In this document: positions 1-64,000 of the stretch, piece by piece
Layout: the number at the start of each line of letters is the position of its first letter
Numbering within the stretch: the first letter of the stretch is position 1
From: Planctomycetales bacterium 71-10
GTDB lineage: Bacteria; Planctomycetota; Planctomycetia; Isosphaerales; Isosphaeraceae
Assembly: GCA_001898385.1 (NCBI GenBank)
Contig: MKTT01000036.1
Span: forward strand, 180,907 to 244,906
Length of the DNA stretch: 64,000 bases
Reading direction: 5' to 3'
Made by a program: the position numbers and the translations under genes
The notes under the pieces: model-generated
What the model saw: only the letters and a program-made list of their open reading frames with translations
Databases searched by the model: none
Told to the model about the DNA's origin: nothing

Positions 1-2
1 CG

Positions 3-923
3 GCCGACGAGCCGGCCGGGCCGGCGGCCACCCCCCTCCTCGACGCGGCCCTCCGCCGCGCCGAGGCCGCCGAAGAAGCCCAACGCGAGGTGATCCGCGA
101 GGCCCAGGCCGCCATCCGCCGGCCCGCGGCCGAGACGAAGCCCGAGCCCGAGCCGGCACCCCAGGTCGCCGCGGAGGAAACTCCGGCCCCCGCCCCCGAG
201 CCGCCGGCCCCGACGGGGCTCGAGATCCAGGCGACGATTACGCCGCCGGTCGAGCCGACCCCGCCCCCCGCCCCGGAGGCCGTCACGCCCCCGGCCCAGG
301 CACCCACCGACGAGCCCAGGTCCGACCCGGCCGTGAGGCCCGCCTCGGCGGAAGTCGAAGTCGACCCGGCGCGGGAGGAGATCGACGAGGACACGATCCC
401 CCCCCTCCCCGGCTTCGTCACGGACGAGGAGCCCCCCACCCCGGCGATGGCGACCGAGCCGACGCCCGAAGCCCCGGCCGTCGTCGAGGCCCCCGACTCC
501 CCTCCTATGAATAAGGAAGAGATGGCGGCCGGCCTGACCATCGACGCGGTCCGCCTCTGCCGCAAGATCCTCGACTTCGGCTCCTACGAACCCCTCAAGG
601 ACCGCACGCTGCGGCCCGGCCGCTCGGCCCTGGTCTATTGCGAGCTGGGAGGGCTGGAGTATCGCCCCGAGGGGGACGAGTTCGTGGCGAAGGTCGCCAC
701 CCGCGTCGAATTGGTCCGCCCGGCCGACGGCGAGAAGGTCTGGGAGGTCGCCGACAGCGCCGTGGACCGCCGCCCCGCCCGGCGACGGGACGTCTACGTC
801 GGCACGATGGTCACGCTGCCGGACTCCGTCGCCCCCGGCGAATACACGCTGCGGCTCCACCAGGCCGACGCGACCTCCGGGAGCACCGCCTCCGCCGAAA
901 TCCCCGTCACGATCGCCCGCTGA
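3..923 (+). CDS. Hypothetical protein, 5' truncated by window edge; Pro/Ala/Glu-rich linker plus ~130-aa C-terminal domain
   Basis: Frame is open from base 3 into the listed ORF 90..923; low-complexity P/A/E segment followed by a globular-looking C-terminus (LTIDAVRLCRKILDFGSYEPL...). Confidence 0.6.
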   Translation, partial: ADEPAGPAATPLLDAALRRAEAAEEAQREVIREAQAAIRRPAAETKPEPEPAPQVAAEETPAPAPEPPAPTGLEIQATITPPVEPTPPPAPEAVTPPAQAPTDEPRSDPAVRPASAEVEVDPAREEIDEDTIPPLPGFVTDEEPPTPAMATEPTPEAPAVVEAPDSPPMNKEEMAAGLTIDAVRLCRKILDFGSYEPLKDRTLRPGRSALVYCELGGLEYRPEGDEFVAKVATRVELVRPADGEKVWEVADSAVDRRPARRRDVYVGTMVTLPDSVAPGEYTLRLHQADATSGSTASAEIPVTIAR

Positions 924-1027
924 CCCCGTTCCCCCGATGCGGGCGCCCGCGCGACTTGCCGAGCCCGGCGTCGCGCCCCACAATAAGGGCATCCGCTTCG
1001 CCCGCACCGACTTCGGGGGATGAGACG

Positions 1028-2599
1028 ATGACGATCGCGATCCGGCCCCGCGCCCTGGCCTTCGGCCTCATCGCGTCCGCGGTGGCCCTCCTCGGCCTCC
1101 ATGCGGACGCCGTCGCCCAGGATCCCGCGGCCGAAGGCCAGGCCCCCGATGGTGCGATCCTGGATCCCGGGCAGGACCCGGGGATGATGGAAGGCGAAGG
1201 CGAGCCCGACGCCCCCCGTCGCAACCGCGCCCGGACCCGGAGCCGCCCGGCGACGAAGAAGGCCGCCCCCCGCCCGAAGGCCGAGGCCACCGAGAAACCC
1301 GCGGCGAAGGCCGAAGACGCCCCGGCCGCCGCCAGCCCCGGCGAGCCCTCGTTCGCCCGCGACGTCGCCCCGATCCTGGTCGCCAACTGCGTGGACTGCC
1401 ACAGCCCCGGCCGCCCGGGCGTCAACCGCGGCAAGCTGGACATGGGGTCGTTCGACAAGCTGGCGAAGGGGGGACCGAGCGGCGCCGGGGCCGTGGCCGG
1501 CAAGCCCGACGAGAGCCACCTCCTCCTCCGCGTCAACGGGGAGGAGGAGCCCAAGATGCCCCCCAACAACGACGCCAGCCTCGGGGCCGCGGCCGTCGCC
1601 GCCATCGAGGGCTGGATCAAGGCCGGCGCGAAGCTGGACGCGGGCCTGGATCCCAAGGCCCCCCTCAAGAGCTACGCCGCCTCGCTCCAGGACGTCGCGC
1701 GGGCGAAGCTGGCCAAGCTGACGCCGGAGGAGCGCGACGCCAAGGTGAAGGAGGCCGGCCTCGACCGCTGGAAGAAGGCGAACCCGGACCTCAAGCCCGA
1801 GATGGAGACCACCGAGCACTTCGCCCTCTTCAGCACGCTCCCGAAGGACCGGGCGACCACGGCCCTGAAGGCGATGGAGTCCCACCTCCCCGCGATCCGC
1901 CGCGTGCTGGGGGCCGACGCGACCGAGTGGCCGGAGAAGGTCAGCTTCTACGCCTTCCCCGACCGCAAGGACTACGTCGAGTTCCAGCGGACGGTCAAGC
2001 AACGGGAGGTGACGGAGGACGAGGAAGGGGACGCCGACCTGAAGGCCGCGCAGCCTTACGTCGCGGTCGTCGCCCCGCCCGACGCCGCCTCGGAAGCCTC
2101 GGCCGCCCCGCCCCGGCGGAGGTCCCGCGGGCGTCGCGACGCCGAGCCGTTGGACTCCTCCTCCCGGACCCTCCCCGGGCTGCTGACCGAGCACCTCGGC
2201 CGCGGCGCGGTGCTGGCCTCCGGGAAGTCGCCCCGGTGGCTGGCCGAGGGCCTGGGCGCCTACCTCGCCAGCGGCGTCGAGCGCCGGGGGGGCCCGTACC
2301 AGAAGCTCCGCCGCGACGCCCTCGCCGCCTTCGAACGCGGCTGGACCACCAAGGCGGCCGACGTCCTGGGGGGCGGCGAGGGGGTCTCGCCCGAGGAGTT
2401 CCGCGGCGTCAGCTTCGCCCTGGTGGAGTGCCTGGCCTCGCCCAAGTATCGCGGCCTCTTCCCCGCATTCTTGAAGGGGATGCGCGAGGGGGGCGAGAAG
2501 CTCGACGACGTCGTCAAGGACGTCTACGGGGCCGACCGCGAGACCTTCCTCACCGAGACCGGCGAGTGGATCGCCGCGGCCTACGGCGGCGAGAACTGA
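1028..2599 (+). CDS. Secreted planctomycete-type cytochrome-c-domain protein with DUF1570-like C-terminal region
   Basis: Signal-like N-terminus MTIAIRPRALAFGLIASAVALLGLHA; haem motif VANCVDCHSPG (CxxCH); internal ATG at 1028 of ORF 638..2599. Confidence 0.75.
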   Translation: MTIAIRPRALAFGLIASAVALLGLHADAVAQDPAAEGQAPDGAILDPGQDPGMMEGEGEPDAPRRNRARTRSRPATKKAAPRPKAEATEKPAAKAEDAPAAASPGEPSFARDVAPILVANCVDCHSPGRPGVNRGKLDMGSFDKLAKGGPSGAGAVAGKPDESHLLLRVNGEEEPKMPPNNDASLGAAAVAAIEGWIKAGAKLDAGLDPKAPLKSYAASLQDVARAKLAKLTPEERDAKVKEAGLDRWKKANPDLKPEMETTEHFALFSTLPKDRATTALKAMESHLPAIRRVLGADATEWPEKVSFYAFPDRKDYVEFQRTVKQREVTEDEEGDADLKAAQPYVAVVAPPDAASEASAAPPRRRSRGRRDAEPLDSSSRTLPGLLTEHLGRGAVLASGKSPRWLAEGLGAYLASGVERRGGPYQKLRRDALAAFERGWTTKAADVLGGGEGVSPEEFRGVSFALVECLASPKYRGLFPAFLKGMREGGEKLDDVVKDVYGADRETFLTETGEWIAAAYGGEN

Positions 2600-2610
2600 A
2601 TCGGGGCGAT

Positions 2611-2643
2611 CGGCCCGGCCCCGCGCGGACGGGGGCCGGGCCG
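2611..2643. terminator. GC-rich hairpin between convergent genes (possible bidirectional terminator)
   Basis: Perfect 12-bp stem cggcccggcccc / ggggccgggccg with 9-nt loop; no clear U-tract. Confidence 0.45.
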
Positions 2644-2648
2644 GGGCC

Positions 2649-5797
<3,149 letters not shown>

Positions 5798-5816
5798 TCG
5801 AACGGACGGACGCCGC

Positions 5817-6284
5817 ATGGGCCGGGTGCTGGGGATCGACTTCGGCGTGAAGCGCGTGGGCGCGGCGATCAGCGACCCGGGGCGCTCCATCGCCACGCCG
5901 CTGGAAGTCTACGAGCGCAAGGACCCGGCCCAGGACGCCCGCCACTACAGGAAGCTGGCGGCCGAGGACGAGATCGATCGCATCGTCATCGGCCTCCCCG
6001 TCCACACGTCCGGCCGCGAGGGGGAGTCCGCCGCGAAGGCCCGCGCCTGGGGCGCGTGGCTCGCCGAGGCCACCGGCCTCCCGGTCTACTACCACGACGA
6101 GCGGTACACCACCGTCCTGGCCGAGGACGTCCTGATCGAGGTCGGCTTCTCGCGCCAGAAGCGGAAGGGGATGCGCGACATGCTCGCCGCCCGCATCCTG
6201 TTGCAGAACTACCTGGACGCCGGCTGCCCCGAGACCATGGAGCGGCCCGAGGCCCTCGCCGACGACCCGGAGGCCGACCGATGA
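5817..6284 (+). CDS. ruvX: Putative pre-16S rRNA nuclease / Holliday junction resolvase YqgF family
   Basis: MGRVLGIDFGVKRVGAAISDPG...IVIGLPVHTSGREGESA...YHDERYTTVLAEDVL. Confidence 0.9.
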   Translation: MGRVLGIDFGVKRVGAAISDPGRSIATPLEVYERKDPAQDARHYRKLAAEDEIDRIVIGLPVHTSGREGESAAKARAWGAWLAEATGLPVYYHDERYTTVLAEDVLIEVGFSRQKRKGMRDMLAARILLQNYLDAGCPETMERPEALADDPEADR

Positions 6285-8149
6285 GCCTGCTGGTGATCGG
6301 CTGCGGATACCTGGGCGAGCGGGTCGCCCGCGAGTACGTCCGCCGCGGGGTCCCCGTCTTCGCCGTGACCCGATCGGCCGGGCGCGCCCCGGCGCTGGAG
6401 GCGATCGGCGTCCGGCCGGTGATCGGCGACGTGCTCGACTCCTCGCTCGGACTCCCGGCCGTCGACCGCGTCCTCTACGCCGTGGGCTTCGACCGATCCG
6501 CCGGCCCGTCCAAGCGCTCGGTCTACGTCGACGGCCTGCGGAACGTGCTCGACCGCCTGCCGCCGGGCGTGGAGCGGCTGGTCTACATCGGGTCGACGAG
6601 CGTCTACGGCAACGACGACGGCGGCTGGGTCGACGAGGGGACCCCCGCCGAGCCGATCACCGACGCCGGCCGCATCTGCCTGGACGCCGAGCGCGTGCTG
6701 ACCGCCTGGGCCGATCGCTCGGGCGTGTCGACGGTGATCCTGCGCTGCTCCGGCCTGTACGGGCCCGGCCGGATCATCCGCCGCGACCTGATCGCGAAGG
6801 GCGAGCCGATCCCGGGCGATCCCGACCGCCACCTGAGCCTGATCCACGTCGACGACGCGGCCCGCGCCGCGGCCGTGGCGCTGGACGCCGACGCCCCCGG
6901 GCCGCTGTATCTGGCCAGCGACGACCGGCCGATCCCTCGGCGCGAATACTACCGGGTCGTCGCCGCCGCTCTCGACGCCCCGCCGCCGACCTTCACGCCC
7001 CCCGCCCCCGGCTCGCCCGAGGCCGCCCGGGACGCGGTCGACCGTAAGGTGTGCAACCGCCGGATGAAGGCCGAGCTGGAGGTAGAGCTGCGACACCCGG
7101 ACATCGCGACGGGCGTCCCGGCGGCGCTGCATCCCCCCGGCGAGGCCGCGCGACGCCACATCGATCGGCTGGCCAAGCCCCCCGGCAGCCTGGGCCGGCT
7201 CGAAGACCTGGCCGCCCGGCTCTGCACCATCCAGGGGACCCTCTCTCCCCGGACCCGCCCGCGGCGGCTGGTCGTCTTCGCCGCCGACCACGGCGTCGTC
7301 GCCGCGGGGGTGACGGCGTGGCCCTCGGCCGTGACCGGGGCGATGATCCGGTCGATCGCCCGCGGCGGCGCGGCCTGCACGGCGATCGCCTCGGCGTGCG
7401 ACGCCGAGGTCGTGCTCGTGGACGTCGGCTCGACGTCCGAGCCGCTCGCGCCGCGGCCGGGCTACGAGGCCCGCAAGATCGCCGCGGGGACGAGGGACCT
7501 GTCCGTCGGCCCGGCGATGGGCGTCGAGGAGTTCGGACGGGCGATGGCCGTCGGTGCCGAGCACGCCCGGCGAGCCTTCGAGGACGGCATGGCGGTCGTC
7601 GCGGCGGGGGAGTTGGGGATCGGCAACACGACGCCGGCGTCCTGCCTGGCGGCGCTCCTGGCCGGCGTGCCCCCGAACCTCGCCGTCGGCCGCGGCGCGG
7701 GGGCCGACGACGCGACGCTGGAACGCAAGCTCCGGGTCGTCGAGTCGGCGACGGCGCGGGCGCGGGGCCGGCTCGACCGCGAGCCGATCGCGGCGATCGC
7801 CGAGGTCGCCGGCTTCGAGATCGCCGCGATGGCCGGATTCAACCTGGAGGCGGCCCGACTCGGCCTGACGATCGTGCTGGACGGCGTCATCGCCACGGCC
7901 GCCGCCCTGATCGCCGAGAGGCTGCGGCCCGGGACGGCGGACTCCATGATCGCCGCCCACCTGTCCGACGAGCCGGCCCACCGGCCGATGCTGACGCGGC
8001 TGGGTCTGGAACCGTTGTTGAGCGACTGGCGGATGCGGCTGGGCGAGGGGACCGGGGCCCTGCTGGCCTTCCCGCTCCTCGACGCCGCCGCGGCGATGGC
8101 CTCGCGGATGGACGCGCTGGACGTCGCGCTTGCGGAGCCCGAATCGTGA
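6281..8149 (+). CDS. cobT: In-frame fusion: SDR/NAD-dependent epimerase (N-term) with nicotinate-nucleotide-dimethylbenzimidazole phosphoribosyltransferase CobT (C-term)
   Basis: MSLLVIGCGYLGERVAREYVRRGVPVFAVTRS...YIGSTSVYGNDDGGWVDE then, with no stop, RHIDRLAKPPGSLGRLEDLAARLCTIQG...VVFAADHGVVAAGV...ELGIGNTTPASCLAALL (CobT signatures). Confidence 0.85.
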   Translation: MSLLVIGCGYLGERVAREYVRRGVPVFAVTRSAGRAPALEAIGVRPVIGDVLDSSLGLPAVDRVLYAVGFDRSAGPSKRSVYVDGLRNVLDRLPPGVERLVYIGSTSVYGNDDGGWVDEGTPAEPITDAGRICLDAERVLTAWADRSGVSTVILRCSGLYGPGRIIRRDLIAKGEPIPGDPDRHLSLIHVDDAARAAAVALDADAPGPLYLASDDRPIPRREYYRVVAAALDAPPPTFTPPAPGSPEAARDAVDRKVCNRRMKAELEVELRHPDIATGVPAALHPPGEAARRHIDRLAKPPGSLGRLEDLAARLCTIQGTLSPRTRPRRLVVFAADHGVVAAGVTAWPSAVTGAMIRSIARGGAACTAIASACDAEVVLVDVGSTSEPLAPRPGYEARKIAAGTRDLSVGPAMGVEEFGRAMAVGAEHARRAFEDGMAVVAAGELGIGNTTPASCLAALLAGVPPNLAVGRGAGADDATLERKLRVVESATARARGRLDREPIAAIAEVAGFEIAAMAGFNLEAARLGLTIVLDGVIATAAALIAERLRPGTADSMIAAHLSDEPAHRPMLTRLGLEPLLSDWRMRLGEGTGALLAFPLLDAAAAMASRMDALDVALAEPES

Positions 8150-8928
8150 GCCTCGCGGACCACGCCCGCGGCCTGATCCTGGCGGTGCAGTTCCTCACCC
8201 GGATCCCTACGCCCCAGTTCGACCTGAGCGACGAGGCCGAGCGGCACGAAGCCCTCGGCCGGGCCACGGCCTACTTCCCCCTCGTCGGCGCGATGGTCGG
8301 CCTGGCGACCGGGGCGGTGATCCTGGCGTGCTCGCGGATCTGGCCGCCGTGGCTCGCGGTGGCGATCGGCCTGGCGTTCGAGGCCCGCCTCACCGGCGCG
8401 TTCCACGAGGACGCCGTCGCCGACTTCTGCGACGCCTTCGGCGGCGGCTGGACCCGCGACGACGTCCTGCGGATCCTCAAGGATAGTCGGCTCGGGTCGT
8501 ACGGCACGCTGGGGCTGGTCCTGGCGGTGGCGTTGCGTGGCGGGGCGCTGGCGGCGATCGAGCCCGGCCTCTTGCTCGCCGCGACGACGGCCTCCGCGTG
8601 CCTGGGGCGCTGGACCGCCCTTCCGACGATGTGGGCCCTCCCCCCGCTGGCCGATCGCCAGAGCCTCAGCCGAGACGTCGGCCGGAAGCCCAGCCTCCGC
8701 CGCGTCGCCTTCGGGACGCTGCTGGCGATGCCGGGCTGTGCGGCGTTCGCGATCGCCGAGCCGGCTCGGATGGCCGCGGGCCTGGCGGCGACGCTCGTCG
8801 TGGGGGCGTGGGTCGTCCGCTACGTCGGCCGACGGCTGGGCGGGATCAACGGCGACAGCCTCGGCTTCCTCTGCTACGCGACGCAGATCGTCGTCCCGCT
8901 CGCGGCGTGCGCCTCGTGGCGGCCGTGA
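8146..8928 (+). CDS. cobS: Adenosylcobinamide-GDP ribazoletransferase
   Basis: GTG start overlapping cobT stop (GTGA); VSLADHARGLILAVQFLTRIPTPQ...GAFHEDAVADFCDAFGGGWTRDDVLRILKDSRLGSYG typical of CobS. Confidence 0.92.
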   Translation: MSLADHARGLILAVQFLTRIPTPQFDLSDEAERHEALGRATAYFPLVGAMVGLATGAVILACSRIWPPWLAVAIGLAFEARLTGAFHEDAVADFCDAFGGGWTRDDVLRILKDSRLGSYGTLGLVLAVALRGGALAAIEPGLLLAATTASACLGRWTALPTMWALPPLADRQSLSRDVGRKPSLRRVAFGTLLAMPGCAAFAIAEPARMAAGLAATLVVGAWVVRYVGRRLGGINGDSLGFLCYATQIVVPLAACASWRP

Positions 8929-9455
8929 CCTTCGTCCGCCATCCTCGCGTCGCCGACGCCTACCGCGGCGTCTGCTACGGCCGCGCCGACGTCCCGCTCG
9001 GGCCGGAGGGGATCGCGGAGAGCCTGGCGATCGCCGAGCGACTGGCCCGCGAGCCATTCCGCCGCGTCGTTTGCAGCGGCGCGGCCCGGACGCTGGCCCT
9101 CGCCCGTCGCGTCTGCGAGCTGACGGGCCTGGGCCTCGCGATCGAGCCGGCGTTGCTGGAGCGCGACTTCGGCGCCTGGGAGTTGCGGACCTGGGACGAC
9201 ATCCACGCCGAGGTCGGCGACGCGATGAACGGCCTGATCGACGCCCCCGAGGCCTATCGCCCCCCCGGCGGCGAGACCACGCACCAGCTTCGCGACCGGG
9301 CGATGGGATGGTACGAGCGACGGCCGACCGACGGCCCCGTGCTCGTCGTCGCCCACGGCGGTCCGATCGCCGCGATCCGAGGCACGCTGGCCGGAAGATC
9401 GGCGCGCGAGTGGCTCGACCTGATCCCCCCGCCGGGCGGGGTCGTCTCCCTGTGA
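8907..9455 (+). CDS. Histidine phosphatase family protein (CobC/alpha-ribazole phosphatase-like)
   Basis: VTFVRHPRVADAYRGVCYGRADVPL...VVCSGAARTLALAR...LLERDFGAWE...VLVVAHGGPIAAIRG; start uncertain (GTG at 8907, 8916 or 8925). Confidence 0.8.
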   Translation: MRLVAAVTFVRHPRVADAYRGVCYGRADVPLGPEGIAESLAIAERLAREPFRRVVCSGAARTLALARRVCELTGLGLAIEPALLERDFGAWELRTWDDIHAEVGDAMNGLIDAPEAYRPPGGETTHQLRDRAMGWYERRPTDGPVLVVAHGGPIAAIRGTLAGRSAREWLDLIPPPGGVVSL

Positions 9456-9473
9456 AGCCGCACCGATCGCCGG

Positions 9474-10400
9474 TCAGGGTCTCTTCGCCGCGACCATCTC
9501 CCGGAACTGCTTCCAGGTGATGACCTCGATCCCGAGCTTCCGGATCTCGGCGGCGGTGGCGGGATCGGTGAAGATGCGACGGTCGCCGTCGCGGCGGGCG
9601 TGGCTGGTGGTGACGGCCTGGAGTTCCTCGCCGTCGACGCCGCAGTGGATGATGAGCTGGGTCACGCCCGGCGGCAGCCCGCGCAGGGCCTTCATGTAGG
9701 TCGCCAGCCGCTCCTCGTGCGAGTCGCCGCCGTAGAACTGGAGCAGGTTGTCCAGAACCGGCAGCTTCTTCGCGTCGAGCTGGGCGAGCAGATCCTTGCC
9801 CCGCTGGCGGATGGCGGGGTACTCCTCGCCGATCGCGCCGTCGACGTCGCGCAGGAACAGGACGGGGAGGTCGTACTTGATCCCGACGCGGACGTAGGCG
9901 TCGAGGATGTCGGGCCGGACGACCAGCGCGCCCATGTGGGTGTCCAGGTGGCTGAGGGGGATGCCCAGCTCGCGGGCCCGCTCGACCTGGGCGATCAGCT
10001 CGATCTCGACCTCCTCGGCCTTCGCCCCCTTCGCCACGGCGTCGACGCCGCGGGGGAGGTAGCCGTCCTGATCCACCAGGCTCGGCACCTTGTCGCGGCC
10101 GGCGACCGGGCCCCAGCGGTAGACCTGCCACTCGGAGTTGAGCGTCAGGTGGACGCCGTAGTCCTTCTCCGGGTGGGCCTTCGCGTACTCGGCGAACTCC
10201 TTCACCCACGGACAGGGGATCATGATGCTGCACGACGAGACCGACCCCTCCTCCATCGCCTCGATCGTCCCCCGGTTGGCCGAATGGCACATCCCGGCGT
10301 CGTCCGCGTGGATGATGAGGTAGCGCTTCCCGTCCTCCGCGGCGGCGACGGTGGACAGGAGCATCAGGACCAGGGCCGAGGTCGTACGAACGCGCGACAT
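9474..10400 (-). CDS. Secreted ChbG/HpnK (YdjC-like) family deacetylase
   Basis: Signal peptide then [67 protein letters not shown], characteristic YdjC-type motif. Confidence 0.85.
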
Positions 10401-10604
10401 CGCGGGTCTCCGACGGGAATGCGAACAGAATGGGATGAGCCCAGCCTGCCGCGCCAGAGCCGCCAGTGCAAGCAGAGGGCGGCATCATCCGAATCGGCGT
10501 CCCCCTGGCATGCGCAGGGCGTGGAGAGTCGGGGCGATGTTAAGATAACCTCAACGACCCGGTGGATTCGGAGGTTCTCGCCAGACCTTTCACCAGGAGC
10601 GTGC

Positions 10605-11780
10605 ATGACCTCTCTTTCGAAACCGACGGAAGACGCGAGAGGGCCGGATCGCGCCATGATCACCCGCATCTATGTCAACAATTACAGATGCTTTGAAAAT
10701 CTCGCGGTCGACCTCGCCGACTTCCGTTCGGCGCTGCTCATCGGCAAGAACGGGTCGGGGAAATCGACCTTGAGACAAGCGTTCCGCGTCTTCCAGAAAA
10801 TCTGTCGCGGTCCGAACCGGGTCAAGGAGTGGATCAATGGGGGCGACTTCACTCGGTACCGGACGGAGCGCCCGATGCGATTCGAGCTGGACGCCGTCCT
10901 TGGCGGCAGGCGATATCGCTACGCCATCGTCTTCGAATCGTCCGACGACGCCGACTTCGGCCGGCCCGTGGAGGCCGGAGACATCCGCATCGCCGAGGAG
11001 TCGCTCATGGTTGATGGCGTCCCGGTCTTCACCCGTCGGCATTCGCAGGTGGACCTGCCCGGAGGTGCGACGTTCGGGCTGGATTGGCACGTCGCCGCGC
11101 TGCCGGTGATCCAGGATCGCAAATTCAAGGGCGAGTTGCAGACGTTCAAGACGTATTGCGCCTCAATGATCCTGATCGCGCCCGTCCCTCAGCGTATGAC
11201 CGGGCTCTCCGAGGGGGAGACGTTCGAACTCCAAGAGGATGCGGGGAACATCGCGGCCTGGTTGATCTCCCTTCTAAGGCGTAAGCCCGAAGCCTACACC
11301 TTGATTCACAACTACCTCAAGGAAGTCATGCCGGACTTCCACTCTTTCGAGAACGTGCCGAAAGGCGAGCGTCGCGACGACCTCACGCTCACGTTCCAAA
11401 CATCGAAGTTCCCCGAATGGTTCACGGTGATGTTCGACAGGCTCTCCGACGGCGAGAAGTGCTTCTTCCTCAGCGCCGCCATCGTGGCCGCGAATCAGGT
11501 CGCGGGGCCTGTCTTCTGCTTCTGGGACGAGCCGGACAACCATCTCTCGCTCGACGAGGTCGGCCATTTCATTGTCCGACTTCGCAAGCTCGTCAACAGC
11601 CAGGGCCAGTTCATCGCGACCTCCCACCATCCCGAGACGATCCGGAAGTTCTCGGACGAGACCACGCTCGTCTTCCAGAGGGCGTCCCATCTCGAACCGA
11701 CGGTCGTCCGCCCGCTCTCGGAGATCGGTTACGACGGCGACCTCATCCTGTCGCTCCTCCTGGGCGAGGTCGTCGAATGA
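10605..11780 (+). CDS. AAA family ATPase (AAA_15/AAA_21, OLD/RecF-like), putative defence-like module component A
   Basis: MITRIYVNNYRCFENLAVDLADFRSALLIGKNGSGKSTL (Walker A), LSDGEKCFFLSAAIVAANQ (signature), GPVFCFWDEPDNHLS (Walker B), ATSHHPETI (switch His); AGGAG upstream of ATG 10605. Confidence 0.9.
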   Translation: MTSLSKPTEDARGPDRAMITRIYVNNYRCFENLAVDLADFRSALLIGKNGSGKSTLRQAFRVFQKICRGPNRVKEWINGGDFTRYRTERPMRFELDAVLGGRRYRYAIVFESSDDADFGRPVEAGDIRIAEESLMVDGVPVFTRRHSQVDLPGGATFGLDWHVAALPVIQDRKFKGELQTFKTYCASMILIAPVPQRMTGLSEGETFELQEDAGNIAAWLISLLRRKPEAYTLIHNYLKEVMPDFHSFENVPKGERRDDLTLTFQTSKFPEWFTVMFDRLSDGEKCFFLSAAIVAANQVAGPVFCFWDEPDNHLSLDEVGHFIVRLRKLVNSQGQFIATSHHPETIRKFSDETTLVFQRASHLEPTVVRPLSEIGYDGDLILSLLLGEVVE

Positions 11781-12262
11781 ACAACAGGCACAAGCCTCAC
11801 GTCATCGTCGTCCCGGAAGACGACGCGAATCGCCAGTTGGCCGACGGCTTCGTCCGCCACGACGCCGTCGTCTCCGGGTCGATCCAGGTCGTCCCGCCCG
11901 CAGGCGGCTGGACCGCCGTCCTCGCGAGCTTGCAAAATCAGTACGTCGCACGCCTTCGTAAGTATCCAAAGGGCCATGTGGTCTTGCTCATCGATTTCGA
12001 CCGTCAGGCCGATCGCAGGGCGTTGTTCGACCACGAGATCCCCGACCCCCTTAAGGGCCAGGTCTTCGTCATCGGGTCGTGGGACGAACCTGAAGAGGTG
12101 AGGCGCACCACGGGCCGGACCCTGGACGGGATCGGCTTCCAACTCGCCGACGAGTGTTTCCGGGGAGGCTCCGCGCTGTGGGACTCGCAGCACTTCGGTC
12201 ACAATGCCGAGGAGCGGGCGAGACTCTCGTCGGCCGTGGATTCCTTCCTGTTCAGGCGTTGA
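11777..12262 (+). CDS. Small acidic-motif protein, TOPRIM-like by pattern, partner of upstream ATPase
   Basis: ATGA overlap with the ATPase stop; 161 aa MNNRHKPHVIVVPEDDANRQLADGF...GHVVLLIDFDRQADRR...VFVIGSWDEPEEVRR; E...DxD arrangement resembles TOPRIM. Confidence 0.75.
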   Translation: MNNRHKPHVIVVPEDDANRQLADGFVRHDAVVSGSIQVVPPAGGWTAVLASLQNQYVARLRKYPKGHVVLLIDFDRQADRRALFDHEIPDPLKGQVFVIGSWDEPEEVRRTTGRTLDGIGFQLADECFRGGSALWDSQHFGHNAEERARLSSAVDSFLFRR

Positions 12263-12286
12263 CAGGTGGTTCGCGCCCGTCGCGCC

Positions 12287-12649
12287 TCACCCCTCCGCCG
12301 GCTCGATGTAGCAGCGGAGGGGGCCCTTCGATTCCTTCATGCGGGGGTCGGCGCCGTAGGAGACGACCTGCTCGCGCTTGAGCTCGGCCTTCTCCTTGTG
12401 GGTGGTGTAGACCACGGCCCGGCCGCTGTTGTGGATCGCCCAGGTGAGGGCCTCGGCCGTGCGCAGGGGATGGGCGAAGAGCTTGGTCAGCAGCTCGATG
12501 ACGTACTGGAACGTGTGCTCCTCGTCGTTGAGGATGATCACGTTGTAGGGGGGGAGCTTCTTCGTCCGGGTCTGCTGCTCCTCCTCGACCGCCACGGCGA
12601 CCGAGGTCTCCGGCTCGTCGACGGGGGCCGATCCCTGCTCGTCCGACAT
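12287..12649 (-). CDS. clpS: ATP-dependent Clp protease adaptor ClpS-like protein
   Basis: KLPPYNVIILNDEEHTFQYVIELLTKLFAHPLRTAEALTWAIHNSGRAVVYTTHKEKAELKREQV, ClpS core with substitutions. Confidence 0.85.
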   Translation of the reverse strand: MSDEQGSAPVDEPETSVAVAVEEEQQTRTKKLPPYNVIILNDEEHTFQYVIELLTKLFAHPLRTAEALTWAIHNSGRAVVYTTHKEKAELKREQVVSYGADPRMKESKGPLRCYIEPAEG

Positions 12650-12773
12650 CGTGCTTGGCTCCTGCCAGGTGGCTTTCTCGCGCGAATTCCCCGGAACTCG
12701 TTATACTATTTCCTCGCAAGATTGGAACCGAAAACGCGCCGGGACATCCACCCCGGCGGGGAGAGACGCGGAA

Positions 12774-13091
12774 ATGGCGGAGATGTCACCGGGGACGGCC
12801 CTGCGGCAGCTGAAGCAGGCGCACGCGACCCTCAAGAAGGCCCGACAGGCCCTGCGCATGGCGAGGGAGAACCCGGCGTTCGGCCCCAAGGCCCTCGACG
12901 CCGGCTGGGACGCCCTGTTGCAGGCCCACCGGATCATGGCCGAGACGCCCCGGTCGGCCGTCGACGAGGAGGTCATGACGCAGCAGCTCGCCGTCCAGCG
13001 GTACGCGACCTCGCTCCTGGTCCGCCTCCGCCGCCTGCTCCGCAAGGGCGAGGTGGGCGACGACCTGGACGACGACGGGGACGACGAATGA
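12774..13091 (+). CDS. Hypothetical helical protein (105 aa)
   Basis: MAEMSPGTALRQLKQAHATLKKARQALRMA...; overlaps next gene start (ATGA); internal ATG of ORF 12651..13091. Confidence 0.6.
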   Translation: MAEMSPGTALRQLKQAHATLKKARQALRMARENPAFGPKALDAGWDALLQAHRIMAETPRSAVDEEVMTQQLAVQRYATSLLVRLRRLLRKGEVGDDLDDDGDDE

Positions 13092-14407
13092 GCCGGCCCC
13101 CCTCCGGACCCCGCCCCGGGCCCAAGGGGCGGCCCCGCCCCCCGGAGCCGACGACCGCGGCGCCGGTCCCGGACCGCTCGCTGGAGCCCGAGATGCCCCT
13201 GCCGACCGTCGCCATCCGGTCGCCGGGCAACCACCCGTTCATCTTCCGCAAGATGATCGACGGCGTGAAGGGACCCCTCGTCGCGCGCCCCGGCGACCTG
13301 GTGCAGGTCGTCGACCGCGACGGCCTGCCCATCGGCTACGGCCTGTGGAACCCGCGGTCTCAGATCAGCCTGCGCATGCTCTCGCGCGAGCCCCAGGCCC
13401 CCGGCCCGGACTTCTGGGCCCGCAAGGCCGACGAGGCCGCGCGGCTGCGCGTCGACCTTTTGGAGATCGAGGAGCAGTCCAACGCCTATCGGGTGATCCA
13501 CGCCGAGGGGGACGGCCTCTCCGGCCTGATCGTCGACCGCTTCGACGACGTCCTCTCCGTGGAGGTCTTCAGCCTGGGGATGTACCAGCGCATCGGGCCG
13601 ATCCTGGACGTCCTGGCGAGGCGCCTGGGCACGAAGCACTTCCGCGTCCGCGTCGACGAGCGCGTGGCCATGCAGGAGGACTTCGCCGGCCGCCCCGTGG
13701 CGAGCCCCGGGCTGCCCCCCCGCGTCACGATCGCCGAGCACGGCGTCCGCTACCGCATCCACTTCGCCGAGTCGCACAAGACGGGCTTCTTCTGCGACCA
13801 GCGCGACAACCGCCGCGAGCTGGCGAAGTTCTGCAAGGGCCGATCCGTCCTGGACGCCTGCTGCTACACCGGCGGCTTCGGCCTCAACGCCCTGATCCGC
13901 GGCCGGGCCAAGGACGTGACGTGCGTCGACCTGGACGAGAAGGCGATCGCGCTGGCCAAGGAGAACGCCAACGCCAACAACGTCCGGCTCGACCTAATCC
14001 ACGCCGACGCCTTCGGCTACATGCGGCAGATGGGCCTCAACGGCCGCGAGTACGGCGTCGTCGTCCTGGACCCGCCCAAGCTGATCCCCGACCGCGAGGA
14101 GGTCTCGGCCGGCAAGCGGAAGTACTTCGACCTGAACGTGCTGGGCATGGGGCTGGTGGAGCCCGGCGGGCTGCTCGTCACCTGCTCGTGTTCCGGCCTG
14201 CTCGACCCGGCCGAGTTCCAGGCGCTGCTCAAGGCGGCCTCGCGCAAGGCCAACCGGAGCGTGCAGCTTTTGGCGATGACCGGCGCGTCGGCCGACCACC
14301 CCGTCGCGCTCGACGCGCCCGAGGGCGCGTACCTGAAGGCCGCCTGGCTCCGCGTCGGCGAGCGGCTCCCCGAGCCGATCGCGCCGCCGTCGCCCGACGA
14401 GCCCTGA
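13088..14407 (+). CDS. Class I SAM-dependent rRNA methyltransferase (RlmI-like)
   Basis: ESHKTGFFCDQRDNRRELAKFCKGRSVLDACCYTGGFGLNALIRGRAKDVTCVDLDEKAI...VVLDPPKLIP...LLVTCSCSGLL. Confidence 0.9.
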   Translation: MSRPPSGPRPGPKGRPRPPEPTTAAPVPDRSLEPEMPLPTVAIRSPGNHPFIFRKMIDGVKGPLVARPGDLVQVVDRDGLPIGYGLWNPRSQISLRMLSREPQAPGPDFWARKADEAARLRVDLLEIEEQSNAYRVIHAEGDGLSGLIVDRFDDVLSVEVFSLGMYQRIGPILDVLARRLGTKHFRVRVDERVAMQEDFAGRPVASPGLPPRVTIAEHGVRYRIHFAESHKTGFFCDQRDNRRELAKFCKGRSVLDACCYTGGFGLNALIRGRAKDVTCVDLDEKAIALAKENANANNVRLDLIHADAFGYMRQMGLNGREYGVVVLDPPKLIPDREEVSAGKRKYFDLNVLGMGLVEPGGLLVTCSCSGLLDPAEFQALLKAASRKANRSVQLLAMTGASADHPVALDAPEGAYLKAAWLRVGERLPEPIAPPSPDEP

Positions 14408-14450
14408 TTTCGAAGACCCCCGAGACGACCCGGAAGCCGAGACGATCGCC

Positions 14451-15113
14451 GTGCCCAGCCTGACCGTCGAGAACTACGTCAAGACGATCGCCCTGATCTC
14501 CGACCGGAACCCGCCCGGGGCCGCCGTCGCCACGGGCGAGCTGGCCCAGGCGATGGGGGTCTCGCCGGGGACGGTCACGGCGATGCTCAAGTCGCTCTCG
14601 GAGGCGGCGCTGGCGACGTACACCCCCTACGAGGGAGCCCGCCTGACCGACGCCGGCCGGCGGCTGGCGCTGATGGTGATCCGCCGCCACCGGCTGCTGG
14701 AACTCTTCCTGGCCCGGACCCTGGACATGACCTGGGACGAGGTCCACGAGGAGGCCGAGCACATGGAGCACGCCGTATCCGAGCGGCTCATCGACCGCAT
14801 CGAGCGGTTCCTCGGCCACCCTGCCGTCGACCCCCACGGCGACCCGATCCCGGCCGCCGACGGCTCGCTGAACGAGCCCAAGGGGGTCCCCCTGGCCCGC
14901 TGCCGGCCGGGGTCGACGTTCCGCGTGGTCCGGGTCATGGACCAGGACCCCGCCTTCCTCCGCTACCTCACCGAATGCGGCCTCGACCTCAACGCCGAGG
15001 GCCTCCTGCGCGAGAACCGCCCCGAGGCCGGCGCCGTCGTCTGCCGCATCGCCGACCGCGACGTCGCCCTCGGCGTCGCCGCGGCCGACAAGGTGCTCGT
15101 CGAGTCCCGCTGA
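14451..15113 (+). CDS. DtxR/MntR-family metal-dependent transcriptional regulator
   Basis: VENYVKTIALISDRNPPGAAVATGELAQAMGVSPGTVTAMLKSLSEAALATYTPYEGARLTDAGRRLALMVIRRHRLLELFLARTLDMTWDEVHEEAEHMEHAVSERLIDRI; GTG start. Confidence 0.9.
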   Translation: MPSLTVENYVKTIALISDRNPPGAAVATGELAQAMGVSPGTVTAMLKSLSEAALATYTPYEGARLTDAGRRLALMVIRRHRLLELFLARTLDMTWDEVHEEAEHMEHAVSERLIDRIERFLGHPAVDPHGDPIPAADGSLNEPKGVPLARCRPGSTFRVVRVMDQDPAFLRYLTECGLDLNAEGLLRENRPEAGAVVCRIADRDVALGVAAADKVLVESR

Positions 15114-15116
15114 CGC

Positions 15117-16265
15117 TCACGACCGGAACACGTCGTCCCCCGCCGGGGCGGGGTCGCGGTCGAGTCGGAAATACGAGACGTCCAGGCGCGGCGGTCGGCC
15201 GAGGACGAGGTCGGCGACCAGTTCCGCGGTGGCCGGCGAGAGTTGCAGGCCGGCGCGCTTATGGCCGGTCGCGACGAACAGGTTGCGGAAGCCCGGCGCG
15301 GGGCCGATGTACGGCCGCGTGTCCAGGCTGCCGGGGCGGAGGCCGGCCCAGGTCGCCTCCACGGGGGCGTCGGCCAGCGCGGGGCAGAGCGCGACGGCGA
15401 CGTCGAGCAGCCCGCGGAAGGCGACGGCCGTGGGGAGGACGTCGAAGCCCGCGTCCTCTTCGGTCGCGCCGATCAGGATCCGGCCGTCCTCGCGCGGGAC
15501 CATGTAGTGCTTGCCGTGCTCGACGATCCGCCGCAGCATCGGCCGGGCGGGGTTCAGCAGCACGATCTGGCCCTTCACCGGGGGCGTCGGGGCCCGGACG
15601 CCCAGCCCGGCGAGCAGCCCGCCGGACCACGCCCCGGCGGCGACCACGACCGCGTCGGCCTCGATCTCCCCCGCCGCCGTGCGGACGCCGGTCGCGCGGT
15701 CGCCGCGCGCGAGGAAGCCCTCGACGCCCCGGTCGGCCAGCACGACGCCCCCGCGGGCCTCGACGGCCTCCGCCAGCGCGCGCAGGTGCCAGGGGTTGCG
15801 GACCTGGGCGCGGTCGGGGAGGAAGTAGACGGCGCGGAGGGTCGGGTCGAGGGCCGGCTCGACCCGCGCGAAGTCGCCGGGAGCCAGGCGTTCGTAAGCG
15901 ATCCCCTCGACCCGCCAGCGGCCGGCGGTGGTGCGGAGCGCGTGCTCCTCGGCCTCGGTGCGGGCGACGTCCACGCCGCCGGTGCGCCGGAAGCCGTTGT
16001 CGATCCCGGTCTCCTCGCGAAGCGCGGCCGACCACTCGGGATAGAGCCGGGCGCTCCAGGCCCGCAGGGCGAGCGTCGGATGGGAGGGGCGGCGGTCGGG
16101 GTCGCTCACGGCCGGCAGGAGCCCCGCGCCGGCCCACGACGCCTCAAGGCCGGGCTTGCGACGGTCGAGCACGGCCGACCGGAGCCCCTCGCGAGCCAGG
16201 GCGTAGGCCACGGAGAGGCCGACCACCCCGGCCCCGGCCACGATCACGTCGAAGCGTTCGGCCAT
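15117..16265 (-). CDS. thiO: FAD-dependent glycine oxidase-like protein (ThiO family)
   Basis: MAERFDVIVAGAGVVGLSVAYALAREG...GAGLLPAV...VKGQIVLL...YMVPREDGRILIGATEEDAGFD...GHKRAGLQLSPATAELVADLV. Confidence 0.88.
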   Translation of the reverse strand: MAERFDVIVAGAGVVGLSVAYALAREGLRSAVLDRRKPGLEASWAGAGLLPAVSDPDRRPSHPTLALRAWSARLYPEWSAALREETGIDNGFRRTGGVDVARTEAEEHALRTTAGRWRVEGIAYERLAPGDFARVEPALDPTLRAVYFLPDRAQVRNPWHLRALAEAVEARGGVVLADRGVEGFLARGDRATGVRTAAGEIEADAVVVAAGAWSGGLLAGLGVRAPTPPVKGQIVLLNPARPMLRRIVEHGKHYMVPREDGRILIGATEEDAGFDVLPTAVAFRGLLDVAVALCPALADAPVEATWAGLRPGSLDTRPYIGPAPGFRNLFVATGHKRAGLQLSPATAELVADLVLGRPPRLDVSYFRLDRDPAPAGDDVFRS

Positions 16266-16268
16266 GCC

Positions 16269-17123
16269 TCAGCGGTCCTTCTTCTTCGCCCGCGGCGCGT
16301 GCGCCCGCCAGGCCGATTCCGACAGCCGGGCCACGCCGCCCCCCTCGCCGACGAGGATCAAATCGCCCCCTTCCCAGGTTACGCCCTCGAACTGGGCGTC
16401 CCTCTTGAGGCGGACCTCGGCGATCATGCGAAGGTCGTTCCACGACGGCGGCGCGGGGCGCTCGTAGACCCGGACCACGTCGACCCCGCAGGCGACGAAC
16501 AGGCGGCCGTCGGGCGTGAGGTCGGCCCCGGTGACGGGGTCCTTGCAGCCGGGGAGCTTGCCGAGCTTCCTCGCCTCGGCCGGCCGCAGGAGGGGCGCCG
16601 GCGGTTCGAGGGGGACCTCGCGCAGCTCGGCGTCGCGGCCGTCGAACCGCTTGGTGACGATCACGGCGCGGTCGCCGTCGACGACGAAGCCCTCGGCGTC
16701 GAAGCAGTCGCCGGCCGGGCGCGCGTAGAACGTGGCGGCGGTCGGCTTGAGGGGGCCCGTCGGGGCCCGGCTCAGGTCGGGCTCGTCGAAGCGGTAGATG
16801 GCGCGGAGCCGCAGCAGGCCCTTGTTGTCGCCGATGTCGCCGACGTAGACCCGGCCGCGGTCGTCCACGGCCGCGTCCTCCCAGTCGAGGTTGGGGGCCG
16901 CGAGGCCGAACGTGCGGAGGATGCGGCCGTCGCGGCCGATCGCGAACAGGGCGGGCGGGTTGCCGGAGTCGTTGTGGACCCAGAAGACGCCCGGCCGGGT
17001 GCGGCTGCGGGCGACGCCGGACGCCTCGGGGATGAGCCGGGCGTCGAACATCCCGAGCGGCTCGGGCCGGACGCGGGGCTCGTCCCACGCGAGGAGGAGG
17101 CAGGCCAGGAGCGGGTACATCAT
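16269..17123 (-). CDS. Secreted beta-propeller-like protein of unknown function
   Basis: MMYPLLACLLLAWDEPRV signal-like start; repeated blades (SGVARSRTRPGVFWVHNDSGNPPALFAIGRDGRILRTF...DWEDAAVDDRGRVYVGDIGDN). Confidence 0.7.
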   Translation of the reverse strand: MMYPLLACLLLAWDEPRVRPEPLGMFDARLIPEASGVARSRTRPGVFWVHNDSGNPPALFAIGRDGRILRTFGLAAPNLDWEDAAVDDRGRVYVGDIGDNKGLLRLRAIYRFDEPDLSRAPTGPLKPTAATFYARPAGDCFDAEGFVVDGDRAVIVTKRFDGRDAELREVPLEPPAPLLRPAEARKLGKLPGCKDPVTGADLTPDGRLFVACGVDVVRVYERPAPPSWNDLRMIAEVRLKRDAQFEGVTWEGGDLILVGEGGGVARLSESAWRAHAPRAKKKDR

Positions 17124-17293
17124 GGGGCGGAGACCTTTCGGGCGAGACCTCCCCATCCTACCAGCAACCGGCCCCGGCTTGCGACGCCCCCGCCGCGGCG
17201 TCAAACTGTCCGTTGAACGTCGACGGCGGCGTCGCGCGACCGCCCTCGGCCGGCCCCCGCCCTGACCCCATGCCCGCGCCCCGGCCCCCCACG

Positions 17294-17572
17294 ATGGAAA
17301 CCCCGCTCATCCGCCCCGGTGCGGTGCAGAGCCCGGACTCGCCCCTGCGGCTGGTCGTCCACTTCGACGACGCCTCCGGCGGCAACCTGGCCGTCCAGAT
17401 GCTCCCCACCCTGGGCGTCCCCGGCGACCGCGTCGGCGTCGTCGACCCCGACCGCATGGAGCGCCGGCGTGGGATGATCCTCGCCGTCACCTGCCCCGAC
17501 GAGCCTACCCGCTCCCGCGTCGAGGACTACTGCCGCAAGATCGGCGGCCGGGTCCATCGCTGGCGGGGGTGA
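17294..17572 (+). CDS. Hypothetical protein (~92 aa)
   Basis: METPLIRPGAVQSPDSPLRLVVHFDDASGGNLAVQMLPTLGVPGDRVGVVDPDRMERRRGMILAVTCPDEPTRSRVEDYCRKIGG; balanced composition. Confidence 0.55.
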   Translation: METPLIRPGAVQSPDSPLRLVVHFDDASGGNLAVQMLPTLGVPGDRVGVVDPDRMERRRGMILAVTCPDEPTRSRVEDYCRKIGGRVHRWRG

Positions 17573-17628
17573 GGGAGTCCCAGCAATAGAAGTCCGTCCA
17601 TAACCATCCCCCCTCGAAAGGCGGCCTC

Positions 17629-18420
17629 ATGCCCGCGACCCGAACGGCCCTCGTCCTGGCGGCCCTGCTGATCTCCGCCCCCGCGCCCGCGCAGGATCCG
17701 GGGCCCCTGCTGAAGTTCAACGGGAAGGACCTGGACGGGTTCTACACCTACCTGCACGACCACAAGTACGAGGACCCGGACGGCGTCTTCAAGGTGGTCG
17801 ACGGCGAGATCCGGGTCTCCGGCAAGGAGCTGGGCGGGTTTATCACGAAGGGCGAGTACGAGAACTACCGGCTGATCGCCGAATGGCGGTGGACGGGCGA
17901 GGCCCTGCCCCCGCGCGACAAGGCGGCGAGGGACTCCGGGATCCTGGTCCACTGCGTCGGCAAGGACGACGCCTACGGCGGCCACTGGATGCAGTCGATG
18001 GAGTGCCAGCTCATCGAGGGGGGCTCCGGCGACTTCATCGTGGTGTCGGTGCCGAAGGGCGAGGATCTTCGCCTGAGCAGCCGCGTCCGCAAGGGGGGCG
18101 ACGGACAGTGGTACTTCACGCCCGACGGCTCCGGCCAGCTGCGCGAGTTCGACGGCGGCCGGATCAACTGGTGGGGCCGCGACCCCGAGTGGAAGGACGT
18201 GCTCGGAGTCCGCGGGCCGAAGGACGTCGAGAAGCCGGCCGGCGAGTGGAACACGATGGAGGTCGTCTGCGACGGCGACACCATCACCAACATCCTCAAC
18301 GGCCAGGTCGTCAACGTCGGCCTCGCTTCGAGCGTCCGCAAGGGGAAGATCACGTTCCAGTCCGAGTACGCCGGCATCGCCTTCCGCCGGATCGAGATCC
18401 TCCCCCTGGCGGCGAAGTAA
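17629..18420 (+). CDS. DUF1080 (3-keto-disaccharide hydrolase-like) secreted protein
   Basis: LLKFNGKDLDGFYTYLHDHKYEDPDGVFKVVDGEIRVSGKELGGFITKGEYENYRLIAEWRWTGE...ARDSGILVHCVG...EWNTMEVVCDGDTITNILNGQVV. Confidence 0.9.
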   Translation: MPATRTALVLAALLISAPAPAQDPGPLLKFNGKDLDGFYTYLHDHKYEDPDGVFKVVDGEIRVSGKELGGFITKGEYENYRLIAEWRWTGEALPPRDKAARDSGILVHCVGKDDAYGGHWMQSMECQLIEGGSGDFIVVSVPKGEDLRLSSRVRKGGDGQWYFTPDGSGQLREFDGGRINWWGRDPEWKDVLGVRGPKDVEKPAGEWNTMEVVCDGDTITNILNGQVVNVGLASSVRKGKITFQSEYAGIAFRRIEILPLAAK

Positions 18421-18580
18421 ACCGCCGCAACCCCTGGCCGTGCAATCCATTTCACACCATTAGGAGGAACTTACGGCGGCGTAACGGCCGCCTAAGGTTC
18501 ACGGCCTATCCTTCCTGACGTCGGGCGGGGCGACGAGCCTCGCCCTCCGGCGTCGCACTCGCACGAGAGGAAGGAAAGCC

Positions 18581-18817
18581 ATGACGACGACCGCTTTCAC
18601 GCTGCTGTTCCTGCCGGCCTGCCTGGCCGTCCCCGCCGGCCTCGCGCTGGGGGCGATCGCGGAGTGCCTGATCGAGAAGATCGGGGCGGCGATCATGCCG
18701 TCGACGCCCCGCGCCGAGCGGCGCAAGCGCCCGCTCGGCCTCCCCGCGCCCGCCCGCCGCGACGAGGCGGCGCTCTCGAACGCGCGGCGGCCCATCGGCC
18801 TCGCCCCCTGGATGTGA
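18581..18817 (+). CDS. Small hypothetical membrane-associated protein
   Basis: MTTTAFTLLFLPACLAVPAGLALGAIAECLIEKIG, single TM-like segment; preceded by gagaggaagg. Confidence 0.45.
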   Translation: MTTTAFTLLFLPACLAVPAGLALGAIAECLIEKIGAAIMPSTPRAERRKRPLGLPAPARRDEAALSNARRPIGLAPWM

Positions 18818-18857
18818 ACGCCCGGGCGGATAGAATGCCCCGAGGGGGAATGGCAGC

Positions 18858-19562
18858 ATGGGGATCCGAATCCTGGTGGTCGAGGACGACGAGACGATCG
18901 CCGCGTCGCTGGTGCGGGGGCTGCGCGAGGAGGGCTTCACCGTCGAGCGCGAGGCCGACGGCGAGGCCGCCTGGCGCGCCATCAAGCCCGGCGGCTGGGA
19001 CGTCGTCGTGCTCGACTGGTGGCTGCCGTCCCAGGACGGGCTCTCGCTCCTGAAGCGCCTGCGCGAGCGCGACCACGAGACCCCCGTCCTGTTCCTCACC
19101 GCCCGCGACTCGGTGCCGGACCGGGTGAAGGGGCTCAACGGCGGCGCCGACGACTACCTGTGCAAGCCGTTCGCGTTCGACGAGCTGCTGGCGCGGGTCC
19201 ACGCCCTGGTGCGTCGCCGCGAGGGCCGCGGCGGCGGCACCCGGCTGGGCTACGCGGACGTCGAGGTGGACCTGGCCACCCAGCGCGTCGCCCGGGTCGG
19301 CAAGGCGATCGACCTGACGGCCAAGGAGTACGCGCTCCTGGTCTACTTCGTGCGCAACCCGGACCAGGTCCTCTCCCGGACCCGCATCTACGAGCACGTC
19401 TGGGACGAGCGCTACGACGGGCTCTCCAACACGCTGGAGGTCCACGTCTTCGAGCTGAGGCGGAAGCTGGAGGCGCACGGAGATCGGCTGATCCACACGC
19501 TCCGCGGCCGCGGCTACTCGTTCGGCCGGCCGCCGGGCTCGATCCCGGAGGACGAGCCGTGA
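18858..19562 (+). CDS. OmpR-family response regulator
   Basis: MGIRILVVEDDETIAASLVRGLREEGFTVERE...VVVLDWWLPSQDGLSLLKRLRE...FLTARDSVPDRVKGLNGGADDYLCKPF...DLTAKEYALLVYFVRNPDQVLSRTRIYEHVW. Confidence 0.95.
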   Translation: MGIRILVVEDDETIAASLVRGLREEGFTVEREADGEAAWRAIKPGGWDVVVLDWWLPSQDGLSLLKRLRERDHETPVLFLTARDSVPDRVKGLNGGADDYLCKPFAFDELLARVHALVRRREGRGGGTRLGYADVEVDLATQRVARVGKAIDLTAKEYALLVYFVRNPDQVLSRTRIYEHVWDERYDGLSNTLEVHVFELRRKLEAHGDRLIHTLRGRGYSFGRPPGSIPEDEP

Positions 19563-21013
19563 GCCTGGCGTCGCGCCTGCTGCTGTTCTTCCTGGGGACG
19601 TTGGCGGCGGTCCTCGTCGGCTTCTCGGCGACGATGTACGGCCTGGGGTGGTCGTACCTGCACCACCGCCTGGACGGCCGCCTGGAGAAGACCCTGGCCG
19701 TGCTCGAAGCGGCCGTCCACTTCGAGCCCGACGGGCTGGAATGGAAGCCCCGCGAGCGCCGGATCAACATCGGCGTCGATCCCGGCCCCGACGAGATGCG
19801 CTGGGCCATCCGGGACAAGTCCGGCCGCATGATCGACCGCTCGGCGAACTGGGGGGCCGGCCAGGGCGAGCCGGGCCCCGTCGCGGCCTGGGTCGCCGGG
19901 AGGAACGCCCACGTCGAGTACGGCGACGCCCCGGGCTGGCGCCAGGCGCGCACCCGGCTGATCCTCTCCGAGATGGTCCATCCCAAGAAGGCCCCCGCCC
20001 CCGGCGACCTGGACGCGGACGAGTACGACGAGCTGATGCTGATCGCCTCGCTGTCGCGCGAGCCGGTCGACGCCAGCATCGCGTGGCTGGGCATGGCGCT
20101 GGCGGCGGCCTCGGCGGCCACCTGGCTGCTCTGCGCGGCGATCGGCCGCCGGCTCTGCCGCCGGGCCCTGGAGCCGATCGCCAGCCTGGCCGCCTCGGCC
20201 CGCGAGAAGGCGGAGGCCGACGACGAGGACGGCCTCCCCATCCCCGAGACGGGCGACGAGCTGGAGGAGCTGGGGCGCGCCTTCAACGCCCTGCTGGAGC
20301 GTCGCCGCGAGGCGCTGGAGCGGCAGCGGCGGTTCTCCGGCGACGCCTCGCACCAGCTCCGGACGCCCATCGCCGGCGTCCTCAGCCTGATCGACGTCGT
20401 CCGCCGCCGCTCGCGGCCGGCCGAGGACTACGAGCAGGCGCTCGACCAGGTCCGGGCGGAGGCGGTCCGCCTCCATCGGATCGTCGAGTCGCTCCTGTTC
20501 CTCGCCCGCGCCGAGTCCGAGGCCGAGCCCCTGAGCGGCGAGCCGATCGACCTGGCCGCCTGGCTGCCGGGCCTGCTCCGGCGCTGGGAGGGCCGGCCCC
20601 GGGCGGCGGACCTGCGGTTCGAAGGGGAGGCGGGCTCGGCCTGGGCCCGCGCCCACCCGCCGCTGCTGGCCCAGGCGGTCGAGAACCTCGTCGACAACGC
20701 CCTGAAGTACAGCGACCCCGGCACGCCCGTCACGGTCCGGCTCCGGCGCGAGCCCGGCTCGGCCCTCCTCTCGGTAGAGGACCGGGGGTGCGGGCTGACC
20801 GAGGAGGAGCGCGAGGCGGCCTTCGAACCGTTCTACCAGTCCCCCCGCGCCCGCCTGCTGGGCCGCGGCGGGGTCGGCCTGGGGCTCTCGGTCGTCCGCC
20901 GCGTCGTCGGGGCCTCGCGGGGGACGATCCAGGTCGAGAGCATCCCCGGCGCGGGCTCGCGCTTCACCATCCGTCTCCCCGAGGCCGAGGCCGCCGCGCC
21001 CGCCCTCGCCTGA
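19559..21013 (+). CDS. Sensor histidine kinase
   Basis: GTG start overlapping RR stop; HAMP-like region; GDASHQLRTPIAGVLSLIDVVRRRS (H box), NLVDNALKYSDPG (N box), GVGLGLSVVRRVV (G box). Confidence 0.95.
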   Translation: MSLASRLLLFFLGTLAAVLVGFSATMYGLGWSYLHHRLDGRLEKTLAVLEAAVHFEPDGLEWKPRERRINIGVDPGPDEMRWAIRDKSGRMIDRSANWGAGQGEPGPVAAWVAGRNAHVEYGDAPGWRQARTRLILSEMVHPKKAPAPGDLDADEYDELMLIASLSREPVDASIAWLGMALAAASAATWLLCAAIGRRLCRRALEPIASLAASAREKAEADDEDGLPIPETGDELEELGRAFNALLERRREALERQRRFSGDASHQLRTPIAGVLSLIDVVRRRSRPAEDYEQALDQVRAEAVRLHRIVESLLFLARAESEAEPLSGEPIDLAAWLPGLLRRWEGRPRAADLRFEGEAGSAWARAHPPLLAQAVENLVDNALKYSDPGTPVTVRLRREPGSALLSVEDRGCGLTEEEREAAFEPFYQSPRARLLGRGGVGLGLSVVRRVVGASRGTIQVESIPGAGSRFTIRLPEAEAAAPALA

Positions 21014-21099
21014 CGACGGCGATCGCGCTCCTTGCGACCCGCCCGCGCGGCCGCCAGAATGGTGGCTCCCCCATCCCCGGGTCGAGCGAGGAGCACAAC

Positions 21100-21957
21100 G
21101 TGGGCGTCGAAGAACCCTCCCTGGCGAAGCGCTGCGCGGCCGAGTTCGCGGGCACGGGCCTCCTGATCTTCCTGGGCCTCGGCGTCGTGATGACGTCCGT
21201 CCTGACGGGGGCCCAGAGCGGGCTCTGGCAGGTGGCCGTCGTCTGGGGCGCGGCGGTGACGCTGGCCATCTATGCGGTCGGGGGCGTCAGCGGCGCGCAC
21301 ATCAACCCGGCCATCACCGTCGCCCTGGCGACCTGGGGCCGGTTCCCGCGCCGCGAGGTCGTCCCCTACGCCCTGGCGCAGGTCGCCGGGGCGTTCGTCG
21401 CGGCGGCCCTGCTGTTCGTCCTCTTCAACCCCTACCTGAAGGAGCGCGAGCGGACCAAGGGCGTCGAGCGCGGCGGGCCGGGGAGCGAGGTCACGGCCAT
21501 GTGCTTCGGCGAGTTCTTCCCCAGCCCCGGGCCGCTGTCGAACTCGGAGGGCCCGTACTCGCTGGACGAGCACGCGAGGCTCAACGCCCTGGTCTCCGAG
21601 CCGTCGGCCTTCCTGGCGGAGGTGCTGGGGACGATGGTCCTGGCCGTCGTCGTCACGGCCGTGACCGACGGCCGCAACCCGAACTCGCCGAGGGCCGGCA
21701 TGGCCCCGGCGTTCATCGGCCTGGCGGTCGCGGCCCTGGTGTCGATCTTCGGGCCGCTGACGCAGGCGTGCTTCAACCCGGCCCGCGACGTCGGCCCGCG
21801 GGTCTTCACGATGCTCGCCGGCTGGGGGACGGCCGCCCTGCCCCGCGGCGCGGGCGTCGTCACGGTCTACGTCCTCGCCCCGACCCTGGGCGCGATCCTG
21901 GGGACGGGCCTGTACCTCCGCGTCCTGAAGCCGGCCGAGGCGGGGACGATCGAGTGA
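21100..21957 (+). CDS. MIP family aquaglyceroporin (GlpF-like)
   Basis: Two NPA-type motifs: SGAHINPAITVAL and QACFNPARDVGPR (D after NPAR is GlpF-like); multiple TM segments; GTG start. Confidence 0.88.
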   Translation: MGVEEPSLAKRCAAEFAGTGLLIFLGLGVVMTSVLTGAQSGLWQVAVVWGAAVTLAIYAVGGVSGAHINPAITVALATWGRFPRREVVPYALAQVAGAFVAAALLFVLFNPYLKERERTKGVERGGPGSEVTAMCFGEFFPSPGPLSNSEGPYSLDEHARLNALVSEPSAFLAEVLGTMVLAVVVTAVTDGRNPNSPRAGMAPAFIGLAVAALVSIFGPLTQACFNPARDVGPRVFTMLAGWGTAALPRGAGVVTVYVLAPTLGAILGTGLYLRVLKPAEAGTIE

Positions 21958-22988
21958 CCGGGCCCGCGAAGCGGAAGCGGTTCGACTGGTTCCTGCCCGG
22001 GATGGTCGTCGCGGTGGCCCTGGCGGTCGCGTTCCCCGACCCCGGGGCCGACGGCGGCTGGATGCACCCGGAGCTGCTCACCAAGGCCGGCGTCGCCCTG
22101 ATCTTCTTCCTGCACGGCGTCGCCCTGTCGTTCGACGCCCTCAAGGCCGGGGCGTCGCGGTGGCGGCTCCACCTGCTCGTGCAGCTCGCGACGTTCCTCC
22201 TCTTCCCGGCGCTCGGGCTGGTCCTGCTGACGCTCGCGGGGGGGGCCGTGACGGGGCCGCTGCGGACGGGGTTCTTCTACCTCTGCGCCCTCCCCTCGAC
22301 GGTCTCGTCGTCGGTCGCGATGACCTCGGCCGCGAGGGGGAACGTGCCGGCGGCCGTGTTCAACGCGACGCTCTCCAGCCTGATCGGGGTGGTCGCCACG
22401 CCCGCGCTGATGGCGTGGTTCCTGGGGACGTCGACCGGCCGCGGCCTGCCGCTGGGCGCGGTGCTGCTGGACCTGCTGCTGTGGCTGGTCCTCCCGCTGG
22501 TCGTCGGCCAGCTCTCGCGGCGATGGCTGGCGGGATGGGCGTCGCGGAACAAGGCGACGATCGACGCCGTCGATAAGGGGACGATCCTGCTGCTGGTCTA
22601 CACGTCGTTCTGCGACTCCGTGAAGCTGCACATCTGGGGCGACCACCTGGGCGACGCCGCCTGGACGCTCGTCGGCACGCTGGTCCTGTTCGGCCTGGTG
22701 ATGGGCCTGGTCCGGTCGGCGTGCGACCTGCTGGGGTTCTCGACGGAAGACCGGATCGCCGCGGTCTTCTGCGGCTCGAAGAAGACCCTGGCCTCGGGCG
22801 TCCCGATGGCCTCGATCATGTTCGGCGACTCCCCGGAACTGGGCGTCATCCTGCTGCCGATCATGATCTACCACCCCATGCAGCTCGTCATCTGCGGCGT
22901 GCTGGCGGGGCGGTGGGGGAAGCGGACGACGGCTCCAACCGAAGTCCCCTCTCCCGCCGGGAGAGGGTCGCCGCGCAGCGGCGGGTGA
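21954..22988 (+). CDS. Bile acid:sodium symporter family transporter (SBF-like, YfeH type); C-terminus encoded by a repeat element
   Basis: FDWFLPGMVVAVALAVAFPDPG...FFLHGVALSFDALKAGASRWRLHLLVQLATFLLFPALGL...CALPSTVSSSVAMTSAARGNVPAAVFNATLSSLIGV. Confidence 0.88.
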   Translation: MTGPAKRKRFDWFLPGMVVAVALAVAFPDPGADGGWMHPELLTKAGVALIFFLHGVALSFDALKAGASRWRLHLLVQLATFLLFPALGLVLLTLAGGAVTGPLRTGFFYLCALPSTVSSSVAMTSAARGNVPAAVFNATLSSLIGVVATPALMAWFLGTSTGRGLPLGAVLLDLLLWLVLPLVVGQLSRRWLAGWASRNKATIDAVDKGTILLLVYTSFCDSVKLHIWGDHLGDAAWTLVGTLVLFGLVMGLVRSACDLLGFSTEDRIAAVFCGSKKTLASGVPMASIMFGDSPELGVILLPIMIYHPMQLVICGVLAGRWGKRTTAPTEVPSPAGRGSPRSGG

Positions 22989-23085
22989 GGGTCGTCGGGG
23001 TGCAGAAGGCATGTCGGGGCGAGGCGGCCGTCAACCGAGGCCGTCTCCGCAGGTCCGACGACCCTCACCCGGCGGGAGAGGGGGC
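22946..23085. repeat. Palindromic MITE/REP-like element (terminal ctctcccgccgggagaggg ... ccctcacccggcgggagaggg)
   Basis: Inverted ends and tgagggtcgtcgg / ccgacgaccctca pairing; family related to elements at 29.1-29.6, 32.9 and 38.8 kb. Confidence 0.7.
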
Positions 23086-23116
23086 GCGATAGCCGATCCG
23101 CGTCGATCGCCGGGCG

Positions 23117-24610
23117 TCAGTTGCCGACGACGAACTGGCCGATGGCCTCGGGGTCGGTGACGACGCGGCCGACCAGCTCGAATTCGAGCTTCTGGTTGAA
23201 CGGCAGCTTCACGGCCAGGGGCTTGAGCGGGACGAGGAACTGGGCGCCCTGGAAGGGGCTGCCGAGCAGGCCCGTGGAGACCAGCCCGTTCAGCGAGTCC
23301 AGGCCCCGGATCTTCTTCAGGGCCGGGATCGTGAACGACGACTTGATCGCCTTGGGCTCGGACTTGGGGGCCTCGGCCTTCTTCGGCTCGGGCTTGGGGG
23401 CCTCGGCCGGCGCCTCGTCGCGGGGCTCGGCCTTCTTCCGGGACTGGGGGCTGGGCAGGGGCTCGGAGGATTCGTCGGCCGCGGCGGCCGGGGCCTCATC
23501 CTCGGGGACGGTCGGCAGCGGAGCCGGGGTGCCGTCGGGGTGGATCGGCTGCGGCAGGGTGCGGCCGGGCAGATCGGGGAGGGCCGCCGCGGTCTTCGGG
23601 GCCTCGACGCGGGCCGGGGCCGGGGCCGGTTCCGTCGTCGGCGTGGGGACCAGGCCCGGGGGCGGCGGCGGGGGGACGTCGAACGCGACCGGCGCGGCGG
23701 CCTCGTCGTCGGCGACCTCGGCGGCGATCACGGCGAGGTGCTCGCGGACGACGGCCTTCCCCTCGGCGTCGGCGACGGTGTGCGGGCCGAAGCCGATGAC
23801 GAGGACCTCGCCGTCGGGGATCAGCCACTCGCCGGCCGCGGAGGCCCGGCCGACCTCGGGGATCTGCACCGCGCCCTCGCCGGCCGTCCAGCCGGCGCGG
23901 ACGGCCTGGCCGTCGGCCTTGGCGGCCTCCTTGCAGCAGGCGGATTCGCCCCGGCACTCGGCCGGCTTGCCGGCCTGCCAGCCGGGCTTGCCCGCGTCGG
24001 CCTGGGGCCTGGCCTCGGCGTCCATCGTGGCCGTGACCGTGACCGTGACCGAGGCGTCGCCCTGCTCCTTCGCCTTCATCGCCTCGAAGGGGCACTGCGG
24101 CGCGGCGACCTCGGCGCTGGCGCGCTTCAAGGCGTCCCGGGCGGGGACGATCGTGTGGACGGCGCGGACGTCGACGTCCTCGACGACGACCTGGGCCAGC
24201 ACGCCCTGGTCGATCCGGCGGCCGACGACCGTGGCGGTCAGGCCCTCGCGGACGCTCTCGACGACCGGCCTCGGGGCCTTGCCCTTCCCCTTCCAGACGA
24301 CGCGGGTAACGAAGTCCTGCGGCTTGCGGGTCGTCACGTGGACCGGCTTGCGGACGGCGCCCACGACCTCGGCCGGCGGGCCGGCCTCGGGCGACGCCCC
24401 GGCGATGCGGTCGAGGAAGTCGTCGGGGGCGGTCCAGACGCCGACGGAGTTGTGCTGGGCCACCGGCTTGAGGCCGGCCTCGCGCCAGCCGAGGCCCTTG
24501 ACCTCGACCGTGCGGAAGCGGTAGGTGATCTGCGGCCCGCCCTCGTGCGGCGCGGCCCCGGGGCCCGAAGCGGCCAGGGCCACGGCCAGCCATCCCAGTG
24601 AAACGCCCAT
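23117..24610 (-). CDS. Hypothetical secreted protein with Pro-rich linker
   Basis: MGVSLGWLAVALAASGPGAAP signal-like; ITYRFRTVEVKGLGWREAGLKPVAQHNSVGVWTAPDDFLDRI; P/A/E-rich linker; conserved-looking C-terminus. Confidence 0.65.
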   Translation of the reverse strand: MGVSLGWLAVALAASGPGAAPHEGGPQITYRFRTVEVKGLGWREAGLKPVAQHNSVGVWTAPDDFLDRIAGASPEAGPPAEVVGAVRKPVHVTTRKPQDFVTRVVWKGKGKAPRPVVESVREGLTATVVGRRIDQGVLAQVVVEDVDVRAVHTIVPARDALKRASAEVAAPQCPFEAMKAKEQGDASVTVTVTATMDAEARPQADAGKPGWQAGKPAECRGESACCKEAAKADGQAVRAGWTAGEGAVQIPEVGRASAAGEWLIPDGEVLVIGFGPHTVADAEGKAVVREHLAVIAAEVADDEAAAPVAFDVPPPPPPGLVPTPTTEPAPAPARVEAPKTAAALPDLPGRTLPQPIHPDGTPAPLPTVPEDEAPAAAADESSEPLPSPQSRKKAEPRDEAPAEAPKPEPKKAEAPKSEPKAIKSSFTIPALKKIRGLDSLNGLVSTGLLGSPFQGAQFLVPLKPLAVKLPFNQKLEFELVGRVVTDPEAIGQFVVGN

Positions 24611-24838
24611 GCGACGACCTCCGTTTCGTCCGTCGATCCCTCGGTAGCGCATCCCGATCCGTCCCGGTCGATGCGGCGGGGATCATACGAACGTCCCCGG
24701 AGGCGGTCAACCGCGGCTCCCGGCCGAATCCGCCCCGGACTTGAGGAATTCCGCCCCCGGCGGACAATGGACCGATGCGGGCGTGGGCGTCGGGACGACC
24801 GTCGCCGCGGACGCCCGCGCGAACCCGTTGGGAAGGCC

Positions 24839-26431
24839 ATGACGCCGAACACGCTGTCGCGAGGGGAGAACCTGGGCCGCATCCGCGCCGGGGGGACGTG
24901 GGACCTCGTCGTCGTCGGCGGCGGGGCGACCGGGCTGGGGGCGGCCGTCGACGCCGCGGCCCGCGGCTATCGCACCGTCGTCCTGGAATCCCTCGACTTC
25001 GCCCACGGCACGTCCAGCCGCAGCACCAAGCTCGTCCACGGCGGCGTCCGCTACCTGGCCCAGGGGAACGTCCCCCTCGTCCGCGAGGCCCTCCACGAGC
25101 GCGGGCTGCTGGCCCGCAACGCCCCCCACCTGGTCCACGCCCGCGACTTCATCGTCCCGGCATACCGCTATTACCAGCTCCCGTTCTACGGGATCGGCCT
25201 CTGGCTGTACGACCGGCTCTCGGGAAGGTTGAGCCTGGGCCGCTCGCGATGGCTCGGCCGCGATGCGGTCCTGGAGCGGATCCCGACGATCCGACCGGAC
25301 CGCCTCCGCGGCGGCATCCTCTACACCGACGGCCAGTTCGACGACGCCCGGCTCGCGGTGGCCCTCGCCCGCACGGCCGCCGACCTCGGGGCCTCGGCGC
25401 TGAACCACTGCGAGGTCGTCGGGCTGGTGAAGGAGCTGGGGAAGGTCGCCGGGGTGCGGGCGCGCGACGCCGAGACGGGGGAGGAGTTCGAGGTCCGCGC
25501 CAAGGCCGTCCTGAACGCCACCGGCGTCTACGCCGATGCCGTCCGGCGGCTCGACCGCCCCGACGCCTCGCCGATCCTCGCGCCCAGCCAGGGGGCCCAC
25601 ATCGTCCTGGACCGCTCGTTCCTGCCCGGCGACGCCGCCGTGATGGTCCCGAAGACCGACGACGGCCGCATCCTGTTCGCCATCCCCTGGCACGACCGGA
25701 CGCTGATCGGCACGACCGACGTCCCCCTCCCCGAGACGCCCCGCGAGCCCCGGCCGCTGGCCGAGGAGCTGGCCTTCCTGCTGGAGCACGCCGACCGCTA
25801 CCTGGCGAAGGCCCCCGCGGAGGCCGACGTGAGGAGCCAGTTCGCCGGCCTCCGTCCGCTCATCAACGCCGAGGCCGGCCGCGGCGGCCAGACCAAGAAG
25901 CTCTCGCGCGAGCACGCCGTCGTCGTCTCCGACGCCGGCCTGGTCACCGTCACCGGCGGCAAGTGGACGACCTACCGCGTGATGGCCCGCGACGCCGTCG
26001 ACCACGCCGCCGAGGTCGCCGGCCTCCCCCGCAAGCCCTGCACCACCGAATCGCTCCACCTCCACGGCTGGACCGATCGCCCCGCCGACCGCGAGGAGAC
26101 CCTCGCCCTCTACGGCTCCGAGCTGGCCGACCTCAAGGCCCTGATCGCGGAGTCGCCCGACCACGGCCGCAAGCTCCACCCCGACCTTCCTTATATAGAA
26201 GCCGAGGTCGCCTGGGCCGCCCGCCACGAGGCGGCCCGGACCGTCGAGGACGTCCTCGCCCGCCGCACCCGCGCCCTGTTCCTCGACGCCCGCGCCTGCA
26301 TCGAATGCGCCCCCCGCATCGCCACGATCCTGGCAGGGGAACTCGGCTTCGACGAAGCCTGGCAAGGACGCCAGGTCGCCGACTTCCGCGCCCTGGCCGC
26401 GACTTATCTGCCGAACGGCAAAGGGGCATGA
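24839..26431 (+). CDS. glpD: Glycerol-3-phosphate dehydrogenase
   Basis: DLVVVGGGATGLGAAVDAAARGYRTVVLESLDFAHGTSSRSTKLVHGGVRYLAQGN...GIGLWLYDRLSG...GGILYTDGQFDDARLAVALARTA. Confidence 0.95.
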   Translation: MTPNTLSRGENLGRIRAGGTWDLVVVGGGATGLGAAVDAAARGYRTVVLESLDFAHGTSSRSTKLVHGGVRYLAQGNVPLVREALHERGLLARNAPHLVHARDFIVPAYRYYQLPFYGIGLWLYDRLSGRLSLGRSRWLGRDAVLERIPTIRPDRLRGGILYTDGQFDDARLAVALARTAADLGASALNHCEVVGLVKELGKVAGVRARDAETGEEFEVRAKAVLNATGVYADAVRRLDRPDASPILAPSQGAHIVLDRSFLPGDAAVMVPKTDDGRILFAIPWHDRTLIGTTDVPLPETPREPRPLAEELAFLLEHADRYLAKAPAEADVRSQFAGLRPLINAEAGRGGQTKKLSREHAVVVSDAGLVTVTGGKWTTYRVMARDAVDHAAEVAGLPRKPCTTESLHLHGWTDRPADREETLALYGSELADLKALIAESPDHGRKLHPDLPYIEAEVAWAARHEAARTVEDVLARRTRALFLDARACIECAPRIATILAGELGFDEAWQGRQVADFRALAATYLPNGKGA

Positions 26432-26432
26432 C

Positions 26433-26816
26433 ATGCGGGCGAGCCTTATGAGTCTGCATCCTATTATGTGGTTCGCCCTGGGTGCAGCTATCTCCTGGAT
26501 CTTCGTCCTGATTATCGATTCCCCCTCGATCTCGTGGAGCGTGGGCTTCTATCTGGGGCTCGGCGAGTTCAGCTTCGCCATACACGGCACCAATATCCCG
26601 AAGGATCGCCCCTGGCCTCCGCTCGCCTTATTGATCCCATTCGGACTCGGCCTGCTCCATGCGGCACCTGTCCTTTTGGGGATGGTCTTCGCACCAAGGC
26701 TCGCGACGATCCCCCATGAGACCGCCCTGGTCGCACTCGCAGTATCCTTCGCCTGGGTCTTCGCCGAGCCGGTCGCGGCGGCCAGGCTGACGCTCCGGAC
26801 GGCGGCGAGACCTTGA
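26433..26816 (+). CDS. Small multi-TM hypothetical membrane protein
   Basis: 127 aa with several hydrophobic segments (MWFALGAAISWIFVLIID...ALLIPFGLGLLHAAPVLLGMVF); follows glpD directly; lower GC than neighbours. Confidence 0.55.
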   Translation: MRASLMSLHPIMWFALGAAISWIFVLIIDSPSISWSVGFYLGLGEFSFAIHGTNIPKDRPWPPLALLIPFGLGLLHAAPVLLGMVFAPRLATIPHETALVALAVSFAWVFAEPVAAARLTLRTAARP

Positions 26817-26952
26817 GACGTGCCGAATGGTCGAGTCGGGAGCGGCCGGACGCCCGTCTCCCCGACACTCCCTGTCCTCGCCGGGGTTCCATCCCCTAGA
26901 ATCCGGCGTAAGCCGATCGACTTTCATAACAAGGGCGACCGAGGGACGAATC

Positions 26953-28350
26953 ATGCGGTTGAGATGGACGAGCGTCGGGCTCTGGCTGGGCCTGGCGGCG
27001 CTGGGGGAAGTCTCGGCGAGGGCCGAGGAGGCCCCGCGGCCGAACATCGTGGTGATCCTGGCCGACGACATGGGCTGGGGGGATGTCGGCTGGCACGGGT
27101 CGGAGATCAAGACGCCGAACCTGGACGGGCTGGCGGCTTCGGGTGCGAAGCTGGAGCAGTTCTACGTCCAGCCGGTCTGCTCGCCGACCCGGGCGGCGTT
27201 CGTGACCGGGCGGTATCCGATGCGCCATGGGTTGCAGGTCGGCGTCGTCCGGCCGTGGGCCCAGTACGGGCTGCCGCTGGACGAGCGGACGCTCCCCCAG
27301 GCGCTCCAGGAAGCCGGCTATGAGACGGCGATCTCGGGCAAGTGGCACCTGGGCCACTTCCGGCCCGAGTACCTGCCGACCCGCCGAGGGTTCGAACACC
27401 AGTACGGCCACTACAACGGGGCGCTGGATTACAACACCCACGATCGCGACGGCGGCCACGACTGGCACCGCGACGACAAGGAGAGCCGCGACGAGGGCTA
27501 CAGCACCCACCTGATCGCGAAGGAGGCCGCCCGCGTCGTCGCCGAGCACGACCCGGCCCGGCCGCTGTTCCTCTACGTCCCGTTCAACGCCGTCCACGCG
27601 CCGCACCAGGTGCCCGCGAAGTACAAGGAGCCGTACAAGGACCTCCCCGAGCCGCGACGGACCTACGCCGGCATGCTCGCGGCGCTCGACGAGGGGGTGG
27701 GCGAGATCAAGGCGGCGCTCGACCGTAAGGGCCTCGCCGAGAACACGCTCATCGTCTTCTCCAGCGACAACGGCGGCCCGAACCCAGGCAAGGTGACGAG
27801 CAACGGCCCGCTCCGCGGGGCGAAGGGCACCCTGTTCGAAGGCGGCACGCGGGTCGCCGCGTTCGCGACCTGGCCCGGCCACATCCCCGCCGGGTCGACG
27901 GTGAACGTCCCGCTCCACATCGTCGACCTCTACCCGACGTTCCTGAAGCTCGCCGGCGCGAAGCTCGACCAGGCCACGCCGCTCGACGGCCGCGACGCCT
28001 GGGCCGCGATCTCTCGGGGCGGCCCCTCGCCGCACGACGCGATCCTGCTGAACACGACCCCCCGCAACGGCGCGATCCGCGTCGGTGCCTGGAAGCTGAT
28101 CGTCGGCCGCCCCGGCGGCGGCGAGGACGGCGAGCCCGCACCCGGTGCCGACGCCGAATCGGGTCGCGTCCTCCTGTTCAACCTGGCCGACGACCCGAAC
28201 GAGAAGCACGACCTGGCCGCGAAGCACCCCGAGAAGGTCGCCGAGCTGCGAGCCCGCTACGACGCCCTGGCCGCCCAGGCCGTACCCCCCCGCGCCGCCC
28301 CCAAGGCCCCGGGCTTCCGCTCCCCCCGCGTCTGGGGCCAGGCGGATTGA
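26953..28350 (+). CDS. Secreted sulfatase (arylsulfatase family)
   Basis: RPNIVVILADDMGWGDVGWHGSEIKTPNLDGLAASG...CSPTRAAFVTGRYPMRHGL (CxPxR formylglycine motif)...GKWHLGHF. Confidence 0.95.
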   Translation: MRLRWTSVGLWLGLAALGEVSARAEEAPRPNIVVILADDMGWGDVGWHGSEIKTPNLDGLAASGAKLEQFYVQPVCSPTRAAFVTGRYPMRHGLQVGVVRPWAQYGLPLDERTLPQALQEAGYETAISGKWHLGHFRPEYLPTRRGFEHQYGHYNGALDYNTHDRDGGHDWHRDDKESRDEGYSTHLIAKEAARVVAEHDPARPLFLYVPFNAVHAPHQVPAKYKEPYKDLPEPRRTYAGMLAALDEGVGEIKAALDRKGLAENTLIVFSSDNGGPNPGKVTSNGPLRGAKGTLFEGGTRVAAFATWPGHIPAGSTVNVPLHIVDLYPTFLKLAGAKLDQATPLDGRDAWAAISRGGPSPHDAILLNTTPRNGAIRVGAWKLIVGRPGGGEDGEPAPGADAESGRVLLFNLADDPNEKHDLAAKHPEKVAELRARYDALAAQAVPPRAAPKAPGFRSPRVWGQAD

Positions 28351-29024
28351 ATCGAGCGGTCCGGCACCCACGAGCGCCCCCCCCGCAAGGTGGCTTCGTC
28401 CGTGGGCAACACGCTTCCCAATGCGACGACCTTAAAGGCGAACTGGCAGTGACTTACGGCACAAAACCCGTGGGCCCGCTCGTCATTTTCGAAGTGGTTT
28501 CGGAGAGTCCTCGCTGAACGCCGCCGCGAATCGACGTAAGTCTTTCGAGGAATCGTTGGCCCGGCCGGACGTCCATCCAGATCAAGCGACGGCCTTTCGC
28601 GTCCACCCCTTCCGATGCCCCGCCGGGCCACTGTCCTGGAGCGCCCCTGGTGGATTTGAGTGAGGGCTCTCCCCGAAATGGCTTCACTCGCGGGGGCCAC
28701 GCCCCTGGACCATCTCCCTTACGCCTTTCCGCCAAAGCACTTACACCACGAAATCCGTGGCTTCGATCGTCGTTATCGAATGTGGATTCGTATCACCCGT
28801 CGTCGGCCGGACGAGTTGGTCGGCTGCCGACGCTTACAGCATTCAACCAAGCACTCTCCAGCCATCGACATGCCCCCCTCCCGTCGGCTCCGACCGGAGG
28901 CGGTTTCGATCCCGGCGAGTTTTCAAAGAACGATGGAAGCCCGGTCGCTTGGAATGATCTGCGGCGAGGGAGGCGGGATTTCAGGAATCCGGGAAAAAGA
29001 TCCGAGCGCGACTTCGCCGGCCAC

Positions 29025-29136
29025 GTGCTCCGTCGAAATCATGGGAAAGAGGTGATGACGTGCATGCTTCTCCCCTCGTGGTGCTCCGTCGAAAACATGG
29101 GACGAGGGTGATGACAAGCAGCCTTCTCCCCTTGAG
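29025..29136. repeat. Tandem duplication of a ~56-nt unit (gtgctccgtcgaaa[t/a]catggga...gatgacnngcangcttctcccct)
   Basis: Copies 29025-29080 and 29081-29136 align by eye with few mismatches. Confidence 0.75.
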
Positions 29137-29268
29137 GGAGAAGGTGGCCCGCAGGGCCGGATGAGGGGTGGCGCGACTGGGACCCGTGGGACGCAAAGGC
29201 GAATTTGATGAGGGAGCGACGGCGGTCGACCCCTCATCCGGCCTGCGGCCACCTTCTCCCTCAAGGGG
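29122..29268. repeat. MITE/REP-like element, copy A
   Basis: ccttctccccttgagggagaaggtggcccgcagggccggatgagggg ... cccctcatccggcctgcggccaccttctccctcaagggg inverted ends. Confidence 0.8.
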
Positions 29269-29314
29269 ACAAGGACGCTTGTCTACACGCTTTCTCAGGG
29301 TTTTCGACGGAGGA

Positions 29315-29460
29315 CCCTTGTGGGAGAAGGTACCCCGGAGGGGCGCATGAGGGGGGCGCGACCGGGGCCGCCGACTTCAAAGCCCTCGCCGGCCCGGTGA
29401 TGTGGAGGCGGTCGCCCCCTCATCCGGCCTTCGGCCACCTTCTGCCACGAGGTGAGAAGG
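29315..29460. repeat. MITE/REP-like element, copy B (same family and orientation as copy A)
   Basis: Core ggcgcgacyggg...gaggcggtcg.cccctcatccgg shared with copy A; terminal hairpins retained but degenerate. Confidence 0.7.
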
Positions 29461-29520
29461 ATGCTTGGCATGACCTGGTGAGGATGTCGCGCGTTCGACG
29501 TGCCCTCCGCGCTCCGATGA

Positions 29521-29563
29521 CCCTCACCCGGCCCTGCGGGCCACCCTCTCCCGGCGGGAGAGG
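29521..29563. repeat. Half element (single terminal hairpin)
   Basis: ccctcacccggccctgcgggccaccctctcccggcgggagaggg. Confidence 0.65.
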
Positions 29564-29596
29564 GAACGGTTTGCGAGGAGGAAGCCCGCACTTCGA

Positions 29597-29638
29597 AACG
29601 CGAAGCGGCCGAGGCTGGGGCCTCGGCCGCTTCGCGTT
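29597..29638. terminator. Strong hairpin downstream of the TolC-like gene
   Basis: Perfect 19-bp stem aacgcgaagcggccgaggc / gcctcggccgcttcgcgtt with 4-nt loop TGGG; no evident U-tract. Confidence 0.6.
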
Positions 29639-29662
29639 CGTCGGATGTCGACGGCCGGCCGG

Positions 29663-31996
29663 TCAGGGGAGCGGCGGCAGGTCGACGGCCTCGGGGAGTT
29701 CCGGGAGTTCCTCGGTCGCGGGGGCCGTCGGGGCCGGGGCCGCGGCCGGTGCGGGCGTCGGGGCCGGGGCTGCCGGGGCCGGGGCCGGTCCGCCGGCCGT
29801 CGCGAGCGCGGCGTCGGCCTTGGGGGCGTCGGCGGGGGCCTGGGAGAGGATCGGGGCCTCGCCGGCGGGCCGCATCGGCGGGATCGGGGTCGGCGGGGGT
29901 CCCATCGGGCCGACGGGGGCCGGCATCGCGGGGAGCGGGCCGTTGTCCTCGATGTTGGGCGGCTGCTTGGGCTCGACCGGGTCGGGCGCGGCCGGGCCGG
30001 TGATCCGCTCGCGGTACATCGGGCCGTCCTGGCCGATGGGGATCTGCTTGTGGGCGTCCTGGATGTCGCGGGCCTGGACGTAGGCCTTGCGGGGGTTCGG
30101 GCCCTCGGCGACGGCGATGTTGTTGTAGGCCAGCAGGGTCCCCTTGGCCTCTTCCAGGGCGACGATCGAGATGTTGTACGTCGTCTTGTACTGGGCCTCC
30201 AGGGCGACGGCCTGGGCGTACTGGCTGACGGCGTCGAGGAAGCGGTCGATGGTGATCCGGCCTTCCTCGTAGTAGGCCCGCTGGGCGGCGAGCCGCTCGG
30301 CGGCGGCGGCCCGGAGTCGGGAGGCCGTCTTGAACTGCTTGTAGTTGGCGTCCACTTCCAGGAAGAACCGGCTGAGCGAGTGGACCGTCTGGTGGATGAC
30401 CTGCTGGAGGAACGCCCGCTGCCGCAGCAGGACGTACTGGGCGTTGCGGGTCTGGGCCAGGGGGGCCCGCATGCCCAGCGGCATCTGGTAGGAGAAGCCG
30501 ACCTGCCACGTCCGGAAGTTGTTGTAGAGGCCGGGGTTCGCCGCGACGCCGGCGGCCCGCTGCTGGGCGGCCACCACCGGCTCGATGGCCTTGAGCGTCG
30601 CCCCGGTCATCACGGCCTCGGCGTCGTCCAGGTGCTCGCCGAACCCGTTGAACTGGTAGAGGACGTTCAGGCTGAGCTGCGGCAGGAGCTGGTTCCGGGC
30701 GACGAGGAGCTGAAGCTCGGCGATCCGGACCAGGAGCTGCTGCTGGACGATGTCGGGCTGGAAGGTGACCATCTGGGCCATGCTGGAATCCCAGTCGGGC
30801 TCCAGGCGGGCCTCGGTCGGCGGCGTGACCGGGATGATCCGGCGGTTGTCGGCCGGCGGCAGGCCCAGGATGTTGCGGAGCTGGCGCTCGGTCGTGATGA
30901 CGTCGGCGGTGCGGGTCACCAGGTCGAGGTTGAACTGCTCCATCCGCTGCTGGGCCTCGGCCACGTCGGCCACGGTCCCCTTGCCCACGACCAGCTCGGC
31001 CTGCTCGCGGTTGACGATCTCGCGGGCCAGCTCGACGGCCTTCTCGGCCGACCAAAGCTGCACATGCTGCTGGGCCAGGGCCCAGTACTGCTGCTCGATC
31101 GAGCGGGTCTGGGCCATGATCTCGGCCTTGAACCGCCAGACGGCGGCGTCGGCGTTGAGCCGGGCGACGACGATCGGGGCGCGGTTGGCCTCCAGGCCGA
31201 CCGGCGGGCCGGCCTGCTGGCCGGGCATCGGGGCCGAGCCCATCAGGGGCTGGCTCAGCGAGAGCTGGAGGTTCGTGGTGTACGCCGACGGATAGACCAG
31301 GAACGTGCTGTTCTGGTACAGCCAGTTGACGTTGTGCACGATGCCGAGCTGGGCGCCGGTCGCGGTCCGCTTCTGCAAGCCGACCTGGAACTGCGCCGAG
31401 TCCTGCACCGAGATGACCGGCGTCTTCAGGCCGCCGAGCTGGAACGTACCGCCCTGGACCGCGTTGTTGAACGGCTGGGTGTTCTTGCCCCAGGTCATGT
31501 TGGTGATGAACCCGGTGTCGAAGACGCTGAGCGCCTGGGCGATCTGCGTCTCCTGGATGGCCGGGTCGTAGACCGACTGGAGCGTGCCGCCGCCGAGGGC
31601 GCCGGCGATGCCCGCCCCGGCCCCGGTGTTCAGCGGGGCCGGCTCGAAGCCGCCGACCGGGATGCCCTGGGCGCCGAAGGCGATCACGCGGACGACCTCG
31701 GAGTTGTCGAGGCCGATCCGGATGGCCTCCTGCAAGGTCATCGGCCAGATCTCGTCGGCCTCGGGGTCGTTGGTGGTGCGCGGCTTGGCGATCTTGGGGA
31801 TCGGCATGGCCGTGCTGTTGGACAGGAAGTCGGCCTGCTTGACCTCCTTGTCCTCCAGGGCCATCTTCCCCAGGTTGTCGTGGGGGACGGACTTGGACTG
31901 GTCGATGTAGGGGAGTCTCTGGCAACCGGCGGAGCTCATCCAGGCCGCCAGCACGGCCATGTGAGTCCATCGGTTCCTGCGTAAGGTCAATCGCAT
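29663..31996 (-). CDS. TolC-like outer membrane efflux protein (lipoprotein-like) with long P/A-rich C-terminal tail
   Basis: MRLTLRRNRWTHMAVLAAWMSSAGCQRLPYIDQSKSV (lipobox-like SAGC); two TolC-type coiled repeats (VVGKGTVADVAEAQQRMEQFNLDLVTRTADVI...GRITIDRFLDAVSQYAQAVALEAQYKTTYN). Confidence 0.85.
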   Translation of the reverse strand: MRLTLRRNRWTHMAVLAAWMSSAGCQRLPYIDQSKSVPHDNLGKMALEDKEVKQADFLSNSTAMPIPKIAKPRTTNDPEADEIWPMTLQEAIRIGLDNSEVVRVIAFGAQGIPVGGFEPAPLNTGAGAGIAGALGGGTLQSVYDPAIQETQIAQALSVFDTGFITNMTWGKNTQPFNNAVQGGTFQLGGLKTPVISVQDSAQFQVGLQKRTATGAQLGIVHNVNWLYQNSTFLVYPSAYTTNLQLSLSQPLMGSAPMPGQQAGPPVGLEANRAPIVVARLNADAAVWRFKAEIMAQTRSIEQQYWALAQQHVQLWSAEKAVELAREIVNREQAELVVGKGTVADVAEAQQRMEQFNLDLVTRTADVITTERQLRNILGLPPADNRRIIPVTPPTEARLEPDWDSSMAQMVTFQPDIVQQQLLVRIAELQLLVARNQLLPQLSLNVLYQFNGFGEHLDDAEAVMTGATLKAIEPVVAAQQRAAGVAANPGLYNNFRTWQVGFSYQMPLGMRAPLAQTRNAQYVLLRQRAFLQQVIHQTVHSLSRFFLEVDANYKQFKTASRLRAAAAERLAAQRAYYEEGRITIDRFLDAVSQYAQAVALEAQYKTTYNISIVALEEAKGTLLAYNNIAVAEGPNPRKAYVQARDIQDAHKQIPIGQDGPMYRERITGPAAPDPVEPKQPPNIEDNGPLPAMPAPVGPMGPPPTPIPPMRPAGEAPILSQAPADAPKADAALATAGGPAPAPAAPAPTPAPAAAPAPTAPATEELPELPEAVDLPPLP

Positions 31997-32426
31997 GGCC
32001 AGCCGTCCTTGACTAAGATCGCCATGTGACGCGTAACCCGAGCGTGGGGCCACGCCGCGCCATCCCTGGCTTGGCTTCACGGGGCGTTCCGCCCACGACT
32101 CGACTGCCGCGGTCGCATTCGGGCCGACTCGGTCGCGACCCATACCCACCACCCACGAGGCCGGCCGCGGAAGACGTGCGGAGGCCGACCCACCGTGCCG
32201 ATTTGCCGATCGCCTGTCGACGGACTCGGTCGACCGCGGCCCGAGGCCCCGGAAGTGTGCGGGGAATCGGGCTGTCGAAGAGTATCGGACGCCCGGGCCC
32301 CGCGACTTGAAGCGATGGCGGGGAATTTACCGATCGTCCGGATTCTGCTCCAGGGGAAAAACGATGGCGTGGGACGGATCCTCCGGGATCCCGCCTCCCG
32401 CGACGTCTCAACAGGGACGGGAAAGC

Positions 32427-32804
32427 TCAAGGCGTTCCCGAGCCGCCCGCCGATTCTCCCCCCGCGTCGGCCGTCGACGCCGCCGTCGGCTCGTGGAACG
32501 GCCCGTGGCCCGACGGGAACTCCACGTAGGGGACGCCGAACAGCCTCTTGAAGTAGATCACCTCGCCCGGGTCGGTCCCCTCCAGGTAATGCCCCGCGAA
32601 CTGGAGCGCGAACCCGGCCGCGAACATCCCCACGGCCGTCACGAAGACCGGGAACGACATCTGGAAGACGTAGACCGCCAGGAGCAGCGCCCCCAGGATC
32701 GTCGGCGGGATGCCGATCATGTGCAGCACGAAGCTGACGGCGCTGCGGTGCCGCTTCAGCCAGTGGACGACCAGGGGATGGGGATTCTCGGGCGGGGCGA
32801 TCAC
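32427..32804 (-). CDS. Mpo1-like/DUF962 membrane protein
   Basis: NPHPLVVHWLKRHRSAVSFVLHMIGIPPTILGALLLAVYVFQMSFPVFVTAVGMFAAGFALQFAGHYLEGTDP (HMIGIP and GHYLEG motifs); GTG start. Confidence 0.75.
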   Translation of the reverse strand: MIAPPENPHPLVVHWLKRHRSAVSFVLHMIGIPPTILGALLLAVYVFQMSFPVFVTAVGMFAAGFALQFAGHYLEGTDPGEVIYFKRLFGVPYVEFPSGHGPFHEPTAASTADAGGESAGGSGTP

Positions 32805-32938
32805 GGGATCTCTCCATTCAAGGGATGCCGCCCTTGATGGTATCCTCGGCGACCGCCGACCGGAACATCCCCGCCGACCGAGGGTGCGCCTTTGGATTCC
32901 GGCGGCTCGTACAGGAAGTTGAGGAGACGTCGTAACGG

Positions 32939-33115
32939 CCTTCCCCCCTGGCGGGGGAAGGTGGCCCGAAGGGCCGGATGAGGGGGACGACGAGCGAGAC
33001 GACCGTCGAGATCCCGAGCCGGTCGGACGGGCCTCCGGATCCCGACGGCACCCGTGCTTCGCGTCCCCCTCATCTGACCCCTGCGGGGTCTGTCTTCCCC
33101 CGCCGGGGGGGAAGA
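32939..33115. repeat. Composite MITE-like element (hairpin type 1 left, hairpin type 2 right)
   Basis: cttcccccctggcgggggaaggtggcccgaagggccggatgaggggga ... atcccgacggcacccgtgcttcgcgtccccctcatctgacccctgcggggtctgtcttcccccgccgggggg. Confidence 0.85.
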
Positions 33116-33201
33116 CGTCCATGAGCCCGCGACCTTCCGCCCAAGCGGGGCGCACGCGGCCGACGCTCCGTGTCCGGATCAACCACCACAGGACCCCCCG
33201 C

Positions 33202-34272
33202 GTGCCGCTCATCGCCCCCGAAACGTACCTGAAGCTCGTCCGCGGCGAGACGCGCGGGCCCCTGGCGACGCTGGCGCGGGCCGGCCTGGCGCTGGCCTCG
33301 GCCGGCTACGGCGCGGGGGTCGCCCTGCGCAATCGGGGGTTCGACCGCGGGAAGGACGTCCATCGCGCGGCGGTCCCGGTCGTCTCGGTCGGGAACCTGA
33401 CGCTGGGGGGGACCGGCAAGACGCCGATGGTCGAGTGGCTGGCCCGCTGGTATCGCGGGCGCGACGTGCGCGTCGGCCTGCTCAGCCGGGGCTACGGCCG
33501 GTCCGACGCCGTGAACGACGAGGCGCTCGTCCTGGACGAGAACCTCCCCGACGTCCCCCACCTCCAGGACCGCGACCGCGTCCGCCTGGCCGAGATCGCC
33601 GTCGACGAGTTGGAGTCGCAGCTCCTCATCCTGGACGACGGCTTCCAGCACCGCCGGCTGGCCCGCGACCTGGACGTCGTCCTGCTGGACGCCCTCGACC
33701 CCTTCGGCCTGGGCCGCCTCTTCCCCCGCGGCCTGCTGCGCGAGCCGGTTTCCTCGCTGAAGCGGGCGGGGGCCGTGGTGATCTCGCGGGCCGACCTCGT
33801 CCCGGCCGACCGCCGCGCCGCGATCCGCGACGAGGCCCGCCGCCACGCCCCGGCCGCCCCGATCCTGGAGGCCCGCCACGCGCCTCGGGACCTCGTCGAC
33901 GGCGACGGCGAACCCTCCCCGCTCGACGGCCTCGCCGGCCGGTCCGTGGCCGCGTTCTGCGGGATCGGCAACCCCGAGGGCTTCCGGCGGACGCTCGAAG
34001 GGCTCGGCTGCCGCGTCGTCGACCTCCGCGTCTTCCCCGACCACCACCCCTATTCCGCCGAGGACGTGGCCGATCTGTCGCGCTGGGCCGAGGGGTCTGA
34101 AGCGGAACTCATCTTGACCACCCAGAAGGATCTGGTGAAACTCCGCGTCTCGAACCTCGGGGACGCGCCCCTCCGCGCGCTCCGGATCGGCCTCGAAATC
34201 CTGGGAGACGCCCGGCCGCTGGAAGACCTGCTGGCCCGGCTGCTCCCGGATCGGCCCGGCCCGGACGCCTGA
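33202..34272 (+). CDS. lpxK: Tetraacyldisaccharide 4'-kinase
   Basis: VPVVSVGNLTLGGTGKTPMVEWLARW...VGLLSRGYGR...ILDDGFQHRRLARDLDVVLLDA; internal GTG start preferred over ORF start 33121. Confidence 0.92.
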   Translation: MPLIAPETYLKLVRGETRGPLATLARAGLALASAGYGAGVALRNRGFDRGKDVHRAAVPVVSVGNLTLGGTGKTPMVEWLARWYRGRDVRVGLLSRGYGRSDAVNDEALVLDENLPDVPHLQDRDRVRLAEIAVDELESQLLILDDGFQHRRLARDLDVVLLDALDPFGLGRLFPRGLLREPVSSLKRAGAVVISRADLVPADRRAAIRDEARRHAPAAPILEARHAPRDLVDGDGEPSPLDGLAGRSVAAFCGIGNPEGFRRTLEGLGCRVVDLRVFPDHHPYSAEDVADLSRWAEGSEAELILTTQKDLVKLRVSNLGDAPLRALRIGLEILGDARPLEDLLARLLPDRPGPDA

Positions 34273-34343
34273 CGGGATCGCCCCCGGACATCGACCGCCG
34301 ACACGGACGCCGGCCGGAACGCCAGGGAAGGGCAACGCCCCTC

Positions 34344-35426
34344 ATGAACATCGTCGTCTTCTGCCCCAGCCTCATCGGCGACACCGTCATGGCGACGCCG
34401 ACCTTCCGCGCCCTGCGGAAGCGATACCCCTCGGGCAGGCTGACGGCCGTGATCAAGCCGAACGTCGCCCCGGTCCTCGACGGGCTGAGGTGGTTCGACG
34501 AGGTCGTCCCCTTCCACCCCAAGGCGAAGGATCGCGGGCATCGCACGCGGCCGCTGATCCGCCGGCTCCGCGCCGACCGCCCCGACGCCGCCGTGCTGCT
34601 GCCGAATTCGATCCGCACGGCCTGGATCTCCCGGCTCGCCGGGATCCCGCGGCGCGTGGGGTACGACCGCTACGCCCGGGGCTGGCTGCTCACCGACCGC
34701 CTCCAGCCGCCCCGCGACGCCGGGGGGAAGCTCCTCCCCTGCCCCATCGTCGAATACTATCTCGCCCTGGCCCACGCGCTCGACTGCCCCGGCGACGGCG
34801 TGCGGCTGGAGCTGGCGACGACCCCCGCCGACGAGGCCGCGGCCGACGAGGCCCTGGCGGCGCTCGGGGTGGACGCCTCGGCGGGGCTGGTCTGCCTCAA
34901 CACGGGAGGCGCGTTCGGCCCGGCCAAGGCGTGGCCCGTCGAATCGTTCGGCATCCTGGCCCGCCGGCTGGCCGAGGAGTGCGGCGCGGCGGTCGTCGCC
35001 CTCTGCGGGCCGTCCGAGCGCGAGGAGTCGCGGCGGATCGCCGAGCTGGCCGCCCATCCGGGCGTCGTCAGCCTGGCCGACCGGAAATTGAGCCTGGGGC
35101 TTTCGAAGGCGATGGTCCGCCGGGCCGACCTGCTGGTGACGACCGACTCCGGCCCGCGGCACTTCGCGGCGGCGTTCGGGACGCCGGTGGTCTCGCTGTT
35201 CGGACCGACCCGGATCGAGTGGACGAGGACCAACCAGCCCAACGCCCTGCACATCTACCACCCCGTCCCCTGCGGCCCGTGCCAACGGCCGACGTGCCCC
35301 CTGGGACACCACCGCTGCATGAGAGACCTGGCCCCCGACCGCGTGTTCGACGCCTCGCGCCGGATGCTCTCGGGCCGCCGCACCACCCGATGGACGTCGA
35401 AGGAGACGGCATGGCGACCTGGCTGA
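34344..35426 (+). CDS. Glycosyltransferase family 9 (LPS heptosyltransferase-like)
   Basis: MNIVVFCPSLIGDTVMATPTFRALRKRYPSGRLTAVIKPNVAPVL...LLVTTDSGPRHFAAAFGTPVVSLFGPTRIEWTRTNQPN. Confidence 0.92.
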   Translation: MNIVVFCPSLIGDTVMATPTFRALRKRYPSGRLTAVIKPNVAPVLDGLRWFDEVVPFHPKAKDRGHRTRPLIRRLRADRPDAAVLLPNSIRTAWISRLAGIPRRVGYDRYARGWLLTDRLQPPRDAGGKLLPCPIVEYYLALAHALDCPGDGVRLELATTPADEAAADEALAALGVDASAGLVCLNTGGAFGPAKAWPVESFGILARRLAEECGAAVVALCGPSEREESRRIAELAAHPGVVSLADRKLSLGLSKAMVRRADLLVTTDSGPRHFAAAFGTPVVSLFGPTRIEWTRTNQPNALHIYHPVPCGPCQRPTCPLGHHRCMRDLAPDRVFDASRRMLSGRRTTRWTSKETAWRPG

Positions 35427-36352
35427 TCACGGGCGCGAACGGCTGGCTGGGGGGTTGCGTCCTCGACGCCCTCGGGCGCTCGATCGGGGACGGCGACCGC
35501 ATCGTCGTCCTGGGGCGGAACCGCCCGCGGGCCCTGAGCGGGGCGCTGTTCGTCTCGGCCGACCTGCTCGACGCGGACGGATTGGGCCGCGCGGTGCGCG
35601 ACGTGTCGCCCGATTACGTCGTCCACGCCGCCGGCAAGACGCCCCCCACGCCGGACGACGCGATGTACGAGGCCAATTTCTGGGGGACCGACCGGCTGCT
35701 GAGCGCCCTGCGGTCGACGGGCAAGCCGGCGCGGGTGGTCGTGGCCGGCTCGGCGGCCGAGGTCGGGCCCGTCGCCGCCGCCGACCTGCCGATCTCCGAG
35801 GATCAACGCTGCCGGCCGACGACCGCCTACGGCCGCAGCAAGATGATGGCGACCGCCTCCGCCCTGGCCGGCCGCGGCCCGCTGGAGGTCACGGTGGGCC
35901 GCGTGTTCAACCTGATCGGCCCCGGGATGCCGGACTCGCTGGCCTTCGGCCGGTTCGCCGCGCAACTGGCCTCGCCGTCGGCCGACCCGGTGCCGATCCT
36001 CGCCGGCCGGCTGGACGCGCGCCGCGACTTCGTCGACGTCCGCGACGCCGCCCGCGCGCTGATCGCGCTGGCCGAGCGAGGGACGGCCGGCCGGGTCTAC
36101 AACGTGGCCTCGGGCGAGTCGCGCACGATCCGGGAGGGGCTCGACCGGCTCATCGCCCTGAGCGGCCGGGCGGCCCGCGTCGTCGCCGACCCGGGGGCGA
36201 TCCGGCCGGGCGAGGTCGACGACTCCCGCGCCAGCGTCGCCCGGATCGCGGCCGAGGCCGGCTGGCGGCCGACGATCGGGTTCGACCAATCGCTGCGGGA
36301 CCTGTGGGGGTCCGCCGCGGGCGGCCGGTTTCCGCTGCCGCTGACCGCCTGA
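35411..36352 (+). CDS. NAD-dependent epimerase/dehydratase
   Basis: MATWLITGANGWLGGCVLDALGRS...YVVHAAGKTPPTPDDAMYEANFWGTDRLLSAL...TAYGRSKMMA. Confidence 0.88.
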   Translation: MATWLITGANGWLGGCVLDALGRSIGDGDRIVVLGRNRPRALSGALFVSADLLDADGLGRAVRDVSPDYVVHAAGKTPPTPDDAMYEANFWGTDRLLSALRSTGKPARVVVAGSAAEVGPVAAADLPISEDQRCRPTTAYGRSKMMATASALAGRGPLEVTVGRVFNLIGPGMPDSLAFGRFAAQLASPSADPVPILAGRLDARRDFVDVRDAARALIALAERGTAGRVYNVASGESRTIREGLDRLIALSGRAARVVADPGAIRPGEVDDSRASVARIAAEAGWRPTIGFDQSLRDLWGSAAGGRFPLPLTA

Positions 36353-36367
36353 CGCCGGGGAGGACGG

Positions 36368-37960
36368 ATGTCGCATCGTCGATGGCTCCTGGGCGTCGCG
36401 GCCTTCGCGGCGATCCTCCACGTCGCGGGGATCGCCCGCACGCTGGTCCCCGCGCAGGACGGGCTCAAGTTCCTCGCCGCCGCGCGCCGGTTCCAGTCCG
36501 AGCCGTGGGTCGACGTGATCCGCGGCACGGATCAGCACCCGCTGTACGCGGCCCTCGTCGCCGTCGCCGAGCCGATCGTCGCGGCCGTGATGGGCCCCGG
36601 GCCCGACGCCTGGCGGGTGGCGGCGCAAGGGGTCTCGGCGATCGCGTCGCTCCTCCTGCTGCTCCCGCTGTTCGCCCTGGCCCGCGCGATCTTCGACGAG
36701 CGCATCGCGCTGGTCGCGGCCTTCGTCTACGTCCTCCTCCCGGTCCCCGCCGAGGTCGGCCGCGACACGCTGGCCAACGCCGTGGGGATGGCCGGCATGT
36801 TCACATGCCTGTGGCTGGGGGCGAGGGCGATCGAACGCGACTGCTGGCGATTCGCCACGGCGGCCGGGCTGGTCGGCGGGCTGGCGTACACGGCGCGGCC
36901 CGAGGCGATCCTCGCGCCGGCGGCCGTCGGGCTGGCCTGCGGCTGGGACCTGCTGCGGACGCATGGCGTGCGCTCGCTGGCGACGGCCCCCGCGCCGGCG
37001 GCGCTGGGGATGGCGCTGCTCGCCTGCGTCGGCTCGTACGCGCTGGCGAAGGGGCAGGTCTCGGAGAAGCTGGCGATCCGGCACGCCGCGGGGCTGGGCT
37101 CTCAGATCAAGGTGCTCCGATCCGTCCCGCAGCCGCTGCCGAAGGGGCTGGAGTGGGCGGGGCTGGACCTGTCGCCCAAGGAGGAGTCGGGCGGCGAGCC
37201 GCTGCGCGGGCCGGCCGACGTGCTGTTGCAGCTCGGCCGCCGCTGGTGGGACGAGATGTGCTGGGGCTTCGCGATCATGGCCGGCTGGGGGCTCGTGCGA
37301 CGCCGATTCATCCAGGCGTCTTGCGGGCGTCCCGACGCCGGCCGCGCCGAGCGGCTTGTCCTGGCCGCGTTCGTCGCGACGTACGTCGGCGGGGTCGTGC
37401 TGCACGGGTCGAAGCTCGGGTACGTCTCGGGCCGGCACGCTCTGCCGCTGGTGGCGGCGTCGACGATCTTCGCCGCCGCGGGGATCGTCATCTGCCTGCG
37501 ACGCCTGGGGCCGAGGCTGCCGATCTCGCCGGCCGTCTGGCGGGGCGCGATCGTCGCCGGGACGGTGATCGTGGCGGCGGGGCTGGGGTGGTATCAGCTC
37601 CGGACGGGGCATGAGAGCCGCCGCGGCCACTGGCTCGCCGGGCGCTGGCTGGCCGAGGTGGCCGGGCCGGGCGAACGCATCCTGGACACCCGCGGCTGGG
37701 CCCGGTTCGTCGCCGGCCGCGGCGACGGCTACGACCCCTGGCACGTCCGCCAGGCCCTCTCCGACCGCGGCCTGGCCTACGTCGTGGTGGGCCGGGACGA
37801 GTTGGAGGCCGGGAGCCGCCGGGCCGAGAGCCTGAACGCGCTGCTGGCCTTCGCCGCGACGCCGGCGCGGGACTTCCCGGTGATGGTGGACGGCCGCGAC
37901 GTCGGGACGCGGGTCTTTCGCATGAACCAGCCGATCTCGTGGGAGGGCTTCCGGCCGTGA
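36368..37960 (+). CDS. ArnT/PMT-like integral membrane glycosyltransferase (GT39 type)
   Basis: Multi-TM; GTDQHPLYAALVAVAEPIVAAVMG...YVLLPVPAEVGRDTLANAVGMAGMFTCLWLGARAIE; luminal-like C-terminal domain. Confidence 0.75.
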   Translation: MSHRRWLLGVAAFAAILHVAGIARTLVPAQDGLKFLAAARRFQSEPWVDVIRGTDQHPLYAALVAVAEPIVAAVMGPGPDAWRVAAQGVSAIASLLLLLPLFALARAIFDERIALVAAFVYVLLPVPAEVGRDTLANAVGMAGMFTCLWLGARAIERDCWRFATAAGLVGGLAYTARPEAILAPAAVGLACGWDLLRTHGVRSLATAPAPAALGMALLACVGSYALAKGQVSEKLAIRHAAGLGSQIKVLRSVPQPLPKGLEWAGLDLSPKEESGGEPLRGPADVLLQLGRRWWDEMCWGFAIMAGWGLVRRRFIQASCGRPDAGRAERLVLAAFVATYVGGVVLHGSKLGYVSGRHALPLVAASTIFAAAGIVICLRRLGPRLPISPAVWRGAIVAGTVIVAAGLGWYQLRTGHESRRGHWLAGRWLAEVAGPGERILDTRGWARFVAGRGDGYDPWHVRQALSDRGLAYVVVGRDELEAGSRRAESLNALLAFAATPARDFPVMVDGRDVGTRVFRMNQPISWEGFRP

Positions 37961-38805
37961 GCATCCGAGCCCTCTGGCATCGCCTGACGCGCGGGTCGCG
38001 GTGGTCTTGGGTCGACGACCGCTACCGCGACGCGCTCCCCGCCGACTTCGACGCCTCGGTGATGGGGATCGAGAGCCGCGACCGCCTGCACGCCAAGCAG
38101 GGGCGGTCGACGGCCCGGTTCGCGTTCCATCGGGGCGAGCGCCGGGTGTCGGTCTACCTCAAGCGGCACTTCCGCCTCCCCTGGCCCGCGCGGGTCGCGG
38201 CCACGATGAACCCGGCCGGCCGGCACTCGCCCGGCGCGGCCGAGTGGGCGCACCTGGAGCGGGCGCGGGCGCTGGGCGTGGCCGTGCCGGAGGTGGTGGC
38301 CGTCGGCGAGCGCATCGGCCCCTGGGGCGTCCTGCAAAGCTACCTGGCCGTCGCCGAGCTGCCCGGCCGCGAGCTGAACGAGATCCTCCCCGGCCTGCGG
38401 GAGTCGCTGGCCCCCGACGACTTCGCCGCCATGAAGCGGCGGATCGTCCCCGAGATGGCCCGCATGGCCGCCGCCCTCCACCGGGCGAAGGTCTTCCACA
38501 AGGACATGTACCTGTGCCACTTCTTCCTCGACCTGGAGAAGCTGGCCCGCGACCCCCGCGACGTCTCGCTCACGCTCATCGACCTCCACCGCCTGGGCGA
38601 GCATCGGCTGTTCGCCGACCGCTGGCGCTGGAAGGACCTGGGCCAACTGCTGTTCTCCATCGAGGGCGTCGAGGGCGTCGAGCCCCGCGACGTGCTGCGG
38701 TTCTGGAAATGTTACAAGCGCGAGGCCGCCCTGAAGCGGCCCGATTGGCACGCGCGGATGGTGCGGATGAAGGCGGCGCGGTATGCGGATCACAATCGGA
38801 ATTGA
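37957..38805 (+). CDS. Lipopolysaccharide kinase (WaaP/Kdo kinase family)
   Basis: GTGA overlap with upstream gene; SVYLKRHFRLPW...LQSYLAVAELPGRELNEIL...AALHRAKVFHKDMYLCHFFLD...LTLIDLHRL. Confidence 0.88.
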   Translation: MSIRALWHRLTRGSRWSWVDDRYRDALPADFDASVMGIESRDRLHAKQGRSTARFAFHRGERRVSVYLKRHFRLPWPARVAATMNPAGRHSPGAAEWAHLERARALGVAVPEVVAVGERIGPWGVLQSYLAVAELPGRELNEILPGLRESLAPDDFAAMKRRIVPEMARMAAALHRAKVFHKDMYLCHFFLDLEKLARDPRDVSLTLIDLHRLGEHRLFADRWRWKDLGQLLFSIEGVEGVEPRDVLRFWKCYKREAALKRPDWHARMVRMKAARYADHNRN

Positions 38806-38829
38806 TGCAAGGCTTCGGACGGAGGACGG

Positions 38830-39001
38830 TCTTCCCCCCTCGCGGGGGAAGACAGACCCCGAAGGGGTCAGATGAGGGGGACGCGAAGCACGGGAACCGT
38901 CGGGATTCGCGGCCCGGTCGGCTCGAATTCCGACGGTCCGATCGCGCGTCCTCCCCCTCATCCGGCCCTTCGGGCCACCTTCCCCCGCCAGGGGGGAAGG
39001 A
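38830..39001. repeat. Composite MITE-like element, inverted copy of the 32939-33115 element
   Basis: Reverse complement reads cttcccccctggcgggggaaggtggcccgaagggccggatgaggggga...atcccgacggttcccgtgcttcgcgtccccctcatctgaccccttcggggtctgtcttcccccgc. Confidence 0.85.
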
Positions 39002-39074
39002 CGTTAGGACGAAAACCCGGATCGGTTGTAAAGAATGCTCCAGCGACGCCCCCCTCGCGGGCGAAGATGAAACG

Positions 39075-40385
39075 ATGGCGGATCGCCCGGCGGCGGTCCC
39101 GAAGGATGCGGAGGCCCCGACGATGCGACTCGCCCTGAACTTCCCGAGGGTCGATCCCACGAAAGGCGGGGCCGAGACCTACATCGTCGACCTCTGCCGC
39201 GGCCTGCTGCGCCGGGGGCACTCGGTCGACCTGTACACGGGGAGCTGGGCCGAGGGCGCGCTGCCGGCGGAGGTCCGTTGCGTCCGCGTCGAGTCCGCCG
39301 GCCGGACGCGATCCGAGCAGATCGCCGCGTTCGCCGACGCCTCCGCGGCGCTGCTGAAGGACGCCGACTACGACTGCACCGTCGGGTTCATCAACACCTA
39401 CGAGCACGACGTCATCATCCCCCAGGGGGGCGTCCACGGCGGCAGCCTGCGGGCGAACTCGATGCGGTTCGCCAACCCGCTCCTGCGGCGGCTGTACGTC
39501 CTCGGCAAGGTGATGAACCCCAAGCACTGGACGTATCGGGCGATCGAGAATCGTCAATACGACCCGGCGCGCGGGGCGCGGGTGGTCGCGGTGAGTCGGA
39601 TGGTCGCCGGGCACCTCCAGGAGTTCAACGGCGTGCCGAAGGGGCGGATCCGCGTCGTCCCCAACGCCATCGACCCCGACCGCGTGCTGGTCCCCCAGCC
39701 GGGGGCGACCCGCGCCGCGTTCCGGAGCAAGGTCGGGCTGGCGCCGGGCGAGCTGGTCGGGCTGTTCGTCGGCCACAACTACGCGCTCAAGGGGCTGGAG
39801 CCGCTGATCCGCGGCCTCGCCGCCCGCAACGGGCCCGGCGCGCGACCGATCAAGCTGCTGGTCTGCGGCGGCGGCCGGCCGGGGTGGTATCGCCGCCTCG
39901 CGGAGAAGCTGGGCGTGGGCGACGCCGTCCACTTCCTCGGCTTCCACGACGACGTCCGCGAGTGCTACTGGGCCAGCGACTTCTTCGTCTCGCCGACCTA
40001 CTACGACCCCTGCTCCCTCGTCGTCTTCGAGGCCCTGGCCTGCGGCCTTCCGGTCGTCACCACGGCCTGCAACGGGGCGAGCGAGCTGATGGCCCACGGC
40101 CGCCAGGGGTTCGTCCTCTCGGCCCCCGGCGCGACCGGCGAACTCGTCGCCGCGCTCGACGCCCTGGCCGACGACGCCTGCCGCGCGGCGCTCTCGGCCG
40201 AGGCCACGAAGCTGGGCCGCGCCTGGACCTTCGACCGCCACGTCGAGGCGCTGGCGAAGGTCTTCGAGGAGGTCGCCGCGGGCAAGCGGAAGCTCCCGGG
40301 GCCGCACGCGCCGAGGCGGCGGTCGGATCGACGAACGAACGCGCGAACGAATCGGAACGCGACCCACGGAAGGGGGAACGCATGA
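39075..40385 (+). CDS. Glycosyltransferase family 4
   Basis: MRLALNFPRVDPTKGGAETYIVDLCRGLLRRGHSVDLYTG...GRIRVVPNAIDPDRV...LFVGHNYALKGLEPLI...VSPTYYDPCSLVVFEALACGLPVVTTACNGASELM; ATG 39075 or 39123. Confidence 0.92.
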   Translation: MADRPAAVPKDAEAPTMRLALNFPRVDPTKGGAETYIVDLCRGLLRRGHSVDLYTGSWAEGALPAEVRCVRVESAGRTRSEQIAAFADASAALLKDADYDCTVGFINTYEHDVIIPQGGVHGGSLRANSMRFANPLLRRLYVLGKVMNPKHWTYRAIENRQYDPARGARVVAVSRMVAGHLQEFNGVPKGRIRVVPNAIDPDRVLVPQPGATRAAFRSKVGLAPGELVGLFVGHNYALKGLEPLIRGLAARNGPGARPIKLLVCGGGRPGWYRRLAEKLGVGDAVHFLGFHDDVRECYWASDFFVSPTYYDPCSLVVFEALACGLPVVTTACNGASELMAHGRQGFVLSAPGATGELVAALDALADDACRAALSAEATKLGRAWTFDRHVEALAKVFEEVAAGKRKLPGPHAPRRRSDRRTNARTNRNATHGRGNA

Positions 40386-41137
40386 AGGCCGTGATCCTGG
40401 CGGGCGGCAAGGGGACGCGGCTGCGGCCCTACACCCACGTCCTCCCCAAGCCGCTGATGCCGCTGGGCGAGGACGACCCGATGCCGATCCTGGAGGTCGT
40501 CATCCGGCAGCTCGCGCGGTACGGGTTCGACGACGTCACCATCATCACCGGCTACCTCACCGAGCTGATCGAGACCTTCTGCGGCGACGGCCGGAAGTTC
40601 GGCGTCCGGATCGGCTACCGCCGCGAGGTCGCCCCGCTCGGCACCGCGGGCGGGCTCACGCTCGTCGACAAGCCCGACGAGCCGACCCTCGTCATCAACG
40701 GCGACATCCTCACCACGCTCGACTACGGCGCGATGTACGAGTTCCATCGCAGCCGCGGGGCCGCCGCGACGATCGCCTCGTACCCCCGCGAGGTGAAGAT
40801 CGACTTCGGCGTCCTCCAGTTCGGCGACGACCCCCACGTCCTGACGGGGTACTCGGAGAAGCCCGAATACTCGTTCCAGGTCAGCATGGGCGTCTACCTG
40901 CTCGACCCGATGGCGTGGGACTACCTCGTCCCGGGGCGGTCGGTCGGCATGCCGGACCTGCTGGAGTCCATGCGGACCAACGGCCGGCCGGTCCACTGCT
41001 ACCGCCAGGAGTGCTACTGGCTGGACATCGGCCGCCACGACGATTACGCCACCGCCAACGAGATCTTCGACAGCCGACGCGCCGCGTTCCTCGGCCGGCC
41101 CGGCAAGGCGGCCCTGAAGATCGGCCGCGACGACTGA
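40382..41137 (+). CDS. Sugar nucleotidyltransferase
   Basis: MKAVILAGGKGTRLRPYTHVLPKPLMPLGEDDPMPILEVVIRQLARYGFDDVTIITGYL...LVINGDILT. Confidence 0.92.
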   Translation: MKAVILAGGKGTRLRPYTHVLPKPLMPLGEDDPMPILEVVIRQLARYGFDDVTIITGYLTELIETFCGDGRKFGVRIGYRREVAPLGTAGGLTLVDKPDEPTLVINGDILTTLDYGAMYEFHRSRGAAATIASYPREVKIDFGVLQFGDDPHVLTGYSEKPEYSFQVSMGVYLLDPMAWDYLVPGRSVGMPDLLESMRTNGRPVHCYRQECYWLDIGRHDDYATANEIFDSRRAAFLGRPGKAALKIGRDD

Positions 41138-41150
41138 CGGAGACGCCCCC

Positions 41151-42917
41151 TTGAGCTGGACCTACCCCGCCGCCGCCCTCGCCGCCTACCTGATCGGGGC
41201 GATCCCGTTCGGATATGTGATCTACTACGCGCTCACGAAGCAGGACGTCCGCAAGGTCGGCTCGGGGAACATCGGCGCGACGAACGTGGGCCGGCTGCTG
41301 GGCTTCCGGTTCTTCGTCCTGGTCTTCCTGCTGGACATGCTCAAGGGGCTCTTGCCGACCGTCGGCCTCCCCTGGCTGTTCGCCCGCCTGGGGTGGGAGC
41401 CGCCGGCCGACCTTCCGGTCGTCGCCGCGCTCGGGGCGATCGTGGGGCACAACTTCCCCGTCTACCTGGGGTTCAAGGGGGGGAAGGGCGTGGCCACCAG
41501 CCTGGGCGCGCTGCTGGCCCTCCAGCCGCTGGCGTGCGGGGTGGCGGCGGTCGCGTTCTTCGCGGTGTTCCTGCCGTCGCACTACGTCTCGCTCTCGTCG
41601 ATGACCGGCGGCCTGGCGTTCGCCGCGACGTACTTCCTCCGGGCCGAGGCCCCCTGGACCCGGGAGCATCGCGCGATGAGCCTCCTCGTGTCGGCGGTGG
41701 TCGTGCTGCTGATCGTGCGACACCGCAAGAACATCGGCCGGCTGCTGGCGGGGACCGAGAACCGCATCGAGTTCGGCCGGAAGAAGAAGGACGCCCCGCC
41801 CTCGGCCCCGTCGGGGATGATCCGGCCGGGCGTGCTGCTGGGGATCGCCGCGGCCGTGCTGGTCGCGGGGGGCGCCGGCGCATGGGTCGCTCGCAACGCG
41901 AGCGCGCCCGTCGAGGCCGTCGCCGGGCCGTGGCGGCTGGAGGAGGCCCACCGCGAGGCCACCGGCCAGCAGCGAGCCGAGCGGGTGGCGTTCGACGCGA
42001 CGGGCGACCGCCTGGCGGTCCTCTGCCCGCGCTACAATCGCGTGCTGACGTACCGCGTGGACGGCGACGCGAAGCTCGCGCCCGCGGCCACGATCGGCGT
42101 CGAGGGCCGGCCGGTCGCGATCGCGGTCGTGGGCGGGGACGTGGCGGTCCTCCAGCGGCCTGTGAACGACGCCAAGCACCTGGGCCCGGGGTGGCTCGAC
42201 GTCTTCACGCTCGACGGCGCGAAGGTGGGCGGGCGCGTCGAGGCCGGCTATTACCCGGACGACCTCGCCGCCGCGCCCGACGGCTCGCACCTGATGGTCC
42301 TGTCGTCCGGACGGGCGGAGGGCGACCCCGACAAGCCGGCCCCCGAGCTGGTCGTCTACGCCGCGCGCGATCTCCTCGCCGCATCCCCCGCGAAGCCCGT
42401 CGGCCGGCTGGCGTTCGGCGACGGCGACGACGTGGAGCGGCTGTCGCTCTCGAACCTCGGGGTTCGCGGCCTGGCGACCCTGGCGCGGTCGAAGGAGCGG
42501 ATCGCGATCGACCTGGCCGATCCGAACGCCCCGAAGGTCGCCGGCCGGATGGCCCCCGCGCGCTCCGACGCCCCTTACGTCTCCCCCTCCGGCGACGGCG
42601 ACTGGATGCTGATGCCCGCCGCGGGCGCGGCCGTCGCGGTGCCGAGCCTGCCCGACGGCCGCGACGCCGAGGTCGCGAAGTATCTCGTCGCGGCCCCCGA
42701 AGGCTCCTCGGACCTGCACGTCGTCCAGGTCGATCCGCCGGCCCTGCTCGGCCTGTTCCCGGTCCTCGGCCCGCTCAACCTGGGGGGCGCGGAGCCCGCG
42801 GCGCTGGCGTACTGCCCCGCCCGCCGGCTGCTCGCCGTGGCGACCAAGCCGGGCGCCGTCCACGTCGTCCGGCTGGAGTCGCGGCTAGCCACGGCCGGGA
42901 TGGTCGCCGGCCGCTGA
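41151..42917 (+). CDS. plsY: PlsY-type glycerol-3-phosphate acyltransferase fused to C-terminal beta-propeller-like domain
   Basis: YLIGAIPFGYVIYYALTKQDVRKVGSGNIGATNVGRLLG...IVGHNFPVYLGFKGGKGVATSLGALLAL (PlsY motifs), then extra TM (VLLGIAAAVLVAGGAGAWVA) and ~330 aa propeller-like; TTG start. Confidence 0.88.
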   Translation: MSWTYPAAALAAYLIGAIPFGYVIYYALTKQDVRKVGSGNIGATNVGRLLGFRFFVLVFLLDMLKGLLPTVGLPWLFARLGWEPPADLPVVAALGAIVGHNFPVYLGFKGGKGVATSLGALLALQPLACGVAAVAFFAVFLPSHYVSLSSMTGGLAFAATYFLRAEAPWTREHRAMSLLVSAVVVLLIVRHRKNIGRLLAGTENRIEFGRKKKDAPPSAPSGMIRPGVLLGIAAAVLVAGGAGAWVARNASAPVEAVAGPWRLEEAHREATGQQRAERVAFDATGDRLAVLCPRYNRVLTYRVDGDAKLAPAATIGVEGRPVAIAVVGGDVAVLQRPVNDAKHLGPGWLDVFTLDGAKVGGRVEAGYYPDDLAAAPDGSHLMVLSSGRAEGDPDKPAPELVVYAARDLLAASPAKPVGRLAFGDGDDVERLSLSNLGVRGLATLARSKERIAIDLADPNAPKVAGRMAPARSDAPYVSPSGDGDWMLMPAAGAAVAVPSLPDGRDAEVAKYLVAAPEGSSDLHVVQVDPPALLGLFPVLGPLNLGGAEPAALAYCPARRLLAVATKPGAVHVVRLESRLATAGMVAGR

Positions 42918-43007
42918 GGGGTTGATTCGCGGCCACGGGTCGCAATGATTGGGTTCGGCGGGCGAATACCCCTGCGAACGACCGCGAGAACCCGGGACGC
43001 GACCCCC

Positions 43008-43433
43008 ATGAAGACCACAGGCTCGGCCGTCTGGCAAGGTGGGATCAAGGACGGCAAGGGTGCCATCTCCACCAGGAGCGGCGCGCTCTCTGCCTATCCC
43101 TACGGCTTCTCCAGCCGCTTCGAAGGCAAGGCCGGGACCAACCCGGAGGAGCTGATCGGCGCGGCGCACGCCGGCTGCTTCACGATGGCCCTCTCGCTGA
43201 TCCTCGGCGAGGCCGGGCTCACGGCCGAGCGGATGGAGACCACCGCCGAGGTCTCGCTCGACAAGGACGGCGACGGCTTCGCCATCAAGACCGTCCACCT
43301 GACGCTGAAAGCCAAGATCCCCGGGGCCGACGAGGCGAAGTTCCAGGAGCTGGCCGCGAAGGCCAAGGCCGGCTGCCCCGTCTCCAAGCTCCTGAAAGCC
43401 GACATCACGCTGGACGCCGCGCTGGAGAGCTAG
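43008..43433 (+). CDS. OsmC family peroxiredoxin
   Basis: GTNPEELIGAAHAGCFTMALSLILGEAGL...AKAGCPVSKLLKADITLDA. Confidence 0.93.
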   Translation: MKTTGSAVWQGGIKDGKGAISTRSGALSAYPYGFSSRFEGKAGTNPEELIGAAHAGCFTMALSLILGEAGLTAERMETTAEVSLDKDGDGFAIKTVHLTLKAKIPGADEAKFQELAAKAKAGCPVSKLLKADITLDAALES

Positions 43434-43461
43434 CCCGGCGTCCCGGCCGAGGCCCGAGACC

Positions 43462-44103
43462 ATGACGCGAACCGAGCACCGACCCCCGGCCCTCTGCCGC
43501 TCGTGCGGCAAGGGCTTCACGGCCCCCCGCACCGGCGGGCTCTGCGACGAATGCGGCGGCCGGCTCGTCGACCGCGGCTACTGCCCGGTCTGCGAGGGCT
43601 ACGCCAACGCCGAGGTCGGCGAACCCTGCCCCAAGCACGACGTGCCGCTGGAGCCGGGCCCCGAGCCCGTCGCGCCCCGGGCCGACGTGCGCGGCCCCTG
43701 GGTGGAGGTCGGCCGCTTCCAGGACGCGATGGACTGCCAGCCGCCGCGGATCCGGCTGGAGGCCGAGGGGATCCCGACCGCCGTCGACGGCGAGCGCGGG
43801 GGCTCGCGGTCGGTCCATGCGGCCTTCTCGGGCGGGGTCGTCCTGCGCGTCCCGGAGAGCCTGGCCGCGGAGGCCCGCGTCATCCTGGACCAGAAGTGGT
43901 CCGACGACGCCGCGGCGCTGGGGATCGAGGACGAGGACTGGGACGAGGTCGACGAGGACTTCGGCGACGCCAGGGAGCCGGGCCCCAGCCTCCGCGAGAC
44001 CAGCCCGTTCTTCTACAAGGTCGCGATGATCGCGGTCTGGGGCGGCATCGTCTGGACCGGGCTCGTCGCCCTCCGGTTCGCCCTGATGGCGCTCCGCGGC
44101 TGA
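43462..44103 (+). CDS. Zinc-ribbon plus DUF2007-like (putative signal-transducing) membrane protein
   Basis: CRSCGKGFTAPRTGGLCDECGG...YCPVCEGYA; PWVEVGRFQDAMDCQPPRIRLEAEGIPTAVDGE; C-terminal TM. Confidence 0.7.
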   Translation: MTRTEHRPPALCRSCGKGFTAPRTGGLCDECGGRLVDRGYCPVCEGYANAEVGEPCPKHDVPLEPGPEPVAPRADVRGPWVEVGRFQDAMDCQPPRIRLEAEGIPTAVDGERGGSRSVHAAFSGGVVLRVPESLAAEARVILDQKWSDDAAALGIEDEDWDEVDEDFGDAREPGPSLRETSPFFYKVAMIAVWGGIVWTGLVALRFALMALRG

Positions 44104-44107
44104 GCGA

Positions 44108-46069
44108 TCAGCGGGCCGCCCTCTCCTCGACGGCGGACGCGACGGTCGCGCCGACGCCGGACTTCAGGGCCTCCAGCTTGACCTCCGGCTTGAACCGGCC
44201 GCTCGGGTCGTGGAACGAGATCGAGACGACCTCGTCGGCCGAGCCTTGCTGGAAGAGCCGGATGGCGGCCCCGAGGTCGCGCGGCATGCTGCTGGCGATG
44301 AAGCCGCCGGTCGCGTTGCGCCAGACCATCCGGTAGTTGGCCGCCACGCCGTCCTTGTACTCGACGCGCATCAGCGGCGGGTCGACCTTGTAGGCCATCG
44401 CCTGGATCTTGCCCAGGAGGGACAGCTCCATGTCGGCCTTGAGGAAGACCAGGCCCTCGTTCGCGCGGGGCAGTTCATAGGACTGCGCGAAGCCGACGGC
44501 GGCCTCGCCGGCCGGCTCCGCCCCTCGCCAGCGGGGCGTGGACCGCCGTTCGAGCAGCAGCTTGTCGCCGTGGCCGTCGACGAGGTCATACCAGCGATAC
44601 AGCTCGATCCAGGTCCGGGAGTCGACCGCGCAGGGGTTCTCGTGATCGATCGCGTAGTGCGAGTAGATGACGAAACGGGGCGCGCGAGGCCCGCGGTAGT
44701 GCCTCACCCCCATCATGTCCAGGGCGGGCGTATAGGCGGTGTACGCCTGGAAGATCGGCCGGGGGCTCCAGTTCAGGTCGTTGGACCAGATGTACGACGT
44801 CTCCCAGGGATAGACGTCCACCGTGGCGTCGCCGATACGGGCGAGGAACTGGGGCGGGAGGGCCTGTTCGGCCTTCAGCAGCGCGTCGAAGGCCCGCATG
44901 TCGGCCCGGGTCTTGTCGAGCCGCCAGAGGGCGGCCAGGTTGTTCGGCCCGCGGGCCACGACCTTCTGGATGGTGGTGGGGGCGTACCAGAAGCCCCAGC
45001 CCACCATGGCCAGCACGGCGGCCGTCGCGGCGGCCCGCGCCCGCAGGATGCGGCTCGCCGCCGGGAGGACCAGGGCCGTCATGCTCACCATGACCGGCCA
45101 GACCACCAGGAAGTGGCCGATCGACTGCCGGATGACCGCGCCCTTGTAGAGGATGAACATGGGAGCGAGCATCAGCGCGAACGCCGGGGCCAGGTCCGAG
45201 CGGCGGGCCAGGCTGACGACCAGCCCGACGGACGCCATCACGACCATCGAGGCCGGCGCCCACGGCCCCGGCAGGCTCGGGTCGGAGTTCGTCATCTGGG
45301 TGGCGTAGCCGGAGACCAGTTCCTTCGACGCCAGCAGGTACGGCCAGAGCGCGGAAATCGGCCCGCCGTAGATCACGAACAGCCCGGCCATCGACCCGAA
45401 GTAGGCCAGGCCGAGGAGCGCCAGCCTCAGGACGACGCGCCGTTCCGGCCGGCGGGCCAGCCGCATGAGCGACCAGACCCCCAGGGCCCCCGTGCAGGCG
45501 ACGCCGAGGTTGAACTTGGTCAGCATCGCCGCGCCGGCGAGTATCGCCGCGGGGACGGCCCAGGCGGGCTTGCGGTCCAGCTCGGCGAGGAGCAGGAAGC
45601 CCAGGACCGGCAGGATCACGACGCCGGTGAGGGCGAAGTTGAACTCGTTGTCCAGCGCGATGCCGCTCATGGCCGTCGCGGCGACGAAGGCCAGCGAGGC
45701 CGCGTAGCCTCGGACGCGGAACAGGAGCAGGCCCGCGGAGGTCCACCAGGCCAGGTGCATCGCCAGCCGGATCAGGACCGCGTGCAGGTCCAGCGGGCCC
45801 AGCGCCTTGGGCCCGAGGACGAACCCCAGGGGCCCGTAGGTGAAGGCGAAGTCGCGGCCGTAGACCAGGCCCTTGATCCCGGCCAGCTGGATCCCGATCA
45901 TCCAAGAGGGATCCAACCCGACCCCGGCCTGGGAGATCCATTGCGGGATGGAGACGATGACGAGCGCCGCCAGCAGCAGGACGCGCCAACCGATCTCGAC
46001 GGACGAGAACCGCTCCATCGGGGCCGCAACGGCCTCCGTGCCCGGATCCGGGGTCATCGCATCCTCCAT
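44108..46069 (-). CDS. Multi-TM hypothetical membrane protein with large C-terminal domain
   Basis: MEDAMTPDPGTEAVAAPMERFSSVEIGWRVLLLAALVIVSIPQWISQAGVGLDPSWMIGIQLAGIKGLVYGRDFAFTYGPLGFV...; many hydrophobic segments. Confidence 0.75.
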   Translation of the reverse strand: MEDAMTPDPGTEAVAAPMERFSSVEIGWRVLLLAALVIVSIPQWISQAGVGLDPSWMIGIQLAGIKGLVYGRDFAFTYGPLGFVLGPKALGPLDLHAVLIRLAMHLAWWTSAGLLLFRVRGYAASLAFVAATAMSGIALDNEFNFALTGVVILPVLGFLLLAELDRKPAWAVPAAILAGAAMLTKFNLGVACTGALGVWSLMRLARRPERRVVLRLALLGLAYFGSMAGLFVIYGGPISALWPYLLASKELVSGYATQMTNSDPSLPGPWAPASMVVMASVGLVVSLARRSDLAPAFALMLAPMFILYKGAVIRQSIGHFLVVWPVMVSMTALVLPAASRILRARAAATAAVLAMVGWGFWYAPTTIQKVVARGPNNLAALWRLDKTRADMRAFDALLKAEQALPPQFLARIGDATVDVYPWETSYIWSNDLNWSPRPIFQAYTAYTPALDMMGVRHYRGPRAPRFVIYSHYAIDHENPCAVDSRTWIELYRWYDLVDGHGDKLLLERRSTPRWRGAEPAGEAAVGFAQSYELPRANEGLVFLKADMELSLLGKIQAMAYKVDPPLMRVEYKDGVAANYRMVWRNATGGFIASSMPRDLGAAIRLFQQGSADEVVSISFHDPSGRFKPEVKLEALKSGVGATVASAVEERAAR

Positions 46070-46146
46070 GAGCGTGAGGCCGCGGCGTCCCGCCGGGCGC
46101 TTGTCGGTCGTCGGTAAGGGGAGACGAGGGGCCGTCGCCGGCCGCC

Positions 46147-46932
46147 TCAGCGGGCCCTTCGCAGGGCCAGCCGGGGCGAGAGGGCGTAGCGATACCAGTA
46201 GAAATACCGGGGAAGCCACTTCATCAGCTGGAACCGCGACTCCCCGGCGGTGCGGTCGCGCCAGGTCGTGGGGGTCTGGGCGATGGGGACGCCGCGGTGG
46301 AACGCCTTGGCGGTCAGCTCCAGGGCCAGTTCGAACCCCCCGGTGCTCTCGATCCCCATCTCGCGGACGAGCGCGGCGTCGTAGAGCCGGAAGTTGTTCG
46401 TGGCGTCGTGGGTCGGGAAGCGCACGGCGTATCGCAGCGAGAGCCCGGCCAGGCGGCTGAGCGTCCGCTTGATCCACGGGCCCCCTTCCTGGCTGCCGCC
46501 CTTCATGTAGCGGCTGGGGCAGACGATGCGGTTCCCCTGGCGGTACAGGTCGAGCATCTTCGGGACGATGCGAAGGTCGTCCGAGAGGTCGGCCATGACC
46601 ACCAGCGCGGGGCCGTCGCCGACCTCGTCGAAGCCCGTCCTGATCGCCCCGACGACGCCCCGGCCGTGCCGGTTCTTCACCAGCTTCAGCCAGGGGCGGG
46701 TCTCGGCGGCGGCCTTCGCGACGGGGACCGTGGTGTCCTCGTCGAAGTCGTAGACGACGTGGAGGGTGAACGGGTGCGGGACGTCGCGCTCGACCTCGGC
46801 CAGCAGCTCGGGGAAGTTCTCCCCCTCGTTGTAGACCGGGACGATCATCGTCAGGGCCTTGTCGACCCGGGTCCAGGTCGAGGGCCGACGCGCGATCGAC
46901 GCCCGCCGATCTTCCGCCGTCTCGTGCGACAT
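46147..46932 (-). CDS. Glycosyltransferase family 2 (dolichyl-phosphate mannosyltransferase-like)
   Basis: ALTMIVPVYNEGENFPELLAEVERDVPHPFTLHVVYDFDEDTTVPVAK...GVVGAIRTGFDEVGDGPALVVMADLSDDLRIVPKML. Confidence 0.92.
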   Translation of the reverse strand: MSHETAEDRRASIARRPSTWTRVDKALTMIVPVYNEGENFPELLAEVERDVPHPFTLHVVYDFDEDTTVPVAKAAAETRPWLKLVKNRHGRGVVGAIRTGFDEVGDGPALVVMADLSDDLRIVPKMLDLYRQGNRIVCPSRYMKGGSQEGGPWIKRTLSRLAGLSLRYAVRFPTHDATNNFRLYDAALVREMGIESTGGFELALELTAKAFHRGVPIAQTPTTWRDRTAGESRFQLMKWLPRYFYWYRYALSPRLALRRAR

Positions 46933-47954
46933 TAAAGGACTCCGGCGGCGAGCTGCTTGTCGACCCAGGGGATGACCTCGTCGAGGATCTCGTCCAGCGG
47001 CGTGTCGGCCGAGAAGCCGATCAGGTCGCGGGCCTTCTCGACGGCCGGGATCCGGCACTGCACGTCGTACTGGAACGGCTTGTCGGAGACCGTGCGGAAC
47101 GGCTTCCATTCGCCGTGGATCTTCTTCCAGATCAGCTCGGCCAGCTCCAGGACGTTCGTGGAGGCGGGCGTGCTGAGGTTGAAGTCCTCGTTCATCGCGG
47201 CCGGGTGTTCGACGCACAGCCGGATGCCGCGGGCGAGGTCGCCGCCGTAGGTGTAGTGCCGCACCTGGGAGCCGTCGCCCAGGATGTGCAGCGGATCCTG
47301 GCCCTTCAGCACCTTCTGGACCAGGTCGGGGACGACGTGGCTCATGGCGAGCTTGACGTTGCCCGACAGGATCTCGACGTCGCTCTTGGCCCGGCGCTCG
47401 CCGATGCCGACGCAGTTGAACGGCCGCGCGATCGTGAACGGCATCCCGTACTGCTCGTACGCGCCCTGGGCGAAGTACTCGACGGCCAGCTTCTGGAAGC
47501 CGTAGGTCGAGGCCGGCGGCGGGCAGTGGCGGTGGTCCCCCTCGTGGCTGGGGAACTTCACCGCGTTCTCGAAGACCATCGACGACGAGACGACGGTGAT
47601 CTTCTTGAGCTTGGCGTTGCGATACGCCCAGATCGCGGCGTCGAACGTGGAGGCGGTGATCCGCTCGTTCTCGGCGATCAGGTCGTAGGCGAACGTGTGG
47701 AAGTAGCTGATGCCGCCGATCATGGCCGCGCCGGCGACGACGTGGTCGCAGTCGGACAGCAGCTCCTTCATCAGCCCGACGTCCTTGGCGTCGCCGCGGA
47801 CGAAGGTGTAGTTCGGGTGGTCGAGGCTGTTGTGCTCGATCTCGCCGTACTTGGAGAAGTTGTCGATGCCGACGACCTCGTGGCCGTTGGACAGCAGCTC
47901 CTCCACGAGGTAGCCGCCGATGAACCCGGCCGATCCAGTCACCATGATCTTCAT
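46932..47954 (-). CDS. NAD-dependent nucleotide-sugar epimerase
   Basis: MKIMVTGSAGFIGGYLVEELLSNGHEVVGIDNFSKYGEIEHNSL...ASTYGFQKLAVEYF...ARPFNCVGIGE; stop overlaps the GT2 start (TAATG). Confidence 0.93.
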   Translation of the reverse strand: MKIMVTGSAGFIGGYLVEELLSNGHEVVGIDNFSKYGEIEHNSLDHPNYTFVRGDAKDVGLMKELLSDCDHVVAGAAMIGGISYFHTFAYDLIAENERITASTFDAAIWAYRNAKLKKITVVSSSMVFENAVKFPSHEGDHRHCPPPASTYGFQKLAVEYFAQGAYEQYGMPFTIARPFNCVGIGERRAKSDVEILSGNVKLAMSHVVPDLVQKVLKGQDPLHILGDGSQVRHYTYGGDLARGIRLCVEHPAAMNEDFNLSTPASTNVLELAELIWKKIHGEWKPFRTVSDKPFQYDVQCRIPAVEKARDLIGFSADTPLDEILDEVIPWVDKQLAAGVL

Positions 47955-48043
47955 GAACGGTCCCTCTCGGTCCCGGCCGGGGCCGGGCGGCATCCATACA
48001 CGTACGCGGGGGGATGGGGCCGGCGCGGGCTCGGCCCCGGTCG

Positions 48044-49255
48044 TCAGGCGGCGGTCCGGGTCGAATCCGCGTCCTGGGCCGCCGGCCTCTTCAGGTAGTT
48101 GAAGACGTCGACGACCGGCTTGCGGATGGAGAGGTCGCGGTACTCGTCGTGGCAGGCCCCGAGGAACACCACGTCGGCCTCGTCGAGCGCCGCCTCCAGC
48201 GGGACGAACGACGGGTCCTGGATGTACGGGTCGGTGCAGAGTACCTTCGCGGCCTCGAACGTCAAGACCTTCCGGAGCTTGTACGCCAGCGAATCGCGGG
48301 GGTCGTCGTTGTTCCCCTTGAAGGCCATGCCCAGGATGGCCACCGTCGCCGTGGAGAGGTCGTAGCGCTGCTTGGCCTGCTCGACGAGGAACGTGGGGAG
48401 CCCCTCGTTGATCATCATCGCCGCCTGGCCGAGCACGAAGTCGTTGTGGTTGAACGCGGCGAGCTGCATCGTGTCCTTGAGCAGGCACGGCCCGCCCGCG
48501 AACCCGGCCCCGGGGAATCCGGCCATGCGGGGGTATTCGGTCGTCATCGCCGAGCGGACGCGGGCGAAGTCGGCCCCGAACTTGTTGGCGATGACGTAGA
48601 ACTGGTTCGCGATGGCGAAGTTGATGTACCGATAGGTGTTGCAGAACAGCTTGCAGAGCTCGGCCTCGACCGGCGGGATGTCGATCAGCCTGGGCCCGAG
48701 CAGGCTGAACAGGGCCGAGGCGCGCCGCGTGGCCGTCGGCGTCACGCCGCCGATGATCTGCGGCAGGCTCCCCGTCTCCTCCAGCGCGAAGCCCTGGGCG
48801 ATGCGCTCGGGGCAGTGGGCCACGTCGATGCGCAGGCCGCGCTCGCGGCAACGGCGGTCGAGCCGCTCGGTGACGCCGGGGAAGACGGTGCTCCGCAGGA
48901 TCAGGAGCTGGCCGTCGCGCATCCGGTCGAGGATGCCGTCCATGGCCCGGTCGAACGTCCGGATCTGGGGGCTGAGGAACTCGTCGACCGGCGTGCCGAT
49001 CGTCACGACGGCCGCGTCGCTGCCGCCGACGGCGTCCGGGTCGGTCGTCACGGACAGGGAGCCGTCGGCCAGGACCTCGGCCAGCGACTCGTCGGCGCCG
49101 CGCTCCAGGAAGGGCATGCGGCCCTCGGCCACGCTCTGCACCCGCTTCGCGCTGTTGTCGAGGAGCGTGACCCGCGCCCCGGCGGACGCCAGGGCGATCC
49201 CGAGCGGGAGGCCGATGTGGCCGCAGCCGCCGACGATGCAGACGGAGTGCTTCAT
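48044..49255 (-). CDS. Nucleotide-sugar dehydrogenase (UDP-glucose/GDP-mannose dehydrogenase family)
   Basis: MKHSVCIVGGCGHIGLPLGIALASAGARVTLLDNSAKRV...LILRSTVFPGVTERL...GFPGAGFAGGPCLLKDTMQL...GMAFKGNNDDPRDSLAYKL. Confidence 0.92.
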   Translation of the reverse strand: MKHSVCIVGGCGHIGLPLGIALASAGARVTLLDNSAKRVQSVAEGRMPFLERGADESLAEVLADGSLSVTTDPDAVGGSDAAVVTIGTPVDEFLSPQIRTFDRAMDGILDRMRDGQLLILRSTVFPGVTERLDRRCRERGLRIDVAHCPERIAQGFALEETGSLPQIIGGVTPTATRRASALFSLLGPRLIDIPPVEAELCKLFCNTYRYINFAIANQFYVIANKFGADFARVRSAMTTEYPRMAGFPGAGFAGGPCLLKDTMQLAAFNHNDFVLGQAAMMINEGLPTFLVEQAKQRYDLSTATVAILGMAFKGNNDDPRDSLAYKLRKVLTFEAAKVLCTDPYIQDPSFVPLEAALDEADVVFLGACHDEYRDLSIRKPVVDVFNYLKRPAAQDADSTRTAA

Positions 49256-49551
49256 CTCGAAAATCCCTTCTCGGAGATCATCCTCGGCGACCGGCCCGCG
49301 ACGTGGTCGCGGGGCCTCGCCGGCCCGCCCATCCCGCAGCTCGCATCCTTGCCAGCCGACTCCGCCCGTCGGGCCCGGCGGCCGAGGCCGACGACCTCGC
49401 CGCCGCGCGACGCCGTCGGGGCGCGGCACCCCCGTTCCGAACGGACGGGGATCGTCCGGGGCGATTGGAATGCTTCTTACCGTTAATCCATCGGCTCATC
49501 AAGCTCGACGCTTGACGCAAATGCCCGCGCGTCGGGCCGGGGCCGAGCGCC

Positions 49552-50619
49552 TCAGCCCCAGCCCTTGGGCCATTTGCGGCCCAGGCGCTTCCGCCAGCGC
49601 TTGACATCCTTCGGCCCGTCCCAGTCCCACGCCCAGGGGGCGGTGATCCTCTGGAAGACGCGGAAGCCGGACCCGAAGACGACGAACGCCATGAACAGCA
49701 GGATCAGGGGCATCAAGGCCGGGATGATGGCCAGGAACAGGCCCAGGACCCACAGGGCCACCCAGCCCTTGATGAGCAGGCCGACGATGTCGATCACGCG
49801 GATCTTCGACGCCAACTCCTGGAGCTTCCCCGCGGCGACGACCAGGTCGTCCAGGATCGTCCGCGACGGGCCCGTCGGCTCGTAGCCGGCGCGCGGGCCC
49901 CGGGGCGCGGGGGGTTGCAGGAGTTCGGAGATGGCGTCGCGCGAGCGCTCGACGGCCGCCGCGGCGCCGATCGGGTCGGCCGTCAGCGACTTCTCGGCGT
50001 CGTCCAGCTCGCGGTCGATCAGCCGCAGCTCGCGATCATACAGGTCGCCCTCGCCCCCCGACGGCCCGCCCCGCCCCACCTTGCGAGCGAGCGCCGCCGA
50101 CTCGCGGCGGGCGTCGCGCAGGGATTTCGTCGCGACCTCGTGAGCCAGGTTCAGCCGGTCCAACTCGTCCTTGCAGCGGCTCGACTCGTGCAGCAGGTCT
50201 TCGAGCCGGCTGCCGGAGATGATCTCGCGCGCCTCCTCGCTCGGCGCGGAGCTGAACGTGGAGGCCGACTGCATCCGCTTCTCGGCCCGGTTCCACAGCT
50301 CCATCACGGCGAGCCAGCGCTCCCAGAGGCGATCCAGGTCGGCGGCGACCCGGTCGTAGAGTTCGAGCGTCGCCCCGGCCATGGGGACGGTGAAGTCCGG
50401 GTCGGCGCCGGGGAGGGCCTTGTGGCGGGCGCGCAGGGCGTCGATCTGGTCCATCAGGGCGACGGCCCGCCCGCGGAATTCCTTGAACTGCTCCTCGGCC
50501 GCCCCCCGGATCTGGAGGTTCCGGCGGTAGAGCAGCAGCAGCCCGACCACCCCCAGGCCGCCGAACAGGACGATGAGGAACACCGGGAGCTGGACCGAAT
50601 GGAACGCGGGCATGGGCAT
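49552..50619 (-). CDS. Hypothetical membrane protein with coiled-coil-like region
   Basis: N-terminal TM (LPVFLIVLFGGLGVVGLLLLYRR), helical middle, C-terminal hydrophobic segments. Confidence 0.7.
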   Translation of the reverse strand: MPMPAFHSVQLPVFLIVLFGGLGVVGLLLLYRRNLQIRGAAEEQFKEFRGRAVALMDQIDALRARHKALPGADPDFTVPMAGATLELYDRVAADLDRLWERWLAVMELWNRAEKRMQSASTFSSAPSEEAREIISGSRLEDLLHESSRCKDELDRLNLAHEVATKSLRDARRESAALARKVGRGGPSGGEGDLYDRELRLIDRELDDAEKSLTADPIGAAAAVERSRDAISELLQPPAPRGPRAGYEPTGPSRTILDDLVVAAGKLQELASKIRVIDIVGLLIKGWVALWVLGLFLAIIPALMPLILLFMAFVVFGSGFRVFQRITAPWAWDWDGPKDVKRWRKRLGRKWPKGWG

Positions 50620-50819
50620 GATCGACGGGGCCTCTCGGTACGGTGCCGCCGCGGCGCCTCATGATGATGTTCGTCGCGCGACGTCGCGTCTTCGAAAAGA
50701 GCATAGCGGCCGGCGCCGGCGCGCGCTCGTCGGTACTCGCGAAAACCATTCCAACGGCCCGCCCCGGCGTTTAACATGAGGGCCGAACCGTCGACGCCCC
50801 CCGCTTTGGAGCCCTGACG

Positions 50820-51293
50820 ATGCCGATCCGGATCCGCCCCTCGACCGCCCTCCCGACGCTCCTCGCCCTGGCGCTGGCCGCCGGCTGGGCCTGGCGCGAG
50901 GCCGTCCACGCCCGGGAGGCGAAGCCGGCGGTGGCGTCGAGCACCGTGACGCTCGACGAGGTCGCCGTCTCGACCTACGAGGACGAGGGGAAGCCGGTCG
51001 GCAAGATCGGCCTGTACTTCGACGGCGAGACCGAGCTGTGCTCCAGCCTGGTGACGGGCCGGTTCGTGATCGACCCGGGGAAGTCGCCGCACCCGCCCCA
51101 CGTCCACCCCGACGAGGAGATCCTGATCGTCGAGTCCGGTCGCGGCGAGATCTTCGTCGACGGCAAGACGACCAGGATCGGCCCCGGCTCCGTCATGTTC
51201 TCCGCCCCCAACGTCCCCCACAACATCACCAGCGACGGCCCCGAGCCGGTCGTCTTCTACTTCATGAAGTGGCTGCCGAAGGCGGCGAAGTGA
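50820..51293 (+). CDS. Cupin-domain protein, exported
   Basis: Signal-like N-terminus; PHPPHVHPDEEILIVESGRGEIFVDGKTTRIGPGSVMFSAPNVPHNITSDGPEPVVFYF. Confidence 0.88.
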   Translation: MPIRIRPSTALPTLLALALAAGWAWREAVHAREAKPAVASSTVTLDEVAVSTYEDEGKPVGKIGLYFDGETELCSSLVTGRFVIDPGKSPHPPHVHPDEEILIVESGRGEIFVDGKTTRIGPGSVMFSAPNVPHNITSDGPEPVVFYFMKWLPKAAK

Positions 51294-51472
51294 GGCGGCG
51301 CCCGCCCGGACGGCCGACGCCCGCCAGCGGCCCGCCCGTTGACCGGGCCGCGTACAATGGCCGTCGAAGGCGCGCCGGACCTGCGCGCGGTGCATGATTT
51401 GCACGATGGTCGAGGTTCGATGGTTCGCCGCGGAGGCGGCCCGACTCCACCCGAATTCCCAGGAGATCGCCC

Positions 51473-52480
51473 ATGTCTTCCACCCATCCGAATCGTCGCG
51501 AGGCGCTCCAGGCCGGCGCGGCGGGCCTGGCGGCCCTGTCGCTCGCCGGCTCGCTGACGGCGGCCGAGGAGACGAACGAGCAGGGCGTGCCGATGCGAGC
51601 CCTGGGCAAGACGGGCGAGAAGGTGTCGCTCCTGGCCCTGGGCGGCCACCACTCCACCCGGGCGAAGGAGGAGAAGGACTCGCTGCGCCTGATCCAGCGC
51701 GCCGTCCACGAGGGGATCACCTTCCTCGACAACGCCTGGGACTACCACGACGGCCGCGCCGAGGAGCGCATGGGCAAGGCCCTGGAGGAGGGGAAGCTCC
51801 GCGACAAGGTCTTCCTCATGACGAAGGTCTGCGGGCGTACCGCCAAGGAGGCGCAGTCGAACCTGGAGGACAGCCTCCGCCGGCTCCGGACCGATCACAT
51901 CGACCTGTGGCAGTTCCACGAGATCAACTACGAGAAGGACCCCGATCGCGTCTTCGCCCAGGAAGGGGCCATCGAGGTCGCGCTGAAGGCCAAGGAGCAG
52001 GGGAAGGTCCGTTACATCGGCTTCACCGGCCACCGCAACCCGGACGTCCACCTCAAGATGCTGGACAAGCCGTATGACTGGGCCACGGTCCAGATGCCGC
52101 TCAACGTCCTCGACGGCACGTTCCGCAGCTTCCAGAAGAACGTCCTGCCGAAGCTCGTCGAGCGCGGCGTCGGCGCGATCGCGATGAAGTCGCTGGGGGG
52201 CAACGGCGGCGTCGTCAGCAACGTGAAGGTGCCCGTGGAGAAGGCCCTGTCCTACGTCTTCTCGCTGCCGATCTCCGCCCTGGTCTCGGGCATGGAGAAC
52301 GAGCAGGTGCTGGAGCAGAACCTCCGGATCGTCAAGAGCTTCAAGGCGATGAACGCCGAGGCCCTGGCCGCCCTGGAAAACGAGTACAAGGCCGCCGCCT
52401 CCGACGGCCGGTACGAGGGCTTCAAGACGACCAAGAACTACGACGGCCCCGTCCACCAGAAGCAGCAGCTCACCGGCTGA
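51473..52480 (+). CDS. Aldo/keto reductase with Tat-like leader
   Basis: MSSTHPNRREALQAGAAGLAALSLAG; MRALGKTGEKVSLLALGGHHS...GITFLDNAWDYHDGRAEERMGKAL...LRRLRTDHIDLWQFHEI. Confidence 0.92.
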   Translation: MSSTHPNRREALQAGAAGLAALSLAGSLTAAEETNEQGVPMRALGKTGEKVSLLALGGHHSTRAKEEKDSLRLIQRAVHEGITFLDNAWDYHDGRAEERMGKALEEGKLRDKVFLMTKVCGRTAKEAQSNLEDSLRRLRTDHIDLWQFHEINYEKDPDRVFAQEGAIEVALKAKEQGKVRYIGFTGHRNPDVHLKMLDKPYDWATVQMPLNVLDGTFRSFQKNVLPKLVERGVGAIAMKSLGGNGGVVSNVKVPVEKALSYVFSLPISALVSGMENEQVLEQNLRIVKSFKAMNAEALAALENEYKAAASDGRYEGFKTTKNYDGPVHQKQQLTG

Positions 52481-52507
52481 CGCCGGATCGGCGGCGAGCG
52501 GCCCGGG

Positions 52508-53971
52508 TCAGGCGAGGAGCTTCGTGATGACCTGGCCGCCGACGTCGGTGAGGCGTTCGTCGCGGCCGCTGTGCAGGTGCGTCAGCTTCAGGTGATCGAT
52601 CCCCATCAGGTGGAGGATCGTCGCGTGGAGGTCGTTGACGTGGGCGCGATCGGCGACCTGGGTCATGCCGACCTCGTCGGTCTCGCCGACGATCGTCCCC
52701 CCCTTCACGCCGCCGCCGGCCATCCACATCGTGAAGCCGGTGGCGTTGTGGTCGCGGCCCCGGCCGCCCCCCTGGCGGACCGGCGTGCGACCGAACTCGC
52801 CGCCCCAGACGACCAGGGTCTCGTCGAGCAGGCCCCGGCGCTTCAGGTCGGTGAGCAGGGCGGCGACGGGCTTGTCGGTCAGGCCGCACATCTTCTCGTG
52901 GTTGGCGTTGATGTCGTCGTGCGCGTCCCACTGCATGGCGACCGGGCCGCCGCCCGAATAGAGCTGCACGAACCGCACCCCGCGCTCGACCAGCCGGCGG
53001 GCGAGCAGGCAGCGGGTGCCGAACTCGGCCGTCCGGTCGTCATCCAGGCCGTAGAGCGCCTTCGTCTCGGCCGTCTCGGAGGCCAGGTCCACCGCGTCGG
53101 GCGCGGCGCTCTGCATGCGGAAGGCCAGCTCATACGAGGCGATCCGGGCGGACAGCTCGGTGTCGGCCGGGTCGAGGTCGCGCTCATTCATATCCTTCAG
53201 CAGGTCCAGAACCCGGCGCTGGCGCCCGGCGTCGAAGCCGGCGGTCGGCTTGAGGTTCACGATGGGGGCCGGGCCGGAGCGGAACAGCGTCCCCTGGTGA
53301 TGCGCCGGGAGGAAGCCGGCGCCCCAGCACGGCGCGCCCCCTTCAGGCGTCCCCTCGGGCTGGGTCATGACGACGTACGACGGCAGGTCGTCGCTCTCGG
53401 AGCCCAGGCCGTACGTCACCCAGCTCCCCAGGCTGGGGAAGCCCATCAGCACGCGACCGGTCATCATCTGGTACATCGCCGGCGCGTGGACGACGCTGTC
53501 GGCGACGCACGAGCGGACCAGGGCGATCTCGTCGGCGTGCTGGTGCATGTGCGGCACGAGGTCGGACATGTCCATGCCCGACTGGCCGTACCTCCCCCAC
53601 TTGCGATGCGAGGCCAGGCAGAGGGGGTCGCTCTCCAGGAACTGGCCGTTGGCCTTGCCGAAGCTGGGGGGTAGGGGTTGGCCGTCGAGCTTCGCCAGCA
53701 GCGGCTTGGGGTCGTACAGGTCCATCTGGCTGGGGCCGCCGGTCATGAACAGGAAGATGCACCGCTTGGCCTTCGCCGGATGATGCCCCGCCTTCGCCGC
53801 CAGCGGGTTCGCCGCCGACGCCCCGTCGCCGCGCGCGTTCCGCTCCAGCAACGACGCCAACGCCAGCAGCCCGAAGCCGTTCCCCGTGCGCTTCAGCCAC
53901 TCGCGGCGGTTGAGCGGGTCGAGGATGGGCGTGGCACAAGGGCCGGGGCAATTGTTCGCGTGATGGCGCAT
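52508..53971 (-). CDS. DUF1501 domain protein
   Basis: [22 protein letters not shown]...[34 protein letters not shown]...[39 protein letters not shown]. Confidence 0.95.
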
Positions 53972-53978
53972 GACAGCC

Positions 53979-54635
53979 TCAAGCTTGTTTGGGCCTTCGG
54001 AACTGGGATCGGTCGAAGACCTCGTTCAACGGGATCCGCAGCCCCGGGAGCACGTCGCCGCCGTCGAGGACGTCGCCGCGGCCGAGGCGCGTGGGCGACG
54101 CCTCGCCGCGACGGAAGACCTCGACGACCTCGGCCCGTCGATCGACCTGCCAGACGACCTCGACGCCCGCGGCGAGGAACTCGGCGCGCCGGATCGCGAC
54201 CTCGGCGTCGGGGTTGCCTTCATTCGGGACCTCGACGATCAGGTTCGGGGCGAAGTCGGCGATCTCGACGTCGGGAATCCGTCGGCCCGGCCAGCGGTCC
54301 CGGCTCGTGAACGCCCCTCCCGGCATGCGGACGAGGTTCGGGGCGAGGCGGAACAGGGCGTTGCCCGCCGTGACCCCGCCGAAGCGGAAGCCGCGGTTGA
54401 AGTCGACCAGACGATACAGGAAGAAGCCGCCCACGAGGGAGCCGACGTAGCTGGGCGACTTCTCCACGACGATCCCGTCGACCAGCTCGCAGAGCCGATC
54501 GCGCCGGGCGTTGATCCGGACGAGGTCGTCCTCCGTCGCCGCGCCAGGCGGCGGCACGGCCAGGATTCGCCCGGGAGCGATCCCGCCGAGGCGATCGAGC
54601 ACGTCCTGCATCGATGGGATCGATTGGAGATTCAC
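53979..54635 (-). CDS. Uma2 family (DUF820) endonuclease-like protein
   Basis: [32 protein letters not shown]...[64 protein letters not shown] start. Confidence 0.88.
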
Positions 54636-54655
54636 GTCGGGCCCTGCCGGTCGGA

Positions 54656-56893
54656 TCAGGGGATGTACAGGAACTCGTTGCAGTTCAGCAGCGCCAGGGC
54701 GAAGTCGTCCCAGGCGGCGGGCTCGGAGAGGGCGGCGGACTGCTCGGCGATGAACGCCGAGGCGCGGGCGAGTTCCTCGGGGGAAGGGTCGCGGCACAGG
54801 GCCAGGCGGTAGGCGCGGCGGACGCGGCCTTCGGCGTCGGGCGCCTCGCGGGCCAGGCGCTCGGCCAGGGCGTGCGCGCGGCCGAGGGCCAGGTCGCCGT
54901 TCAGCAGGTTGAGCGCCTGGAGGGCGTGGGTGCTGGACTCGCGCCGGGGGCAGGCGGTCTGGTTGTCGGGGGCGTCGAAGGATTCGAGGAGCGGATAGCG
55001 GACGTTCCGCTTCTTGAACAGGTAGATCGAGCGGCGGCGGTGCTCGGCCGGGTCGGGGTCGACGGGCCAGAGGTCGACCTCCTCGGCCTCGGTGAAGATC
55101 AGGTCCTTCACCTCCTTCTCCAGCGGTGCGAGGACGCCGGGCCCCCCCATCTTCGGGTTCAGCTCGCCGGAGACGACGAGGAGCGAATCGCGGAGGGACT
55201 CGGCGTCGACGCGGCGGCGGTTCTGGCGGCCGAGGAGGTCGTTCGGCTCGTCCTGCTCCGTCAGCGCCTCGATCGGCCGGCTGGCCTGGCGATACGCGGC
55301 CGAAGTCATCATCAGGCGGTGGATCGGCTTGAGCTTCCATCCGCCTTCGATCAGGCGTTCGGCGAGCCAGTCGAGCAATTCGGGATGCGAGGGGGGCTCG
55401 CCCCGGACGCCGAAGTCGCTGGGGGTGGAGACCAGGCCGCGGCCGAAGTGCTGCTGCCAGAGGCGGTTCACGATCACCCGGGCGACGAGCGGGTTGGCCT
55501 CGTCCGCCAGCCACTTCGCCAGCGCCGCGCGGCGGCCGGTGGTCTTCTCGCCGGGCGTGATGGAGGCCGGGTCGAAGGCGTCGCCCTCCTGGCAGGCGAG
55601 GATCACGCCGGGGGGCCGGGGCTCGACGCGCGGGCCCTTCGTCATCGGGTCGCCGCGACGCAGGACGAACGAGTCGGGGGCCTCCGCGGACGAGTCGGTC
55701 AGCGCGAAGGCGTGGGCCGGGGGCCGCGGGAGCGTCCGGACGATCTCGTGGATCTGGAGCTTCAGGGCCTCGCGGCGGGCGTGGTCGGCGGGGTCCTGGG
55801 AGACCTCGTGGGCGACGTCCTCCCAGGTCACGCGGATGGAGTTCGCCAGACCGTTGGCGATCCGCTTCTGCTCGGCCGTGCGGTCCGCCTCCGGGATCGC
55901 CAGGAGGGCCCGCTCCTCGTCCTTCAGCATCGCCTGACGCCGCGCGGCGATGGCGGCGCGGTAGGGGGCCTCCAGCTCGGCCATCTCCTTCCGGAGCGGG
56001 GCCGCCTTCTCGTCGACGGCCTTCTTGGCCGCCTCGAACGCCTCGACCTCGGCGGGCTGGGCGATGGAGGGCTCGGACAGCTCGCCGGCGGCGAAGAACG
56101 CCTGGAGGCGGTAGTAGTCGGTGGTGGGGATGGCGTCGAACTTGTGGTCGTGGCAGCGGGCGCAGGCGACCGTCAGGCTCAGGAACACCGATCCGACGGT
56201 GGCGGTGATCTCGGTCAGCTCGTTCTGCCGCTTGACCTCCGGCACGATGTTGCCGCCGACGACCTCGCGCGGGCCGGCGCGGCAGAAGCCGGTGGCGATC
56301 AGGGCGTCGCGGTCGCCGGGGGCGATCTCGTCGCCGGCCACCTGGAGCGAGACGAAGCGGTCGTACGGCATGTCGGCGTTCATCGCGGCGACGAGCCAGT
56401 CGCGGTATCGCCAGGCGTCGGGCCGCTCGGCGTCCAGCTCAAAGCCGTTGGTGTCGGCGTAGTGGGCCAGGTCCAGCCAGTGCTGCGCCTGGCGCTCGCC
56501 GAACTGGGGACGGTCCATCAGCCGGTCGATCAGGCGTTCGTAGGCGTCGGGCCGGTCGTCGGACAGGAAAGCGTCGGCCTCCTCCGGGGTCGGCGGCAGG
56601 CCGGTCAGGTCGAAGTGGGCGCGGCGCAGGAGCGCCGCGCGGTCGGCCTCGGGCGAGTGCGGCAGATCGGCCGATTCGAGGTCGCCGAGGACGTAGCGGT
56701 CGATCGGGTTGCGGACCCAGCCGGCCTCCTTGACCTCCGGCGGCTCGCCCGAATCCAGCGGCTGATACGCCCAGTGCCCGCGCTGGTCGGCCGAGTATTT
56801 CTCGACCTTCGCGAGCGGGGCGGGCTCGTCGCCGGTCGCCAGCGTCCCCAGGGCGACGAGGATGGCGGGGATCCCCAGGGCTCGTCGAGGCAT
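54656..56893 (-). CDS. DUF1549/DUF1553 (PSD1 family) protein with CxxCH motif
   Basis: [49 protein letters not shown]...[25 protein letters not shown]...[41 protein letters not shown]. Confidence 0.95.
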   Translation of the reverse strand: [745 protein letters not shown]

Positions 56894-57008
56894 GTCGGAC
56901 CTTCCTCCGAACCGGCTGCGGCGCGGACCTCCCGTCGCCATGATGGTATTGTGCGGGAAGGCGGCCGGGCCGGCAAGGAACAATTGTTGAACCGCGAGGC
57001 GGATGAGC

Positions 57009-58013
57009 ATGGCGGCGATCGAATTTCGCGGGGTCTCGCGGACGTTTCCGGCCGGCCGCCCGGCGCTGGAGGGGGTCGACCTGGCCGTGGCCGACGGCGA
57101 GCGGCTGGCCGTGCTGGGGCCGTCGGGGTCGGGCAAGTCGACGCTCCTGCGGCTGGCGGCGGGACTGGACCGGCCGACGGCCGGCGGCGTGTGGTTCGAC
57201 GGGCGTTGCATGGACGACGTCCCCCCTCACCGCCGGGACGTCGGCCTGGTGTTCCAGGAGCCGACGCTCCTCCCCTACCTGACGGTCGCGGGCAACCTCG
57301 AATTCGGGATGAAGGCCAGGGGCGTCGCCCGCGACGAGCGGCGACGGCGCGTGGCCGAGGTCGCGGCGATGCTGCGGCTCGACGGCCTGCTCGGCCGACG
57401 GCCGTCCGAACTCTCCGGCGGCGAGCGCCAGCGGGCGGCGATCGGCCGGTCGGTGGCGCGACGGCCGGCGGTGCTGCTGCTGGACGAGCCGTTCTCCAGC
57501 CTCGACCTCCCGTTGCGGTCGGCCCTGCGCCGCGACCTGATCGACCTGCACGACCGCCTGGGCATGACCTTGATCCACGTCACGCACGATCAGGGCGAGG
57601 CCCTGGCGATCGGCCATCGGGTCGCGGTCCTGGACCTGGGGCGGCTGGTGCAGGTCGGCCCCCCGCGCGAGGTCTACAACCGCCCCGCCACGCCGTTCGT
57701 CGCGGGGTTCGTCGGCGACCCGCCCATGAACCTGATCCCGACCGACGGCCGGCTGATGGGGATCCGCCCCGAGCACGTCCGGGTGCGCCCGGCGGGCGAG
57801 ACGGCCCTCGCGGCGACCGTCGCGCGAGTCGAAGACCGCGGCGACTCGACCCTCATCACGCTGGACCTCGCGGGCGCGAGGGTCACGGCGAGGGTCGCCG
57901 ACCCGACGGGGCTGCGGGAGGGGGGGGCCGTCGCCCTGGACCTCGACCCGGCTCGGGCCTGCTGGTTCGACGAACGCCCGACCGAGCGGAAGGCGTCGAC
58001 GAAGCTCCCGTAG
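57009..58013 (+). CDS. ABC transporter ATP-binding protein (sugar/polyamine import type, TOBE-containing)
   Basis: MAAIEFRGVSRTFPAGRPALEGVDLAVADGERLAVLGPSGSGKSTLLRLAAGLDRPTAG...LSGGERQRAAIGRSVARRPAVLLLDEPFSSLD...MGIRPEHVRV. Confidence 0.92.
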   Translation: MAAIEFRGVSRTFPAGRPALEGVDLAVADGERLAVLGPSGSGKSTLLRLAAGLDRPTAGGVWFDGRCMDDVPPHRRDVGLVFQEPTLLPYLTVAGNLEFGMKARGVARDERRRRVAEVAAMLRLDGLLGRRPSELSGGERQRAAIGRSVARRPAVLLLDEPFSSLDLPLRSALRRDLIDLHDRLGMTLIHVTHDQGEALAIGHRVAVLDLGRLVQVGPPREVYNRPATPFVAGFVGDPPMNLIPTDGRLMGIRPEHVRVRPAGETALAATVARVEDRGDSTLITLDLAGARVTARVADPTGLREGGAVALDLDPARACWFDERPTERKASTKLP

Positions 58014-58080
58014 GCTGGGTCGCGACCCAGCCCGGAGAAGGCGACGGCCCGCGTGCGCTGGGTCTCGACCCAGCCTACCG
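58008..58080. repeat. Palindromic element between convergent genes
   Basis: cccgtaggctgggtcgcgacccagc ... gctgggtctcgacccagcctaccggg; ~25-bp terminal inverted repeats, each internally palindromic. Confidence 0.85.
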
Positions 58081-58620
58081 GGAAGTGGCCGAGCGGAGGG
58101 CGTCGACGAAGAGGATGGCGAGCATGGACTTGGCGTCGCGGATGCGGCCGTCGTGGACCATGGCGACGGCGTCCTTCCAGGGGACGATCTTGGTCTCCAG
58201 GCGCTCGTCGGGCTGGTGGTCGGTGGGGCCGGGGGTCAGGTCCTCGCAGAGGTAGAGGAACATCTTCTCGGTCATGATCCCGGGGGAGACGTGCCACCAG
58301 CGGAGGGGCGTGATCTTGCCGGCGCGGAAGCCGGTCTCCTCGGCCAGCTCGCGGGGGGCGGTCTGGTCGGGGGTCTCGCCTTCGTCGATGGTGCCGGCGG
58401 GGACCTCCAGTAGGGTCTCGCCGATGGCGTGGCGGTCGTTGTAGACGAGGCAGACGCGGTCGGCGTCGACCATCGGGACCAGGGCGACGGCCCCGCGGTG
58501 GAGGACGACCTCGCGCTCGGCGAGGCCGCCGTCGGCCAGGCGGACGGGCTGCATCGCCAGGTCGAGCTTGGTCCCGCGGTAGATCACCCGGCGGGGCGGC
58601 AGGTCGAGGGGGGCGGGCAC
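58075..58620 (-). CDS. NUDIX hydrolase (ADP-ribose pyrophosphatase-like)
   Basis: LLEVPAGTIDEGETPDQTAPRELAEETGFRAGKITPL (Nudix box). Confidence 0.93.
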   Translation of the reverse strand: MPAPLDLPPRRVIYRGTKLDLAMQPVRLADGGLAEREVVLHRGAVALVPMVDADRVCLVYNDRHAIGETLLEVPAGTIDEGETPDQTAPRELAEETGFRAGKITPLRWWHVSPGIMTEKMFLYLCEDLTPGPTDHQPDERLETKIVPWKDAVAMVHDGRIRDAKSMLAILFVDALRSATSR

Positions 58621-58621
58621 G

Positions 58622-59083
58622 TCAGGAGGCCCCCGCGGGGGCGGACCGGATCGTGAGGACGGGGCAAGGCGACTCGCGGACGATGCGCTCGGCGACGGAG
58701 CCCATCAGGACGTGGCTCAGGCCGGTGCGGCCGTGGGTGGCGATCACCAGCAGGTCGACCTTGTTCTCGGCCGCGTAGTCGACGATCGCCTCGGCCGGCG
58801 CGCCCCAGCAGACGGCGGTCGTCAGGCTGGCGGGGACGCCCCACTCGGGCTTGATCGCGGTCTTCAGGGCCTCTTTCGCCCGCTGCTCGTCCTCGGCGTA
58901 GAACTGGGGGGGCATGACGGGCATCAGGAGCGGGTCGGGGCCGGTGGGGACGATCTCCGAGAGGACGTGGATGAGGTGCAGCTCCGCGCCGAAGCGCTCC
59001 GCCAGCCCGCAGGCGTAGCGGAGGGCCTCGTGGGAATGGCTGCTGAAGTCCGTCGGCGCGAGGATGCGGCCGAAGGTGATCAT
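58622..59083 (-). CDS. Universal stress protein (UspA family)
   Basis: FGRILAPTDFSSHSHEALRYACGLAERFGAELHLIHVL...VDLLVIATHGRTGLSHVLMGSVAERIVRESPCPVLTIR. Confidence 0.95.
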   Translation of the reverse strand: MITFGRILAPTDFSSHSHEALRYACGLAERFGAELHLIHVLSEIVPTGPDPLLMPVMPPQFYAEDEQRAKEALKTAIKPEWGVPASLTTAVCWGAPAEAIVDYAAENKVDLLVIATHGRTGLSHVLMGSVAERIVRESPCPVLTIRSAPAGAS

Positions 59084-59117
59084 GGGGAGGGCTCCCGGGG
59101 GTGGCGGCCGGCTCGGG

Positions 59118-59987
59118 TCAGGAGGCGGGGCCCTCGTGGACCAGCCGGCCGAAGCGCTGGCGGAGGTCCCGGAAGACCGGGCCGGGCTTGCCGGAGCCCA
59201 GGGGGCGGTCGTCGCACTCGACGACCGGGATCAGCTCGGCGGCGGTGCCGGTGAGGAAACACTCGTCGGCCGTGTAGACGTCGTAGCGGTCCATGGTCCG
59301 CTCGACCACCTTGTAGCCGGCCTCGCGGGCCAGGTCGATGACGGCCTCGCGGGTGATCCCTTCGAGGATGCCGGAGTCGACCGAAGGGGTGTGGATCTCC
59401 CCCTTGCGGACCACGAAGATGTTGTCGCCGGTGCATTCGGCGACCTCGCCCTTGTGGTTGAGCATCAGGGCCTCCAGGCAGCCGGCCTTGGCCCCCTCCA
59501 TCTTGGCGAGGATGTTGTTCAGGTAGTTGAGCGACTTCACCCGCGGGTTGACCGTGTTCGGGTGGCTGCGGATCGTCGCGGCGGTGACGATCTTCAGGCC
59601 GTGCTCGTACAGCTCCTCGGGGTAGAGGCTGATCGCGTCGGTGATGATGATCACCTGCGGATCCGACGTCTTCCTCGGGTCCAGGCCGAGGCTCCCCGCC
59701 CCGCGCGTGACGACCACGCGGATGTAGGCGTTCGTCAGCTTGTTGGCGGCCAGCGTGTCCACGATCGCCGCGGCCATCGCCTCGCGGCTCATCGGGATCT
59801 GCAGGTGGATCGCCGCGGCCGACGCGAACAGCCGGTCGACGTGGTCCTTCAGCCGGAAGACCCGCCCCGAATAGGAGCGGATCCCCTCGAAGACGCCGTC
59901 GCCGTACAGGAGGCCGTGATCGAAAACGCTGACCTTGGCGTCGGCTTTCTCGTAAAGCTTGCCGCCGATGTAGACCTTGGGGCTCAT
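59118..59987 (-). CDS. ilvE: Branched-chain amino acid aminotransferase (class IV)
   Basis: KVYIGGKLYEKADAKVSVFDHGLLYGDGVFEGIRSYSGRVFRLKDHVDRLFASA...LNHKGEVAECTGDNIFVVRKGEIHTP. Confidence 0.92.
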   Translation of the reverse strand: MSPKVYIGGKLYEKADAKVSVFDHGLLYGDGVFEGIRSYSGRVFRLKDHVDRLFASAAAIHLQIPMSREAMAAAIVDTLAANKLTNAYIRVVVTRGAGSLGLDPRKTSDPQVIIITDAISLYPEELYEHGLKIVTAATIRSHPNTVNPRVKSLNYLNNILAKMEGAKAGCLEALMLNHKGEVAECTGDNIFVVRKGEIHTPSVDSGILEGITREAVIDLAREAGYKVVERTMDRYDVYTADECFLTGTAAELIPVVECDDRPLGSGKPGPVFRDLRQRFGRLVHEGPAS

Positions 59988-60053
59988 ACGGCCCTCCGCA
60001 CCCGCGCCGCGTCGGGGCCGCGACATCCACGCACCCTGGCATCGGTTATTGAC

Positions 60054-60764
60054 TCAGACCAGCGCGGGAACCCACTCCTCGATGCGCCCCTCGGAGAGCC
60101 TGACGACGCGGTCGGCCTGGTGGGCGATCTGTTGATCATGCGTGACCAGTATCATAGTCAGGCCGCGCTCGCGGTTCAAGTCGCGGAGGAGGTCGAGGAC
60201 GCCCTGGCCGGTGGAGGAGTCGAGGTTGCCGGTGGGCTCGTCGGCGAGGAGGACCTCGGGGCGGGCGACGAGGGCGCGGGCGATGGCGGCGCGCTGGATC
60301 TCGCCGCCGGACATCTCCGACGGCTGGTGGGCCATCCGATGGCCCAGGCCGACGCGATCCAGAAGCTCCTCGGCGTCGCGGCGGATCTGCTTCCGCTTCC
60401 TTATATAGGAGAAGACGCCCTCGCGGATCAGGTGGGGCATCATCACGTTCTCGACCGCCGACAGCTCCGGCAGCAGGTGGTAGAACTGGAAGATGAAGCC
60501 GAAGGTGCGGTTGCGGAGCCGGTCGCGCTCGCGGTCGGGGCGGTCGTCGATCCGGCGGCCGTCCAGGACGACCTGGCCGGCGTCGGGCTGGTCGAGCAGG
60601 CCGAGCAGGTGGAGCATGGTGCTCTTGCCCGACCCGCTGGCCCCCATCACCGTCACGAACTCCCCGCGCGCCGCGTCGACGTCGACGCCGCCGAGGACGG
60701 GGACCTCGATCTTGCCCTTCCGGTAGCTCTTGCGAAGGCCGAAGGCCGCGATATGACTGGTCAT
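60054..60764 (-). CDS. ABC transporter ATP-binding protein (LolD/MacB-like)
   Basis: VTVMGASGSGKSTMLHLLGLLDQPDAGQVVLDG...IFQFYHLLPELSAVENVMMP...MSGGEIQRAAIARALVARPEVLLADEPTGNLDSSTGQGV. Confidence 0.95.
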   Translation of the reverse strand: MTSHIAAFGLRKSYRKGKIEVPVLGGVDVDAARGEFVTVMGASGSGKSTMLHLLGLLDQPDAGQVVLDGRRIDDRPDRERDRLRNRTFGFIFQFYHLLPELSAVENVMMPHLIREGVFSYIRKRKQIRRDAEELLDRVGLGHRMAHQPSEMSGGEIQRAAIARALVARPEVLLADEPTGNLDSSTGQGVLDLLRDLNRERGLTMILVTHDQQIAHQADRVVRLSEGRIEEWVPALV

Positions 60765-60820
60765 CGTCCGGGTCTTCCGTGGGGGGGGCGGGTGGCTGAG
60801 ATGGGGGCGACGGGCCGAAC

Positions 60821-62248
60821 TCACTCGAACCGCAGGGCCTTGACCGGGTGCATCTTCGCCGCCCGCCGGGCCGGCCAGACGCTCGCCCCGACGGCGATGA
60901 AGAGCGCCCCGGCCACGATCGCGACGACCGTGTGGGGCTCGACCAGGGTCGGGATCCGGTCGAAGTAGTAGATGGAGTCGTCGAAGACCTTGTGCTTGAG
61001 GATGACGCTCAGGCCCTTCTCGATCTCGTTGATGTAGCGGACGAACAGCAGGCCGCCGGCCATCCCCACGCCGCTCCCCACCGCGCCCAGCAGCAGGCCG
61101 TAGCCGAGGAAGATGTTCCGCACGCCGGCCGTCGAGGCCCCCAGCGCCTTCAGGATGCCGATGTCGCGGGTCTTCTCCACGACGATCATCGAGAAGATCG
61201 CCAGGATGCCGAACCCCGCCACGGCGATGATGAAGAACAGCAGGATGTTCAGGATGCTCTGCTCGATCGCCACCGCCGCCAGCAGCGGCCCCTGCTTCTG
61301 CTCCCACGTCGAGACGTGGAAGAACATCGGCGAGAGCTGCTCCATCGCGAGCTGGAGCTTGTCGGCCAGCGCATCGAGGTCGGCCCCCTCGCGCACCTTG
61401 ATCTGCACCTGGTTCACCGAGCCCTTGCCGTCCGAGGCGCGCTGAAGGTTCCGCGCCCGCTGCAACTCCTCCAACGGGACGTAGACGTGGGTCGAGTCGT
61501 ACTCGCTCATCCCGCTCTTGAAGTAGCCGACCACCGTAAAGTCGTCGGCCCCGGTCTGCGGGATCTTGGCCTGCATGGGGAACGCCAGCGCGACCTTCTG
61601 CCCGATGTCGGCGATGTAGATGTCGTCCCGGCCGTTCCCCAGGTGGTAGGTGGCCAGGGCGTACCCCAGGATCGCGCCGTGGATCGGGACCTGCTTGTCC
61701 CGCTGGCTCTCCAGCCACTCGCGCTCGGATTCCTTGAGGAACGTGTCCTCGGGGTCGCTCTCCAGGGCCTTCAGGTCCCGGCCGGCGGGGGACAGGGCCT
61801 TGATGGCGTCGGTCACCTCGAACGACGGGGGGATCCGGTTGCCCTCCTGGTCGAAGAGGTGCTCGGCGAAGTCGCCGACCTTGGCCCGGTCCTCGGGTCG
61901 GACGCCGATGATCTGGACGAGCCGAGACTCGGCCGGCCGGCCCCCGCGGGAGATCCGCAGCATGCCGGGCGTCTCCATCGTCGGCGCCATCGCCACGACG
62001 TCGTCGCCGCCGACCTCCTTCACCCGGGCCATGACCTCCTCGTAGTTCCAGAACCCCTCGTAGGATCGGGACTCCACGATCAGGTCGGCGAGGACGCCGT
62101 GCAGGCGGTCGCGCATCTTGTCCGCGAACCCGGCCATCACCGAGTTCACCACGATCATCGTGGCCACGCCCAGCGTCACGCTGACGATGCTCGCCAGCGC
62201 GATATACCGGGTCCGGAGATACCGCCAGCAGAGCAGGTACTTGTACAC
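60821..62248 (-). CDS. ABC transporter permease (LolC/LolE family)
   Basis: YKYLLCWRYLRTRYIALASIVSVTLGVATMIVVNSVMAGFADKMRDRLHGVLADLIVES...DIGILKALGASTAGVRNIFLGYGLLLGAVGSGVGMAGGLL; GTG 62248 preferred, ATG 62278 possible. Confidence 0.92.
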   Translation of the reverse strand: MYKYLLCWRYLRTRYIALASIVSVTLGVATMIVVNSVMAGFADKMRDRLHGVLADLIVESRSYEGFWNYEEVMARVKEVGGDDVVAMAPTMETPGMLRISRGGRPAESRLVQIIGVRPEDRAKVGDFAEHLFDQEGNRIPPSFEVTDAIKALSPAGRDLKALESDPEDTFLKESEREWLESQRDKQVPIHGAILGYALATYHLGNGRDDIYIADIGQKVALAFPMQAKIPQTGADDFTVVGYFKSGMSEYDSTHVYVPLEELQRARNLQRASDGKGSVNQVQIKVREGADLDALADKLQLAMEQLSPMFFHVSTWEQKQGPLLAAVAIEQSILNILLFFIIAVAGFGILAIFSMIVVEKTRDIGILKALGASTAGVRNIFLGYGLLLGAVGSGVGMAGGLLFVRYINEIEKGLSVILKHKVFDDSIYYFDRIPTLVEPHTVVAIVAGALFIAVGASVWPARRAAKMHPVKALRFE

Positions 62249-62795
62249 GAGGCCACCCCTTCCCTGGAACCAGCCCACGAGCCATGCAAGGGCCTTGCGT
62301 ACCCCAACCCGCCGCCGCGGGGAAGGCCAGTTCCCGAGACCCGCCCGCCGCCCGGCCCCGACCGCGACGATGGAAACGCCCCGAAATTGGCTTCGATCGC
62401 GGGAAGGAGGCTTCCTCGTAATCCAACTTAAACCCTAACCAGGGAACATCTTGAACGCGCCTGAAATTTGGGTTCCTTCGTCGAAACGATATCGTTCGAG
62501 TCGAACTGCAACGACCTCGATTCGGCCGACCGATCCCGGGCGTCCGGCTTCGCGCCGAGGTCCCCCGACTCGGCGGAACGGGATGGACCGGCGCCCCCGG
62601 CCGCGGGGCCTCGCCCTCCTGCACCGCTCCCGGATTGCCAAAGAGAACGACCGTCTCCGACATGATCCGCGGCGACCCCGCGGAGATTTCAGAATTCCGA
62701 GGAGCCCCGTCGAATCGGCCTCGCGGCTGTGCTACGGTCGGGTCCGTGCGAGGTCGGGGCCCGCGAGGGGCCCTCCCCAACCGGGGGAAAGGACG

Positions 62796-63671
62796 ATGAA
62801 GAAGGTGTTGGCCGTCGGCGAGGTCCTGTGGGACCTGCTGCCGGGCGGGAAGCAGCTCGGCGGGGCGCCGGGGAACTTCGCCTACCATTGCCGGTCGCTG
62901 GGGGCCGACGCCCGGCTCGTCACGCGCGTCGGCGACGACGACCTCGGCCGCGAGGTCCTGGCCCGGTTCGACGCCCTCGGCCTGCCGACCGAATTCGTCC
63001 AGGTCGACCCCGAGGCCCCCACCGGCACGGTCGGGGTGGAGCTGACCGACGGCCAGCCGCGTTACACGATCCACGAGGGCGTCGCCTGGGACCGCATCGA
63101 GGCCGGCGCGGCGGCCCTGGCGTTCGCCGCCGAGGCCGACGCGATCGGCTTCGGCAGCCTGGCGCAGCGGTCGCCCCGATCGAGGGAGTCCATCGGCCGG
63201 ATCGTCGCCGCCGCGAAGCCCGGCGCGCTGCGGATCTTCGACGTCAACCTCCGGCCGCCGTTCGTCGACCGCGACGTCGTCGATCGGTCGCTGGAGATGG
63301 CGAACGTCCTGAAGCTCAACGACCAGGAGTTGGTCGAACTGGGCTCGATGTTCGGGCTGGAGGGCGAGCCCCGCGAGGTCATCGCCGGGCTGGCCGATCG
63401 CTTCGGGTTGGAGGTCGTCGCGGTGACGCGAGGGGACTCCGGCAGCCTGCTGTTTCGCGGCGGCGAGTGGTCGGACCACCCCGGAGTCCCGGCGGAGGTC
63501 GTCGACGCGATCGGCGCGGGGGACTCGTTCGCGGCGGCGATGGCGGTGGGGCTGCTGGACGGCCGGCCGCTCGACGAGATCAACCGCCGCGCCAACGCGG
63601 TCGCCGCGTTCGTCTGCACACGGCCGGGGGGGACGCCCGCGCTCCCCGAGTCGCTGATCCGCGGGTCCTGA
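62796..63671 (+). CDS. PfkB-family carbohydrate (fructo)kinase
   Basis: MKKVLAVGEVLWDLLPGGKQLGGAPGNFAYHCRSLGADARLVTRVGDDDLGREVLA...VDAIGAGDSFAAAMAVGLLDG. Confidence 0.93.
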   Translation: MKKVLAVGEVLWDLLPGGKQLGGAPGNFAYHCRSLGADARLVTRVGDDDLGREVLARFDALGLPTEFVQVDPEAPTGTVGVELTDGQPRYTIHEGVAWDRIEAGAAALAFAAEADAIGFGSLAQRSPRSRESIGRIVAAAKPGALRIFDVNLRPPFVDRDVVDRSLEMANVLKLNDQELVELGSMFGLEGEPREVIAGLADRFGLEVVAVTRGDSGSLLFRGGEWSDHPGVPAEVVDAIGAGDSFAAAMAVGLLDGRPLDEINRRANAVAAFVCTRPGGTPALPESLIRGS

Positions 63672-63707
63672 ATCCAACCGTCGCCCGGTCGTGCCCTGGA
63701 GGTTCGC

Positions 63708-64000
63708 GTGGACGTCTCGTTCGATCGCTCGTCGTCCGTCGATTCGGCCGCGTCGGGGGCCCGGTCGCTGTCGGGCCCCCTGCTCTTCAGCACGTTCGTC
63801 GCCAGTTTGGGGGGCCTGCTGTTCGGGTTCGACGTGTCGATCATGTCGGGCGCGGAGGAGGCGGTCCGGAACGTCTTCGCGCTCTCCAGCGGGTGGCTCG
63901 GGTTCACGATCGCCAGCGCCCCGCTGGGGACGGTGTTCGGGTCGATCCTGGCGAGCAAGCCGGCCGACGTCTGGGGTCGTCGGCCGGTGCTGGCGGTGCT
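63708..64000 (+). CDS. MFS sugar porter, 3' truncated by window edge
   Basis: Translated by eye: VDVSFDRSSS...GPLLFSTFVASLGGLLFGFDVSIMSGAEEAVRNVFALSSGWLGFTIASAPLGTVFGSILASKPADVWGRRPVLAVL; not in ORF track because no stop in window. Confidence 0.85.
   Translation, partial: MDVSFDRSSSVDSAASGARSLSGPLLFSTFVASLGGLLFGFDVSIMSGAEEAVRNVFALSSGWLGFTIASAPLGTVFGSILASKPADVWGRRPVLAV

Follow-up and report, generated by a model that had tools for sequence, protein, structure and literature searches.

The window analyzed here, a 64,000-nucleotide stretch of contig MKTT01000036.1 from Planctomycetales bacterium 71-10, carries two overlapping genes, one for an ABC-type ATPase and the other for a small protein of TOPRIM-like build, which evolve and move together and probably constitute a horizontally mobile two-gene conflict module, with an ATPase sensor restraining a TOPRIM nuclease effector in the manner of AbiL and PARIS but with a different effector family. 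The overlapping arrangement is far beyond chance, since it recurs at about 80 loci. Bacterial immunity draws repeatedly on pairs of an ATPase and a TOPRIM protein, and triggers and targets are known for few of them. A compact family of about 1.6 kb that occurs in nine or more phyla would make it easy to study the restraint and release of a nuclease by an ATPase, and its small effector can help to decide between tRNA, the substrate of AriB, and DNA as the target of such TOPRIMs.

The first open reading frame (10605 to 11780, plus strand) encodes 391 aa if read from the ATG at 10605, rather than the 392 aa given in the initial annotation, and the second (11777 to 12262, plus strand) encodes 161 aa; both lie at the positions first reported for them, as does their ATGA stop/start overlap on the plus strand at 11777 to 11780. 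The same 4-nt overlap is found in 65 of the 78 loci with a measurable junction, which suggests that translation of the ATPase and small genes may be coupled. The pair is located, as first described, between a ChbG-like deacetylase gene (9474 to 10400, minus strand) and clpS (12287 to 12649, minus strand). An early impression of lower GC content and weaker codon bias is borne out by the numbers: GC content is 62.0% in the module and averages 71.6% over the window, of which the module is the lowest 1.6-kb stretch (0.3% of 1.6-kb segments are as low), and GC3 of its two genes is 0.83-0.84 against 0.96-0.98 in the neighboring genes. The motifs originally read from the two proteins (GKNGSGKST, LSDGEKC, CFWDEP, TSHH, VVPEDDANRQLADGF and LLIDFDRQ) are all present in the sequence.

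The ATPase gene reads as intact. Translation probably starts at the second ATG, at 10656 (MITRIYVNNYR), and not at 10605, because homologues begin M-x-x-R-x-Y-V-x-N; the protein would then be 374 aa, encoded by 10656 to 11780 on the plus strand. Along the same strand lie the Walker A motif GKNGSGKST (10743 to 10769; G30, N32, G35 and K36), the ABC signature LSDGEKC (11442 to 11462; L263, S264, G266, E267 and K268), the Walker B motif CFWDEP (11517 to 11534; W290, D291, E292 and P293) and the switch histidine H324 of TSHH (11625 to 11627), and every residue named here is invariant in 61 homologues. Pfam scores are 61.9 bits for AAA_21 (cut-off 27) and 56.7 bits for AAA_15 (cut-off 32.1), and the best PADLOC models are AbiLi, HEC-01A, MAD3 and AriA. 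AbiLi is the top PADLOC model for the window ATPase (E 2e-22), and AbiLi and MAD3, the nearest models, match all 61 homologues; no curated cut-off is given for AbiLi, and the match is a family-level resemblance. The AlphaFold2 model of the ATPase (pLDDT 93, pTM 0.92) has as its nearest solved folds PtuA of Septu and retrons, and Rad50 heads.

The 161-aa protein (11777 to 12262, plus strand) is a candidate nuclease effector belonging to no curated family, and its AlphaFold2 model (pLDDT 95.0, pTM 0.90), for which one plasmid-derived row was left out of the input alignment, has strands at residues 8-13, 36-38, 66-73 and 96-101 alternating with helices in the order strand-helix-strand-helix-strand-helix-strand. 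The TOPRIM layout places a glutamate after strand 1 and a DxD motif where strand 3 ends; the small-protein model has the TOPRIM strand order and both of these motifs. The candidate motif-1 glutamate is E14, directly after strand 1 (11816 to 11818, plus strand), instead of the E30 originally proposed, and is a glutamate in 78 of 79 sequences; the candidate DxD is D73-F74-D75 (11993 to 12001, plus strand), with D73 and D75 present in all 79. Because the pattern used in the genome scan required H8-x-V-x-P13-[EG]-D-[DE]-A17-like residues, conservation from H8 to A17 is partly by construction. That pattern allowed E or G at the position of E14, while D73 and D75 lay outside it, and the conservation independent of it is that of D73, D75, R80, C127, W135 and N143.

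Foldseek comparison of the small-protein model with the PDB gave high-probability matches that include Ts OLD nuclease (0.89) and topoisomerase I (0.77), and comparison with BFVD gave primase-helicases (0.97, and 0.96 for an unnamed protein), RloB-like proteins (0.84) and DnaG (0.82), all with E > 1e-3. No Foldseek match of the model, TOPRIM or other, fell below E 1e-3; the best E-value belonged to a PTS EIIA domain, and GTPase-like folds were also among the matches. On the predicted structure, the TOPRIM call is strong but not final, because of those PTS EIIA and GTPase-like matches. The PTS EIIA match would suit a Rossmann-like, non-TOPRIM protein, such as a regulator or a phosphotransfer-like domain, in a pair with an unrelated function, the more so as the TOPRIM matches all lie above E 1e-3. 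Such an identity appears quite improbable when set against the TOPRIM strand order and the acidic residues in their canonical places, a profile match to DUF4276, and the small protein of a related module in another genome of the order (G020), whose motifs 1 and 2 are in register with this family and which can be aligned to the profiles of DUF4276 and RloB as well. The TOPRIM-like reading in the initial annotation agrees with the topology and the placement of the acidic residues, and a structure prediction with no TOPRIM or nuclease fold, named there as grounds for abandoning it, did not appear: AlphaFold2 gives a TOPRIM-like topology.

Searches of the small protein against Pfam, PADLOC, NCBIfam and the PDB returned no relative. 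For DUF4276 in Pfam, only 1 of 74 members scores, at a nonsignificant E of 0.16. By hhalign, the small-protein family scored 30.7 against 22 DUF4276 proteins of the same order, compared with a maximum of 19.1 for 100 column-shuffled controls, and at the profile level the two families therefore seem to be remote homologs. The RloB and OLD-TOPRIM profiles did no better than shuffled controls in hhalign, and DUF4435 gave a probability of 0.2 from a thin two-sequence profile with no shuffled control. The ATPase-headed phage family phrog_3940 (537 positions) matches 8 of 74 small proteins, the best of them (E 0.0012) in its C-terminal part at positions 344-456, and its N-terminal part is matched by the ATPase, which weakly suggests that it may be a fused cousin of the two-gene pair. 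In the G020 module, the small protein has 191 aa and follows a related ATPase (28% identity), and its LVED and TDAD are the motifs in register with E14 and D73-x-D75. DUF4276 proteins are themselves common in the order, occurring in 26 of 45 genomes with up to six matches each; the source genome has five and the five congeners have none. The literature searched contained no mention of the family. On a phage-labelled contig (MT835995.1, about 2480-4300), an ABC ATPase (24% identity) is followed by what is by inspection a DUF4276 protein. The phage and viral sequence collections contained no copy of the small protein. Weak partial genome-search matches in G174, G222 and G296 were not counted; the G222 match falls within a long ORF that is unrelated.

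When about 85,000 species genomes were scanned with a profile as guide, 100 loci emerged, of which 80 were kept; the small-protein loci span nine phyla or more, Cyanobacteriota and Planctomycetota among them. Within the order, the small protein is present in 5 of 45 genomes and missing from five congeners of the source genome. Among 82 loci examined for pairing, two (L011 and L047) end at a contig edge and were left out of the count, and an ATPase or its remnant lies directly upstream in all 80 with sequence there. The ATPase partner of the initial reading is thus constant at these loci, intact or as a remnant, and neither vertical inheritance nor the lack of an ATPase, which would have spoken against a transferable module, appeared among the homologues. 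Pairwise distances between ATPases and between small proteins are strongly correlated (Mantel r = 0.86 for 70 pairs; permutation maximum 0.29). The order has six strong ATPase homologues (at least 400 bits), each accompanied by the small gene or by what is left of it; they are those of the genomes with the small gene and that of G019, where it is a frameshifted remnant. Decay of one partner is seen in both directions: the small gene is lost and the ATPase kept in L190 and L213, and the ATPase is deleted beside an intact small gene in L020, L074 and L088.

These last loci bear on the idea that the two genes form an addiction pair, a TOPRIM toxin neutralized by the upstream ATPase and maintained by addiction and not by phage defense. 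A toxin-antitoxin role would account for the antitoxin-first gene order and the overlap, it has a precedent in the literature, where AAA ATPases are described as antitoxins to TOPRIM_OLD toxins (PMC10440598), and it is in keeping with the presence of the pair on cyanobacterial plasmids. However, an intact small gene beside a deleted ATPase argues mildly against a strong stand-alone toxin, albeit on draft or metagenome contigs where the protein may be inactive, and deletion of either gene leaves PARIS, a close analogue, non-toxic (PMC9122126). We consider addiction unlikely, though worth keeping in view, and favor the conflict module of sensor and effector.

The module is foreign to the source genome and mobile, as judged from its absence in five congeners, its low GC content, its patchy occurrence across phyla and its presence on a plasmid, and the initial annotation was right to call it transferable. 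It forms the low-GC right end of a 5.2-kb segment between an sdr-like gene and clpS (7129 to 12287), which also carries cobT, cobS, a phosphatase gene and chbG and has no counterpart at this place in the five congeners. All five retain clpS together with its right-hand neighbors, and a manC-ruvX-sdr block adjoins the clpS side in all three with a readable left side; the gap from the sdr-like gene to clpS is about 167 bp in the genome G028 and holds about 2-3 kb of other DNA in the genomes G029 and G030. The related ATPase and LVED/TDAD protein of G020 (contig C221, about 1120-3204) lie between ruvX and the sdr-like gene, adjoining the slot occupied in the window, and in G017 an ATPase alone is found at the ruvX/sdr-like position. 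The ruvX-sdr-clpS region has the appearance of a hot spot for insertions in the order. A cyanobacterial megaplasmid of Kovacikia carries a copy of the pair, and a conjugative plasmid of Dolichospermum carries the ATPase with a decayed small gene. On the small-protein tree, phylum labels need 20 changes where the least possible is 8, a count that would fit transfer between phyla without proving each event. In a gammaproteobacterial MAG, an ORF reading like an IS transposase (L069:5637-6785) lies 56 bp upstream of the module.

Beyond neighbors common to close relatives or generic families, no constant third gene was found beside the pair. The nearest neighbors are mostly housekeeping genes, encoding arginyl-tRNA synthetase, PNP oxidase, RsmB, penicillin-binding proteins and epimerases. 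Together with the closeness of the ATPase fold to Rad50 heads, such neighborhoods might be expected if the two genes served DNA maintenance or repair as RecF and RecR do, an ABC ATPase acting there with a TOPRIM protein that is not catalytic. This role seems to us very unlikely, as the retention of E14, D73 and D75 in 78-79 of 79 sequences suggests catalysis, and a patchy, mobile distribution with absence in congeners is unlike that of a repair gene. Strong defense matches among 117 nearest neighbors include SngC (2e-256), BrxHI (3e-138), a type IV REase (7e-87), HEC-01B (2e-73) and HsdS (3e-47), while 101 control ORFs taken from arbitrary regions of planctomycetes matched for the most part the kinase-like PD-T4-6, with mad6 and MkoA in addition, in a comparison tallied by family and not by member, with unmatched control genomes. 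A link to defense islands is suggestive only, and the association is weak: some strong defense neighbors exist, but most of the nearest neighbors are housekeeping genes.

How might a mobile ATPase-TOPRIM conflict module act? By analogy with PARIS, AbiL and the AAA-TOPRIM_OLD pairs (PMC9122126, PMC12409363, PMC10440598), the ATPase would dimerize or oligomerize as a sensor scaffold, bind the small protein and keep it inactive. A phage-infection cue would alter the nucleotide state or assembly of the ATPase, and the TOPRIM protein, released or activated, would cut nucleic acid (RNA or DNA) using metal held by E14, D73 and D75, leading to growth arrest or abortive infection. There is about an even chance that these loci represent a family of split ATPase-TOPRIM immune systems that spans phyla and has not been described before, with a 161-aa stand-alone metal-dependent nuclease outside DUF4435, RloB and OLD that is possibly among the smallest complete ATPase-TOPRIM effectors.

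The two-gene ATPase and TOPRIM architecture is already known (PMC9122126, PMC10440598). In PARIS, the ATPase AriA acts as the sensor, and tRNA is cut by AriB, a TOPRIM nuclease with two metals (PMC9122126, PMC12409363); the ATPase described here passes the AAA_15 and AAA_21 scores that define AriA and has an adjacent, separate TOPRIM-like gene, but the small protein does not match DUF4435 (PF14491), the defining feature of AriB. AbiL likewise has adjacent genes for an ABC ATPase (AbiLi) and a small TOPRIM-type effector (AbiLii, RloB-type), AbiLi is the best PADLOC model of our ATPase, and both occur on plasmids; by contrast, the small protein is only 161 aa, has no RloB match in Pfam and scores at the shuffled level against the RloB profile. 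Membership of PARIS or AbiL was rejected, the effector being neither DUF4435 nor RloB. The NetFlax AAA (D29) proteins with TOPRIM_OLD or RloB partners are also bicistronic, an AAA ATPase with a separate TOPRIM protein, and have been proposed to act in abortive infection or as toxin-antitoxin pairs (PMC10440598). Pairs of DUF4276 and an ATPase resemble the module in that the small proteins are remote homologs at the profile level and that, by inspection in MT835995, the architecture is the same, but the small protein here is shorter and its Pfam match is limited to that single nonsignificant member. Class 1 OLD, Gabija GajA and PtuA of retrons and Septu share the ABC ATPase head. Class 1 OLD carries ATPase and TOPRIM in one polypeptide, whereas in the window, and in those homologous loci that were examined, each is encoded by an ORF of its own and the two ORFs overlap. 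Our pair also lacks the UvrD-like helicase GajB of Gabija, the HNH nuclease PtuB of Septu and the reverse transcriptase of retrons. The small-protein family is in none of Pfam, PADLOC 2.0, NCBIfam 20 and the literature searched. The claim of an undescribed module consequently holds, within those libraries and papers, for the effector family and not for the two-gene design. Because the architecture has been published and the effector is absent from the libraries searched, the pair is best described as a known architecture with a new effector family.
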